From NCBI RefSeq assembly GCF_030811555.1, contig NZ_JAUSQZ010000001.1, positions 3,345,241-3,409,240 of the forward strand: a DNA stretch of 64,000 bases, written 5' to 3'. A program made the translations under genes and the position numbers. The DNA is from Kineosporia succinea. Its GTDB lineage: Bacteria; Actinomycetota; Actinomycetes; Actinomycetales; Kineosporiaceae. The notes beneath the pieces were generated by a model. The model saw only the letters and a list, made by a program, of their open reading frames with translations. It was not told where the DNA came from and searched no databases. Of this stretch, positions 1 to 64,000 are shown piece by piece (the first letter of the stretch is position 1; the number at the start of each line of letters is the position of its first letter).

Positions 1-539
1 CCGACGACCTGCCGGTGGTGCACGGCGAGGCTCCGCTGCTCACCCAGCTGCTGCAGAACCTGATCGGCAACGCGATCAAGTTCCGGGCCGGGGCGGTGCC
101 GCGGGTGCGTATCACCGCCGTGCGCCAGGGCGACTTCTGGGAGTTCGCCTGCTCCGACAACGGCATCGGCATCGAGCCGGAGTACGCCGAGCGGGTCTTC
201 CTGATCTTCCAGCGGCTGCACGCCAAGGAGGTCTACGGCGGCACCGGCATCGGCCTGGCCATGTGCAAGAAGATCGTCGAGTACCACGGCGGCCGGATCT
301 GGGTCGACGAGTCGCCCGCCAACCCGGGCGCGGTGCGGCCCGATTCCTCGGCGACGACGGACGCGCCGGTCGGGTCCGGGGGCACGGCGGGGGAGGGCGA
401 CGGGCCGGGAACGATCATCCGCTGGACCCTGCCCCTGACCACGGAGCAGAAGGCGGCGGACGCGGTGGGGCCGGCGGAGTCGGCCAGGCCGGCCAAGGCT
501 CTGGGGCCGGGGGACACGGTCGGGGCGGTGGGCCGTTGA
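1..539 (+). CDS. Sensor histidine kinase, C-terminal ATPase part (5' cut by window)
   Basis: The reading frame is open from the first bases, so only the C-terminal part of the kinase is present. It holds a complete HATPase_c domain: an N-box (LIGNAIKFR), a G1 box (DNGIGI) and a G2 box ([19 protein letters not shown]). After this comes a Gly/Ala-rich low-complexity tail of about 75 residues. The N- and G-box wording and the CheY-like partner immediately downstream resemble phytochrome- or PAS-type kinases paired with Rcp1-like regulators. That assignment is inference, because the sensor and dimerisation domains lie outside the window. The stop codon overlaps the probable TTG start of the next gene, which implies translational coupling. 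Confidence 0.9.
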
Positions 540-958
540 TCGCGGTGCTGCTGGTCGAGGACGACCCGGGCGACGTGGTGATGACCCGGGAGGCCCTGGA
601 GGACACCGGGGTGACCAGCCGGCTGGACGTGGTCGGCGACGGGGCCCAGGCGCTGGACTTCCTGTACCGGCGCGGCCCGTACGCCGACGCGCTGCCGCCC
701 GACCTGATCCTGCTCGACCTGAACCTGCCGAAGATGCACGGCCAGGAGGTGCTGTCGGCGGTCAAGGCAGACCCGCAGCTGCGGCACATCCCGGTGGTCG
801 TGCTGACCACGTCGGAGGCCGAGGAAGACGTGCTGCGCAGCTACGACGGCCACGCCAACGCCTACGTGACCAAGCCCGTGGACTTCGAGAGCTTCGTCGC
901 CGTGGTGCGGCAGATCGACGACTTCTTCGTGAGCATCGTGAGGCTCCCGCACCACTGA
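536..958 (+). CDS. Single-domain response regulator (CheY/Rcp1-like)
   Basis: This 140-residue receiver domain has no output domain. It shows the acidic pair (VEDD), the phosphoacceptor Asp in [13 protein letters not shown], a Thr in [11 protein letters not shown] and the conserved Lys in YVTKPVD. The best start is the TTG at 536, which shares bases with the TGA of the kinase (TTGA). GTG at 545 is possible, but it would remove part of the first beta strand. Receivers of this wording usually take phosphate from a phytochrome-like or PAS kinase and act through protein contact rather than DNA binding. The target is unknown. The gene ends just before the rplJ promoter. Confidence 0.85.
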
Positions 959-960
959 TT

Positions 961-989
961 TTGGTTTCTGGGCCCGGAACCCGTACTCT
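961..989 (+). promoter_or_regulatory. Probable rplJ-rplL promoter
   Basis: A -35-like TTGGTT (961-966) and a -10-like TACTCT (984-989) are separated by 17 bases. Transcription would start near 996, exactly where the L10 leader motif begins. Confidence 0.55.
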
Positions 990-995
990 TGACAG

Positions 996-1145
996 AGCCA
1001 AAGATCGCCGGTTGCCGTCCTCACTCAGGATCGGCTGAAGGTCCCGCAATGTGTGGGCGGCCAGCGTAGGTGACCGGTAGAGCTTTGAAATTCCTGCCTC
1101 GGCAAGGTTCTTCAACGCCCCGTGCGCCTGCGCCGGGGCGTTTCG
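996..1145 (+). ncRNA. Ribosomal protein L10 leader RNA
   Basis: The stretch starting AGCCAAAGA and containing GCGTAGGTGACCGG matches the known actinobacterial L10 leader, which binds L10 or the L10-L7/L12 complex for autoregulation. The 3' part forms a 9-bp hairpin, AACGCCCCG (1114-1122) with CGGGGCGTT (1134-1142), followed by T-rich sequence. It could work as the attenuating stem. The family call is from memory of the consensus; the hairpin is read directly from the sequence. Confidence 0.75.
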
Positions 1146-1193
1146 CATTTCTGCGGGCCGTGAGCGCACCGGCAACAGAAGTGAAGGAGTCCC

Positions 1194-1760
1194 ATGGCAC
1201 GGGCAGACAAGGCTGCGACGATCGCAGAACTCACCGAGAAGTTCCGCGGTTCCAACGCCGCGGTCCTGACCGAGTACCGAGGACTGACCGTCTCCCAGCT
1301 CACGCAGCTGCGTAAGAGCATTGCGGAGCACGCGACCTACACGGTCACCAAGAACACGCTGACGAAGCTGGCCGCGCAGAACGCCGGGATCACCGCGTTC
1401 GACGGTGAGCTGGCCGGTCCGAGCGCGGTCGCGTTCGTCACCGGTGACGCGGTCGAGGTGGCCAAGAGCCTGCGTGACTTCTCGAAGGCGAACCCGGCGC
1501 TCGTCGTCAAGGGCGGTTTCCTCGACGGCAACCCGCTCACCGCCGACGAGGTGCGCAAGCTCGCCGACCTGGAGTCCCGCGAGGTCCTGCTGGCCAAGAT
1601 GGCCGGCGCGATGAAGGCGTCCCTCACCAAGGCCGCCGTCCTCTTCCAGGCCCCGCTCTCCAAGACGGTCCGCACCGTCGAGGCCCTGCGCGAGAAGCAG
1701 GCCGCCGGTGCTCCGGCCGCGGCCGAGAGCGAGCCCGCGGCCGAGACCGTGGAGGCCTGA
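1194..1760 (+). CDS. rplJ: 50S ribosomal protein L10
   Basis: This 188-residue protein starts at ATG with GAAGGAG upstream. L10 forms the base of the ribosomal stalk and anchors L7/L12 dimers through its C-terminal helix. The sequence shows the conserved N-terminal region ([19 protein letters not shown]) and the [12 protein letters not shown] segment. The tail is rich in Ala, Glu and Pro, as in other actinobacterial L10 proteins. The gene follows its own L10 leader and precedes rplL by 115 bases, so the pair is probably cotranscribed and autoregulated. rplK and rplA, often nearby, are not in the window; a two-component pair lies upstream instead. Confidence 0.97.
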
Positions 1761-1875
1761 CCTTCAGGTCAGTCCCGCACCCTCAGAACCATCTGGATCC
1801 TGCGAAGCAGATCCACTTCTCCAGACCTCGTTGCGCAGCATGACTCGCAACGCAGTACCGAAAGGGATAGCCACC

Positions 1876-2259
1876 ATGGCGAAGCTCAGCACCGACGAAC
1901 TGCTCGACGCCTTCAAGGAACTGACCCTGATCGAGCTCTCCGAGTTCGTGAAGGCCTTCGAGGAGACCTTCGACGTCACCGCGGCCGCCCCGGTCGCCGT
2001 GGCCGCTGCGGGTGGCGGCGCCGCCCCGGCCGAGGCCGAGGCCGAGAAGGACGAGTTCGACGTCGTCCTCGAGTCTGCCGGTGACAAGAAGATCCAGGTC
2101 ATCAAGGAGGTCCGTGGCCTCACGAGCCTGGGCCTGAAGGAAGCCAAGGACCTCGTCGACAGCGCCCCGAAGGCTCTGCTCGAGAAGGTCAACAAGGAGA
2201 CGGCCGAGAAGGCCAAGGCGGCCCTCGAGGGCGCCGGCGCCACCGTCACCCTCAAGTGA
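1876..2259 (+). CDS. rplL: 50S ribosomal protein L7/L12
   Basis: This 127-residue stalk protein recruits and stimulates the translational GTPases EF-Tu, EF-G and IF-2. It has the N-terminal dimerisation domain ([21 protein letters not shown]), an Ala/Gly/Pro/Glu hinge at about residues 33-57, and the globular C-terminal domain ([21 protein letters not shown]). The ATG at 1876 has AAAGGGA upstream. A longer in-frame reading exists, but the ATG matches the family N-terminus. A strong terminator follows, closing the rplJ-rplL unit. Confidence 0.97.
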
Positions 2260-2293
2260 TGACCGCCCGGTCCGCCGGGCAGTTCTGACTCAT

Positions 2294-2342
2294 CGGTTCC
2301 CCGTACCGTCCATCCGTGGGCAGTGCGGGGAACCGCTGTTTT
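2294..2342 (+). terminator. Rho-independent terminator after rplL
   Basis: CGGTTCCCCG (2294-2303) pairs perfectly with CGGGGAACCG (2326-2335), followed by CTGTTTT. Confidence 0.85.
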
Positions 2343-2564
2343 GGGGTGATTCACACCGCACTGCCCCGAATCGGTGAGCGGACCGGCTCACCCGGCCGAC
2401 GCGTCCCTCATTCTCGGGGGCCCCTCACCCGGTCGGCCGAACGGCCAGGTAGCAGGCTCGTTATTCTGGTTGATGCCCCGCCCCACGGGTGGCGAGCGGT
2501 GAACGTGACCGGAAGTCGACGCAAAGTCCGCGCACCGGTCGCCGGAATGTCGCGGCGCGTGGGG

Positions 2565-2593
2565 TTGACGCTGATCTGAGGGCTTGTCATGCT
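2565..2593 (+). promoter_or_regulatory. Candidate distal rpoB promoter
   Basis: TTGACG (2565-2570) and CATGCT (2588-2593) are separated by 17 bases, fitting the main actinobacterial sigma consensus. Transcription would start near 2600. Confidence 0.45.
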
Positions 2594-2710
2594 CTTTCTG
2601 CAAGCACCGCCGGAGAGCGTGAAGATGCAGGTGGGACGGTCGTACCCACCCCTGCCACAGGCTCCGCCGGCGTCGTGCCGAGGGTGCCAGCACCGGCTGA
2701 AATTGCCGGG

Positions 2711-2740
2711 TAGACAGTCCTGGCTATTTTCCGGTAGGGT
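2711..2740 (+). promoter_or_regulatory. Candidate proximal rpoB promoter
   Basis: TAGACA (2711-2716) and TAGGGT (2735-2740) are separated by 18 bases. The -10 is a good actinobacterial match. The start would be near 2747, giving a leader of about 85 bases. Confidence 0.45.
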
Positions 2741-2832
2741 GAGCCTTTGCGCTGACCTCTGCCCTCCAAGCGTCCATTCGCGGGGCTAGAGCGCGCGCAC
2801 GTTACGCCCGCAGGCCCGTGGAAGGACCCCTC

Positions 2833-6309
<3,477 letters not shown>

Positions 6310-6317
6310 TAACGGAC

Positions 6318-6356
6318 GAGCCGGCGCGCGCCTCACAAGGGGCGCGCGCCGGGCTC
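6318..6356 (+). other. Strong hairpin between rpoB and rpoC
   Basis: CCGGCGCGCGCC (6321-6332) pairs perfectly with GGCGCGCGCCGG (6341-6352) around an 8-base loop. Three flanking pairs extend it across one bulged G. There is no T-run, so processing, pausing or partial termination fits better than full termination. Confidence 0.7.
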
Positions 6357-6437
6357 CCGACGAGCTGAGAACCCACGACGGGTTCACCAAAGCACGGTCA
6401 GTGAATTAAGCACCATCAGGAGAAAGCAGGCAGCGTC

Positions 6438-10313
<3,876 letters not shown>

Positions 10314-10340
10314 GGTATCTGAACTCATGATGTGTACCGA

Positions 10341-10395
10341 GCGGCTCCGCGTACCGGTTCCTGCAGAGGAACAAAACCGGCACGCGGGGCCGTTT
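10341..10395 (+). terminator. Terminator after rpoC
   Basis: An extended hairpin forms: CGGC, CCGCGT and CCGGTT on the 5' arm pair with AACCGG, ACGCGG and GCCG on the 3' arm (10342-10392), with two weak positions, followed by TTT. A small inner stem, GTTCCT with AGGAAC, closes the loop. Confidence 0.8.
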
Positions 10396-10494
10396 GGATG
10401 CATGAGTGTGGGACGGGTCCGGCGTCCGGCCGGATTCGTCCGTCATCGAAGTGATGAGGCAGGGGAGAAGCCCCTGACCCGTGTGCGGGCCGTT

Positions 10495-10524
10495 TTGACG
10501 CTCGCGCGGGCCACCGGGTAGCCT
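10495..10524 (+). promoter_or_regulatory. Promoter of the rpsL-rpsG-fusA-tuf operon
   Basis: TTGACG (10495-10500) and TAGCCT (10519-10524) are separated by 18 bases, a near-consensus actinobacterial housekeeping promoter. The start would be near 10531. Confidence 0.75.
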
Positions 10525-10530
10525 CACAGT

Positions 10531-10771
10531 TCGTGCCCGAGTTCTCTTGGGCTGCCGCGCGTGCCCTCCTGACGGTCCGGAAGCTGTCAGCGTGCGATAC
10601 GCGAGCGAAGCTCCCCACCCCGCGGGACGTCGCCGGGCGAAATCGCGAAGACCGCGACACGCCCGAGCGCGGGGTACGGCCGCAAGGCTGTGAGCGACGA
10701 TCCGGACACGGCAACACCAGCACCACCCCGTAAGTCAGGTAGCACAAGCGAGCAGAGAGTTCGGAGAATCG
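10531..10771 (+). other. Long 5' leader of the rpsL operon
   Basis: These roughly 240 untranslated bases include the element at 10653-10679 (core GCGACACGCCCGA) that recurs in the rpsJ and rpsM leaders. Its arms at 10663-10668 and 10674-10679 can pair around a 5-base loop, with one A-A mismatch. The 81 bases between the terminator and promoter (10396-10494) hold nothing recognisable. Confidence 0.5.
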
Positions 10772-11146
10772 GTGCCCACGATCCAGCAGCTGGTCCGAAA
10801 GGGCCGGCAGGACAAGGTCAGCAAGACCAAGACCCCTGCTCTCAAGGGCAGCCCTCAGCGCCGCGGCGTGTGCACGCGTGTGTACACGACCACGCCGAAG
10901 AAGCCGAACTCCGCTCTGCGTAAGGTCGCGCGCGTCAAGCTGACCTCCCAGATCGAGGTCACGGCGTACATCCCGGGTGTCGGTCACAACCTGCAGGAGC
11001 ACTCGATCGTGCTCGTGCGTGGTGGTCGTGTGAAGGACCTTCCCGGTGTCCGTTACAAGATCATCCGCGGTTCGCTCGACACCCAGGGCGTGAAGAACCG
11101 TAAGCAGGCTCGCAGCCGTTACGGCGCGAAGAAGGAGAAGAGCTAA
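10772..11146 (+). CDS. rpsL: 30S ribosomal protein S12
   Basis: This 124-residue decoding-centre protein starts at GTG with CGGAGA upstream. K43 ([10 protein letters not shown]) and K88 ([11 protein letters not shown]), where streptomycin-resistance mutations fall, are both wild type. First gene of the str operon; its stop overlaps the rpsG start (TAATG), so the two are translationally coupled. The long leader may carry regulation. Confidence 0.98.
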
Positions 11147-11616
11147 TGCCCCGCAAGGGCCCGGCCCCCAAGCGGCCTCTCGTCGTCGACCCGGTTTACG
11201 GTTCCCCGCTGGTCACCCAGCTCGTGAACAAGATCCTGCTCGACGGCAAGAAGTCGACCGCTGAGAAGATCGTCTACGAAGCGCTCGAAGGCTGCCGTGA
11301 CAAGACCGGTAACGACCCGGTCATCACGCTCAAGCGCGCGCTCGACAACGTGAAGCCGACCCTCGAGGTCCGCAGCCGCCGCGTCGGTGGCGCGACCTAC
11401 CAGGTTCCGGTCGAGGTCAAGGCCGGCCGTTCCACCACGCTGGCCCTGCGCTGGCTCGTGGGCTACTCGCGCGCCCGTCGTGAGAAGACCATGACCGACC
11501 GCCTGATGAACGAGATTCTCGACGCCAGCAACGGTCTCGGTGCAGCGGTCAAGCGTCGCGAGGACACCCACAAGATGGCGGAGTCCAACCGCGCGTTCGC
11601 TCACTACCGCTGGTAA
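11146..11616 (+). CDS. rpsG: 30S ribosomal protein S7
   Basis: This 156-residue head-assembly protein of the 30S subunit is of normal length and is recognised by its start (PRKGPAPKR), the [12 protein letters not shown] block and the AFAHYRW end. Its ATG overlaps the rpsL stop. S7 is the autoregulator of the str operon in E. coli; whether that applies here is unknown. The 136-base gap to fusA is rich in hairpins. Confidence 0.98.
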
Positions 11617-11639
11617 TTCAGCAGGTAGTCATCTACCCA

Positions 11640-11707
11640 CCACTGCGGCCGCCGCGACCCGGCGGCCACAGTGGCGCCGGGAAAGCCCCGGCAGTACGGC
11701 ACTGCGG
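11640..11707 (+). other. Hairpin cluster between rpsG and fusA
   Basis: CCACTG-c-GGCCGCC (11640-11653) pairs with GGCGGCC-a-CAGTGG (11661-11674). A CCGGG/CCCGG stem follows, then GCAGT/ACTGC (around 11691-11705). None has a T-run. They may limit readthrough or stabilise the fusA-tuf message. Confidence 0.6.
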
Positions 11708-11752
11708 GAAATTCCCCGGCGGAACACAAACCTCATGAGAGAGGCGATCGGC

Positions 11753-13855
11753 GTGGCACAAGACGTGCTGACGGACCTGAACAAGGTTCGCAACATCGGC
11801 ATCATGGCTCACATCGACGCCGGCAAGACCACCACCACTGAGCGGATCCTGTTCTACACCGGGATCAACTACAAGATCGGTGAGGTCCACGACGGCGCGG
11901 CCACGATGGACTGGATGGAGCAGGAGCAGGAGCGGGGTATCACCATCACCTCCGCCGCCACCACCTGCTTCTGGGAAGGCAACCAGATCAACCTGATCGA
12001 CACCCCCGGGCACGTCGACTTCACCGTCGAGGTCGAGCGCAACCTGCGCGTCCTCGACGGCGCGGTTGCCGTGTTCGACGGCAAGGAGGGTGTCGAGCCG
12101 CAGTCCGAGACGGTCTGGCGGCAGGCTGACAAGTACGACGTCCCGCGTATCTGCTTCGTCAACAAGATGGACAAGCTGGGCGCGGACTTCTACTTCACGG
12201 TTCAGACGATCATCGACCGTCTGGGTGCCAAGCCTCTGGTCGTCCAGCTCCCGATCGGTGCTGAGTCGGACTTCACCGGCGTCATCGACCTGATCTACAT
12301 GCGTGCACTCACGTGGCGGGGCGACACCGGCAAGGGCGAGGCGTACGAGATCGAGGAGATCCCGGCCGACCTCCAGGAGAAGGCCGAGGAGTGGCGTCAG
12401 AAGCTCCTCGAGACCGTCGCCGAGTCGGACGAGGCGCTGCTCGAGAAGTTCTTCAGCGGTGAGGAGCTCACGCCCGAGGAGATCAAGGGCGCGATCCGCA
12501 AGCTGACGATCTCGAGCCAGGTCAACCCGATCCTGTGCGGCTCGGCGTTCAAGAACAAGGGCGTCCAGCCCATGCTCGACGCCGTGATCGACTACCTGCC
12601 GACCCCGCTGGACGTCCCCGACGTCGAGGGCCACGCGCCCAACGACGAAGAGGCCGTCATCACGCGTGCGGCCAACAACGAGGCGCCGTTCTCCGCGCTT
12701 GCCTTCAAGATCGCCTCGCACCCGTTCTTCGGGAAGCTCACCTACATCCGGGTCTACTCCGGCAAGGTGGCCAGCGGCGCTCAGCTGGTGAACTCCACCA
12801 AGGGCAAGAAGGAGCGCATCGGGAAGATCTTCCAGATGCACTCCAACAAGGAGAACCCGGTCGAAGAGGCTGCTGCCGGCCACATCTACGCGGTCATCGG
12901 CCTCAAGGACACGACCACGGGCGAGACCCTGTCCGACCCGGCGAACCCCATCGTCCTCGAGTCGATGACGTTCCCGGAGCCGGTCATCTCGGTCGCGATC
13001 GAGCCGAAGACCAAGGGTGACCAGGAGAAGCTGGGCACCGCGATCCAGAAGCTCGCCGAGGAGGACCCGACGTTCCAGGTCCGCCAGGACGAGGAGACGG
13101 GTCAGACGATCATCGCCGGCATGGGCGAGCTCCACCTGGACATCCTGGTGGACCGCATGCGCCGCGAGTTCAAGGTCGAGGCGAACGTCGGTAAGCCGCA
13201 GGTCGCCTACCGCGAGACCATCCGCAAGGCGGTCGTCAAGCTCGACTACACCCACAAGAAGCAGACGGGTGGATCGGGTCAGTACGCCAAGGTGCAGGTG
13301 ACCATCGAGCCGCTGGACACGTCGGAAGGCGTGTTCTACGAGTTCGAGAACAAGGTCACCGGTGGTCGCGTGCCGCGCGAGTACATCCCGAGCGTCGACG
13401 CCGGTATCCAGGACGCCATGCAGTTCGGCATCCTGGCGGGCTACCCGCTCGTGGGCATCAAGGCCATCCTCCTGGACGGTGCGGCGCACGACGTCGACTC
13501 GTCCGAGATGGCGTTCAAGGTCGCCGGCTCGATGGTGCTGAAGGAGGCTGCCCGCAAGGCCAGCCCCGTGCTCCTCGAGCCGATGATGGCCGTCGAGGTC
13601 CGCACGCCCCTGGAGTACATGGGCGATGTGATCGGCGACCTGAACTCCCGCCGTGGCCAGATCCAGGCCATGGAGGACGTCAGCGGTGCCAAGGTCGTCA
13701 AGGCCGCGGTTCCGCTGTCGGAGATGTTCGGTTACGTCGGTGACCTGCGCAGCAAGACGCAGGGGCGCGCCGTCTACACCATGCAGTTCGACTCTTACGC
13801 AGAGGTTCCCAAGAACGTTGCGGAAGAGATCATCAAGAAGGTTCGCGGCGAGTAA
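11753..13855 (+). CDS. fusA: Elongation factor G
   Basis: This 700-residue translocase GTPase is chosen to start at the GTG at 11753: GAGAGG lies eight bases upstream and the N-terminus ([21 protein letters not shown]) fits actinobacterial EF-G. An in-frame ATG at 11735 overlaps that ribosome site. The P-loop AHIDAGKT spans residues 19-26. The switch region [13 protein letters not shown] and NKMD are intact, followed by domains II to V ([11 protein letters not shown], domain V EPMMAVEV). It lies between rpsG and tuf. Confidence 0.98.
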
Positions 13856-13918
13856 TCGCGCCACCAGCATTCCCGTCGAACCAAGAACAGATAACAACCC
13901 GTCCGACAGGAGGACCCC

Positions 13919-15115
<1,197 letters not shown>

Positions 15116-15123
15116 CACCACCG

Positions 15124-15160
15124 CGGCGGCGGCAGCCCTCAGGCTGTCGCCGCCGTTGTG
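15124..15160 (+). terminator. Terminator after tuf
   Basis: A 14-bp stem (15124-15137 with 15142-15155, one G-T pair) around a CTCA loop is followed by TTGTG. The T-run is weak. Confidence 0.7.
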
Positions 15161-15308
15161 CGTCCGGACCCGTAACGCCGTCTGTGCCGTAGTGCCGGGC
15201 GTCTCCTGCCAACTCCATCCACCCGAACTCGCATTTCGCGAAAGCGGGGGAGTGGCAGGGGAACACGGGTCCGGGCGCACTCCGGATCGTTCACCGCCGC
15301 GACCACGA

Positions 15309-15339
15309 TTGGTCAACGGCGGGCAGGGTCTGGCACACT
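15309..15339 (+). promoter_or_regulatory. Candidate rpsJ (S10 operon) promoter
   Basis: TTGGTC (15309-15314) and CACACT (15334-15339) are 19 bases apart, with transcription starting near 15346. The spacing is slightly long, but this is the only good candidate in the 590-base gap. Bases 15161-15308 hold nothing recognisable. Confidence 0.4.
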
Positions 15340-15345
15340 GGACAG

Positions 15346-15705
15346 GTTGCTCGCGCACCGTCGAGTCCGCTGCGCCCTTCACGGGGCCCGGATTGACCGG
15401 CACCGGGCAGTCACGACTGCAACATCGGCCCAGCCCCTGGTCCTCGTCGAAGACGTCGGACGATTCTGGGCCACGAACGCGACACGCCCGACCTCGGGGG
15501 TCGGTGTTCGCCAGCCCGACCGAAGTAGGGGTGTCAGCGTCGGATGAAGACGTGAAACACCAGTAAGGCCAGAAGTTGCACAGCATTCCTCGTTGAATGC
15601 GAGGCCCGGGACGCGGAAGCGGCCCGGGTGGACCACAGACAGTGCCGAAGGCAGTAATCGGGCCCCAACGCCTGTCGACCAAGCGAAAGAGAGCGCAGAG
15701 ACGCC
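15346..15705 (+). other. Structured 5' leader of the S10 operon
   Basis: This leader of about 360 bases has no convincing gene. It contains the shared element at 15478-15504, where CCGACC (15488-15493) pairs perfectly with GGTCGG (15499-15504). Further on are two overlapping alternative stems: GCATTC/GAATGC (15583-15588 and 15595-15600) and CCTCG/CGAGG (15588-15592 and 15600-15604). A CCCGGG stem with inner CGC/GCG and a GGAA tetraloop spans 15605-15628. Confidence 0.5.
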
Positions 15706-16014
15706 ATGGCGGGACAGAAGATCCGCATCCGGCTGAAGGCCTACGACCACGAGGTCATCGACAGCTCGGCGCGCAAGATCGTCGACACGGTCGTTCGGAC
15801 GGGTGCGACGGTCGCGGGGCCGGTGCCACTGCCGACGGAGAAGAACGTGTTCTGCGTCATCCGTTCGCCGCACAAGTACAAGGACAGCCGCGAGCACTTC
15901 GAGATGCGCACGCACAAGCGGTTGATCGACATCATCAACCCGACGCCGAAGACGGTGGACTCGCTGATGCGGCTTGACCTGCCCGCCGGCGTGGACATCG
16001 AGATCAAGCTCTAG
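15706..16014 (+). CDS. rpsJ: 30S ribosomal protein S10
   Basis: This 102-residue protein of the 30S head is also NusE, which pairs with NusB in antitermination. It has the normal length and typical blocks: [30 protein letters not shown] and [16 protein letters not shown]. The ATG has GAGAG-type sequence upstream. First gene of the S10-spc cluster; rplC starts 14 bases after its stop. Confidence 0.98.
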
Positions 16015-16028
16015 AAGGACCTCATCTG

Positions 16029-16700
16029 ATGACTCTCAAGACGATCAGCAAGCCGACGGTGCGAGCCGTCAAGGGCTTGCTCGGTGAAAAGCTCGGGATG
16101 ACCCAGGTCTGGGACGCGAACAACCGTCTCGTCCCGGTCACCGTCATCCAGGTGGGTCCGTGCGTCGTCACGCAGGTGCGTAACGCGGAAGGTGACGGCT
16201 ACCCGGGCGTTCAGATCGCGTACGGCGCGATCGACCCCCGCAAGGTCACCAAGCCGCTGGCCGGTCACTTCGAGAAGGCCGGCGTCACGCCGCGCCGTCA
16301 CGTGATCGAGCTGCGCACGGCGGACGCGACCGAGTACAGCCTGGGCCAGGAGCTCACGGTGGACACGTTCGAGGCCGGCCAGACGGTCGACGTCTCGGGC
16401 ACCACCAAGGGCAAGGGCTGGGCCGGTGGCATGAAGCGTCACGGGTTCAAGGGCCTCGGCGCCTCGCACGGTACGCAGCGCAAGCACCGTTCCCCGGGTT
16501 CCATCGGCGGCTGCGCCACTCCGGGTCGTGTCTTCAAGGGCACGCGGATGGCCGGTCGCATGGGTGGCGAACGTCAGACCACGCAGAACCTCAGCGTGTA
16601 CGCCGTCGACGCCGAGCGCGGTCTGCTCCTGATCAAGGGTGCCGTTCCGGGGCCGCGCGGCGGCATCGTCCTGGTCCGCACCGCGGCGAAGAAGGGCTGA
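16029..16700 (+). CDS. rplC: 50S ribosomal protein L3
   Basis: This 223-residue early assembly protein reaches the peptidyl transferase centre. Conserved blocks are [14 protein letters not shown], the [13 protein letters not shown] loop, and [18 protein letters not shown]. It starts 14 bases after rpsJ and ends 4 bases before the rplD ATG, so the genes are tightly linked. Confidence 0.98.
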
Positions 16701-16704
16701 AACG

Positions 16705-17385
16705 ATGGCCACCGAAACCACCACCAAGCTGAGCCTGGACGTCATCGACGGCGCGGGTGAGAAGGTCGGCTCCGTCGACCTCCCCGCCGAGATCTTCGAC
16801 GTCCAGACCAACGTGCCGCTGATCCACCAGGTCGTCGTGGCCCAGCTGGCCGCGGCCCGCCAGGGCACGCACGACACGAAGACCCGCGGCGAGGTTCGCG
16901 GTGGCGGTAAGAAGCCTTACCGCCAGAAGGGCACCGGCCGCGCCCGTCAGGGTTCGACCCGCGCCCCGCAGTTCGCCGGCGGTGGCGTTGTCCACGGCCC
17001 GACGCCGCGGGACTACGCCCAGCGCACCCCGAAGAAGATGATCGCCGCCGCGCTGCGGGGATCCCTCTCGGACCGCACCCGTCACGGGCGCATCCACGTG
17101 CTCTCCGAGCTGGTCAAGGGCGACGCTCCGTCGACCAAGTCCGCCTCGAAGGCGCTGAAGGGCCTGACCGAGCGGGAGAACCTGCTCGTCGTCGTCACCC
17201 GCACCGACGAGGTCGGCAAGCGCAGCCTGTCCAACCTGGACGGCGTGCACGTGCTGCCCTTCGACCAGCTGAACGCCTACGACGTGCTCGTCGCCGACGC
17301 GGTGGTGTTCACCAAGGCCGCGCTGGACTCGTTCCTCGAGAGCCCGGTCGTCACCAAGGTCACCGCCAAGGAGGCTGCCAAGTGA
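16705..17385 (+). CDS. rplD: 50S ribosomal protein L4
   Basis: This 226-residue exit-tunnel protein starts at the ATG at 16705, four bases after the rplC stop. The basic loop [20 protein letters not shown] and the segment [15 protein letters not shown] are typical. L4 represses the S10 operon in gammaproteobacteria; no such mechanism is established for this lineage, but the long rpsJ leader makes it worth asking. Its stop overlaps the GTG of rplW. Confidence 0.97.
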
Positions 17386-17693
17386 GCACCATCGGAGGCG
17401 TCCACAAGGACCCGCGCGACATCCTGCTGGCGCCGGTCGTCTCGGAGAAGAGCTACACGCTCCTCGACGAGGGCAAGTACACCTTCCTGGTCGACCCGGC
17501 CGCCAACAAGACCGAGATCCGCATCGCCGTCGAGACGGTGTTCGGGGTCAAGGTCTCGTCGGTCAACACCGCCAACCGACAGGGCAAGACCCGTCGTACG
17601 CGGAACGGCCTGGGCAAGCGCAAGGACACCAAGCGCGCGATCATCACGCTGAGCGAAGGCACCATCGACATCTTCGGCGGGCCGGTCTCCTGA
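17382..17693 (+). CDS. rplW: 50S ribosomal protein L23
   Basis: This 103-residue protein lies at the tunnel exit, the docking site for trigger factor and SRP. GTG start overlaps the rplD stop (GTGA). Typical blocks are [18 protein letters not shown] and [17 protein letters not shown] strong hairpin begins within its stop codon and fills most of the gap to rplB. Confidence 0.97.
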
Positions 17694-17741
17694 CGCCCTG
17701 AACGTTCCCATCCGGGCCGAGAGGGCCGGATCGAGGGCGTC
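17692..17741 (+). other. Hairpin over the rplW stop codon
   Basis: GACGCCCT (17692-17699) pairs with AGGGCGTC (17734-17741). An inner stem ATCCGG-g-CC (17710-17718) pairs with GG-g-CCGGAT (17723-17731) around a GAGA tetraloop. No T-run follows. This is a probable processing or attenuation structure. Confidence 0.6.
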
Positions 17742-17782
17742 CGAAGACCGACATCCGAGAAACAGCAAGAGGACTGACTCAC

Positions 17783-18619
17783 ATGGGAATCCGCAAGTAC
17801 AAGCCGACGACGCCGGGCCGCCGTGGTTCGTCCGTCGCCGACTTCGTGGAGATCACCCGGTCGGAGCCGGAGAAGTCCCTGGTGCGCCCGCTGACGAAGA
17901 GCGGGGGCCGGAACAACACCGGCCGGATCACCACCCGGCACAAGGGCGGCGGTCACAAGCGCGCCTACCGGGTGATCGACTTCCGCCGTCACGACAAGGA
18001 CGGCATCCCGGCCACGGTCGCTCACATCGAGTACGACCCCAACCGCACCGCGCGCATCGCTCTCCTGCACTACGCGGACGGCGAGAAGCGCTACATCGTC
18101 GCCCCGACCAAGCTCAAGCAGGGCGACCGCATCGAGAACGGCCCGACGGCCGACATCAAGCCGGGTAACAGCCTCGAGCTGCGCAACATCCCGGTGGGTA
18201 CCGTCGTGCACGCGATCGAGCTCCGCCCCGGTGGCGGCGCGAAGATCGCCCGCTCGGCCGGCGCCTCGGTGCAGCTGGTCGCCCGTGAAGGCCGCTTCGC
18301 CCAGCTGCGTATGCCTTCCGGTGAGATCCGGAACGTCGACGTGCGCTGCCGCGCCACCGTCGGCGAGGTCGGCAACGCGGAGCAGTCGAACATCAACTGG
18401 GGCAAGGCCGGCCGTATGCGCTGGAAGGGCAAGCGCCCGACCGTGCGTGGTGTGGCCATGAACCCGATCGACCACCCGCACGGTGGTGGTGAGGGTAAGA
18501 CCTCCGGTGGTCGCCACCCGGTGAGCCCCTGGGGCCAGGCCGAGGGACGCACGCGTCGCCCCAACAAGGACAGCGACAAGATGATCGTCCGCCGCCGCCG
18601 TACCGGCAAGAAGCGCTGA
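17783..18619 (+). CDS. rplB: 50S ribosomal protein L2
   Basis: This 278-residue protein is needed for subunit joining and peptidyl transferase activity. It shows [19 protein letters not shown], the essential C-terminal histidine block [12 protein letters not shown], and the basic tail [20 protein letters not shown]. The ATG has AAGAGGA upstream. Length and order between rplW and rpsS are normal. Confidence 0.98.
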
Positions 18620-18635
18620 TAGGAGCCTTTCGAGA

Positions 18636-18917
18636 ATGCCTCGCAGTCTGAAGAAGGGTCCCTTCGTCGACGACCACCTCCAGAAGAAGGTGGATGGTCA
18701 GAACGAGAAGGGGACCAAGAACGTCATCCGGACCTGGTCCCGGCGCTCGATGATCGTGCCCGACATGCTCGGTCACACGATCGCCGTGCACGACGGCCGC
18801 AAGCACGTCCCGGTGTTCGTCACCGAGTCGATGATCGGTCACAAGCTGGGCGAGTTCGCCCCCACCCGCACGTTCCGCGGACACGAGAAGGACGACCGCA
18901 AGGGCCGTCGGCGCTGA
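18636..18917 (+). CDS. rpsS: 30S ribosomal protein S19
   Basis: This 93-residue head protein contacts S13 and the A-site tRNA. It starts [15 protein letters not shown] and has the conserved [16 protein letters not shown] segment. ATG start with TAGGAG upstream; it lies 16 bases after rplB. Confidence 0.98.
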
Positions 18918-18964
18918 TCGCGCCCGCCCGAGCAGTCAGAAGCGACAGAAGGTAGGAAGTAGCG

Positions 18965-19360
18965 ATGGAAGCCAAGGCGAAGGCGCGGTACGTCCGCGTC
19001 ACGCCCATGAAGGCCCGCCGCGTCGTCGACCTCATCCGCGGGAAGCAGGCACCGCAGGCGATCGCCACGCTGGAGTTCGCTCCGCAGGCCGCCAGCGAGC
19101 CGGTGCTCAAGGTCGTGCAGAGCGCGATCGCGAACGCCCGGGTGAAGGCCGCCGCCGCGTCCGAGGCGTTCGACGAGCGCACCCTGGTCATCCAGGAGGC
19201 GTACGTGGACGAGGGCCCGACGCTCAAGCGGTTCCGGCCGCGGGCGCAGGGTCGGGCGTACCGGATCCGCAAGCGGACCAGCCACATCACCGTCGTGGTC
19301 GGCCCGGCCGAGAAGAAGGACGGCGCTCAGCCCGCCGCCGCTAAGGGAGGGACCCGCTAG
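18965..19360 (+). CDS. rplV: 50S ribosomal protein L22
   Basis: This 131-residue protein has a hairpin that lines the exit tunnel at the macrolide site. Typical blocks are [16 protein letters not shown] and [20 protein letters not shown] short Ala-rich tail follows the family core. The last base of its TAG is the first base of the rpsC GTG. Confidence 0.97.
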
Positions 19361-20199
19361 TGGGACAGAAGGTCAACCCGCACGGGTTCCGCCTGGGCAT
19401 CACCACTGAGCACAAGAGCCGGTGGTTCGCCGACAGCACCAAGGGCGGGCAGCGTTACCGCGACTACGTGAAGGAAGACGTCGCGATCCGCAAGCTCATG
19501 TCCAAGGGCATGGAGCGGGCCGGCATCAGCCGCGTCGAGATCGAGCGCACCCGTGACCGGGTTCGCGTCGACATCCACACGGCTCGTCCGGGCATCGTCA
19601 TCGGCCGCCGCGGCGCCGAGGCCGACCGGATCCGTGGCGAGCTCGAGAAGCTCACGGGCAAGCAGGTTCAGCTGAACATCCTCGAGGTGAAGAACCCCGA
19701 GGTCGACGCTCAGCTGGTGGCCCAGGGCATCGCCGAGCAGCTGGCCAGCCGGGTCTCGTTCCGCCGCGCGATGCGCAAGGGCATGCAGTCCTCGCTCCGC
19801 GCCGGCGCGAAGGGCATCCGGGTGCAGTGCTCGGGTCGTCTCGGCGGCGCCGAGATGAGCCGGTCGGAGTTCTACCGCGAGGGTCGTGTGCCGCTGCACA
19901 CGCTGCGCGCGAACATCGACTACGGCCTGTACGAGGCCCGCACCACCTTCGGCCGTATCGGCGTGAAGGTCTGGATCTACAAGGGCGACATCACCAGCCG
20001 CGAGCTCGCTCGTGAGCAGGCTGCCGCCCCGGCGCGGGGCCCGCGTCGCGACGGTCCGGGTGGCCCCGGTGGCCGCGCGGCTCGCCCGCAGCGTCGTCGT
20101 CCGCAGCAGCAGTCCGCCGACAGCGCCCCCGCTGCCGAGGCGTCCACGGCTCCGGCCGCTGACGCGCCGGCCGCTGCCGGCACCGGATCGGAGGCCTGA
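19360..20199 (+). CDS. rpsC: 30S ribosomal protein S3
   Basis: This 279-residue protein at the mRNA entry tunnel has its KH domain at [23 protein letters not shown] start overlaps the rplV stop (TAGTG) and encodes [12 protein letters not shown]. The last 65 or so residues form a low-complexity Arg/Pro/Gln then Ala tail, a common actinobacterial extension. rplP follows after five bases. Confidence 0.97.
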
Positions 20200-20204
20200 G
20201 TTCC

Positions 20205-20624
20205 ATGCTGATCCCTCGTCGGGTCAAGTACCGCAAGCAGCACCACCCGAGCCGTTCCGGCATGTCGAAGGGCGGCAACGCCGTCACCTTCGGTGAGTGG
20301 GGCATCCAGGCTCTCGAGCCTGCGTACGTGACCAACCGGCAGATCGAGTCCGCTCGTATCGCCATCACGCGTCACATCCGCCGTGGCGGCAAGGTCTGGA
20401 TCAACATCTACCCGGACCGCCCGCTGACGAAGAAGCCGGCCGAGACCCGCATGGGTTCCGGTAAGGGTTCCCCGGAGTGGTGGGTGGCGAACGTCAAGCC
20501 CGGTCGCGTGATGTTCGAACTCTCGTTCCCGACGGAGAAGGTGGCGAAGGAAGCCCTCACCCGGGCGATCCACAAGCTGCCGATGAAGTGCCGGATCGTC
20601 CGGCGCGAAGGCGGTGAAAGCTGA
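20205..20624 (+). CDS. rplP: 50S ribosomal protein L16
   Basis: This 139-residue protein near the A-site begins [19 protein letters not shown]. It keeps the conserved [20 protein letters not shown] segment. Stop and rpmC start overlap (TGATG), implying coupled translation. Confidence 0.98.
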
Positions 20625-20857
20625 TGGCCGTCGGTTCCAAGGACCTGAACCCGGCTAACCTGCGCGGCTTCGAGGCCGAGCGTCTGGCCGAAGAGCTGAA
20701 GAAGGCGAAGGAAGAACTCTTCAACCTTCGTTTCCAGTCGGCCACCGGCCAGCTCGAGAACAACATGCGACTCCGCGCCGTCAAGCGCGACATCGCCCGC
20801 ATCTACACGGTGATGCGCGAGCGCGAGCTCGGCATCACCGGCACCCCGGAGGCCTGA
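20624..20857 (+). CDS. rpmC: 50S ribosomal protein L29
   Basis: This 77-residue helical protein at the tunnel exit is recognised by [20 protein letters not shown] and the [18 protein letters not shown] end. ATG overlaps the rplP stop, and rpsQ begins one base after its own stop. Confidence 0.97.
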
Positions 20858-20858
20858 G

Positions 20859-21140
20859 ATGAGTGACAGCACCCAGGCTGACGTGCAGGTGCGTGGCGAC
20901 CGCAAGGCACGCCGCGGATATGTCGTCAGCGACAAGATGGACAAGACCGTGGTGGTCGAGGTCGAGGACCGGGTCAAGCACCCGCTCTACGGCAAGGTCA
21001 TCCGGCGCACCACCAAGGTGAAGGTGCACGACGAGGCCAACACCGCCGGCGTCGGCGACCTGGTCTCGATCTCGGAGACCCGTCCGCTGTCGGCGACCAA
21101 GCGCTGGCGCCTGGTCGAGATTCTGGAGAAGGCCAAGTGA
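20859..21140 (+). CDS. rpsQ: 30S ribosomal protein S17
   Basis: This 93-residue OB-fold protein has a short N-terminal extension before the core ([27 protein letters not shown]). [19 protein letters not shown] is the typical end. Its stop overlaps the GTG of rplN (GTGA). Confidence 0.97.
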
Positions 21141-21505
21141 TTCAGCAGGAGTCGCGGCTGCGCGTCGCCGACAACACCGGTGCGAAGGAAATCCTCTGCA
21201 TCCGTGTTCTCGGTGGCTCCGGCCGTCGCTACGCCGGCATCGGTGACGTCATCGTCGCCACCGTCAAGGACGCGATCCCTGGCGGCAACGTGAAGAAGGG
21301 TGACGTCGTCAAGGCGGTCATCGTGCGCACCGTCAAGGAGCGCCGCCGGCCGGACGGCTCGTACATCCGCTTCGACGAGAACGCCGCGGTGATCCTCCGC
21401 AACGACGGCGACCCGCGCGGCACCCGCATCTTCGGCCCGGTCGGCCGTGAGCTGCGTGACAAGAAGTTCATGAAGATCATCTCGCTGGCTCCGGAGGTGC
21501 TCTGA
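21137..21505 (+). CDS. rplN: 50S ribosomal protein L14
   Basis: This 122-residue protein at the subunit interface is recognised by [18 protein letters not shown] and [28 protein letters not shown] start overlaps rpsQ. rplX follows after one base. Confidence 0.98.
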
Positions 21506-21506
21506 G

Positions 21507-21872
21507 ATGGCGAAGTTGAAGATCAAAAAGGGCGACACCGTCCAGCTGATCACCGGTCGCGCCCAGAAGAACGGTGGCGACCGGAACAAGACCGGCAAGG
21601 TGATTGCTGTCTACCCGGAGACCCAGCGGGTCCTGGTCGAGGGCATCAACCGGGTCAAGCGCCACACCAAGGAGGGTCAGTCCGGCCGGGGTTCCAAGAC
21701 CGGCGGGATCATCACCCAGGAGGCGCCGGTCCACATCAGCAACGTGATGCTGGTCGACCCGGAGACCAAGAAGGCCACCCGGGTCGGTACCCGCGTCGAG
21801 ACCGTCGAGCGTGACGGCAAGACGAAGACCGTTCGGGTTCGCTTCGCGAAGCGTTCCGGTAAGGACCTGTGA
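21507..21872 (+). CDS. rplX: 50S ribosomal protein L24
   Basis: This 121-residue assembly initiator begins with a KOW motif ([19 protein letters not shown]). [12 protein letters not shown] and the [11 protein letters not shown] end are typical. Its TGA overlaps the rplE ATG (TGATG). Confidence 0.97.
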
Positions 21873-22444
21873 TGACTGTGACCGAAGAGGGCACCAAGGT
21901 GCAGCCGCGGCTCCGCGCCCGGTACGACGCCGAGATCGCTCCCGCTCTGCGCGAGCAGTTCGGCTACGCGAACGTGATGCAGACCCCGCGTCTGGTCAAG
22001 GTCGTCGTGAACATGGGTGTGGGCGAGGCCGCTCGCGACTCCAAGCTCATCGACGGCGCGATCCGCGACCTGGCCGCCATCACGGGCCAGAAGCCGCAGG
22101 TCACGAAGGCTCGCAAGTCCATCGCGCAGTTCAAGCTGCGTGAGGGCATGCCGATCGGCGCGCACGTCACGCTGCGCGGCGACCGGAGCTGGGAGTTCCT
22201 CGACCGGCTGGTGAGCATCGCCCTTCCGCGTATCCGTGACTTCCGCGGCCTGTCCGGCAAGCAGTTCGACGGGCGTGGCAACTACACGTTCGGCCTGAAC
22301 GAGCAGTCGATGTTCCACGAGATCGACCAGGACCGGATCGACCGCGTGCGGGGCATGGACATCACGGTCGTCACCACGGCGACCAACGACGAAGAGGGGC
22401 GCGCGTTCCTGAAGCTCCTCGGTTTCCCGTTCAAGGAGAACTGA
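21872..22444 (+). CDS. rplE: 50S ribosomal protein L5
   Basis: This 190-residue protein binds 5S rRNA and contacts the P-site tRNA. The ATG at 21872 overlaps the rplX stop; a GTG three bases earlier would add one residue. [20 protein letters not shown] and [21 protein letters not shown] blocks are diagnostic. rpsZ follows after one base. Confidence 0.97.
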
Positions 22445-22445
22445 C

Positions 22446-22631
22446 GTGGCTAAGACCGCTCTCATCAACAAGGCGGCGGGCAAGCAGAAGTTCGCGGTGC
22501 GTGCCTACACGCGCTGCCAGCGCTGCGGCCGTCCGCACTCGGTCTACCGCAAGTTCGGCCTGTGCCGGATCTGCCTGCGCGAGATGGCTCACCGGGGCGA
22601 GCTCCCCGGCGTCACCAAGAGCAGCTGGTAA
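22446..22631 (+). CDS. rpsZ: 30S ribosomal protein S14, zinc-binding short form
   Basis: This 61-residue S14 is the type Z form with a zinc site formed by CQRCGRP and CRICLRE. GTG start encodes [15 protein letters not shown]. In many actinobacteria a longer zinc-free S14 is made elsewhere under zinc limitation; none is seen here. The gap to rpsH is unusually long (267 bases). Confidence 0.97.
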
Positions 22632-22638
22632 GCCGGCC

Positions 22639-22905
22639 GTGTCCCAGCTGACGATCCCAGTACCGGGCGCCACCACGGTGGCGGCCCGGTCCGGCCGCCG
22701 CCGGACGGTGCGCAACAATCGCATGGTGTCGCTGCGCTCCAGCCTTCCGACCGGTCTGCTGACGCTGCGACACGACGTACCCGAGTACCTCCCCGAGTTC
22801 CTCGAACCCGAGATTCTCGAAGAAGCAACTACGCCGCAGGTCGACGCCTCCTCAGAGAAGGTTGCCGAAACCGCGGTGGGAAAGGGCGGACAAGCCCAAT
22901 GGTGA
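22639..22905 (+). CDS. Possible 88-residue protein of unknown function
   Basis: An open frame from GTG at 22639 fills the unusual gap between rpsZ and rpsH and overlaps the rpsH start by a few bases. About 77 percent of its third positions are G or C, lower than its neighbours but clearly biased. The N-terminal half is basic ([11 protein letters not shown]) and the C-terminal half acidic ([13 protein letters not shown]). No family is recognised. The ribosome site is weak. It may be a real small protein, or non-coding sequence carrying the hairpin at 22663-22689. Confidence 0.3.
22663..22689 (+). other. Hairpin in the rpsZ-rpsH gap
   Basis: CCGGGC-GCCACC (22663-22674) pairs with GGTGGC-g-GCCCGG (22677-22689), with one bulged G and a minimal loop. 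There is no T-run. Confidence 0.5.
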
Positions 22906-23297
22906 TGACCGATCCGATCGCGGACATGCTGACCCGCGTACGGAACGCGAACTCCGCGTACCACGACCAGACTCAGATGCCCTACAGCAAGCTCAAGCAG
23001 AAGGTTGCTGAGCTGCTGCAGAGCGAGGGCTACATCTCCAGCTGGGAGGTCGCGGACGCCGAGGTCGGCAAGACGCTGACCGTCAAGCTGAAGTTCGGCC
23101 CGAACCGGGAGCGCTCGATCGCCGGCCTTCGCCGGATCAGCAAGCCCGGTCTCCGCGTCTACGCGAAGTCGACGAACCTGCCCCGGGTCCTTGGTGGCCT
23201 CGGCGTGGCGATTCTCTCGACGTCCTCCGGTCTCATGACCGACAAGCAGGCCAAGCAGAAGGGCGTGGGTGGGGAAGTCCTCGCCTACGTCTGGTAA
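22899..23297 (+). CDS. rpsH: 30S ribosomal protein S8
   Basis: This 132-residue protein binds the central 16S domain; in E. coli it represses the spc operon. The first six bases read ATG GTG before a second ATG at 22905, so the start is 22899 or 22905. [22 protein letters not shown] is diagnostic, and [11 protein letters not shown] is the normal end. Confidence 0.97.
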
Positions 23298-23315
23298 CGG
23301 GAAGGGAGAGAGAGC

Positions 23316-23858
23316 ATGTCCCGAATTGGACGACTGCCGATCACCGTTCCCGCCGGCGTCGACGTGAACCTCGACGGTGCTGACGTGACGGTCAAGGGGC
23401 CCAAGGGCACCCTGAACCTCACTGTCGCCGCCCCGATCACCGTCGCCCGCGAGGACGACGGCACGGTCAAGGTCGCGCGCCCGGACGACGAGCGTTCGTC
23501 GCGCGCCCTGCACGGCCTCACCCGCACCCTGATCGCCAACATGGTGATCGGCGTGACGGAGGGCTACACCAAGAAGCTCGAGATCGTCGGCACCGGTTAC
23601 CGCGTCATGGCGAAGGGCTCCAACCTGGAGTTCGCCCTGGGGTACAGCCACCCGATCGTCATCGAGCCGCCCGCCGGCATCAGCTTCGCGGTCGAGGGCC
23701 CCACCAAGTTCTCGGTGACGGGCATCGACAAGCAGGCCGTCGGCGAGGTCGCCGCCAACCTGCGTGGCCTTCGTAAGCCCGACCCCTACAAGGGCAAGGG
23801 CGTCCGCTACGCCGACGAAGTGATCAAGCGCAAGGTCGGAAAGGCGGGCAAGAAGTAA
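23316..23858 (+). CDS. rplF: 50S ribosomal protein L6
   Basis: This 180-residue protein lies near the sarcin-ricin loop. It begins [17 protein letters not shown] and ends with [36 protein letters not shown] precedes the ATG. Its stop overlaps the rplR start (TAATG). Confidence 0.98.
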
Positions 23859-24247
23859 TGGCGATCGGTTTGAAGCGCAGCGGTGGGGGCGCGGCCAAGA
23901 GCAAGTCGGCCTCCCGTACCCGCCGCCACCTGCGTGTGCGCAAGCAGCTGCGGGGCTCGACCGAGCGCCCGCGCCTGGTCGTGAACCGTTCCTCGCGGCA
24001 CGTTTTCGTGCAGATCGTGGACGACACGGTCGGCAAGACCCTGGCTTCCGCCTCCACCATGGAGGCCGACCTGCGTGGCCTGGACGGCGACAAGACCGCC
24101 AAGGCCAAGAAGGTCGGCGAACTGGTCGCGGAGCGCGCGAAGGCCGCCGGCGTCTCTGCTGTGGTCTTCGACCGCGGCGGAAACCGCTACGCCGGACGTG
24201 TCGCCGCCATTGCGGACGGCGCCCGTGAGGCTGGGCTGGTTCTCTAG
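23858..24247 (+). CDS. rplR: 50S ribosomal protein L18
   Basis: This 129-residue 5S rRNA-binding protein shows [36 protein letters not shown] and [23 protein letters not shown] overlaps the rplF stop. A 47-base gap leads to rpsE. Confidence 0.97.
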
Positions 24248-24294
24248 CCGATGCGCACGCTGACCATTTCGAAGACAGAGAGAAGGAACGTCTG

Positions 24295-24954
24295 ATGGCT
24301 GGACCTCAGCGTCGCGGGCCCGGGGGTAACAACAACTCCGGCGGGCCGAACAGCGGCGGCGAGAACAGCGGCGGCGGCGGTCGCCGGGGCGGCCGTGACC
24401 GCGACAACCGTGGCGGTCGTGACGGCGGCCAGGACAAGAACCAGTTCGTCGAGCGCGTCGTGGCGATCAACCGCGTCGCCAAGGTCGTGAAGGGTGGTCG
24501 TCGCTTCAGCTTCACCGCCCTGGTCGTCGTCGGTGACGGCGACGGCACGGTCGGCGTCGGCTACGGCAAGGCCAAGGAAGTGCCCGCGGCGATCGCGAAG
24601 GGCGTTGAAGAGGCGAAGAAGGCCTTCTTCAAGGTTCCCCGCATCCAGGGCACGATCCCTCACCGGATCCAGGGTGAAGAGGCCGCCGGTGTCGTGCTGC
24701 TCATGCCGGCGTCCCCCGGTACCGGAGTTATCGCCGGTGGCCCGGTGCGCGCCGTGCTCGAGTGCGCGGGTATCCACGACGTGCTGAGCAAGTCGCTCGG
24801 CTCGGACAACGCGATCAACGTCGTTCACGCGACCGTTGCCGCGCTGCGTGGTCTCGAGCGTCCCGAAGAGGTTGCGGCCCGTCGTGGCCTGCCCCTCGAG
24901 GACGTCGCTCCCGTCGCCATGCTGCGTGCTCGCGCGGCGGGGGTGGGTGCCTGA
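24295..24954 (+). CDS. rpsE: 30S ribosomal protein S5
   Basis: This 219-residue fidelity protein has an N-terminal Gly/Arg/Asn-rich extension of about 45 residues before the core ([20 protein letters not shown]). [21 protein letters not shown] is typical. AGAAGGAACG precedes the ATG. Its stop overlaps the rpmD ATG (TGATG). Confidence 0.97.
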
Positions 24955-25136
24955 TGGCCCAGATCAAGGTCACTCAGATCAAGTCGAAGATCGGTGGCAA
25001 GCAGAACCAGCGCGACTCGCTGCGTTCGCTCGGCCTCAAGCGGATCGGCGACGTCGTGGTCAAGGAGGACCGTCCCGAGATTCGCGGGATGGTCAACACG
25101 GTGCGGCATCTCGTCACCGTCGAGGAGGTGGACTGA
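24954..25136 (+). CDS. rpmD: 50S ribosomal protein L30
   Basis: This 60-residue protein starts at the ATG overlapping the rpsE stop. [19 protein letters not shown] and [20 protein letters not shown] are typical. rplO follows after one base. Confidence 0.97.
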
Positions 25137-25137
25137 A

Positions 25138-25599
25138 ATGGCAGAAGGTCAGCGCGAGCACGCCCTGAAGGTTCACCACCTGCGCCCGGCGCCGGGTGCG
25201 AAGACCGCCAAGACCCGCGTGGGTCGTGGTGAGGGCAGCAAGGGTAAGACGGCGGGCCGCGGTACCAAGGGTACGAAGGCTCGCTACCAGGTCCCGGCCC
25301 GGTTCGAGGGTGGGCAGATGCCGCTGCACATGCGGCTGCCCAAGCTCCGTGGGTTCAAGAACCCGTTCCGGACCGAGTACCAGGTCGTCAACCTGGACAA
25401 GCTCGGCAGCCTGTTCCCCGACGGTGGCAGCATCACCGTCGAGGACCTGGTCGCCAAGGGCGCTGTCCGTGAGGGGCACCTGGTCAAGGTCCTCGGCGAC
25501 GGCGAGATCTCGGTCGCGCTCAACGTGAGCGCGAACAAGTTCTCCGCCAGCGCCAAGGAGAAGCTGGCCGCGGCCGGCGGCAGCGCCACCGAGCTGTAA
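25138..25599 (+). CDS. rplO: 50S ribosomal protein L15
   Basis: This 153-residue assembly protein has the Gly-rich basic segment [20 protein letters not shown] and [20 protein letters not shown]. The ATG at 25138 lies just after rpmD. A strong terminator follows, so this is the last gene of the S10-spc transcript. Confidence 0.98.
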
Positions 25600-25626
25600 G
25601 ACCAAGCTCACCAGGCACGATTCCTG

Positions 25627-25668
25627 ACACCCCGGCGACTCCCTGATGGGCGAGTCGCCGGGGTGTTA
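25627..25668 (+). terminator. Terminator after rplO
   Basis: ACACCCCGGCGACTC (25627-25641) pairs with GAGTCGCCGGGGTGTT (25652-25667), a stem of about 15 pairs ending in TT. It separates the ribosomal cluster from secY. Confidence 0.85.
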
Positions 25669-25792
25669 AGGTCACCCGACCGGCGTCTTGCGAACAGTCC
25701 TCAGACAGGTATGTCCGAGTAGATTCGCAGGCGCTCCACAGGCCAGTAACGACGAGCTGCCCCTTGTCCGGGCAGCGCGCAGGAGGTTTTGC

Positions 25793-27103
25793 GTGCTCAC
25801 CGCGTTCTTCCGGGCGTTTCGCACCCCCGATCTGCGGCGCAAGATCTTCTTCACCGTAGCGATCATGGCGCTGTTCCGCCTGGGCTCGTACGTCCCGACC
25901 CCCGGCGTCGACTACGCGGCCGTTCGACGGTGCGTCAATCTCGCCAGCAGCAGCAGCGGTACCGGCCTTTACGAGCTGGTCAACCTCTTCAGTGGTGGTG
26001 CGCTGCTGCAACTCTCGATCTTCGCGCTCGGGATCATGCCGTACATCACGGCATCGATCATCGTTCAGCTGCTCACCGTGGTCATCCCGCGGTTCGAGGC
26101 ACTGAAGGAAGAGGGTCAGTCCGGCACCGCCAAGCTGACCCAGTACACGCGGTATCTCACCATCGGCCTCGCGGTTCTGCAGTCCACCACGTTCGTCGCG
26201 ATCTCGCGGCAGCCCGGCGGCCTGTTCACGAACTGCAGCGAGATCCTGATCCCGAACGACGACATCTTCACCCTCGGCGTCATGGTCCTGACCATGACGG
26301 CCGGCACCGGCTTCATCATGTGGCTGGGTGAGCTCGTCACCGAGAAGGGGATCGGCAACGGCATGTCGCTGCTGATCTTCACCTCGATCGCGGCGTCGTT
26401 CCCGTCGGCCCTGTGGGCGATCAAGTCCGAGCGTGGCTTCAACACCTTCTTCACGGTGATCGGTATCGGCCTGCTGATCATGGCCGCCGTCATCTTCGTC
26501 GAGCAGAGCCAGCGCCGGATCCCGGTGCAGTACGCCAAGCGCCAGGTGGGTCGCCGCGCCTACGGCGGCACCACCACGTACATCCCGATCAAGGTCAACA
26601 TGGCCGGTGTCATCCCGGTCATCTTCGCCTCGTCGCTGCTCTACCTGCCCGCCCTGATCGCGCAGTTCCAGGGCCAGGACAGTACGGCCGGCTGGGTGAC
26701 GTGGATCAACAATCACCTGGTGAAGGGCGACCACCCGATCTACATCGCGGCCTACTTCGCACTGATCGTGTTCTTCACGTACTTCTACGTGGCGATCACC
26801 TTCAACCCCGACGAGGTCGCCGAGAACATGAAGAAGTACGGCGGTTTCATCCCGGGCATCCGCGCCGGGCGACCGACCGCCGACTACCTGGAATATGTTC
26901 TGAGTCGCATTACTCTCGCTGGTGCTCTGTACCTGGGCATGGTGGCATTGATCCCGCTGATCGCGCTGATCCTGGTCAACGCCAATCAGAACTTCCCCTT
27001 CGGCGGTACGAGCATTCTGATCGTCGTCGGGGTCGGCCTGGAGACGGTCAAGCAGATCGAGTCCCAGTTGCAGCAGCGTCACTACGAAGGGTTCCTGCGA
27101 TGA
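25793..27103 (+). CDS. secY: Protein translocase subunit SecY
   Basis: This 436-residue membrane protein forms the Sec export channel. GTG at 25793 is chosen for the AGGAGG six bases upstream and the family-like start LTAFFRAFRTPDLRRKI. About ten membrane segments are seen. Diagnostic segments are LFSGGALLQLSIFALGIMPYI and the cytoplasmic loop GGFIPGIRAGRPT. It follows a terminator, so it needs its own promoter. TTGCGA (25688) with TATGTC (25710), 16 bases apart, is a weak candidate. Confidence 0.97.
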   Translation: MLTAFFRAFRTPDLRRKIFFTVAIMALFRLGSYVPTPGVDYAAVRRCVNLASSSSGTGLYELVNLFSGGALLQLSIFALGIMPYITASIIVQLLTVVIPRFEALKEEGQSGTAKLTQYTRYLTIGLAVLQSTTFVAISRQPGGLFTNCSEILIPNDDIFTLGVMVLTMTAGTGFIMWLGELVTEKGIGNGMSLLIFTSIAASFPSALWAIKSERGFNTFFTVIGIGLLIMAAVIFVEQSQRRIPVQYAKRQVGRRAYGGTTTYIPIKVNMAGVIPVIFASSLLYLPALIAQFQGQDSTAGWVTWINNHLVKGDHPIYIAAYFALIVFFTYFYVAITFNPDEVAENMKKYGGFIPGIRAGRPTADYLEYVLSRITLAGALYLGMVALIPLIALILVNANQNFPFGGTSILIVVGVGLETVKQIESQLQQRHYEGFLR

Positions 27104-27116
27104 GAGCGGTGCGTTG

Positions 27117-27689
27117 ATGAGGCTTGTGATCCTCGGTCCTCCCGGCGCCGGCAAGGGCACACAGGCCAAGAAGGTCGCAGCCCACTTCGGTATCCCCGCG
27201 ATCTCGACCGGTGACATCTTCCGGCAGAACGTCGCCGACAAGACGCCGCTGGGTCTGCAGGTCGAGGAGATCATGAAGTCCGGCAAGTACGTGCCGGACG
27301 AGGTCACCAACGAGATGGTGCGCAACCGCCTCCTGGAAGAGGACGCGGCGGTCGGGTTCCTGCTCGACGGTTACCCGCGCACGGCGGCCCAGGTCGACGA
27401 GCTCGACTCGATGCTCGCCACGGCCGGCAACACGCTGGACGCGGTACTCGAGCTGACGGTCGACATGGACGAGGTCGTCGAGCGTCTGCTCAAGCGGGCC
27501 GAGATCGAGGGTCGCCCGGACGACACCGAAGACGTCATCCGGCACCGGCTCGAGGTCTACACCGAGCAGACCGCCCCACTGGTGCACCTCTACTCGGACC
27601 GCAATCTCCTGCAGCGGGTCGACGGCATGGGGGACATCGGCGACGTCACGAGTCGGCTCCTCGCCGCGTGTGCCGACTTCGCCGCCTGA
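27117..27689 (+). CDS. adk: Adenylate kinase
   Basis: This 190-residue enzyme converts ATP and AMP to two ADP. The P-loop GPPGAGKGT is at residues 7-15, followed by STGDIFRQN and LLDGYPRT. It has the short lid form without a zinc finger, as usual in actinobacteria. The ATG at 27117 is preferred; a TTG one codon earlier is possible. It lies 13 bases after secY, the normal secY-adk-map order. Confidence 0.97.
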   Translation: MRLVILGPPGAGKGTQAKKVAAHFGIPAISTGDIFRQNVADKTPLGLQVEEIMKSGKYVPDEVTNEMVRNRLLEEDAAVGFLLDGYPRTAAQVDELDSMLATAGNTLDAVLELTVDMDEVVERLLKRAEIEGRPDDTEDVIRHRLEVYTEQTAPLVHLYSDRNLLQRVDGMGDIGDVTSRLLAACADFAA

Positions 27690-27707
27690 GACAGAAAGAC
27701 AGCACAG

Positions 27708-28550
27708 ATGCTCGGTCGCGACCGGATCCAGTACAAGACTCCCGAACAGGTCCTGCTCATGCGGGCCGCCGGGCTGATCGTCGCCGACGCCCTGGACGCC
27801 GTGCGCAACGCGCTGGCCCCCGGGCTGACCACGGGCGACCTGGACCGGATCGCGAACGAGCTGATCACCGGGCGGGGTGCCACCCCGTCGTTCCTGAACT
27901 ACGGCCGCCCGCCCTACCCGGCCACGCTCTGCGTGTCGGTGAACGACGAGGTCGTGCACGGCATCCCCGGCGCCAGGGTGCTCCGCGCGGGTGACGTGAT
28001 CAGCGTCGACTGCGGCGCGATCCTCGAGGGCTGGCACGGCGACTCGGCGTTCACCGCCGTGGTGCCGGGCCCCTCGGAGAAGAGCGACGAGCAGACCAAG
28101 GCCGATCAGGACCTGATCGACACCACCGAGGAGTCGATGTGGCGCGGCATCGCGGCGATCGCCGCGGGGGAGCGCCTGAACGCGGTCGGCATCGCCGTCG
28201 AGGACTTCGTCGGTGACCGGTTCGGTCTGGTCGAGGACTACGGCGGCCACGGCATCGGCACCGAGATGCACCAGGAACCGCACGTGCTGAACTACCGCAC
28301 GCGCGACCGGGGCCCGAAGCTGAAGCCCGGCATCTGCCTGGCGATCGAGCCGATGCTCACCGCCGGCGACCCGGAGACCAAGGTCCTGGCCGACGACTGG
28401 ACCGTCGCTACGATCGACGGTGGCAACGCCGCGCACTGGGAACACTCGGTGGCTCTGCTCGACGACGGCCTCTGGGTGCTGACCGCCCGCGACGGTGGCG
28501 TCGCGAAGCTGGCCGAACTTGGTGCGAAGGTGTCACAACGAGCCCTGTAA
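27708..28550 (+). CDS. map: Methionine aminopeptidase, type I
   Basis: This 280-residue metallopeptidase removes N-terminal methionine. The five metal ligands are visible as D101, D112, H181, E214 and E245 (VDCGAILEGWHGD, GGHGIGTEMH, AIEPML, WEHSVAL). It has no N-terminal zinc-finger or SH3-binding extension. It lies 18 bases after adk and ends just before the infA promoter. Confidence 0.97.
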   Translation: MLGRDRIQYKTPEQVLLMRAAGLIVADALDAVRNALAPGLTTGDLDRIANELITGRGATPSFLNYGRPPYPATLCVSVNDEVVHGIPGARVLRAGDVISVDCGAILEGWHGDSAFTAVVPGPSEKSDEQTKADQDLIDTTEESMWRGIAAIAAGERLNAVGIAVEDFVGDRFGLVEDYGGHGIGTEMHQEPHVLNYRTRDRGPKLKPGICLAIEPMLTAGDPETKVLADDWTVATIDGGNAAHWEHSVALLDDGLWVLTARDGGVAKLAELGAKVSQRAL

Positions 28551-28559
28551 GCGGCTCGA

Positions 28560-28590
28560 TTTCGTCGTCCGGCGTGGTATCACGTAGACT
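28560..28590 (+). promoter_or_regulatory. Probable infA operon promoter
   Basis: TAGACT (28585-28590) is a strong -10 match. TTTCGT or TTCGTC (from 28560) serves as -35 at 18-19 bases. Start near 28597, leaving a leader of about 170 bases. Confidence 0.55.
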
Positions 28591-28703
28591 TCTGCGTCGG
28601 CTCATGTGCTGAACTGATTCGTCACCCAGGTAACCGCCGGTGACGACACGAGACAGCCTCTGGACGTCAGTCTGAGCCGTCTGGTGAAAACGCCTGATCG
28701 TGT

Positions 28704-28719
28704 CCGTCTGCGAAGACGG
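28704..28719 (+). other. GCGA-tetraloop hairpin in the infA leader
   Basis: CCGTCT (28704-28709) pairs perfectly with AGACGG (28714-28719) around a GCGA loop, 48 bases before the infA ATG. Confidence 0.5.
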
Positions 28720-28767
28720 TCAGCGGCCGGGCGCCGCGAAAAACGATCAACAGGAAAAGCGGAGGAC

Positions 28768-28989
28768 ATGCCGAAGAAAGACGGCGTCATCGAAATCGAA
28801 GGCACCGTGGTGGAGGCGCTGCCGAACGCCATGTTCCGCGTGGAGCTTTCCAACGGGCACAAGGTACTCGCGCACATCTCCGGCAAGATGCGCCAGCACT
28901 ACATCCGGATCCTTCCGGAAGACCGGGTCGTGGTCGAACTCAGCCCGTATGACCTCTCCCGTGGGCGCATCGTCTACCGCTACAAGTGA
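28768..28989 (+). CDS. infA: Translation initiation factor IF-1
   Basis: This 73-residue OB-fold protein occupies the A-site during initiation. It begins [20 protein letters not shown] and ends [18 protein letters not shown] lies just upstream of the ATG. The gene heads the infA-rpmJ-rpsM-rpsK-rpoA-rplQ cluster. Confidence 0.98.
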
Positions 28990-29038
28990 CACCTCCGTTC
29001 CACAAGCCCTGCACCATCAGCCCCCGTCGGAAGCCACG

Positions 29039-29152
29039 ATGAAGGTCAAGCCGAGCGTCAAGAAGATCTGTGACAAGTGCCGAGTGATCCGCCGTAACGG
29101 CCGGGTCATGATCATCTGCGACAACGTGCGCCACAAGCAGCGTCAGGGCTGA
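29039..29152 (+). CDS. rpmJ: 50S ribosomal protein L36
   Basis: This 37-residue protein has the zinc-binding set CDKC, a third Cys in IICDN and the His in RHKQRQG, so it is the zinc-containing form. The ATG at 29039 gives the standard start [14 protein letters not shown]. Confidence 0.97.
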
Positions 29153-29346
29153 ACCAGCCCCGCAGAAGCACGGCACCACTGCACAGCATCTGAGAAAAAC
29201 AGCAGCGCACGTCTCTGAGGCACCGGGCGACACGCCCGACCTCGTGGGGCGACACCCCCGGACCACCGGGCCGGGGACCCCTCAGCTCCATCAGGGGGAA
29301 TGCCGCTGCTCCACACCCGGTACGAGCAGAGAAGAGAACTCCTGCA
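29153..29346 (+). other. Leader-like spacer before rpsM
   Basis: This 194-base gap contains the third copy of the shared ribosomal-leader element (29227-29252). It also has two small stems with similar cores: CGGGC/GCCCG (29224-29238) and GGGG/CCCC (29046 offset corrected: 29246-29249 with 29255-29258). A purine-rich ribosome site lies at its end. No clear promoter is seen. Confidence 0.45.
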
Positions 29347-29727
29347 ATGGCACGTCTCGTCGGAGTCGACCTCCCGCGCGAAAAGCGTCTCGAGGTCGCC
29401 CTCACCTACATCTTCGGCGTCGGCAAGACCCGCGCCAAGGAGACGCTCGCGGCCACCGGCCTGAGCGCCGACCTCCGTGTGCGCGAGCTCAGCGAAGAAG
29501 ACCTCGTCAGCCTGCGCGACTTCCTCGAGGGCAACTTCAAGCTCGAGGGTGACCTGCGCCGCGAGGTTGCCGCCGACATCCGCCGCAAGGTCGAGATCGG
29601 CTGCTACGAGGGCCTGCGTCACCGTCGCGGCCTGCCGGTCCGCGGTCAGCGCACCAAGACCAACGCTCGTACCCGCAAGGGCCCGAAGCGCACCGTTGCC
29701 GGTAAGAAGAAGGCCGGCAAGAAGTAG
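29347..29727 (+). CDS. rpsM: 30S ribosomal protein S13
   Basis: This 126-residue head protein contacts P-site tRNA. It begins [21 protein letters not shown]'s family start, with GVGKTRAKE, the [20 protein letters not shown] block and a Lys-rich tail. The ATG is preceded by GAGAAGAGAA. rpsK follows after 66 bases. Confidence 0.97.
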
Positions 29728-29793
29728 TCCGCTCCACCCTCTGACCAAGGGTCCGGAGTACGGACCGACGACCTCCCAGGAAGTAGCTTTTAG

Positions 29794-30201
29794 ATGCCTC
29801 CCAAGTCACGCCAGGCCTCTGCGTCGCGTAAGCCGCGTCGCAAGGAAAAGAAGAACGTCGCCCACGGCCACGCTCACATCAAGAGCACGTTCAACAACAC
29901 GATCGTGTCGATCACCGACCCGGTCGGCAACGTGATCGCGTGGGCGTCCTCCGGCCAGGTCGGCTTCAAGGGCTCGCGTAAGTCCACGCCGTTCGCCGCG
30001 CAGATGGCCGCCGAGGCCGCCGCGCGTCGCGCCCAGGAGCACGGCATGCGCAAGGTCGACGTCTTCGTGAAGGGCCCGGGCTCGGGCCGCGAGACCGCGA
30101 TCCGCTCCCTCCAGGCCACCGGCCTCGAGGTCGGCTCGATCCAGGACGTCACGCCGACCCCGCACAACGGCTGCCGCCCGCCGAAGCGCCGCCGCGTCTA
30201 A
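29794..30201 (+). CDS. rpsK: 30S ribosomal protein S11
   Basis: This 135-residue platform protein shows [36 protein letters not shown] and [19 protein letters not shown] 12-bp hairpin follows. The next gene is rpoA: rpsD, which sits here in mycobacteria, is absent. Confidence 0.98.
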
Positions 30202-30209
30202 TGCTTTTC

Positions 30210-30237
30210 GGGCCTCCCGGGGTGACCCGGGAGGCCC
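30210..30237 (+). other. Perfect hairpin between rpsK and rpoA
   Basis: GGGCCTCCCGGG (30210-30221) pairs with CCCGGGAGGCCC (30226-30237) around a GTGA tetraloop. No T-run follows. It may be a U-less terminator or a processing site. Confidence 0.65.
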
Positions 30238-30320
30238 ACCCGCCGGTTGACATGGAATCGGTGGGTCACCCCCAGCAGGCGTCATATAGCGGTCGCCTGT
30301 AGCGAAAGGGAAAACGAACA

Positions 30321-31337
30321 GTGCTTATCGCACAGCGCCCCATCCTCGCCGAGGAGGCTGTCTCCGAGCACCGCTCCCGGTTCGTCATCGAGCCGCTGGA
30401 GCCGGGTTTCGGCTACACCCTCGGTAACTCGCTCCGTCGCACCCTGCTCTCGAGCATCCCGGGCGCGTCGGTCACCAGCATCCGTATCGACGGCGTGCTG
30501 CACGAGTTCACCACCGTGCCCGGTGTCAAGGAAGACGTCACCGAGCTCATCCTCAACATCAAGCGTCTCGTCGTCTCCTCGGAGCACGACGAGCCGATCG
30601 TGATGTACCTGCGCAAGCAGGGTCCGGGCACGGTCACCGCCGCGGACATCGCCCCGCCGGCCGGCGTCGAGGTGCACAACCCCGACCTTCACATCGCCAC
30701 CCTGAACGCGAAGGGCAAGCTCGAGCTCGAGCTGACCGTCGAGCGCGGTCGTGGCTACGTGTCGGCCAACCAGAACAAGACCGGTGAGCAGGAGATCGGC
30801 CGGATCCCGATCGACTCCATCTACTCCCCGGTGCTGAAGGTCACGTACAAGGTCGAGGCGACGCGTGTCGAGCAGCGCACCGACTTCGACCGGCTGATCG
30901 TCGACGTCGAGACCAAGCCGTCGATGCAGCCGCGCGACGCCATGGCGAGCGCCGGCAAGACGCTGGTCGAGCTGTTCGGCCTGGCCCGCGAGCTCAACCT
31001 CGAGGCCGAGGGCATCGACATGGGCCCGTCCCCGTCGGACGCCGCCCTGGCCGCCGACCTGGCGCTGCCGATCGAGGAGCTCGACCTCACGGTCCGGTCG
31101 TACAACTGCCTCAAGCGCGAGGGCATCCACACCGTGGGTGAGCTCGTCGGGCGCAGCGAGGCCGACCTGCTCGACATCCGGAACTTCGGCGCCAAGTCCA
31201 TCGACGAGGTCAAGGCCAAGCTCCACGGCATGAGCCTCGCGCTGAAGGACAGCCCGCCCGGATTCGACCCCTCGCTCGTCGTCGACAGCTTCGGAGCGGA
31301 CGACGACATGTCGTTCGCCGAGGACGAGCAGCTCTGA
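30321..31337 (+). CDS. rpoA: DNA-directed RNA polymerase subunit alpha
   Basis: This 338-residue subunit nucleates polymerase assembly and contacts UP elements and activators. The N-terminal domain shows [20 protein letters not shown] and [10 protein letters not shown]. The C-terminal domain (about residues 250-315) has [20 protein letters not shown] and [18 protein letters not shown] start with GAAAGGGAAAA upstream. TATAGC (30285-30290) could give an internal promoter, but its -35 is poor. A hairpin separates it from rplQ. Confidence 0.98.
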
Positions 31338-31348
31338 CAACCCCCTAG

Positions 31349-31378
31349 CCCGGCGCGGGATGCGAACCCCGCGCCGGG
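31349..31378 (+). other. Hairpin between rpoA and rplQ
   Basis: CCCGGCGCGGG (31349-31359) pairs perfectly with CCCGCGCCGGG (31368-31378) around an 8-base loop. No T-run. Confidence 0.6.
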
Positions 31379-31403
31379 TGCGCATCTCTAGGAGTTCACC
31401 GAC

Positions 31404-32006
31404 ATGCCCACGCCCACCAAGGGTCCCCGGCTCGGGGGTGGTCCCGCGCACGAGCGGCTGCTGCTGGCCAACCTCGCGACCCAGCTGTTCACGCACAAGT
31501 CCATCACCACCACGCAGACGCGTGCGAAGCGCATGCAGCCGCTGGCTGAGCGCATGATCACGTTCGCGAAGCGCGGTGACCTGTCGGCTCGCCGCCGGGT
31601 GCTGCAGACGATCACGGACAAGGGCGTCGTCCACACGCTCTTCACCGAGATCGCTCCGGTGGTGGCCGAGCGCAAGGGCGGCTACACCCGTATCACCAAG
31701 ATCGGTAACCGCAAGGGCGACAACGCCGCGATGGTCGTCATCGAGCTCGTTCTCGAGCCCGTGACCGCCGCCGCGCGTGAGGCCGAGGCCGCCACCGCTC
31801 GTGCGGCCCGCGGCAACACGTCGGCCGCCGAGGCTGCCGCCGCCAAGGCCGAGGACGCCAAGGCCGCCGGCGACGCCGAGGCCGCGGTTGACGCCGCCGC
31901 CGAGGCCGAGGCCGCTGCGGAGGCCGAGGGCACCGCTGACGCCAAGGCTGCCGCCGAGGTCGCCGAAGAGGCTGCCGAGGACGCGGTCGAAGGCAAGAAG
32001 AAGTAG
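31404..32006 (+). CDS. rplQ: 50S ribosomal protein L17 with long Ala/Glu tail
   Basis: This 200-residue protein has a normal L17 core of about 120 residues ([53 protein letters not shown]). A tail of about 80 residues, almost only Ala, Glu, Asp and Lys, ends in EGKKK. Actinobacterial L17 proteins often carry such extensions. Their role is unclear. A terminator follows. Confidence 0.96.
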
Positions 32007-32019
32007 TTCTCACGCAGCC

Positions 32020-32061
32020 GAGCCCGTCATCCCCGTTCGGGGGTGGCGGGCTCGTCTCGTT
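32020..32061 (+). terminator. Terminator-like hairpin after rplQ
   Basis: A 15-bp stem (32020-32034 with 32039-32053, two G-T pairs) has a GTTC loop and is followed by GTCTCGTT. Some readthrough into truA is likely, as truA starts only about 30 bases later. Confidence 0.65.
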
Positions 32062-32089
32062 CAGCAGCCTCGACCGCGGAGAAGAACCA

Positions 32090-33088
32090 TTGCTTACGGA
32101 CGTTGCGGAGCCTGAGGGGCCGGGGTCACCGGAGGCGCCGGGAGGCGGGGTGGGGCCGGAAGGCCCCGACGCGTCCCTCATTTCGCCCTCTGAGCCCTCT
32201 GAGGCCTCTGTGCCCGCGAATACCACGAGGGGCGACGTGGTTTCGGAGCCGCTGGTCCGGATCCGGCTCGATCTGGGCTACGACGGAACGGATTTCAGCG
32301 GCTGGGCCGCCCAGCCAGGCCGCCGCACGGTGGAGGAGACGATCGCCACCGGCCTGAGCACGATCCTGCGGCTGGGGCGACCGGTGAAGCTGACGGTGGC
32401 GGGACGTACGGACGCGGGGGTGCACGCGCGCGGTCAGGTCGCGCACGCGGATGTGCCGGTCGGTGCCTGGGAGCAGATTCCCGGTCGGAGTGACCGCGCC
32501 CCGGCTCTGGCGCTGGTGACGCGGCTGGCCGGTGTGCTGCCCGGTGACGTTCGCGTGCACGGGGTTTCGGTTGCGCCCGAAGGGTTCGACGCGAGGTTCT
32601 CGGCGGTGCATCGCCGGTACTCCTACCGCGTCAGCGATCACCCGGCCGGGGCGCCGCCCCTACGGCGCCGGGACGTGCTGAGTCATCGGCGCCCTCTCGA
32701 TGCCTCGGCCATGTCCGAGGCCGCGGGGCGGCTGGTCGGGCTGAAGGACTTCGCGGCGTTCTGCAAGCACCGCGAGGGGGCGACGACGATCCGGACGCTG
32801 CTGCGGTACGAGTGGCGGCGCACTCCGGAAGGGCTGCTGGAGGCCACCGTGCTGGCGGACGCGTTCTGCCACTCGATGGTGCGTGCGCTGGTCGGGGCGG
32901 TGCTGCCGGTGGGGGAGGGGCGCAAGTCCGTGGAGTGGCCGGCCGAGGTGCTGACGGGGCGCCGTCGGGATCCGCACGTGGCCGTGGTGGCGCCGCACGG
33001 GCTGGTGCTGGAGGAGGTCGGGTACCCGGCGGACTCCGAGCTGGCCGGGCGGGCGCGGGAGTCACGCGCGGTGCGGACGCTGCCGTAG
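32090..33088 (+). CDS. truA: tRNA pseudouridine synthase A
   Basis: This enzyme makes pseudouridine at positions 38-40 of tRNA anticodon arms. The catalytic Asp lies in AGRTDAGVHA (D108 from the TTG at 32090). LDLGYDGTDFSGWAAQPG and FDARFSAVHRRYSYRV are family blocks. The TTG has GGAGAAG upstream and gives 332 residues with a Pro/Glu/Ser-rich N-terminal stretch. GTG at 32210 or 32238 would give a more typical length, so the start is uncertain. The rplQ-truA order is widespread. Confidence 0.92.
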   Translation: MLTDVAEPEGPGSPEAPGGGVGPEGPDASLISPSEPSEASVPANTTRGDVVSEPLVRIRLDLGYDGTDFSGWAAQPGRRTVEETIATGLSTILRLGRPVKLTVAGRTDAGVHARGQVAHADVPVGAWEQIPGRSDRAPALALVTRLAGVLPGDVRVHGVSVAPEGFDARFSAVHRRYSYRVSDHPAGAPPLRRRDVLSHRRPLDASAMSEAAGRLVGLKDFAAFCKHREGATTIRTLLRYEWRRTPEGLLEATVLADAFCHSMVRALVGAVLPVGEGRKSVEWPAEVLTGRRRDPHVAVVAPHGLVLEEVGYPADSELAGRARESRAVRTLP

Positions 33089-33246
33089 CACGCTGCGGCG
33101 GGGCGGCCTCGTACCGGCATCGGTGACAACCTCCGGCGGGACTCGAGCGTGCCCGGGTGGGTGGGCCCTGCCCGGAGGCCGAGGTGAAGGCCCGACCGCT
33201 TGCCCCTACGTCATGTTCCGTTCACACCAATCAAACCGATCGCGCC

Positions 33247-33252
33247 TAGGCT
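33247..33252 (+). promoter_or_regulatory. -10 element for a leaderless nuclease gene
   Basis: TAGGCT ends eight bases before the GTG at 33261, so transcription should begin at or next to the start codon. The -35 is weak (around TTCACA, 33221). Confidence 0.45.
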
Positions 33253-33260
33253 GCCTGACC

Positions 33261-35150
33261 GTGACGACGACGAGGCGTACCTACGCGACGGGGGCCGTGG
33301 TTCTCACCGCGGCGACGACACTCACCGGCCTGGGCCTGGTGGCCCCTTCAACGGCTCAGGCGGCCCGGACGGCAGAAGCAGCCTGTACCGGCACCACCAC
33401 CGCCATCGGCAAGGTCCAGGGCAGCGGCGACACCGCGGCGATCACCGGCACGGTCACCGTGCGCGGTGTCGTGGTCAGCGACAACGAGGGCTCCTCGCCC
33501 ACGCTGCAGGGTTTCTTCGTGCAGGACGCGGGCGACAGGGACAGGGCCACGTCCGACGGCATCTTCGTCTACGCCCCCGGCCAGAACCAGGTGAAGGTCG
33601 GCGACGAGGTCCAGGTCACCGGCAACGCCGCGGAGTACCAGGGGCAGACCCAGGTCACCTCCACCGCCGTCGAGCTGTGCGGCACCGGCAGGTCGGTCAG
33701 GCCGACCACCGTGAAGCTGCCCCTCACGAGCGGGAACAGCCTCGAGCGCTACGAGGGCATGCTCGTCCGCCTGCCGCAGAACCTGACCGTGACCGAGCAC
33801 TACCTGCTGGGCCGCTTCGGCCAGGTCACGGTCTCGTCCAGGGGCCGGCTGACGCAGCCGACCAACGTCTACGCCGCCGCCGACCCGCGCCGCGCGAAGC
33901 TGCAGGCCGAGAACGACCTGAACCAGCTGATCATCGACGACGCCCTGAACAACCAGAACGCCGACCCGATCGTCTTCGGCCGCGACGGCAAGCCGCTCAG
34001 CGCGAGCAACACCCTGCGCACCGGCGACACCGTGAAGAACGCGACCGGTGTGCTCACATACACCTGGGCGGGTAACGCCGCGAGCCCCAACGCCTGGCGC
34101 CTGCGCCCGGTCGGTGCGCTGAACGGGCAGGCGAACTTCAAGGCGGCCAACGCGCGTCCGAAGTCCAGCAGGGTCAAGGGCGACGTCACCGTGGCCAGCA
34201 GCAACGTGCTGAACTACTTCAACACCTTCACGGGCTGCACCTACGGTGTGGGTGGCGCGGCCGCCGACTGCCGCGGCGCCGAGAACGCGACCGAGTTCGA
34301 GCGCCAGACCGCCAAGGAGGTCGCGGCGCTGAAGAGCCTCGACGCCGACGTGGTCGGGCTGATGGAGATCGAGAACGACGGCTACGGCGCGGACAGCGCG
34401 ATCGCGGCCCTCACCGACGCGCTGAACGCGGCTACGAAGCCGGGCACCTACGCGTACATCGACGCGGATCAGGCCACCGGCGTCACGAACGTGGCCGGTG
34501 ACGACGCGATCAAGGTCGGCATGCTCTACCGGCCGGCGAAGGTCACGCCGGTGAGGACGCTGGTGGCCGACGACGACCTGTTCGAGCGGCACCCGCTCTC
34601 GGTGACCTTCAAGGACAGGAAGAACGCCAGGGTCAGCGTGGTCGTGAACCACTTCAAGTCGAAGGGCTGCGACGGCGCGACCGGGGCCGACGCCGACCAG
34701 AACGACGGCCAGAGCTGCTGGAACGCCCACCGCACGGAGCAGGCCACCGAGCTGGCCACGTGGATCGACTCGACCGTGGTCAAGACCGCCGGCGACAGGG
34801 ACGTGCTGGTCATCGGTGACCTGAACAGCTACGCCAAGGAAGACCCGATCCAGGCCCTGGCCCGGAGCGGCTACGTCGACATGATCGACAAGGAGATCGG
34901 CAGTGAGCAGGCGTACTCGTACGTCTTCGACGGCCAGTCCGGCTACCTCGACCAGGCCCTGGCCAGCTCCTCGCTGAAGAGCCAGGTCAAGGACGTGCAG
35001 GACGTGCACATCAACGCCGACGAGCCCTCGGTGCTCGACTACAACACCAATTTCAAGTCGGCCGGCCAGATCACCTCGCTGTACGCGCCCGACCGCTTCC
35101 GCACCTCCGACCACGACCCGGTGCTGATCGGGCTGGACCTGCGCAAGTAG
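33261..35150 (+). CDS. Secreted ExeM/NucH-type endonuclease
   Basis: This 629-residue protein has a signal peptide (basic TTTRRTY, hydrophobic core, cleavage after STAQA near residue 34). Residues 35-160 resemble the OB-like domain found before such nucleases. The endonuclease/exonuclease/phosphatase domain begins near residue 311 (ASSNVLNYF). Catalytic candidates are E369 (MEIEND), H464 (VNHFKSKG), D520 and N522 (GDLNSY), and D617-H618 (SDHDPV). It probably degrades extracellular DNA for nutrients or matrix turnover. No LPXTG anchor is seen. The GTG at 33261 is preferred over an earlier GTG at 33123, which would bury the signal peptide. Confidence 0.88.
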   Translation: MTTTRRTYATGAVVLTAATTLTGLGLVAPSTAQAARTAEAACTGTTTAIGKVQGSGDTAAITGTVTVRGVVVSDNEGSSPTLQGFFVQDAGDRDRATSDGIFVYAPGQNQVKVGDEVQVTGNAAEYQGQTQVTSTAVELCGTGRSVRPTTVKLPLTSGNSLERYEGMLVRLPQNLTVTEHYLLGRFGQVTVSSRGRLTQPTNVYAAADPRRAKLQAENDLNQLIIDDALNNQNADPIVFGRDGKPLSASNTLRTGDTVKNATGVLTYTWAGNAASPNAWRLRPVGALNGQANFKAANARPKSSRVKGDVTVASSNVLNYFNTFTGCTYGVGGAAADCRGAENATEFERQTAKEVAALKSLDADVVGLMEIENDGYGADSAIAALTDALNAATKPGTYAYIDADQATGVTNVAGDDAIKVGMLYRPAKVTPVRTLVADDDLFERHPLSVTFKDRKNARVSVVVNHFKSKGCDGATGADADQNDGQSCWNAHRTEQATELATWIDSTVVKTAGDRDVLVIGDLNSYAKEDPIQALARSGYVDMIDKEIGSEQAYSYVFDGQSGYLDQALASSSLKSQVKDVQDVHINADEPSVLDYNTNFKSAGQITSLYAPDRFRTSDHDPVLIGLDLRK

Positions 35151-35166
35151 GGCCACCACGACCCTG

Positions 35167-35207
35167 ATGGTGGACGTTCCGGTCGAGGTGACCGGGACGT
35201 CCACCAT
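35167..35207 (+). terminator. Terminator after the nuclease gene
   Basis: ATGGTGGACGT-t-CCGGTC pairs with GACCGG-g-ACGTCCACCAT (35167-35207), followed by TGTG. Confidence 0.75.
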
Positions 35208-35279
35208 TGTGCGGGGTTGCATGAAAACCCGGACGCTCACGAATGGCGGGCGAACGCGGACAGTGCCAATCTCGCCTGC

Positions 35280-35765
35280 ATGAGCAATTCGACCTTTGAG
35301 CCCGGCGACTCGGACGAGGTCTACCAGCCCGGTGACGACGGGGCGGACGACACGTACGACCTCGACCAGGCGTTCGGTGACGACGACGTCGACGGCACGG
35401 TGTTCGACGCCGGCTACTCGCCGCCCGAGAAGCCGCGGGGGATGACCCGGTTCGGCACCACCGAGCAGGAGGAGCTGGAGGGCGAGAGTCTCGACCAGCG
35501 TCTCGCACAGGAGGAGCCCGACCCCAACTTGGCCTCCGACCTCGAGGCGTCGCCCACCGACGAGAACGTCGACTCGGTGGACAACAACCGGGTCGAGGAC
35601 GAGGACCTCTCGTACGCCGAGGTCGGTGGCGAGCGCGCCGGCCGGCTGGTCGACCCGGACGAGGGTCTCGGCTCCGACGAGGAGAAAGACCTGATCGGGT
35701 CGGACGTCGGCATCGACCAGGGGGCCGCGAGCGCCGAAGAGGCAGCGGTCCACGTGATCGACTGA
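35280..35765 (+). CDS. Acidic DUF5709-type actinobacterial protein
   Basis: This 161-residue protein is very rich in Asp, Glu, Gly and Ser and is probably largely disordered. The central block SPPEKPRGMTRFGTTEQEE with SLDQRLAQEEPD matches DUF5709, an actinobacterial family without known function. The ATG at 35280 is preferred. No ribosome site is visible, but CAATCT (35267-35272) lies seven bases upstream, consistent with a leaderless message. It stands between the nuclease terminator and an ABC-F gene. No membrane segment or signal is seen. Confidence 0.8.
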   Translation: MSNSTFEPGDSDEVYQPGDDGADDTYDLDQAFGDDDVDGTVFDAGYSPPEKPRGMTRFGTTEQEELEGESLDQRLAQEEPDPNLASDLEASPTDENVDSVDNNRVEDEDLSYAEVGGERAGRLVDPDEGLGSDEEKDLIGSDVGIDQGAASAEEAAVHVID

Positions 35766-35801
35766 TTCTTTAATCAGGAGCATGGGGGCGCCGGTACCGG
35801 G

Positions 35802-35807
35802 CACACT
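35802..35807 (+). promoter_or_regulatory. -10 element for a leaderless ABC-F gene
   Basis: CACACT ends six bases before the GTG at 35814, with no ribosome site between. Confidence 0.4.
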
Positions 35808-35813
35808 GGCCGG

Positions 35814-37505
35814 GTGTCCGGTATCGACGTCAACCAGGTCTCCTTCACGCTCCCCGACGGGCGCCCGCTGCTCGACGAGGTCACCTTCAAGGTGCCCGAG
35901 GGGGCGGTCGCGGCCCTGATCGGCCCGAACGGCACGGGCAAGACCACCCTGCTGCGCATCCTGGCCGGTGACGCGGCCGCGCAGTCCGGGGCGGCCGTGG
36001 TGACCGGCTCGCTCGGCGTGATGCGCCAGTTCATCGGCAGCGTCCGTGACGACACGACGGTGCGCGACCTGCTCGTCTCGGTCGCCCCCGCGCCGGTGCG
36101 CAAGGCCGGCCGGGCTCTGGAGAAGTCCGAGCTGGCGATGATGGAGCACGACGACGAGCCCACCCAGATGGCTTACGCGCAGGCCCTTTCCGACTGGGCC
36201 GACGCCGGTGGCTACGAGGCCGAGACGGCCTGGGACGTGTGCACGGTCGCGGCGCTCGGGATGCCGTTCGAGAAGGCCCAGTTCCGCAACGCGAACACCC
36301 TCTCCGGCGGTGAGCAGAAGCGGCTGGTGCTCGAGACCCTGCTGCGCGGCACCGACGACGTGCTGCTGCTCGACGAGCCCGACAACTACCTCGACGTGCC
36401 CGGCAAGCGCTGGCTCGAGCAGCAGCTGGCCCAGACCCGGAAGACGGTTCTGCTGGTCAGCCACGACCGGGAGCTGCTCTCGCACGCGGCCACCCGCATC
36501 GTCACGCTGGAGCCGCACGCGGCCGGCGCCAACGCCTGGATCCACGGCGGCGGGTTCGGCACCTACGGCCAGGCCCGCACCGACCGCAACTCCCGCCTCG
36601 AGGAGCTGCGGCGGCGCTGGGACGAGGAGCACGCCAAGCTCAAGGCGCTCGTGCTGATGCTGAAGACCAAGTCCACGTTCATGGACTCGATGGCCGCGCA
36701 GTACCACGCGGCCCAGACCCGCCTGGCCAAGTTCGAGGAGGCGGGCCCGCCCGAGCTCGTCGCCAACGAGCAGAACGTGACCATGCGGCTCACCGGTGGG
36801 CGCACCGGCAAGCGCGCCGTGGTGGCCGAGGACCTCGAGCTGACCGGGCTGATGAAACCGTTCAGCACCGAGCTGTGGTTCGGCGACCGGGTGGCGGTGC
36901 TGGGCTCGAACGGTTCCGGCAAGTCGCACTTCCTGCGGCTGCTGGCGGCCGGGGGCAGTGACCCGGACGTGGAGCACCAGCCGGTCGAAGACGGGCCGCT
37001 GGCCAGCCCGGGCGCGGTGGAGCACTCGGGCCAGGTCAGGCTGGGGGCGCGGGTGCGGCCGGGCTGGTTCGCGCAGACCCACCAGCACCCGGAGCTGCTC
37101 GGCCGGACGCTGCTCGACATCCTGCACCGCGGTGACGGGCACCGGTCCGGCCTGCCCCGCGACGCGGCCAGCAAGGTGCTCGACCGGTACGAGCTCAACA
37201 CCCAGGCCGAGCAGCGCTTCGAGTCGCTGTCCGGCGGGCAGCAGGCCCGGTTCCAGATCCTGCTCCTGGAGCTCTCAGGCGCCACGCTGCTGCTGCTCGA
37301 CGAGCCCACCGACAACCTGGACCTGCACTCGGCCGAAGCGCTGGAGAAGGGCCTGGGGGCCTTCGAGGGCACGGTGGTGGCGGTGACCCACGACCGCTGG
37401 TTCGCCCGGGAGTTCGACCGGTTCCTGGTGTTCGGCTCGGACGGCCGGGTGTACGAGTCGGACGAACCCGTCTGGGACGAGACCCGGGTGCAGCGCGCTC
37501 GCTGA
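35814..37505 (+). CDS. ABC-F family ATPase
   Basis: This 563-residue soluble protein has two nucleotide-binding domains and no membrane segment, so it is an ABC-F ATPase rather than a transporter. Domain 1 has GPNGTGKTT, SGGEQKRL and LLLDEPDNYLD. Domain 2 has GSNGSGKSH, SGGQQARF and LLLLDEPTDNLD. The linker (about residues 255-320) is Arg/Lys/Glu-rich and helical. ABC-F proteins act at the ribosomal E-site, either in routine translation or in antibiotic protection; the sequence does not decide between them. The GTG start is apparently leaderless. Confidence 0.9.
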   Translation: MSGIDVNQVSFTLPDGRPLLDEVTFKVPEGAVAALIGPNGTGKTTLLRILAGDAAAQSGAAVVTGSLGVMRQFIGSVRDDTTVRDLLVSVAPAPVRKAGRALEKSELAMMEHDDEPTQMAYAQALSDWADAGGYEAETAWDVCTVAALGMPFEKAQFRNANTLSGGEQKRLVLETLLRGTDDVLLLDEPDNYLDVPGKRWLEQQLAQTRKTVLLVSHDRELLSHAATRIVTLEPHAAGANAWIHGGGFGTYGQARTDRNSRLEELRRRWDEEHAKLKALVLMLKTKSTFMDSMAAQYHAAQTRLAKFEEAGPPELVANEQNVTMRLTGGRTGKRAVVAEDLELTGLMKPFSTELWFGDRVAVLGSNGSGKSHFLRLLAAGGSDPDVEHQPVEDGPLASPGAVEHSGQVRLGARVRPGWFAQTHQHPELLGRTLLDILHRGDGHRSGLPRDAASKVLDRYELNTQAEQRFESLSGGQQARFQILLLELSGATLLLLDEPTDNLDLHSAEALEKGLGAFEGTVVAVTHDRWFAREFDRFLVFGSDGRVYESDEPVWDETRVQRAR

Positions 37506-37555
37506 AGTTGCCGCTGTCCTCAGCGTGCTCTCACGGAACGTTCAGCTGACGCCCG

Positions 37556-37561
37556 TAGTTT
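37556..37561 (+). promoter_or_regulatory. -10 element before the diacylglycerol-kinase-like gene
   Basis: TAGTTT ends seven bases before the GTG at 37569, suggesting leaderless initiation there. Confidence 0.4.
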
Positions 37562-37568
37562 GATCACC

Positions 37569-38513
37569 GTGATCGAGTCCCCGGCCGTCCTCATCGTCAA
37601 CTCGGCGTCGCGTCGTGGGCAGGAGAACTTCTCCGCCGCCCGCGACCGGCTCGGCGAGCTCGGCGTGGAGCTGATGGCCGCCCATGCCGTCGAAGACCCG
37701 AGCACCCTGCCGCGTCTGGTGGGTGACACCATCCGGGCCGGTGCGCGCACCATCGTGCTGGGCGGGGGCGACGGCACCGTGAGTTCGGTGGCGCCGCAGC
37801 TGTGCAACACCGGGGTGGTGCTCGGGCTGCTGCCCACCGGCACCGCCAACGACCTGGCGCGCACCCTCGGCCTGCCCACCGACATGGACGGGGCCTGCCA
37901 GAACGTGGCCCGGGGCAAGGTGGTCGACGTCGACCTGGGCGTGGTCGGCGACGACCGTTTTCTCAACGTCAGCTCGATCGGCCTGGCCGTGGGCGTCACC
38001 GAGCAGCTCAACCCGAAACTCAAGAAGCGGCTCGGGGCGCTGGCCTACCCGATCGCGGCGGTGAAGGCCTACCGCCGGTTCCGGACCTTCTCGGCCACCC
38101 TCGAGTTCCCCGACGGCGACCATCCCGACGTCGAGCTCGACGACCTGCTGCAGCTGGCCGTGGCCAACGGCCGGTTCTACGGCGGGGGAGCGGTGGTCGC
38201 GCCGGGCGCCGGCATCGACGACCACCTGCTCGACGTCTACGCGATCCCGCGGGGCACGCCGCGTCAGCGCTGGCAGGTGGCGCGGCATTTCGTCAGCGGG
38301 GTCTTCACCGAGAGCGACCACGTCTACCACGTCACCACGCGCAACGTCCGGGTCAGCACGGCTCCCGGGCAGGCGATCAACGTCGACGGCGAGCTGTCGG
38401 CGCACACGCCCGAGACGTTCGGGGTGATCGAGGGCGGGCTGCGGGTGATCGTGCCCGAAGACGCGTCGGTCGGGGTCGCCGACATCGGTGCGCGGGAGCG
38501 CGCACGGCACTGA
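37569..38513 (+). CDS. Diacylglycerol kinase family lipid kinase
   Basis: This 314-residue protein belongs to the DagK/YegS lipid kinase fold. The nucleotide-binding motif GGGDGTVSSVA and LLPTGTANDLARTLG are present, with the later NGRFYGGGAVVAPGA block. Such enzymes phosphorylate diacylglycerol or related lipids; the exact substrate is not known. GTG at 37569 is chosen because TAGTTT is spaced for leaderless initiation. A TTG at 37560 would add three residues. It converges on sthA, with a shared terminator between. Confidence 0.88.
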   Translation: MIESPAVLIVNSASRRGQENFSAARDRLGELGVELMAAHAVEDPSTLPRLVGDTIRAGARTIVLGGGDGTVSSVAPQLCNTGVVLGLLPTGTANDLARTLGLPTDMDGACQNVARGKVVDVDLGVVGDDRFLNVSSIGLAVGVTEQLNPKLKKRLGALAYPIAAVKAYRRFRTFSATLEFPDGDHPDVELDDLLQLAVANGRFYGGGAVVAPGAGIDDHLLDVYAIPRGTPRQRWQVARHFVSGVFTESDHVYHVTTRNVRVSTAPGQAINVDGELSAHTPETFGVIEGGLRVIVPEDASVGVADIGARERARH

Positions 38514-38536
38514 GAAGCCAACCGCTGCAACGGTGC

Positions 38537-38563
38537 ACGTGGTGGTCGGGTCGACCACCACGT
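38537..38563. terminator. Bidirectional terminator between lipid kinase gene and sthA
   Basis: ACGTGGTGGTCG (38537-38548) pairs perfectly with CGACCACCACGT (38552-38563) around a 3-base loop. It serves both converging genes. Confidence 0.7.
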
Positions 38564-38577
38564 CCACCGTCGTGGGC

Positions 38578-39993
38578 TCAGGCGAAGAACCGCTCGACCG
38601 CCCGGATCTTGTTGACGGCGTCGAGGGCGGCCACCTTGTAGGCCTCGGACAGCGTGGGGTAGTTGAACACCGTGTCGACCAGGTGGTCCACCGTGCCCTC
38701 GCAGGTCATGATCGCCTGGCCGAGGTGCACCAGCTCGGTCGCCTGCGACCCGAACACGTGCACCCCCAGCAGCTTTCGGGTGCCGGTGCTGACCAGCAGC
38801 TTGAGCATGCCGTAGGAGTCACCGGCGATCTGGCCCCGGGCCAGCTCGCGGTAGCGCGAGATGCCGACCTCGTAGGGCACCGACGACGAGGTCAGGTCGT
38901 CCTCGGTCCAGCCGCAGTAGCTGATCTCCGGGATCGTGTAGATGCCGATGGGCTGCATGCTGATCAGGCTGTTCACCGGCTCCGAGAAGGCGTGGTAGGC
39001 CGCCAGCCGGCCCTGTTCCATCGAGGTCGCGGCCAGCGCCGGGAAACCGATCACGTCGCCCACCGCGTAGATGTGCTCGACGCTCGTGCGGTAGTGGTCG
39101 TCGACCGTGATGCGGCCCCGGTTGTCGGCCTCCAGCCCGGCCGCGGGCAGGTCCAGCGCCTCGGTGGCCCCCTGCCGCCCGGCCGAGTACATCACCGCGT
39201 CGGCCGGGATCTTCTTGCCCGAGACCAGGTGCGTCACGGTGCCCCTGGCGTTGTGCTCGACCGAGGCCACCTTCTCGCCGAACCGGAACGTCACCGACAG
39301 GTCGCGCAGGTGGAACTTCAGCGACTCCACGATCTCGTCGTCGCAGAAACCGAGCATGCGGTCGTTCTGCTCGACTACGGTGACCTTGCAGCCGACGGCC
39401 GCGAACATCGACGCGTACTCGATGCCGATCACCCCGGCGCCGACCACCACCATCGAGCGCGGCAGCACGTCGAGGTGCAGGATCCCGTCGGAGTCGATGA
39501 CCTTCTTGCCGTCGAACTCGACCGTGGCGGGCCGGGCCGGCGTGGTGCCGGTGGCGATCACGACGAACTCCGCGGTGACCGACCGGGCCCCGGCCGGGCC
39601 GCCCTCGACCAGCACGGTGTGCGCGTCGGTGAAGCGGCCGGTGCCGTGCAGCAGGTCGACCGCGTTGCGGTTGAGCTGACTGCGGATGACCTCGATCTCG
39701 CGCCCGATCACGTGCTGGGTGCGGGCCAGCAGGTCTTCCAGGGTGATGTCCTGCTTCACCCGGTAGTTCTGGCCGTACATGTCGCGCTGGTAGGTGCCCG
39801 TGAGATACAGCACGGCCTCGCGCAGCGTCTTCGACGGGATCGTGCCGGTGTTGATGCACACCCCGCCGACCATGTCGCCGCGTTCCACCACGGCCGCGCG
39901 TCGGCCCAGCTTGGCCGCGGCGATCGCGGCCTTCTGCCCTCCCGGCCCGGAGCCGATGACCAGCAGGTCGTAGTCGTACTGCTGCTCCGCCAT
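38578..39993 (-). CDS. sthA: Soluble NAD(P)+ transhydrogenase
   Basis: This 471-residue flavoprotein interconverts NADH and NADPH. The FAD motif GSGPGG is near the start. The segment [17 protein letters not shown] keeps C46 but has T51 where dihydrolipoamide dehydrogenases have the second redox Cys, a feature of SthA. The NAD motif [18 protein letters not shown] and [20 protein letters not shown] follow. The wording closely resembles mycobacterial SthA. ATG at 39993 has GGGGAGA upstream; an ATG at 40014 is possible but lacks a site. Confidence 0.95.
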
Positions 39994-40289
39994 GATGTTT
40001 CTCCCCGTGTTCATGTGCCGGCGGGTGGTTCATCGGCGGCTGTCACGTGATGGTTGAAGCACGGCCGGGCCCTCGTGGGCGCCGCGCGGCGCGACTCCGC
40101 GTTTTGACCCTCCGGAAGCCGCCCGGTAATGTGTTTTCTCGTTGTGTGACCCGTCCGTCATGTCGAGCCTAGTTGGTGCGTGGCACGTCGGGTGCGGAGC
40201 AGCGACCATCCGGAAACCTGGATCGGCGTGCTGTCCGTGGCACATGAAAATGTCGACCCGAATGCTCTGATCAGAACGAGGCTGCGACC

Positions 40290-40733
40290 GTGCGTACGTT
40301 TACCCCCAAGCCCGGTGACATCGAGCGCCGCTGGCACGTCATTGACGCGTCCGACGTCGTGCTCGGCCGGCTCGCTACGCAGGCAGCTGTACTCCTGCGG
40401 GGCAAGCACAAGCCGACCTTCGCTCCTCACGTCGACACCGGCGACTTCGTCATCATCATCAATGCCGACAAGGTCGCCCTGACCGGCAACAAGCGCGAGC
40501 AGAAGAAGGCCTACCGCCACTCGGGTTACCCGGGCGGTCTCCGCTCGGTCACCTACACCGAGCTGCTGGACAAGAACCCCCAGCGCGCCGTCGAGAAGGC
40601 CGTCCGCGGCATGCTGCCGAAGAACTCCCTCGGCCGCGAGGTGCTCGGCAAGCTCAAGGTCTACGCCGGCCCGGAGCACCCCCACGCCGCGCAGCAGCCC
40701 GTCCCCTTCGAGATCACCCAGATCGCGCAGTAG
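40290..40733 (+). CDS. rplM: 50S ribosomal protein L13
   Basis: This 147-residue protein begins [20 protein letters not shown] and contains [25 protein letters not shown] and [15 protein letters not shown] start. It pairs with rpsI, 37 bases downstream, the usual L13-S9 operon. The 296 bases upstream to sthA hold no clear gene; no convincing promoter was identified. Confidence 0.97.
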
Positions 40734-40770
40734 TTCTGCGATCCCCCAGACAAGCGCACCAAGGAGAACC

Positions 40771-41277
40771 GTGACCGAGTCCACCACCGACGTGGCTGTC
40801 GACGCCGTCGACGACGAATTCGAAGAAGACGCGCCGAGCAGCTACACCAGCTCCACGCCGGCGGTCAAGGGTGGCGGCTCGAGCATCACCGCCCCCGGCT
40901 CGGCCACCGGCCGTCGCAAGGAGGCCGTGGCGCGCGTCCGCCTCGTGCCCGGCACCGGCCTCTGGAAGATCAACGGCCGCACCATCGAGGACTACTTCCC
41001 GAACAAGGTGCACCAGCAGCTGGTCAACGAGCCCTTCCGGGTCACCGAGACCGAGGGCCGCTTCGACGTCATCGCCCGCCTCCACGGCGGCGGCTCGTCC
41101 GGCCAGGCCGGCGCCCTGCGTCTCGGCGTCGCCCGGTCGCTGAACGAGATCGACGAAGAGGCCAACCGCCCGGCCATGAAGAAGGCCGGCTTCATGACTC
41201 GTGACCCGCGGGCCAAGGAGCGCAAGAAGGCTGGTCTCAAGAAGGCGCGTAAGGCTCCTCAGTACAGCAAGCGCTGA
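40771..41277 (+). CDS. rpsI: 30S ribosomal protein S9
   Basis: This 168-residue protein has a C-terminal tail that reaches the P-site tRNA ([12 protein letters not shown]). The core starts near residue 45 ([17 protein letters not shown]). The first 45 residues are an acidic then Ser/Gly-rich extension, common in actinobacteria. GTG start with AAGGAG upstream. A terminator follows. Confidence 0.97.
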
Positions 41278-41307
41278 TCTTTCTGCTTCGGCAGACATCA
41301 GTTGCAG

Positions 41308-41353
41308 CACGCACGGCCCCGGGGTTCTCTGGCTCCGGGGCCGTCGTGCGTTT
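41308..41353 (+). terminator. Terminator after rpsI
   Basis: CACGCACGGCCCCGG pairs with CCGGGGCCGTcGTGCG (41308-41350, one bulge), followed by TTT. Confidence 0.8.
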
Positions 41354-41600
41354 CGGCCGTCCGCGTGTCCCGGGGATCGTGTGTCCCGGCATCGTGCGTC
41401 TCGGGGCGGGGCGCTCCGGTGCCCGTTCCCGGCGGCTGGTTCCGGCGGCGGGTTCCCGGCGGGGGGACGGCCCGGTGACCCGGGCGGGTGAACGTGAACG
41501 GCCCGGGCGGTGCAGCGCCCGGACCTGCGTGATTTGGCGTACCACTGCCCCGGGGGCATGGTGCGCGTAGGCTTTTGACATTCCCGCTAGGAGGAACTCG
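41354..41600 (+). other. GC-rich spacer with glmM promoter candidate
   Basis: No gene is seen. A TAGGCT -10 (41568-41573) lies 27 bases before the glmM TTG; a matching -35 is not obvious. AGGAGGAA just before 41601 is a clear ribosome site. Confidence 0.45.
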
Positions 41601-42947
41601 TTGGCGCGACTATTCGGCACGGACGGCGTCCGGGGGCTGGCCAATCGCGACCTGACCGCCGAGCTCGCCCTCGACCTCTCGGTCGCGGCGGCGCACGTTC
41701 TCGGTGAAGTGGTTCAGGGGCGCAGGCCCAGAGCAGTGGTCGGGCGTGACCCGAGAGCCTCGGGCGAGTTCCTGTCCGCCGCCGTGATGGCCGGTCTGGC
41801 CAGCGCGGGGGTCGACGTGGAAGACGCGGGCGTGGTGCCGACCCCGGCCGTCGCGTTCCTGGTCGACGACTCCCGGGCCGACCTCGGGGTGGTGCTGTCG
41901 GCGTCGCACAACCCGATGCCCGACAACGGCATCAAGTTCTTCGCCGCCGGTGGCTACAAGCTGCCCGACGAGGTGGAAGACCAGATCGAGCGCCGCATGA
42001 AAGAGCCCTGGGCCCGCCCCACGGGCGCCGCGGTGGGTCGCACCCGCCGCCTGGCCAAGGCCGGCGACAGCTACGTCAAGCACCTGGTCGAGACGCTCCC
42101 GTGCCGGCTCGACGGGCTCAAGGTCGTGCTCGACTGCGCCCACGGCGCGGCCAGTGAGGTCTCCCCGCGCGCCTTCCGCGAGGCCGGCGCCGAGGTCGTC
42201 GTGATCGGGGCCGAGCCCGACGGGCTCAACATCAACGACGACTACGGCTCCACCCACCTCGAGCACCTGCGCGCGGCCGTGCTCGAGCACGGCGCTGACG
42301 TCGGCATCGCGCACGACGGTGACGCCGACCGCTGCCTGGCGATCGACCACCTCGGTCACGACGTCGACGGCGACCAGATCATGGCCGTGCTGGCCTTGGC
42401 GTTCGCCGACCGTGGGGTGCTGGCCCACAAGACGCTCGTCACCACCGTGATGAGCAACCTGGGGCTGCGCCTGGCGATGGAGCGCGAGGGCGTCCGCGTG
42501 GTGCAGACCGCGGTGGGCGACCGGTACGTGCTGGAAGAGATGCGCGCGAGCGGTTATTCGCTCGGCGGCGAGCAGTCCGGGCACGTGGTGATGCTCGACC
42601 ACAGCACCACCGGCGACGGCGTGCTCACCGGCCTGCACATCCTGGCCCGCATGGCCCAGACCGGTAAGCCCCTCGCCGAGCTGGCCGCGGTGATGGAGCG
42701 CCTGCCGCAGGTGCTGGTGAACGTGAAGGGCGTGGACAAGAACCGCTGCCACGAAGACGCCGAGCTGCAGGCCGCCGTGGCCGAGGCCGAGGCCCGGCTG
42801 GGCGACACCGGCCGCGTGCTGCTGCGCCCGTCCGGCACCGAGGCCCTGGTGCGCGTCATGGTCGAGGCCAAGGAGGCCGGGCAGGCCCGGTCCGAGGCCG
42901 AGGGGCTGGCCTCGGTGGTGCGGTCCCGGCTCGCGCTCGAGGTCTGA
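41601..42947 (+). CDS. glmM: Phosphoglucosamine mutase
   Basis: This 448-residue enzyme converts glucosamine-6-phosphate to glucosamine-1-phosphate for UDP-GlcNAc and peptidoglycan. The phosphoserine is S102 in SASHNP, the magnesium loop is DGDADRC, and the sugar loop is GGEQSGH. The phosphate-binding [12 protein letters not shown] is near the end. TTG start after AGGAGGAA encodes [11 protein letters not shown]. With glmS about 3.5 kb downstream, two steps of the UDP-GlcNAc route lie close together. Confidence 0.97.
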
Positions 42948-42957
42948 GAGCACATAC

Positions 42958-42996
42958 GAAAAGGGCGGTTCCCCACGGGGAACCGCCCTTTCGGTG
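42958..42996. terminator. Bidirectional terminator after glmM
   Basis: AAAGGGCGGTTCCC pairs with GGGAACCGCCCTTT (42960-42991) around a short loop. T-runs on both sides suit the converging genes. Confidence 0.85.
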
Positions 42997-43042
42997 TTTC
43001 CGGGGCACCGCGTCCCCTCCTGCGCGCGGTGCCCCGGACGTC

Positions 43043-44542
43043 TTACGGAATGACCGACCGGCCGTCGTCCTTGGTGCTACCGGCCTCGGACGTGAACGTG
43101 GTCTCCTCACCGGCGGCCGGCACCTGCTGCTGGATCACGGTGCCGTCGGCCGCGAGGGCGGCCACCGGGGCCTCCGGCCTGGTGTAGTTGCCCTCGTCGT
43201 CGTAGTCGCTCTCGGAGTTGGGCACGGTCACGTCGATCACGGCCAGCCGGTTCTTCACCGCGGCGGTCTTCTCGCCCACCCGGACCCGGGTGGCTCCGGC
43301 CGGGGCGATCACCAGGTAGCGGTGGGTGGTTCCGTTGTCGATCCACACGCTGGCCATCGCGTCGTCGTCACCGGCGGCCGAGGTCACCATGTAACCCTGA
43401 CGGGTCACGTCGTAAGGGGTTTCGTCGTCCTCGACGGGATCGATCTCCGCCGGCTGGTGCTCGCTGAAGCCGGCGACGTAGATGCCGCCGGGAGAGCGCA
43501 GCAGGGTTGCGGCGGCCTTGCTCTGGGCCCCGGACGGGACGACCGCGGCCCAGATCGGCACCTGCGCGCCGGTCGGGCGGTTGCCGCCCAGACTGCCGCC
43601 CAGGTAGTCGAGCTCACCCGGATCGGTGCCGGGAACGGCCACCGCCGCGAGGTCGAATCCCGGGGACCGGCTCATCGCGGAGCCTCCGGTCAGGACACCC
43701 CCGACCGTGACCTCGGCGTCGAACATCCGGAACTCGTCCTCGTCGACCGAACCCGCCCAGGTGCCTCCACCGACGGCCGGCACGTCGCGGCGGGTGGTGG
43801 TGATCTTCGGGTGGGTGCCCTCGACGCCGAAGGTGCGGGCCCTGGCGATGCGCGGGGTGTCGGCGCCGGGGGCGGAGACGACCACGACGGCCTTCCGGCT
43901 GTCCCGCGACTCACCCGGGGCGGAGAACAGGCTCATCGGGTCGTGCGGCACCTGGTTCGGCTCGAGGGGCAGACCGCTGGTGCTCACCGGCTCCATGCCC
44001 GAGACCGGCGCCCCCACCGGGCCCAGCCAGATGTCGCGGCCCCAGAAGGTCTTTCCCTTCTTGTCACGGGAGTAGAGCAGCACCGCGAAACGGGCCCGGT
44101 CTTCGATGTCACCGGCGGCCACGACGTGCACGTCGGCGGCGTCGACCTTCTCGCGGTCGGCCGCCAGCTTCTCCCGCAGGCCGGTCAGCCAGGCCCCGTC
44201 GTCGGCCAGAGAGCCGGCGGTCGAGGCCGGGTACCCGGCCTGCGCGAGGGTGCTCGGCTCGACGGTCGGGGTGGGGCTCACGGTGGGGGTGGGCCTGCTC
44301 GGGACGCTCTGGTCGGCCCGGTTCATCGCGTTGCCGCCCAGAACCGAGACGGCCACCACGGCGGCGGCCGCGGCTCCGGCCAGGGCTGCGCCGCCGAAAC
44401 GGGTCAGCCGGTCGCGGCGCACGGAGGTGTCGAGGCGGGGGAAGGGACGGCTGTCGCGGGTCTGGGCCTCGGACAGGTGACGCAGGCGGTCGGCCAGCTC
44501 GGGGGGCAGGCCCGGCTCGGGCCGCTGATCGGTCGGGTTCAT
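43043..44542 (-). CDS. Single-pass membrane protein coupled to an ECF sigma factor
   Basis: This 499-residue protein has a 48-residue cytoplasmic N-terminus, one membrane segment (about residues 49-71, GGAALAGAAAAAVVAVSVLGG), a Thr/Pro/Ser stalk and a large outer domain. No family was recognised for the outer domain. Its ATG overlaps the stop of the sigma gene (TGATG), so the two are made together. By position and topology it could be an anti-sigma or sensor protein, but the N-terminus lacks the zinc HxxxCxxC motif of ZAS anti-sigma factors. That role is inference. Confidence 0.8.
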   Translation of the reverse strand: MNPTDQRPEPGLPPELADRLRHLSEAQTRDSRPFPRLDTSVRRDRLTRFGGAALAGAAAAAVVAVSVLGGNAMNRADQSVPSRPTPTVSPTPTVEPSTLAQAGYPASTAGSLADDGAWLTGLREKLAADREKVDAADVHVVAAGDIEDRARFAVLLYSRDKKGKTFWGRDIWLGPVGAPVSGMEPVSTSGLPLEPNQVPHDPMSLFSAPGESRDSRKAVVVVSAPGADTPRIARARTFGVEGTHPKITTTRRDVPAVGGGTWAGSVDEDEFRMFDAEVTVGGVLTGGSAMSRSPGFDLAAVAVPGTDPGELDYLGGSLGGNRPTGAQVPIWAAVVPSGAQSKAAATLLRSPGGIYVAGFSEHQPAEIDPVEDDETPYDVTRQGYMVTSAAGDDDAMASVWIDNGTTHRYLVIAPAGATRVRVGEKTAAVKNRLAVIDVTVPNSESDYDDEGNYTRPEAPVAALAADGTVIQQQVPAAGEETTFTSEAGSTKDDGRSVIP

Positions 44543-45204
44543 CACTTGGCTCCCTTCGCGCGGGCGTCGAGTTTCGGGTGGGCTTCGAGTTTCGGGCGGG
44601 CTTCGAGCTTTGGGCGGGCGTCGAGTTCCGGGCGGGCGCCAGGGCCCGGTCCGGTGCCGAGATCGGTACTGCTGTCGAGCACCTCACGCGGCCCGGCGGA
44701 GACCCCGGCCGGAGTCACCTCGGCCGGGACCGGACCGGCCAGCGCCGCACGCAGTTTCGCCACCCCACGACTGGCCGCGCTCTTCACCGCCCCGGTCGAG
44801 ACACCCATGAGGTGCGCGGTCTCGGCCTCGGACCGGTCTTCCAGGTACCGCAGCACCACCGCGGCGCGCATCTGCGGCGGCAGCGAGCGCAGCGCGGCGA
44901 CGAGCTGTGCGTCCACCGGATCGGCCGCGTCGAGCTCGACCGCGGGTGCGGGCGCCGAGTCCAGCGGCACCTCACGGATACGGCGCTTGCGGCGCCACGA
45001 CAGGGCCGCGTTGACCACGGCCTTGCGCACGTACGGTTCCGGGTTGTCGTCGCCCAGCCGGTGCCAGCGGCGGTGCACCCGGGTCAGGGCCTCCTGCACG
45101 CAGTCCTCGGCGACGCCGCGGTCCACGGTGATCAGGTAGGCGCTCTGGACCAGGGCCGGCCAGCGAGCGCTGACGAACTGCCGGAAGGCTGTCTCGTCGT
45201 CCAT
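44542..45204 (-). CDS. ECF sigma factor, SigE-family type
   Basis: This 220-residue sigma factor has region 2 at about residues 1-75 (FVSARWPALVQSAYLITVDRG, AEDCVQEALTRVHRRW) and region 4 at about 105-155 (LRSLPPQMRAAVVLRYLEDRS, MGVSTGAVKSAASRGVAKL). The wording fits the actinobacterial SigE-family group. The C-terminal 60 residues are unrelated low complexity, ending in hexapeptide repeats encoded by four 18-base repeats. A GGAGGGGG ribosome site precedes the ATG. It lies downstream of coaA on the same strand. Confidence 0.9.
   Translation of the reverse strand: MDDETAFRQFVSARWPALVQSAYLITVDRGVAEDCVQEALTRVHRRWHRLGDDNPEPYVRKAVVNAALSWRRKRRIREVPLDSAPAPAVELDAADPVDAQLVAALRSLPPQMRAAVVLRYLEDRSEAETAHLMGVSTGAVKSAASRGVAKLRAALAGPVPAEVTPAGVSAGPREVLDSSTDLGTGPGPGARPELDARPKLEARPKLEAHPKLDARAKGAK
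44565..44636 (-). repeat. Four tandem 18-base repeats in the sigma gene
   Basis: Units at 44565-44582, 44583-44600, 44601-44618 and 44619-44636 differ at a few positions. They encode the hexapeptide pattern A-R/H-P-K/E-L-D/E near the sigma C-terminus. Confidence 0.85.
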
Positions 45205-45317
45205 GAATCCCCCTCCACTGTTGCTCTCGGGGAACTACACGCGCGCCGGGCCCACTCAGGTTGCTCGGGTCGGCGACCCGACCCCGCGAGGTGACCCGAA
45301 CGTCCTCAAGCCGGTAT

Positions 45318-46283
45318 TCACAACTTACGCAGACGGATACGCCGCGCCGCGTGATCGGCGCCCTTCGTCAGCACCAGGGTGGCCCGGCCCCGGGTCGGCA
45401 GCACGTTCTCGATCAGGTTCTTCTCGTTGATGTCGAGCCAGATCCGCTCGGCCGTGGCCACGGCCTCGTCGTCGGTGAGCGCCGCGTACCGGTGGAAGTA
45501 CGACTCCGGCCGGGTGAACGCGGTCTCCCGCAGGCGCAGGAACCGGTTCACGTACCAGCGGCGCACCTGGTCGGTGTGGGCGTCCACGTAGATCGAGAAG
45601 TCGAAGTAGTCGCTGACCGCCATGCCCTGCCGGCCGTCGGCCCGCACCCGGGCCGGCTGCAGCACGTTCAGCCCTTCCACGATGAGCACGTCGGGGCGGC
45701 GCACCACGACCTCCTCGTCGGGCACGATGTCGTAGGTCAGGTGCGAGTAGACCGGCGCCTTCACCTCGGGCTTGCCCGACTTCACGTCGGCCACGAACCG
45801 CAGCAGACGGCGCTGGTCGTAGGACTCGGGGAAGCCCTTGCGGGTCATCAGCCCGAGCCGGTCGAGCTCCGCGTTCGGCTTGAGGAACCCGTCGGTGGTG
45901 ACCAGTTCCACACTCGGCGTGCCCGGCCAGCGGGTCAGCAGCTCGCGCAGGATGCGGGCGGTGGTGGACTTGCCCACGGCGACCGACCCGGCGATGCCGA
46001 TGACGAACGGGGTGCGGGCCGGGCTCTCCTGCAGGAAGGTCGACGTGGCCTGGTGCAGCTGCGCGGCGCCGGCCACGTAGAGGTTGAGCAGGCGGCTCAT
46101 CGGTAGGTAGATCTCCTCGACCTCCCGCAGGTCGAGGCGGTCGCCCAGACCCCGCAGCCGGTCGACGTCCTCGGCCGTGAGCGTCATCGGGGTGTTCGCC
46201 CGCAGGGCACCCCAGGCATCGCGGTCGAGTTCCACGTAGGGCGTGGAACGGGTGGTGTCGGGGCAGCTCTGCACGCAGGTCAT
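45318..46283 (-). CDS. coaA: Pantothenate kinase, type I
   Basis: This 321-residue enzyme phosphorylates pantothenate, the first step of coenzyme A synthesis. The P-loop GSVAVGKST spans residues 99-107. [22 protein letters not shown] and [10 protein letters not shown] are family blocks. ATG start at 46283 has no strong ribosome site. The sigma gene begins 113 bases after its stop, with a small hairpin between. It diverges from glmS. Confidence 0.96.
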
Positions 46284-46382
46284 TGTGCCCGCCGGACGCC
46301 ACCGGTCGGCCGTCGGGCGTCTACCTGTACGTCACACCTTTACCGATTGCGACGGTGTCGTGACGGGGCGCGGGTGAACGGG

Positions 46383-46430
46383 GGAACGATCAGCGTTCCG
46401 CACGAGGAGGGCCCCTCGGCCGGTTAGGCT
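46383..46430 (+). promoter_or_regulatory. glmS promoter with inverted repeat
   Basis: TAGGCT (46425-46430) lies eight bases before the glmS ATG, implying a leaderless message. Upstream, GGAACG (46383-46388) and CGTTCC (46394-46399) form an inverted repeat around five bases, placed at about -40 to -56, a possible operator. Confidence 0.45.
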
Positions 46431-46438
46431 CAGCCACC

Positions 46439-48301
46439 ATGTGCGGAATCGTGGGCTACGCGACGGATCCTGCTTCCTCGAACAGCGGGGCACTGGACGT
46501 CGTTCTGGAAGGTCTGCGGCGGCTCGAGTACCGGGGGTACGACTCCGCCGGGGTCGCCCTGCAGGTCGACGGTCAACTGTGGACGGCCAAGCGCTCGGGC
46601 AAGCTGGCCCGGCTGGAGGAGGCCCTGCAGGCCTCGCCGCCGCCGGCCTCGGCCACGGGTATCGGCCACACCCGGTGGGCCACTCACGGTGGGCCGACCG
46701 ACGAGAACGCGCACCCGCACCTGGCCGGTGACGGCCGGGTCGCCGTGATCCACAACGGGATCATCGAGAACTTCGCGGTGCTGAAGAAGGAGCTCGTCGC
46801 CGACGGCGCCGAGTTCCTCAGCCAGACCGACACCGAGGTCGCCGCGCACCTGCTGCACGCGGCCTTCTCCCGCACGGGTGACCTCACCGAGGCGATGCGT
46901 CTCGTGGTGAACCGGCTCGAGGGCGCCTTCACGCTGCTCGCCGTGCACGCCGACGTCCCCGGCACCGTGGTCGGCGCCCGCCGTAACTCCCCGCTGGTGG
47001 TCGGGGTCGGCGAGGGCGCGAACTACCTGGGCTCCGACGTCGCCGCGTTCATCGGGCACACCCGTGAGGCGATCGAGCTCGGCCAGGACCAGATCGCGAC
47101 GATCACGCCCACCACCGTCGACATCGTCGACTTCGAGGGCAACCCGGTGACGGGCAAGAACTACCACGTCGACTGGGACGCGGCCGCGGCGGAGAAGGGC
47201 GGCTACTCCTCGTTCATGGCGAAGGAGATCATGGACCAGCCCCAGGCGGTGGCCGACACCCTCCTGGGCCGGTACGACGTCGAGGGCAACCTGACGCTCG
47301 ACGAGCTGCGCATCGACGAGGCGGTGCTGCGCTCGGTCGACAAGATCGTGGTGCTGGCCGCCGGAACCTCCTCGTACGCGGGCATGGTGGCTAAGTACGC
47401 GATCGAGCACTGGTGCCGCATCCCGGTCGAGGTGGAGCTCTCCAGCGAGTTCCGTTACCGCGACCCGGTGGTGAACGCGCGCACGCTGGTCGTGGCGATC
47501 TCGCAGTCCGGCGAGACGATGGACACGATCATGGCGCTGCGTCACGCCCGGGAGCAGGGGGCCAAGGTCGTCGCCATCTGCAACACCCACGGCTCGACGA
47601 TTCCCCGCGAGTCCGACGCCGCGCTCTACACGCACGCCGGCCCGGAGATCGCGGTCGCCTCGACCAAGGCGTTCCTGGCCCAGATCACCGCCTGCTACCT
47701 GCTCGGTCTGTATCTGGCCCGGCTGCGCGGCAACAAGTTCGACGACGAGATCCGCGAGATCGTCGGCCAGCTGCAGGCCATGCCCGACAAGATCCAGAAG
47801 GTGCTCGACGGCCTGGAGCAGGTGCGCACGATGGCCCGCTGGATGGCCGACACCCGCTCGGTGCTGTTCCTCGGCCGGCACGTCGGTTTCCCGGTGGCGA
47901 TGGAGGGCGCGCTCAAGCTCAAGGAGCTCGCCTACATCCACGCCGAGGGCTTCGCCGCCGGTGAGCTGAAGCACGGGCCGATCGCGCTGATCGAGCCCGG
48001 CCAGGCGGTGTTCGTGATCGTTCCCTCGCCGCGCGGCCGCGACTCGCTGCACGCCAAGGTGGTCTCCAACATCCAGGAGATCAACGCCCGGGGCGCGCGC
48101 ACCATCGTGATCGCCGAGGAGGGTGACACCGACGTGGTGCCGTACGCCAGTGAGGTGATTTACGTCCCGCAGACGCCGACCCTTCTGGCCCCCCTGGTCA
48201 CTGTCGTGCCGCTGCAGGTGTTCGCCTGTGAGCTCGCGACGGCCAAGGGGCTGGACGTGGATCAGCCGCGCAACCTGGCCAAGTCCGTCACCGTCGAGTA
48301 G
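46439..48301 (+). CDS. glmS: Glutamine-fructose-6-phosphate aminotransferase
   Basis: This 620-residue enzyme makes glucosamine-6-phosphate. The N-terminal glutaminase domain has the nucleophile Cys exposed after Met removal (MCGIVGYA), then RRLEYRGYDSAG, GIGHTRWATHGGP and HNGIIENF. Two SIS sugar-binding domains follow (VLAAGTSSYAG, ISQSGETMDT, FLGRHVGFPVAMEGALKLKE). ATG start appears leaderless. No glmS ribozyme is present, since the 155-base upstream gap is too short and lacks it. Confidence 0.97.
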   Translation: MCGIVGYATDPASSNSGALDVVLEGLRRLEYRGYDSAGVALQVDGQLWTAKRSGKLARLEEALQASPPPASATGIGHTRWATHGGPTDENAHPHLAGDGRVAVIHNGIIENFAVLKKELVADGAEFLSQTDTEVAAHLLHAAFSRTGDLTEAMRLVVNRLEGAFTLLAVHADVPGTVVGARRNSPLVVGVGEGANYLGSDVAAFIGHTREAIELGQDQIATITPTTVDIVDFEGNPVTGKNYHVDWDAAAAEKGGYSSFMAKEIMDQPQAVADTLLGRYDVEGNLTLDELRIDEAVLRSVDKIVVLAAGTSSYAGMVAKYAIEHWCRIPVEVELSSEFRYRDPVVNARTLVVAISQSGETMDTIMALRHAREQGAKVVAICNTHGSTIPRESDAALYTHAGPEIAVASTKAFLAQITACYLLGLYLARLRGNKFDDEIREIVGQLQAMPDKIQKVLDGLEQVRTMARWMADTRSVLFLGRHVGFPVAMEGALKLKELAYIHAEGFAAGELKHGPIALIEPGQAVFVIVPSPRGRDSLHAKVVSNIQEINARGARTIVIAEEGDTDVVPYASEVIYVPQTPTLLAPLVTVVPLQVFACELATAKGLDVDQPRNLAKSVTVE

Positions 48302-48413
48302 TCGCCGCTGGTCGGACGGTTGCACTGTGCGTGTACGTCACGTGCGGTGCCCGTTCGGCCGCTCGACGCACGGGTAGGGATGCTCATCCGGCTCTTGTTG
48401 CTTAGATGAGTGA

Positions 48414-49937
48414 ATGAACCCAAAGGCGGGGCGCGGTCCGACGGCCTATCGCGTGGAAGATCTGCGCAAGGCCGAGCAGCAGGTGATGGCCGGGGTGCCC
48501 GAGGGCGCCCTGATGCAGCTGGCAGCCGCGGGACTCGCCGTGAGCTGCGCCCGGGTGCTGCGGGAACGCACCGGTCACGTGTCCGGCCGGCGGGCGGTTC
48601 TTCTCGTGGGGCCCGGTGACAACGGTGGCGACGCCCTGTTCGCCGGGGTCCGCCTGGTGCGCCGGGGGGTGGCCGTCACGGCGCTCCTGACGTCCTCGAC
48701 GGTTCACGCGGGCGGGGCCGCCGCGCTCGCCTCCGCCGGTGGCCGCTGCGTGCAGGTCGGGCCGGACACGGCGGTCGAGGCGTGGACCGCGATGGAGGCC
48801 GCCGACCTGGTGGTCGACGGTCTGCTCGGTCTCGGCGGACGCCCGGGGCTGCGCGAACCGGCGGCCGGGCTGGTCGACCGGATCCCCGACCACGCCGCCG
48901 TGATCGCCGTGGACCTGCCCAGCGGCGTCGACCCGGACACCGGCGGGGTGCTCTCGCCGCACGTGTTCGCCGATCTGACGGTCACTTTCGGCGCGGCCAA
49001 GGCCTGCCTGCTGCTGCCTCCGGCCAGTGCCGCGACCGGTGACCTGGAGGTCGTCGACATCGGGCTGGGGCCGCACCTGCCCGCCGAGCCGCTGGTCGCG
49101 CGGCTGGCCGAGGCCGACGTGGCCCGGCTCTGGCCGGTGCCGCCGCCGAGTGCGGACAAGTACCGCCGGGGCGTGCTGGGCGTGGTCGCCGGCTCGGCCG
49201 GGTACCCGGGAGCGGCCGTGCTGGCGGTGGCCGGGGCGCTGCGCACGGGGGTCGGGATGGTGCGTTACGTCGGGCCGCAGGACGCCACCGCGGCTGTTCG
49301 CTCGGCCTGGCCGGAGGTGGTCGCGGGGCCCGGACGGGTGCAGGCCTGGCTGCTCGGGTCGGGCGTGGTGCCGGACGCCGCCGACCAGCAGCCCGAGGCC
49401 ATTCACGACGCGCTGGAGAGCGATCACCCGTGCCTGCTCGACGCCGGGGCGCTGGGGCTGTTCCCGGGGGAGCTGCGGGGGCACACCGACTCCTCCGGGG
49501 TCGTGCCCGACCGTTCCGACCGGCTGCTGCTGACACCGCACGCGGGTGAGCTGGCGCGGCTGCTGAGCGATCTGGGGTCTCCGGCGCAGCGCGAGGAGGT
49601 CGAGGCGGAGCCGTACCGGTTCGCGCACGAGGCGGCCCGGCTGACGGGCGCGACGGTGCTGCTCAAGGGCGCCACGACGTTGGTGGTGCGGCCGGACGGG
49701 CACGCGCGCAGTCAGGCCGAGGCGCCGTCGTGGCTGGCGACGGCGGGGGCCGGGGACGTGCTGGCCGGGATCGCGGGGGCGTTGCTGGCGAGTGGGCTGA
49801 GCCCGTTCGACGCGGGGAGCGTGGCGGCGTTCGTGCACGGGAAGGCGGCAGCCGCGGCGTCGGGGGGAGGGCCGATCGTGAGTCTGGACGTGGCCTCTCA
49901 GGTGCCGGCGACGGTGGCGAAGTTGCTGCGGCACTGA
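48414..49937 (+). CDS. nnr: Bifunctional NAD(P)HX epimerase/dehydratase
   Basis: This 507-residue fusion repairs hydrated NADH and NADPH. The N-terminal epimerase half has LLVGPGDNGGDALFAG and VIAVDLPSGVDPDTG. The C-terminal ADP-dependent dehydratase half has KYRRGVLGVVAGSAGYPGA, LTPHAGELARLL and WLATAGAGDVLAGIAG. ATG at 48414 lies just after a TAGATG-type -10, so it may be leaderless. A 17-base tandem duplication spans its stop codon. Confidence 0.95.
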   Translation: MNPKAGRGPTAYRVEDLRKAEQQVMAGVPEGALMQLAAAGLAVSCARVLRERTGHVSGRRAVLLVGPGDNGGDALFAGVRLVRRGVAVTALLTSSTVHAGGAAALASAGGRCVQVGPDTAVEAWTAMEAADLVVDGLLGLGGRPGLREPAAGLVDRIPDHAAVIAVDLPSGVDPDTGGVLSPHVFADLTVTFGAAKACLLLPPASAATGDLEVVDIGLGPHLPAEPLVARLAEADVARLWPVPPPSADKYRRGVLGVVAGSAGYPGAAVLAVAGALRTGVGMVRYVGPQDATAAVRSAWPEVVAGPGRVQAWLLGSGVVPDAADQQPEAIHDALESDHPCLLDAGALGLFPGELRGHTDSSGVVPDRSDRLLLTPHAGELARLLSDLGSPAQREEVEAEPYRFAHEAARLTGATVLLKGATTLVVRPDGHARSQAEAPSWLATAGAGDVLAGIAGALLASGLSPFDAGSVAAFVHGKAAAAASGGGPIVSLDVASQVPATVAKLLRH

Positions 49938-49953
49938 AGTTGCTGCGGCACTG
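49920..49953 (+). repeat. 17-base tandem duplication at the nnr stop
   Basis: AAGTTGCTGCGGCACTG occurs at 49920-49936 and again at 49937-49953. The stop codon spans the junction, so the second copy is untranslated. Confidence 0.9.
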
Positions 49954-50195
49954 GAGAACACCGCAAACCTTGGGGGACGCGTGGCGTGGCGGCTCGGGCG
50001 CGCACGCTCACGGCCGCCTCCCGAGGCTTCTCCCGCCGGGTGATACGTCTCCGGGTGGTGCCCGGGCCCCTGCCCACGGTCGGGTCCGGCCGCTGATCGG
50101 GCCCGCCTCTCCCGGTGGTCGCGTCAGGCTGATCACAACGAGGGTGAAAAGCCAGGGGCGGCGGGCATCCGCCCTGCCTGCGACAATCAGCGGTT

Positions 50196-51407
50196 ATGAG
50201 CGTGCCCGAAGCCGCCGGACCGTCCGGCATCAGCCAGGCTGAAATCAGCAGCGGTGCTGTGAGTCTTCCTCCCGGCCTGCCCTCCGCGGCGGTGGTCGAC
50301 CTCGACGCGATCGCGGCCAACGTCCGCGTGCTGCGGGGTCTCGCCCCCACCGCCGCGGTCATGGCCGTGGTCAAGGCCGACGCCTACGGGCACGGCCTGC
50401 TGCCCTCGGCCCGCGCCGCGCTCGCCGGTGGCGCCTCGTGGCTCGGCACCGCCCAGATCTCCGAGGCGCTGCAGCTGCGGGCGGCGGGCATCACCGTGCC
50501 CGTGCTGTCGTGGCTGACGGTGCCCGGCGACCAGTTCGCCGCCGCGATCGAGCATCACGTCGACATCGGCGTCAGCGCCCCCTGGGCCCTGGCCGAGATC
50601 GCCGCGGCCGCCCGCGATCAGGGCCGGGCCGCCCGGGTGCAGCTCAAGGTCGACACCGGTCTCAACCGCAACGGCTGCACCCTCGCCGACTGGCCCCAGC
50701 TGGTCGAAGACGCCCTGAAACTGCAGGCGGACGGCCTGGTCTCGGTGGTCGGCGCGTTCTCCCACTTCGTCGAGTCGGACGCACCCGCCAACCCGGTCAA
50801 CGAGTTGCAGCTGGCCGCCTTCCGGGCCGCGCTCGAGGTGGCCGAGCAGGCCGGGGCCCGGTTCGAGGTCCGGCACATCGCCAACTCGGCCGCCACCCTC
50901 ACCAACCCCGACGCGCACTTCGACCTGGTGCGCCCGGGCCTGGCGGTCTACGGGCTCGACCCGGCGCCCGGCGCCACCGGCGAGACCGGGCTGCGTCCGG
51001 CCATGACCCTGCTCGGCCGGGTCTCCAACGTGAAGGCGGTGCCCGCCGGGCAGGGAGTCTCGTACGGGCACACCTACGTCACGAGCACCGACACCGAGGT
51101 CGCGATCGTGCCGCTGGGCTACGGCGACGGCATCCCGCGGCACGCCAGCAGTGCCGGGCCGGTGCAACTGGCCGGGCACACGTTCCACATCGCCGGGCGC
51201 GTCTGCATGGACCAGGTGGTGGTCGACCTGGCCGGGGAGGGCGTCGGCCGGGTGCGCGAGGGTGACGTCGCGGTGCTGTTCGGCGGTGCCCCGGGTGAGC
51301 CGACGGCCCAGGACTGGGCGCTGGCGGCGGGCACGATCAGCTACGAGATCGTCACCCGGCTGAGTGCCCGGGTGCCGCGTCTGTACATCGGGTCGGCGGG
51401 CCGGTAA
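50196..51407 (+). CDS. alr: Alanine racemase
   Basis: This 403-residue PLP enzyme makes D-alanine for peptidoglycan. K60 in VVKADAYGHG binds PLP, and Y290 in GVSYGHTYV is the second catalytic base. IVPLGYGDGIPR and GRVCMDQVVVDL are family blocks. ATG at 50196 lies eight bases after GACAAT (50182-50187), consistent with a leaderless message. The 258 bases upstream hold no gene. The alr-hydrolase-tsaE order is common in actinobacteria. Confidence 0.96.
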   Translation: MSVPEAAGPSGISQAEISSGAVSLPPGLPSAAVVDLDAIAANVRVLRGLAPTAAVMAVVKADAYGHGLLPSARAALAGGASWLGTAQISEALQLRAAGITVPVLSWLTVPGDQFAAAIEHHVDIGVSAPWALAEIAAAARDQGRAARVQLKVDTGLNRNGCTLADWPQLVEDALKLQADGLVSVVGAFSHFVESDAPANPVNELQLAAFRAALEVAEQAGARFEVRHIANSAATLTNPDAHFDLVRPGLAVYGLDPAPGATGETGLRPAMTLLGRVSNVKAVPAGQGVSYGHTYVTSTDTEVAIVPLGYGDGIPRHASSAGPVQLAGHTFHIAGRVCMDQVVVDLAGEGVGRVREGDVAVLFGGAPGEPTAQDWALAAGTISYEIVTRLSARVPRLYIGSAGR

Positions 51408-51418
51408 GAAGCAGTTCG

Positions 51419-53113
51419 ATGGCGGGATCAGAGAAGTCAGCGGCAGGGAAGCCGAGGCCGGGCCGGGCGGCCGGCGCGGGTGGCGCGGCCGGCGCCTCGG
51501 CGCGGGCCGGTTCGACGGGGCGCGGCTCCAGGGGCAAGGCGGGCTTCAAGGGCAGGGCCGGCTCCCCGGGCGAGGCGGACTTCAAGGGCAGGGCCGGCTC
51601 CCCGGGCGAGGCCGGTCGGGCGGGCCCGGACCGGCGCCGGCCCGGGCGCGGCCCCAAGATCGTCGACCCGCTGGGCAACGACACCACCGACAGAGGGTGG
51701 CGGCCGGAACGAACGGCGCTCGCCTTCGGGGTGGGCCTGGCCGCGACCGGGGTCGGCGCGGTGATCGGCCTGGCCGCCGAGCGGATGGCGTCCTCCCGGG
51801 GGCTTCCCGGGCTGCCCGGGTTGGCCGGGCCGAGTGGCCCGGACCGGCGGGGAGGGCAGAACGGGAACGGGTCCGGTGAAGGCGCCCGCGTCGGCCCGGA
51901 GCCGGAGGCGGTCGGTGACCCCGACGCGTCCACCCCTTCGATCTGGAGCCGGGCCACCGCGCGCACCCGGCTCGCCCGGCACACCGGGCCTGCTACCACC
52001 GACGGCCGCGGCGGCCCGGAACTCGGCGCGCTGCGCGGGGATCCACGCCTGGTGATGAGCGGCGACGTGCCCCTGCACGTCGAGGTCGACGAGTACGACC
52101 CGGCCTGGGCCGACGACCCCGCGGTGAACCGGCTCACCGACGGCGATGTGCCCACCCCGCGCACCGGAGGCCGGAAGCCGCCTCTCACCGTCGTCCTCAC
52201 GCACGGGTACTCGCTGAGCCTCGACGCCTGGCACTACCAGCGACTGGCCCTGCGCGGGCACTGCCGCCTGGTGCTCTGGGACCAGCGCGGGCACGGCCGC
52301 TCGGGCACCGGCCGGCCGGGCTCCTCGACGATCGACCAGATCGGTCACGACCTGGCCGCGGTCATCGACGAGGTCGCCCCCGACGGCCCGCTGGTGCTGC
52401 TCGGGCACTCGATGGGCGGCATGACCGTGATGGCCCTGGCCGAGCAGCGGCCCGGTCTCTTCGCGGAACGGGTGGTCGGCGTCGGCCTGTTCTGCACCAG
52501 CGCAGGCGGTCTCGGCGCGCTCGACCTCGGCCTGTCCGGCCTGGGCCGCGCCCTGATGACGGTGGCCCCGACCGCGGCGCGCCTGCTGGCCCGGCAGCCC
52601 GGGCTGGTCGCGCACGGCCGCCGGCTCGGCAGCGACCTGGAAAGCATCCTGGTGCGCCGGTACTCGTTCGCGTCACCGGTGCCGTCCGAACTGGCCCGGT
52701 TCTCGTCCGGCCTGATCGCGCGCACCCGCATGGAGGTCATCTCCGACTTCCTGCCCGGACTCGGCGCGCACGACAAACGGGCCGCGCTCGCGGTGCTCGA
52801 CGGCCACGAGCTGCTGGTGATGGCCGGGGAGGACGACATGCTGATCCCGCGCGCCCACAGCGACGAGATCGTGGCCGGACTGAGCGACGTGGAGTACGTG
52901 GTGGTGCGTGACGCGGGCCACCTGCTGCCGCTGGAGTACCCGGAGCTGGTCAACACCTACCTGCTGGAACTGCTCTCCGACGCGGCCGCGACGGCCCGTG
53001 ACCGGCGGCCGAGTCGTCGGCGGGGCTGGGGACGCCGTACCGTGACTCCCGTACGTGATCGGCGCGACGGACACCACCGCGCGCCCGGCGAACGAGGAGG
53101 AGGTCACAGGTGA
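51419..53113 (+). CDS. Alpha/beta hydrolase with collagen-like N-terminus
   Basis: This 564-residue protein starts 12 bases after alr. Residues 1-80 are Gly/Arg/Lys/Ala rich with a repeated FKGRAGSPGEAD unit. A membrane segment follows near residues 98-122 (ALAFGVGLAATGVGAVIGLAA). The hydrolase domain (about residues 255-535) has HGYSLSLDAW, the nucleophile elbow GHSMGG, MAGEDDMLIP and the catalytic His in DAGHLLPLE. The substrate is unknown. Its end overlaps the tsaE start. Position next to alr suggests an envelope role, but this is inference. Confidence 0.88.
   Translation: MAGSEKSAAGKPRPGRAAGAGGAAGASARAGSTGRGSRGKAGFKGRAGSPGEADFKGRAGSPGEAGRAGPDRRRPGRGPKIVDPLGNDTTDRGWRPERTALAFGVGLAATGVGAVIGLAAERMASSRGLPGLPGLAGPSGPDRRGGQNGNGSGEGARVGPEPEAVGDPDASTPSIWSRATARTRLARHTGPATTDGRGGPELGALRGDPRLVMSGDVPLHVEVDEYDPAWADDPAVNRLTDGDVPTPRTGGRKPPLTVVLTHGYSLSLDAWHYQRLALRGHCRLVLWDQRGHGRSGTGRPGSSTIDQIGHDLAAVIDEVAPDGPLVLLGHSMGGMTVMALAEQRPGLFAERVVGVGLFCTSAGGLGALDLGLSGLGRALMTVAPTAARLLARQPGLVAHGRRLGSDLESILVRRYSFASPVPSELARFSSGLIARTRMEVISDFLPGLGAHDKRAALAVLDGHELLVMAGEDDMLIPRAHSDEIVAGLSDVEYVVVRDAGHLLPLEYPELVNTYLLELLSDAAATARDRRPSRRRGWGRRTVTPVRDRRDGHHRAPGERGGGHR
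51544..51612 (+). repeat. 36-base tandem repeat in the hydrolase gene
   Basis: Two copies with identical 33-base cores (51544-51576 and 51580-51612) encode FKGRAGSPGEA in frame. A partial related unit precedes them. Confidence 0.85.
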
Positions 53114-53658
53114 GTGGGGCGCACCGTGCCGACCCGGCCGGAACCGTCGACGAACCGGCCGTGACCGTCACATCCGTCGTACCGGCAGCAGCCGACATGC
53201 GCGAGCTCGGCGAGCTGATCGCCGCGCGACTGCGCCCCGGCGACCTGCTGGTGCTGACCGGTGACCTGGGAGCGGGCAAGACCACGCTGACCCAGGGCAT
53301 CGGCGCCCGGTTGCGGGTGCGGGGCGACATCACCAGCCCGACCTTCGTGATTGCCCGGGTCCATCCGCCGACGCAGGCCGGCCCGCCGCTGGTGCACGTC
53401 GACGCCTACCGGCTCGAGACCCTGTCCGAGGTCGACGATCTCGACCTGGACGCCGACCTGTCCGAGTCGGTCACCGTGGTCGAGTGGGGCGAGGGCCTGG
53501 TCGAGGGCCTGGCCGCCGACCGGCTGGAGGTCCGCCTCGAGCGCCCGCGCGGCGCCAACGGGCCGGACGACCCGGAGAGCATCGGCGACGAGCCCCGCAC
53601 CGTGAGACTTCGTGGCTTCGGCCCCCGCTGGGCCGGTGTCGACCTCCCGTCCCTGTAG
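53110..53658 (+). CDS. tsaE: tRNA t6A synthesis ATPase TsaE
   Basis: This 182-residue P-loop protein works with TsaB and TsaD to add threonylcarbamoyl to A37 of tRNAs reading ANN codons. The Walker A motif GDLGAGKTT is at residues 51-59, followed by GDITSPTFVIAR and HVDAYRLE. The GTG overlaps the hydrolase stop (GTGA) and has GAGGAGGT upstream. It heads a tightly packed tsaE-tsaB-rimI-tsaD run. Confidence 0.95.
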   Translation: MSGAHRADPAGTVDEPAVTVTSVVPAAADMRELGELIAARLRPGDLLVLTGDLGAGKTTLTQGIGARLRVRGDITSPTFVIARVHPPTQAGPPLVHVDAYRLETLSEVDDLDLDADLSESVTVVEWGEGLVEGLAADRLEVRLERPRGANGPDDPESIGDEPRTVRLRGFGPRWAGVDLPSL

Positions 53659-53673
53659 AGATTCGAGAGAACG

Positions 53674-54351
53674 ATGACCGACGAGCTCACCCTGGCCCTG
53701 GACACGGCGTCCGCCACGGTCTCGGTCGCCCTGCACGACGGCGTCCGGGTGGTGGCCGAGCGTGCCGGTGAGCAGACCGGGAAACACGCCGAGCAGCTCA
53801 CCCCGCTGATCGAGGCCGTGCTCGGTGACGCCGGCGCCACCCGCGCCGACCTGACCGGGGTCGTCGCCGGCGTCGGGCCCGGCCCGTTCACCGGGCTGCG
53901 GGTCGGCCTGGTCACCGCGGTGGTGCTGGGCTACGCGCTCGACCTGCCCGTGCACGGTGTCTGCAGTCTCGACGCGGTCGCCCTCCAGGCGGTGCAGGCG
54001 GGGCAGGACGGCCCGTTCGTCGCCGCCATGGACGCCCGGCGCCGCGAGGTCTACTGGGCCCGCTACGAGGTCACCGAGATCGACGGGGTGCGGGTGCCCG
54101 TGCGGTCGGGGTTGCCCGAGGTCAGCCTTCCCGCGGATCTCGAGCTGGGCGGCCTGCCGGTCGCGGGGCGTGGCGCGGTGCTGTACCCCGACGCCCTGGG
54201 GGAGCCGTTCGGCAGCCCGCTCGACCCGTCCGCCGGGGCGCTCGCCGGGCTCGCCCGCCTGGGAGCGCGTTTCGTGCTGCCGCCCGAGCCGCTGTACCTG
54301 CGCCGCCCCGACGCCGAGGCCAACATCGCCCGTAAACGCGTGCTGAAGTGA
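53674..54351 (+). CDS. tsaB: tRNA t6A synthesis protein TsaB
   Basis: This 225-residue ASKHA-fold protein is the non-catalytic partner of TsaD. LALDTASATVSVAL, KHAEQLTPLI and GPGPFTGLRVGL are typical. It starts 15 bases after tsaE, and its stop overlaps the rimI ATG (TGATG). Confidence 0.95.
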   Translation: MTDELTLALDTASATVSVALHDGVRVVAERAGEQTGKHAEQLTPLIEAVLGDAGATRADLTGVVAGVGPGPFTGLRVGLVTAVVLGYALDLPVHGVCSLDAVALQAVQAGQDGPFVAAMDARRREVYWARYEVTEIDGVRVPVRSGLPEVSLPADLELGGLPVAGRGAVLYPDALGEPFGSPLDPSAGALAGLARLGARFVLPPEPLYLRRPDAEANIARKRVLK

Positions 54352-54815
54352 TGCGTCCCCTGCGCTGGTGGGACGTCGAGGCCCTGATGCCGCTGGAGCG
54401 CGAGCTCTTCGGCGACACCGCGTGGACCGCCGAGATGTTCTGGTCCGAGCTGGCCCACCCCGAGACCCGCTGGTACGTGGTGGCCGAGTCGGAGGGCGAG
54501 ATCCTGGGCTACGCCGGGCTGTTCGCGCCGGGTGCGGAGGCCGACGTGCAGACGATCGCGGTGGCCCCCGCGGCCCAGGGGCAGGGCCTCGGCCGGGCCC
54601 TGCTCGGGGCCCTGACCGAGACGGCCCGCGAGCGCGGCGCCACCACCCTGCTGCTCGAGGTGAGGGCCGACAACGCCTCCGCCGTCCGGCTTTACGAGCG
54701 CAGCGGGTTCGAGCGGATCGCCGTGCGGCACCGCTACTACCAACCCGGGGACATCGACGCCTGGATCATGCGCAGGCGCCCCATCGACCACAGTGAAGAA
54801 GGTGCGACCCCGTGA
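54351..54815 (+). CDS. rimI: Ribosomal protein alanine N-acetyltransferase RimI
   Basis: This 154-residue GNAT enzyme has the acetyl-CoA loop [11 protein letters not shown] and [20 protein letters not shown]. RimI acetylates S18 in E. coli; substrates in actinobacteria are broader or unclear. The ATG overlaps the tsaB stop, and its end overlaps the tsaD GTG. Confidence 0.93.
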
Positions 54816-55858
54816 CCGACGAACCCCTCGTCCTCGGCCTGGAGACCTCCTGCGACGAGACCGGCGTCGGCATCGTGCGCGGCGGCACGCTGCTGGCCGA
54901 CGCGGTGGCCTCCTCGGTCGAGTCGCACGCCCGGTTCGGCGGGGTGGTGCCCGAGGTCGCCAGCCGGGCGCATCTCGAGGCGATGGTGCCGACCCTGCGC
55001 CGCGCCTGCGCCGACGCCGGCGTCACCCTGAACGACCTCGACGCGATCGCCGTCACCTCGGGCCCCGGTCTTTCCGGTGCGCTGATGGTGGGCGTGGCCG
55101 CGGCCAAGGCCCTGGCGCTCGCGCTGGGCAAGCCGCTGTACGGCGTGAACCACCTGGCCGCGCACGTGGCCGTCGACATCATCGAGCACGGCCCGCTGCC
55201 CGAGCCGGCCGTGGCGATGCTGGTGTCGGGCGGCCACTCGTCACTGCTCTACGTGCCCGACGTCAGCTACGACGTGCAGCCCCTGGGCCGCACCATCGAC
55301 GACGCCGCCGGTGAGGCCTTCGACAAGGTCGCCCGGCTGCTCGGCCTGGGCTTCCCGGGCGGTCCGCTGATCGACAAGGCCGCCCGCGAGGGGGATCCGG
55401 CCTCGATCCGGTTCCCGCGGGGCCTGAGTGCCGCGCACGACATGCGCGAGCATCGCTTCGACTTCTCGTTCTCCGGCCTGAAGACCGCCGTGGCGCGCTG
55501 GGTCGAGGCCCGGGAGGCGGCCGGCGAACCGGTGCCGGTGAACGACGTCTCGGCCTCGTTCCAGGAGGCCGTGGCCGACGTGCTGACCCGCAAGGCGGTG
55601 CTCGCGTGCCAGGAGAACGGCGTGGAGCACCTGCTGATCGGCGGGGGAGTGGCGGCCAACTCGCGGCTGCGGGTGATGGCCCAGGAGCGGTGCGACAAGG
55701 CGGGCATCACGCTGCGCGTGCCCCGGCCCAAGCTCTGCACCGACAACGGCGCCATGGTGGCCGCGCTGGGCGCTCGCATGGTGCAGACGGGCAAGGTGCC
55801 GTCCGACCTGACGCTGCCGGCCGACAGCTCGATGCCGGTGACGCTGGTGCAGGCGTGA
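54812..55858 (+). CDS. tsaD: tRNA N6-threonylcarbamoyltransferase TsaD
   Basis: This 348-residue metalloenzyme completes t6A synthesis. H114 and H118 (NHLAAH) are metal ligands. [39 protein letters not shown] and [11 protein letters not shown] are diagnostic. GTG overlaps the rimI stop. A strong terminator lies between it and the converging methyltransferase gene. Confidence 0.97.
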
Positions 55859-55872
55859 CACTTCACCCGACA

Positions 55873-55929
55873 CGGGGGACGACCTGGTCGGCGGCCCGGG
55901 GCACCCGGGCCACCGGCGCGTCCCCCGTT
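55873..55929. terminator. Long terminator hairpin after tsaD
   Basis: CGGGGGACG (55873-55881) pairs with CGTCCCCCG (55919-55927). An inner GGCCCGGG/CCCGGGCC stem fills the loop. TT follows on the + side. It probably serves both converging genes. Confidence 0.75.
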
Positions 55930-55934
55930 GATCT

Positions 55935-57131
55935 TCAGTTCTGCTTGTAGGGCCGCACCACGATGACCGACTGACGCCCGGCGACCCGGGTGAGCACGAT
56001 CGTGGCCTCGTTCGGGCCGGCCAGCCGCAGCTGACGGCGCAGCTGCTCGGGCTCGACCGCGGTGCCGCGCTTCTTGATCGTGATGCGCCCGACGCCCCGG
56101 TCACGCAGGTAGGTGCGCAGCGTCTTCAGCTGGAAACCGAACACGTCGTCGACGGCGTAGACCTTGGCCAGCGGGTTGTGCTCGATGCGGTCGGCGGTGA
56201 CGTAGGCGATGGTCGGGTCGATGAGCCGCCCGCCGAGCTGGTTGGCCACGGCCGCGACCAGCCCGGCGCGGATCACGGCGCCGTCGGGCTCGTAGAGGAA
56301 CTGGCCCACCTTGCCGACCTCGGCGGGCACCGTGTCGGCCATCGAGCTGTCGTTGAGCTCGGCGCCGCCCCCGGCCGAGTCGAGCACCAGCGCGCTGCGG
56401 CGCACGCCCTCGCGGCGCACCGTGCCGAACCACAGGCCGCACTCGACCACGTCGCCGTCCACCGAGACCCACTGCGCCTCGGTGTCGTCGGGAACCATGT
56501 GATGGGGGACGCCCGGTGCGGTTTTCATGCCGACCGCCGGCAGACGGCCGGCGAGTTCGCGGACGAACGACAGCGGCGGGTTGCCGGTGCGCGGGTCGAG
56601 CAGCCGCTTGCCCGAGGCCTCGCGACGCGCGGGGTCGAGGAAGGCGCCGTCGAGGTCGTCGATGCGGGTGGTCATGGCGTCTTCGTGGCGCACCACGGCC
56701 TCCGGCCAGTGCCGCAGGTTGACCGTGGCCAGGGCCGCCGTGACCTCGTCTTTCTCCACCGCCACGACCTCCCGGTCGAGCGTGGCGAGCGCCATCGAGT
56801 CGGCCCCGATGCCGCAGCCCAGGTCGCCCACGCGCTTCACGTCGGCGGCGGCGAAACGCTGGGCGTGGCGGGCGGCCACGGGCAGCCGGGTGGCCTGCTC
56901 GAGGCCGGTCGGCGTGAACAGCATGCCCTCGGCGAACGGGCCGAACTTGGCGCGGGCGGCGGAGCGCAGCCGGGACTGGGTGAGGGCGGCGGCCACCATG
57001 TCGTTCGGGTGCCCGTCGCGCCGCAGCTGCTCGCCCAGAGACATCGCGGTGGCCTCGTCGTACTGGGGGAGGGACTCCAGCAGAGCCCATCCGTCCTGGG
57101 TCAGCAGCGTCGCGATTCCGGTCAGGTCCAC
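55935..57131 (-). CDS. Class I SAM-dependent methyltransferase, THUMP-like type
   Basis: This 398-residue protein (from GTG at 57131) has a Rossmann SAM site (VGDLGCGIGADSMALA), a VAVEKDE acidic loop and a DPARR motif (AFLDPARREASGKR). A C-terminal domain resembles the THUMP-like domain found in actinobacterial homologues. The substrate is unknown, perhaps RNA. GTG at 57131 has GGGAGA upstream; a GTG at 57197 would extend into the CIRCE operator. It diverges from groES and may share control with it. Confidence 0.82.
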   Translation of the reverse strand: MDLTGIATLLTQDGWALLESLPQYDEATAMSLGEQLRRDGHPNDMVAAALTQSRLRSAARAKFGPFAEGMLFTPTGLEQATRLPVAARHAQRFAAADVKRVGDLGCGIGADSMALATLDREVVAVEKDEVTAALATVNLRHWPEAVVRHEDAMTTRIDDLDGAFLDPARREASGKRLLDPRTGNPPLSFVRELAGRLPAVGMKTAPGVPHHMVPDDTEAQWVSVDGDVVECGLWFGTVRREGVRRSALVLDSAGGGAELNDSSMADTVPAEVGKVGQFLYEPDGAVIRAGLVAAVANQLGGRLIDPTIAYVTADRIEHNPLAKVYAVDDVFGFQLKTLRTYLRDRGVGRITIKKRGTAVEPEQLRRQLRLAGPNEATIVLTRVAGRQSVIVVRPYKQN

Positions 57132-57190
57132 CGGGGAATTCTCCCACGGTGCGAGACTCCTTCCGCCGACCGGCTGAAGGTGCGACACCT

Positions 57191-57217
57191 TTGGCACTCG
57201 GGTTGACCGAGTGCTAA
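57191..57217. promoter_or_regulatory. CIRCE operator 1 (HrcA site)
   Basis: TTGGCACTC, a 9-base spacer, then GAGTGCTAA. It differs from the classic CIRCE at one base. The spacer contains the groES -35. Confidence 0.92.
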
Positions 57218-57232
57218 CGAGCGCTCTAGATT
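57203..57232 (+). promoter_or_regulatory. groES-groEL promoter
   Basis: TTGACC (57203-57208) and TAGATT (57227-57232) are 18 bases apart. Transcription would start near 57239, between the two CIRCE elements. Confidence 0.75.
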
Positions 57233-57237
57233 CGAAC

Positions 57238-57264
57238 CTGGCACTCTCCTCGTGAGATTGCCAG
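57238..57264. promoter_or_regulatory. CIRCE-like operator 2
   Basis: CTGGCACTC, a 9-base spacer, then GATTGCCAG. One base of the second arm breaks symmetry (GAG expected). It begins at about +1. Confidence 0.7.
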
Positions 57265-57375
57265 CACCACCACTCTCAGCAGGGCCGCGATCGGCACCCG
57301 CGACGACGGTCGATGTCCCCGCTGGACCACAGTCCTTGTATTTTCATCGCCGTTCGGAGAAGGGGAGGTCCGCCA

Positions 57376-57675
57376 GTGTCGGTCTCCATCAAGCCGCTCG
57401 AGGACCGCATCGTCGTCAAGCCGCTGGACGCGGAGCAGACGACGGCTTCTGGTCTCGTCATCCCGGACACCGCCAAGGAGAAGCCCCAGGAGGGCGAGGT
57501 CCTGGCGGTCGGTCCCGGCCGGTTCGACGACGAAGGCGCCAAGCGGATCCCGCTCGACGTCAAGGTCGGCGACACCGTGCTCTACAGCAAGTACGGCGGC
57601 ACCGAGGTCAAGTACTCGGGCGAGGAGTTCCTCATCCTCTCGGCCCGTGACGTGCTCGCGATCATCGAGAAGTGA
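57376..57675 (+). CDS. groES: Co-chaperonin GroES
   Basis: This 99-residue lid protein of the GroEL chamber begins [20 protein letters not shown] and contains the mobile loop [22 protein letters not shown] start with GGGGAGG upstream. Control by HrcA is expected from the two CIRCE elements. A leader of about 135 bases precedes it. Confidence 0.98.
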
Positions 57676-57716
57676 TCTGACGGGCTGCTCACCGCAGACC
57701 CGTTGATCGTTGCTCC

Positions 57717-57748
57717 CGCCCCGGTCTGCCTTCGTGGCGGCCGGGGCG
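57717..57748 (+). other. Hairpin between groES and groEL
   Basis: CGCCCCGG (57717-57724) pairs with CCGGGGCG (57741-57748). The inner loop can form further pairs. It could set a groES-to-groEL ratio by partial termination or processing. Confidence 0.5.
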
Positions 57749-57761
57749 TGTGCAGTTCTAG

Positions 57762-59417
<1,656 letters not shown>

Positions 59418-59432
59418 TCAGGTGATCTGAGA

Positions 59433-59466
59433 GAAGCCCGGTCCCCCAGGGGGCCGGGCTTCTTCG
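59433..59466. terminator. Terminator after groEL1
   Basis: GAAGCCCGG pairs with CCGGGCTTC (59433-59462), with CCCC/GGGG in the inner stem, followed by TTCGTC. The whiD-like gene converges from the other side. Confidence 0.85.
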
Positions 59467-59468
59467 TC

Positions 59469-59768
59469 TCAGCTCGCGGCGAGCGAGGAGTCGCGTTCGC
59501 CGCAGTAGGTGCTCTCGCGCTCGTCCTCGGTCATGCCGCCCCAGACCCCGTACGGTTCCCGCACCTGCAGGGCGTGCTCGCGGCACTGGTCCAGTACCGG
59601 GCAGCGGGCGCAGACGGATTTCGCCGCCACGTCGCGCTGGCGGCGGGCCGGGCCGCGCTCACCCTCGGGGTGGAAGAAGACCCGCGGGTCAGCTGTGCGG
59701 CAGGCGCCTTCCAGCTGCCACTCCCACAGGTCGGCAACGGGCCCGGGAAGACGAGAGATCTCAGCCAT
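59469..59768 (-). CDS. whiD: WhiB-family regulator, WhiD/WhiB3-like
   Basis: This 99-residue iron-sulfur protein has the four cluster cysteines C23, C53, C56 and C62 (GACRTADP, SVCARCP, DQCREHA) and the turn GVWGG (residues 74-78). The N-terminus AEISRLPGPVADLWEWQLEG places it with Streptomyces WhiD and mycobacterial WhiB3, which bind the housekeeping sigma and control sporulation or redox responses. ATG at 59768 aligns with WhiD; an ATG three bases upstream is possible. The usual DNA-binding basic tail is short here. Confidence 0.93.
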   Translation of the reverse strand: MAEISRLPGPVADLWEWQLEGACRTADPRVFFHPEGERGPARRQRDVAAKSVCARCPVLDQCREHALQVREPYGVWGGMTEDERESTYCGERDSSLAAS

Positions 59769-60068
59769 CATGGACACACCATTCCGATTCGAAGAGCCTG
59801 ACCCCGTGCTCGAGGCCTTGAGGTGTCGGGTGTTGTCGTGGTGGTGCCGGGTGTTCGAGGGGTTCGCCAGTCCTGACAACGAGTGCATCGGTCCGCCTCG
59901 GGGCGCGCTTGACGCCTCGGTGAACTACCTTTGAAGCGGTTGACGACGTAAAGATCAACGCTTCGGCGGCTGTTCGTGGTGCATCGGTTCACCGCTTGTT
60001 CGGCTCAGGCGGCACGAGGAGGCGTTGTGGGTTAGTGTCTGTTTCTCTAGTGCCAGGGGGCGGGTGAA

Positions 60069-61448
60069 GTGTCAGAAACGTCTCGGCAGGCCGGGGCCGG
60101 AGCTGAAGAGCCCGTCAAAGGTCGGAACGAGGTGACGGAGGCGATCTCTACGCCCCCCTCGCCGACCCTCACCGTGGCAGCCGTGGCCCGGCGCCTCGGT
60201 GTCGCGCCGCCCACGCTGCGCACCTGGGACCGCAGATACGGCCTCGGTCCGTCGGCGCACACCGCCGGCGCCCACCGCCGCTACTCGCCGGCCGACGTGG
60301 CCCGGCTCATGGTCATGCGCCGGCTCACCCTGGAGGGTGTGGCCCCGAGCGACGCCGCGAAGATCGCGCTCGCCACCGCGCTCACCCCCGAGGGCCGTCC
60401 GGTCCAGCCCGACAACGAGTTCACCCCCGCCGAGGGCTTCGACGCCTCGACGCTCGCCCCGGGCCTGGGCGGCGTGACCGAGAACCCGGCCCGGCGCCAG
60501 CCCCGCGACTACCCGCAGGGAGAAGACCGGTACCCGCCGGGCTCCTTCCTCGACGAGACGACGCCCGACGGCGGCCTCGACGAGGTCGAGCTGTCCGCCG
60601 ACTACAGCCTGCCCGACTCGTCGGCGTGGTCGGCTCGCGGCCGGGCTCCCCGGACGGTCGAGGAGCACCCCGACGACGAGCTCGACCTGACCGGCCTGGG
60701 CGTCGACGGTTTCGAGGCCGAGGCGGGCGACCCGCAGCGCACCGAGCAGCTGGCCGACGACTGGCCGGGCATGCTCCGGTCGGTCGAGACCTCGCGCAGC
60801 AGCACCTCCGGTGGGGGCCGGGTCGTGGCCCTGCCCGACGGCACCGCGGCGAGCCGTGGCCTGGCCCGGGCCGCGATGTCGCTCGACTCGTTCGAGACGC
60901 ACCGGCTGCTGAACGAGAGCATCCGCCGGCAGGGCGTCGTGCCCACCTGGGACACGATGATCATGCCGGTGCTGCGGGCCCTGGGTGAGCGTGTCCGGGT
61001 CTCCGGCGAGGGCATCGACGTCGAGCACGCCTTCTCCGAGGTGATCCTCGGGGTGCTGCGCAATGTCGCGGTCAACGTCCGTATCACCCGCAACTCCCCG
61101 ATGGTGCTGCTGGCCTGCGCCGACTCCGACTACCACTCGATGCCGCTGCACGCGCTGGCCGCCGCGCTGGCCGAGCACGAGGTGCCGACCCGGATGCTCG
61201 GCACCGGGCTGCCGCCGCACGCCCTGGCCTCGTCGGTGCGCCGCACCGGTCCCTCGGTGATCGTGCTGTTCGCCCGGATGCCCGGGGCCGACGCCGCCGA
61301 CTCGCAGGTACTGCGCCGTCAGCGTCCCGCGCCCACTGTGATCCTGGCCGGCCCGGGCTGGCGGCCCGACACCATCCCGGCCTCCGCCCGCACCGCCGGT
61401 TCGCTGATCGAGGCGATCGACGAGGTGCTGCGCGGGCTCCACAACTGA
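60069..61448 (+). CDS. MerR-family regulator with B12-binding-like C-terminus
   Basis: This 459-residue protein has a MerR helix-turn-helix at about residues 33-100 (VAAVARRLGVAPPTLRTWDR, HRRYSPADVARL). An acidic disordered linker runs to about 260. A helical cap follows (about 270-340) and then a Rossmann-like domain (about 345-455). The layout matches CarH/LitR light-sensing regulators. Cap E319-H320 and the possible axial H356 (DYHSMPL) remain, but the cap Trp is replaced by Val and the Gly of HxxG by Pro. Cobalamin binding is therefore uncertain. A TTGTGG/TAGTGC pair (60025-60053) is a weak promoter candidate. Confidence 0.85.
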   Translation: MSETSRQAGAGAEEPVKGRNEVTEAISTPPSPTLTVAAVARRLGVAPPTLRTWDRRYGLGPSAHTAGAHRRYSPADVARLMVMRRLTLEGVAPSDAAKIALATALTPEGRPVQPDNEFTPAEGFDASTLAPGLGGVTENPARRQPRDYPQGEDRYPPGSFLDETTPDGGLDEVELSADYSLPDSSAWSARGRAPRTVEEHPDDELDLTGLGVDGFEAEAGDPQRTEQLADDWPGMLRSVETSRSSTSGGGRVVALPDGTAASRGLARAAMSLDSFETHRLLNESIRRQGVVPTWDTMIMPVLRALGERVRVSGEGIDVEHAFSEVILGVLRNVAVNVRITRNSPMVLLACADSDYHSMPLHALAAALAEHEVPTRMLGTGLPPHALASSVRRTGPSVIVLFARMPGADAADSQVLRRQRPAPTVILAGPGWRPDTIPASARTAGSLIEAIDEVLRGLHN

Positions 61449-61687
61449 GCCCGGCCGGCACCGCCGCAGTCCCCCTCTGACAGCTGATCCTCAGCCGTCG
61501 CCGCCTCTTCCCGCGCCCCGGGTGGGCCGAGAGATCCAACGGGTGCCGACGCGTCCTCCATCAGCCGGACACCGCCCCAACGCGGCCGGACACGCCGGGA
61601 ACCGCCCCCGGGACGCACCGGCGGCGGCCAATGATCCACCTCCGGACTCAAGTCCGGCCCCCCGGTGTCGAAACCTTGGACCAGGGA

Positions 61688-61709
61688 CATCTCCCACGGA
61701 TGGGGGATG
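61688..61709 (+). promoter_or_regulatory. Inverted repeat upstream of bldM
   Basis: CATCTCCC (61688-61695) and GGGGGATG (61702-61709) form an 8-bp stem with one G-T pair, 23 bases before the bldM GTG. Either an operator or an mRNA hairpin. Confidence 0.4.
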
Positions 61710-61731
61710 CCAAGTTTCGTGAGGTGGATCT

Positions 61732-62346
61732 GTGGCGACGGTACTGGTGTGCGATGACTCTGCGCTGGTCAGGGAGACCTTGCACAGGGCACTCTCCTCA
61801 GTTCCCGGCATCACCCGCGTCGTGGACGCCTCCTCGGGTGAAGAGGCACTGGCCCGATGGCCCGTCGAGCGGCCTTCACTGGTGCTGATGGACGTGCGGA
61901 TGCCGGGAATCGGTGGTGTGGAGGCGGCGCGACGTCTGCTCTCCCGCCATCCGGAGGCGATCGTGGTTATGGTGACCATGGCTGAGGACGCCGACGGCGT
62001 GGCTCGGTCGGTGGCCGGGGGTGCCCGCGGCTATCTGGTCAAGGACGCGTCCCGGGAGGAGGTGGCGGCAACGGTGGTCTACGCCCTGAGCGACGGCCTG
62101 GCCCGGCGAACGGTCCCGGCCCCCCGTAGCAACGACGCGAACGTGTCGGCCCCGCCCCTCACCGAGCGTGAGATGCAGGTGCTCACCGGAATGAGCCGTG
62201 GTCGCAGCAACGCCGAGATCGGCAAAGAGCTGTACCTCTCCGAGGACACGGTGAAGACCCACGCCCGTAGGCTTTTCCGCAAGATGGGGGCCGCAGACCG
62301 GGCCCAGGCGGTGGCAGTGGGGTTCCGCTGGGGCCTGATACGGTGA
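61732..62346 (+). CDS. bldM: Developmental response regulator BldM
   Basis: This 204-residue protein has a receiver domain (D8-D9, D54 in [10 protein letters not shown]104 in YLVKDAS) and a LuxR-type DNA-binding domain ([40 protein letters not shown]). It closely resembles Streptomyces BldM, which switches on aerial growth and sporulation genes alone or with WhiI. Although the receiver residues are present, Streptomyces BldM works without phosphorylation. GTG start. It lies between the MerR gene and the sigma gene. Confidence 0.94.
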
Positions 62347-62350
62347 AGTA

Positions 62351-62992
62351 ATGGCCGTCCGGGGCGGCAAGGAGAATGCCGTAGGTGTAACGCCGAAGCC
62401 TCATGCCGCGATGTCTCAACCGGACGACGCAGATAACTTCCAGGAGCTGTCGTCCCGCGCCGTCCAGGGTGACGACGTGGCCACTGAACGATTGCTCAAA
62501 CTCGTCCACCAGATGGTTCGGCGTTACTGCCGCGCCAGGCTCTCCCGCATGCCCGGCGGGGAGCACACGGCGGACGATGTTGCGCAGGAGGTTTGCATCG
62601 CTGTGCTTTCGGCGCTGAGTCGCTACCGGGACGAGGGACGTCCGTTCGAGGCGTTCGTCTACCGCATCGCGGCCAACAAGGTGGCTGATGCACAGCGGGC
62701 CTTCTACCGAGCTGCCGTTCCGGTGGCGGAGGTCCCGGAGACCCCGGAGACCGCCGCCGGGCCGGAGGAGCTGGCCGAACGGGCCGGTGACGCGCAGCAG
62801 GTGCGGGAACTCCTGAACCGGCTGCCCGACCAGTTGCGCGAACTGCTCGTTCTTCGCGTGGCGGTCGGGATGTCGGCGGACGAGACCGGCCGCGCCCTCG
62901 GTATGACCGCGGGGGCGGTCAGGGTTGCCCAGCACCGGGCCATGCAGCGCCTGCGGAGCATGATCGACGTTCCCGCGACGGAGACGGCATGA
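62351..62992 (+). CDS. shbA: ECF sigma factor, SigD/ShbA type
   Basis: This sigma factor shows region 2 ([45 protein letters not shown]) and region 4 ([38 protein letters not shown]). The wording matches Streptomyces ShbA and mycobacterial SigD. ShbA drives transcription of the principal sigma gene hrdB in Streptomyces. ATG at 62351 (213 residues) is four bases after bldM; ATG at 62411 would give a 193-residue form closer to some homologues. Its stop overlaps the next ATG (ATGA). Confidence 0.92.
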
Positions 62993-64000
62993 GCACCCCC
63001 ACCCCGCCCCAGGACGACACCGGTCAGGAACCGCCGACCGCCGACCTTTCCGAGCTGACCGCCACCGACGCGCTGCTCGACCGGCTGGCGGCGCGCGACG
63101 CGTCCGAGCAGGACCTGCTCGACCCGACGGCGATGGCGCTGAACACGCTGCTCACCGAGATCGATGCCGAGGCCGGCGCGGACAACGCGATGGCCCGGCT
63201 GGTCGAGGTGCTGGCGGGGCGCCCGCTGTACATCGACGGGCCCTCGGTGACCGCTGACGTGTCGGCCGGGGCTGCCCCGGAAACCATCGACCTCACCGAC
63301 GCGGCCCCGGACGTCCCGGTCGCTGCGGTGCCGATCACCGCTGCCCGCAGCAGCCGGCGGCGGCGCTGGCAGGTGGCCGCGAGCAAGGTCTCGGCCCCGG
63401 TGGCCGCCGCGTCGATCGCCGTCATGGTGGTGCTGGGTGGTGGCGTGAGCGCCGCCGTGGCCGGCGACCCGATGGCCCCGCTCGACGGGGTCGGCCGGGT
63501 GATGGCCAAACTGCCCGGCATCGACTCCTCCGGCTACGACCGGAAAGACGCGCAGAAGGAGCTCGAGCTCGCCGCCAGTCTGGCCGCGACCGATCCCGAC
63601 GCCGCGCGTGAGCACTACCAGAAGGCCCAGGCGATCCTGGCCGACCTTCCCGACGACAAGAAGTCCGACCTGATGGTGACGGCCGACGCGGTCGCGGCCG
63701 TGCTCGTGCCCGGCGACCCCACCGAACCGGGCGTCGTCCCGGTCGGCACGGCCACCACGCCCGGCGACGCGGTCACCACCGTCCCGGGGGCCACCGGTAC
63801 GCCGACGGCCGTCCCGGCCACCGACGTCACGGCCTCACCGACCTCGGGAGGCGGTGGCACCACCGCGTCCACACCGCCGTCCAGCACCACCACCACGGCC
63901 CCGACGACCAGCACCGGGCCCACCACGTCGTCCGCGCCCAGCAGCACGGCCAACGACTCGCCCACGTCGCAGACCTCGGCCCCGACCGACCCGGCCACCC
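62989..64000 (+). CDS. rsdA: RsdA-like anti-sigma-D factor (3' cut by window)
   Basis: The frame stays open to the window end (337 codons). The cytoplasmic part carries [18 protein letters not shown], resembling the sigma-binding segment of mycobacterial RsdA. One membrane segment spans about residues 132-157 ([21 protein letters not shown]). Outside are a short helical stretch (residues 180-225) and a long Thr/Pro/Ser/Ala tail. The ATG overlaps the sigma stop (ATGA), typical of coupled sigma and anti-sigma genes. In M. tuberculosis RsdA sequesters SigD and is released by regulated proteolysis; the same is inferred here. Confidence 0.85.

Follow-up and report, generated by a model that had tools for sequence, protein, structure and literature searches.

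What is the short sequence that recurs in front of three ribosomal protein gene clusters within 64,000 nt of the Kineosporia succinea genome (the window, meaning the whole stretch of DNA analyzed), and at what level is it read? The answer that we hold with considerable confidence is that the repeated element is a double-stranded DNA site for the regulator WhiA, lying in the transcribed leader, and not an RNA hairpin. Throughout the actinomycetes such a site precedes the main clusters of ribosomal protein genes, and further copies are carried by phages whose hosts are probably actinomycetes. The pertinent features are:

10655..10679, plus strand: WhiA-type site in the rpsL (str operon) leader, a 25-nt unit that departs from the class consensus at 3 positions
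10656..10663 and 10670..10674, plus strand: parts of the rpsL leader site, its core GACACGCC and its second block CGGGG
15480..15504, plus strand: WhiA-type site in the rpsJ (S10 operon) leader, core at 15481-15488, a perfect 25-nt consensus (E 2.3e-7 with model R1, described below)
29228..29252, plus strand: WhiA-type site before rpsM (alpha operon), core at 29229-29236, 2 mismatches
10772..11146, plus strand: rpsL (S12)
15706..16014, plus strand: rpsJ (S10)
29347..29727, plus strand: rpsM (S13), identified by a protein motif
10495..10500 and 10519..10524, plus strand: predicted SigA promoter of rpsL, TTGACG and TAGCCT, with its start near 10531
15334..15339, plus strand: CACACT, predicted -10 of the rpsJ promoter

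An earlier, sequence-only reading had drawn attention to a 27-base element shared by the three leaders, and the sharing is real. The 13-mer GCGACACGCCCGA is present exactly at 10654-10666, 15479-15491 and 29227-29239, all on the plus strand, and the core GACACGCC is common to all three copies (the positions first given agree with these, the 27-mers starting one base before the exact 13-mers). In dinucleotide shuffles of the window the exact 13-mer has a mean of 0.01, with three or more copies in 0 of 100, and in the 8.07-Mb genome its exact occurrences number three, with none on the other strand, all three being the rpsL, rpsJ and rpsM leader sites themselves. With up to two mismatches allowed, 11 places in the window compare with 11.5 by chance, so only the exact 13-mer is significant there. 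At one mismatch the genome has 51 places (31 forward and 20 reverse), similar to the 26 and 29 of a reversed-pattern control, so that the loosened 13-mer alone is without signal.

As had been anticipated, the element recurs upstream of translation operons in related genomes, chiefly in the rpsL and rpsJ leaders of the class. Leader regions were taken from 60 class genomes, one or a few per genus, and the sample was chosen without reference to the element (rpsL was looked for in 148 genomes of the class and matched in 134). With up to six mismatches the full unit, CGACAYRCCCGRNNNCGKGGG(TCGG), was found in 53 of 60 rpsL leaders, 22 of 46 rpsJ leaders and 0 of 19 rpsM leaders of other genera in these sampled actinomycetes, the antisense control for the same search giving 7 of 347; in rpsG, tuf, fusA and rplN leaders it appeared at this threshold in one fusA case alone, with five mismatches. 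All 6 genomes of the window's genus have the copy before rpsM, and 11 of 13 genomes of the family have the exact 13-mer. A strict 25-base pattern occurs in 152 of 296 genomes of the class and in 0 of 225 genomes of the phylum outside it; a locus titled Acidimicrobiales (L193) has a strict match before rpsJ. In the rpsJ leaders of other classes of the phylum (81-350 nt) the core is found in 1 of 28, which is about chance.

Among the strict matches listed for named genomes (at least 120, in at least 118 stretches), 71 are before rpsJ, 46 before rpsL and 3 elsewhere, with the sense orientation in all 117 of the rpsL and rpsJ leader matches listed. A relaxed pattern gave 33 places in 16 genomes, 25 of them in the ribosomal leaders concerned and 8 elsewhere (six of the eight seen as loci). 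With a sequence-only model, R1, scored on up to 150 first-look candidates per genome in 10 complete genomes, the 16 sites at E of 1e-5 or below are without exception these ribosomal leaders; the next match has an E of 0.004, the weak rpsL site of one genome (G094) 0.005, and another genome (G118) has none below 0.19. In 20 tuf-rpsJ gaps, the five with the unit, the window's included, are of at least 273 bases and the 15 without it of 81-263, from which the rpsJ-leader site seems to occur with S10 operons having space for a promoter of their own.

The element had been placed some 122-133 bases after the predicted transcription starts in the first two operons; the values now obtained are about 124 nt for rpsL and about 134 nt for rpsJ, both relative to predicted promoters (a soft promoter score ranked other places for rpsJ, and nothing good before rpsM). 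A strict promoter, TTGAC-N17-20-TANNNT, is predicted within 300 nt upstream of the unit in 40 of 54 rpsL leaders, against 0.1 in shuffles, and between unit and gene in 0 of the 54. The end of the predicted -10 box lies 21-199 nt (median 113) before the unit in rpsL leaders, and from the end of the unit to the gene the distance is 28-150 nt for rpsL and 45-204 nt for rpsJ, spacing so variable as to be ill suited to a blocker of the ribosome site. A different promoter-like motif, (C/T)GGCA(N)(A/G)CT, frequently preceded by GATT(G/C)GCC and differing from the TTGACC promoters of rpsL, is seen in 15 of 23 site-bearing rpsJ leaders (L095-L144; 15331-15339 in the window).

What is conserved is sequence, and the hairpin reading fails. 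In 78 units (54 rpsL, 23 rpsJ and 1 rpsM) positions 0-11 (CGACACRCCCGA) and 15-18 (CGKG, present in all 78) are nearly fixed, picking of these leaders by similarity to the whole unit having a bearing on that conservation; the flanks are free, save for a mild G at -1 and -3. The arms are as first drawn, perfectly paired in the rpsJ copy and imperfectly in the rpsL and rpsM copies, but the compensatory changes looked for in them were not borne out: the 5′ arm is almost invariant, the 3′ arm drifts, and they vary without keeping pairing. For 49 distinct sequences 75.9% of cells are paired versus 76.0% in shuffles, with covariation of 0.055 versus 0.057. With pairing at the shuffled expectation and no pairs predicted by RNAalifold on the units, the constraint is on sequence. 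Folded in context, the drawn hairpin is dominant in 15 of the 78 leaders. Two alternative hairpins were also considered; of the three, two were formally counted, without covariation, and the third was assessed by folding only.

The unit, GACACRCC followed at fixed spacing by CGKGGG, fits a published core plus second motif, and on this ground we assign it to WhiA. By ChIP and footprinting GACAC is the WhiA consensus in Streptomyces, according to the main text of PMC3781837, which also gives lower expression of translation targets in a whiA mutant and, for rpsJ in S. venezuelae, a ChIP peak 75 bp upstream of the start codon. Of 14 named Streptomyces rpsJ loci, 13 have the end of the element 59-76 nt upstream of the start (41 in the remaining one), so its centre is near the place of that peak. 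According to the main text of PMC11701221, GAYACRCY, which the core matches exactly, is upstream of rpsJ in the majority of whiA-bearing species, Actinobacteria being among the groups named, with a clade-specific second motif downstream of it, as the second block here is downstream at fixed spacing. In that account the HTH domain binds the core and the HEN domain the second motif, repression needs both, and ATP weakens the second contact in vitro; the HEN domain gives no footprint alone and adds to affinity in the main text of PMC3781837. A WhiA HTH was found in 61 of 61 genomes tested, including the window's (G000:C1:7991530-7991778), and with the protein in every one its co-occurrence with the element does not discriminate. 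Of 14 control genomes, 3 gave a match in the same search; Bacillus subtilis, to which the papers ascribe a WhiA, gave none, so the search misses some.

WhiA, a helix-turn-helix plus LAGLIDADG-type regulator, would thus read the core GACACRC(C) with its HTH domain and, probably, the invariant block CGKGGG about one helical turn downstream with its HEN (homing-endonuclease-like) domain. The site would be inside the transcribed leader at a variable distance downstream of a SigA promoter, and a bound WhiA monomer would alter transcription of the str and S10 operons (the alpha operon too, in the window's genus), with the effect following growth or energy state. We infer that WhiA binds these particular copies and that its HTH and HEN domains divide the actinomycete site between them. 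The effect on the actinomycete operons may be positive; with repression in Mollicutes and apparent activation in Streptomyces it could go either way here.

The rpsJ WhiA site of Mycoplasma gallisepticum and other bacteria, as presented in the main text of PMC11701221, is alike in its GAYACRCY core, its downstream second motif, its place after the transcription start and its operon. It differs in the second block, which is GTTGT there and CGKGGG here, and in distance, the mycoplasma rpsJ being repressed by WhiA from a site 22-40 nt after the start and the rpsL sites here being a median of 113 nt after the predicted -10; the present element is also at rpsL and, in one genus, at rpsM. In that same main text WhiA had hardly any effect from a site moved to about 1 kb downstream of the promoter, for which reason its authors favor action on initiation, and given their model the many sites here at 100 nt or more after the predicted -10 count against WhiA. 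So do the sense-only placement in host leaders (117 of 117 listed), which RNA would also explain, the 8 of 33 relaxed-pattern matches outside these leaders, and the near-chance occurrence of the core in the rpsJ leaders of other classes. Upstream of infA, which is among the strong ChIP targets, neither of the two Streptomyces examined has a sense core. The Streptomyces WhiA/WhiB sites of PMC3781837 and PMC4850268 share the GACAC core, the protein and rpsJ as one of the ChIP targets; most of those targets have GACAC only, with no further motif by MEME (PMC3781837), whereas these have a second invariant block.

WhiA sites at rpsJ are already in print. The main texts of PMC3781837 and PMC11701221 do not mention rpsL; a published rpsL or rpsM site, a long actinomycete consensus or phage copies were not found in the main texts of the papers cited here, and among the open-licence papers listed none has, judged by its title and the opening of its abstract, phage or rpsL sites of WhiA as its subject. 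The leader survey PMC7247131 has 0 occurrences of rpsJ in its main text, and a single rpsL-like string is in the L13 row for Bacteroidia. To have an exact, extended WhiA sequence for the ribosomal operons bears on what beyond GACAC selects targets: the main text of PMC3781837 counts 15,116 GACAC in the chromosome and about 240 transcription units selected, and puts the further determinants of specificity as an open question. Control of ribosome supply by WhiA, shown in mycoplasmas, is suggested to reach the str operon and to run widely through the class Actinomycetes.

The strict pattern is also found in viral contigs, in at least 120 stretches with at least 135 matches; 112 of the 120 stretches listed are below 50% GC, and a few matches, mainly GC-rich ones, may be due to chance. 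The low-GC stretches listed (1.08 Mb) hold 126 strict copies plus 255 further CGACACGCC copies, against 2.7 expected by composition, the latter counted separately since the stretches were chosen for a long match (some are near-copies of each other). At least one further core copy is present in 86 of these 112, and more than one strict copy in 10. Relatives of one viral protein appear in 589 phage records, of which 459 are from phages of Mycobacterium, Streptomyces, Arthrobacter or Microbacterium, and 9 of 10 viral proteins match PHROG families (four named, e.g. tail fibre, ribonucleotide reductase, glycosyltransferase); on these relationships the contigs are phages whose hosts are probably Actinomycetes. 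A second, tail-fibre-like protein has just 10 partial matches, one to an Actinomycetia phage and others to Pelagibacter and Limnohabitans phages. No long site is present in 14 kb of Streptomyces phage LilMartin, nor in the full 129 kb of Actinomycetia phage DSL-LC01, even though two genes of that phage are annotated as WhiB-family.

Distinct viral occurrences, among the matches listed, comprise 111 of the long form and 222 core-only. TTGAC is 1-4 nt from 57 of those 222 core-only sites, in 43 of them at exactly 2 nt, and within 12 nt of 0 of the 111 long sites; TANNNT follows at 17-20 nt in 21 of 56 TTGAC-adjoining core-only sites listed. Set against crude ORFs, 140 viral copies among those listed include 44 with opposite-strand ORFs on both sides, 48 whose next ORF is on the same strand and 16 inside an ORF. 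That core-only sites adjoin TTGAC, with the core in both orientations to the crude ORFs, favors a DNA-level site. By a sequence motif, 12 of the 120 viral stretches listed have an ORF that we take to be WhiB-like, 3.5-4.4 kb downstream of a WhiA-type site and on the same strand (L371, L377, L391, L399, L413, L426, L434, L438, L451, L458, L480 and L481); a WhiA HTH motif was found in none of the 120.

It is conceivable, as a tentative proposal, that there are two grammars of WhiA site: core plus CGKGGG at ribosomal operons, read by both WhiA domains, and core-only at the -35 box, with a WhiB-like partner. Actinophages would use both, at a density of several copies in each 10 kb of regulatory DNA, and some would have a WhiB-like gene of their own, tying their transcription to a host growth or energy regulator. 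The position of core-only sites against the -35 is in keeping with a complex of WhiA, WhiB and SigA, as proposed in the main text of PMC6282962; the single common regulon reported there, with each protein needing the other for binding by ChIP, is evidence against sites that work without WhiB. If the viral copies are WhiA sites, phages would be exploiting WhiA, and their many natural variants would help to show how the site works. Between the genes of these phages (L364-L483) there are also, by eye and beside the WhiA-type sites, what are presumably CRP-like (TGTGA...TCACA), LexA-like (GAACNNNNGTTC) and DnaA-like (TTATCCACA) sites; CCTGTGGAT occurs 80 times versus 3.7 expected.

The sequence-only reading had suggested a ribosomal protein, an antitermination factor or a small RNA as the binder, all here replaced by a DNA-binding protein, WhiA. 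A hairpin or linear leader RNA signal for a ribosomal protein, antitermination factor or other RNA-binding protein is unlikely. In E. coli and Firmicutes, leaders of the same operons are structured RNAs bound by ribosomal proteins (L4, S4 and S7 types), alike in leader position to the element here, which is without conserved structure. Sense-only matches among those listed in named genomes, the lack of a strict promoter between site and gene in host leaders, and the perfect 6-bp arm pair that the rpsJ form can fold would all suit an RNA, as would the finding of no complement to the unit's 5′ half further down rpsL leaders (rpsJ leaders being not clear-cut); against these are set the lack of covariation and of RNAalifold pairs, the few leaders in which the drawn hairpin is dominant, the match to no curated Rfam family, and viral copies often oriented against neighboring ORFs. 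Mimicry of rRNA, or complementarity to it, gave at best 5 mismatches of 21 with the genome's own rrn operon, the same as shuffles. For a trans-acting small RNA, which is exceedingly improbable, the test was a weak one, a listing of anti-motif places in six genomes; tolerated changes in the first 12 nt are mostly transitions, compatible with wobble pairing, but G/T at position 17 would fit no fixed partner.

Equally slight is the chance of a conserved leader peptide, DTPD, in which a change at the variable position of the core would leave the residue the same (ACN, Thr): starts and stops in that frame are no better than elsewhere, an in-frame start within 150 nt being found in 45 of 78 leaders versus 43 and 40 in the other two frames. 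The preference already expressed for a nucleic-acid element over a DTP(D/E) peptide thus stands, as do the reality of a shared site and its recurrence in relatives; the hairpin and the proposed classes of binder do not. A DNA site for another conserved actinomycete DNA-binding protein is distinctly unlikely. Such a protein could account for an invariant stretch longer than the published WhiA core, and for the absence of a second block at most WhiA targets, but it is WhiA whose published core is matched exactly and WhiA that occupies rpsJ in vivo.

Separate from the WhiA-type site before rpsM is a structured leader. At 29256-29321 of the window a hairpin CCCCGG(loop)CCGGGG has a loop, ACCGGG, that pairs with the CCCGGT lying some 30 nt upstream of rpsM (29316-29321). 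We take it to be perhaps a leader of the alpha-operon S4 type; Rfam gave no match in the window, this leader included. A pseudoknot score of at least 13 is reached in 16 of 25 rpsM leaders (14 with this pairing, 2 with another) versus 2.0 in shuffles, the window scoring 12, and the pseudoknot is kept in related leaders with compensatory changes (CGGAGG/CCTCCG, TCGGAG/CTCCGA and CGGGAG/CTCCCG).
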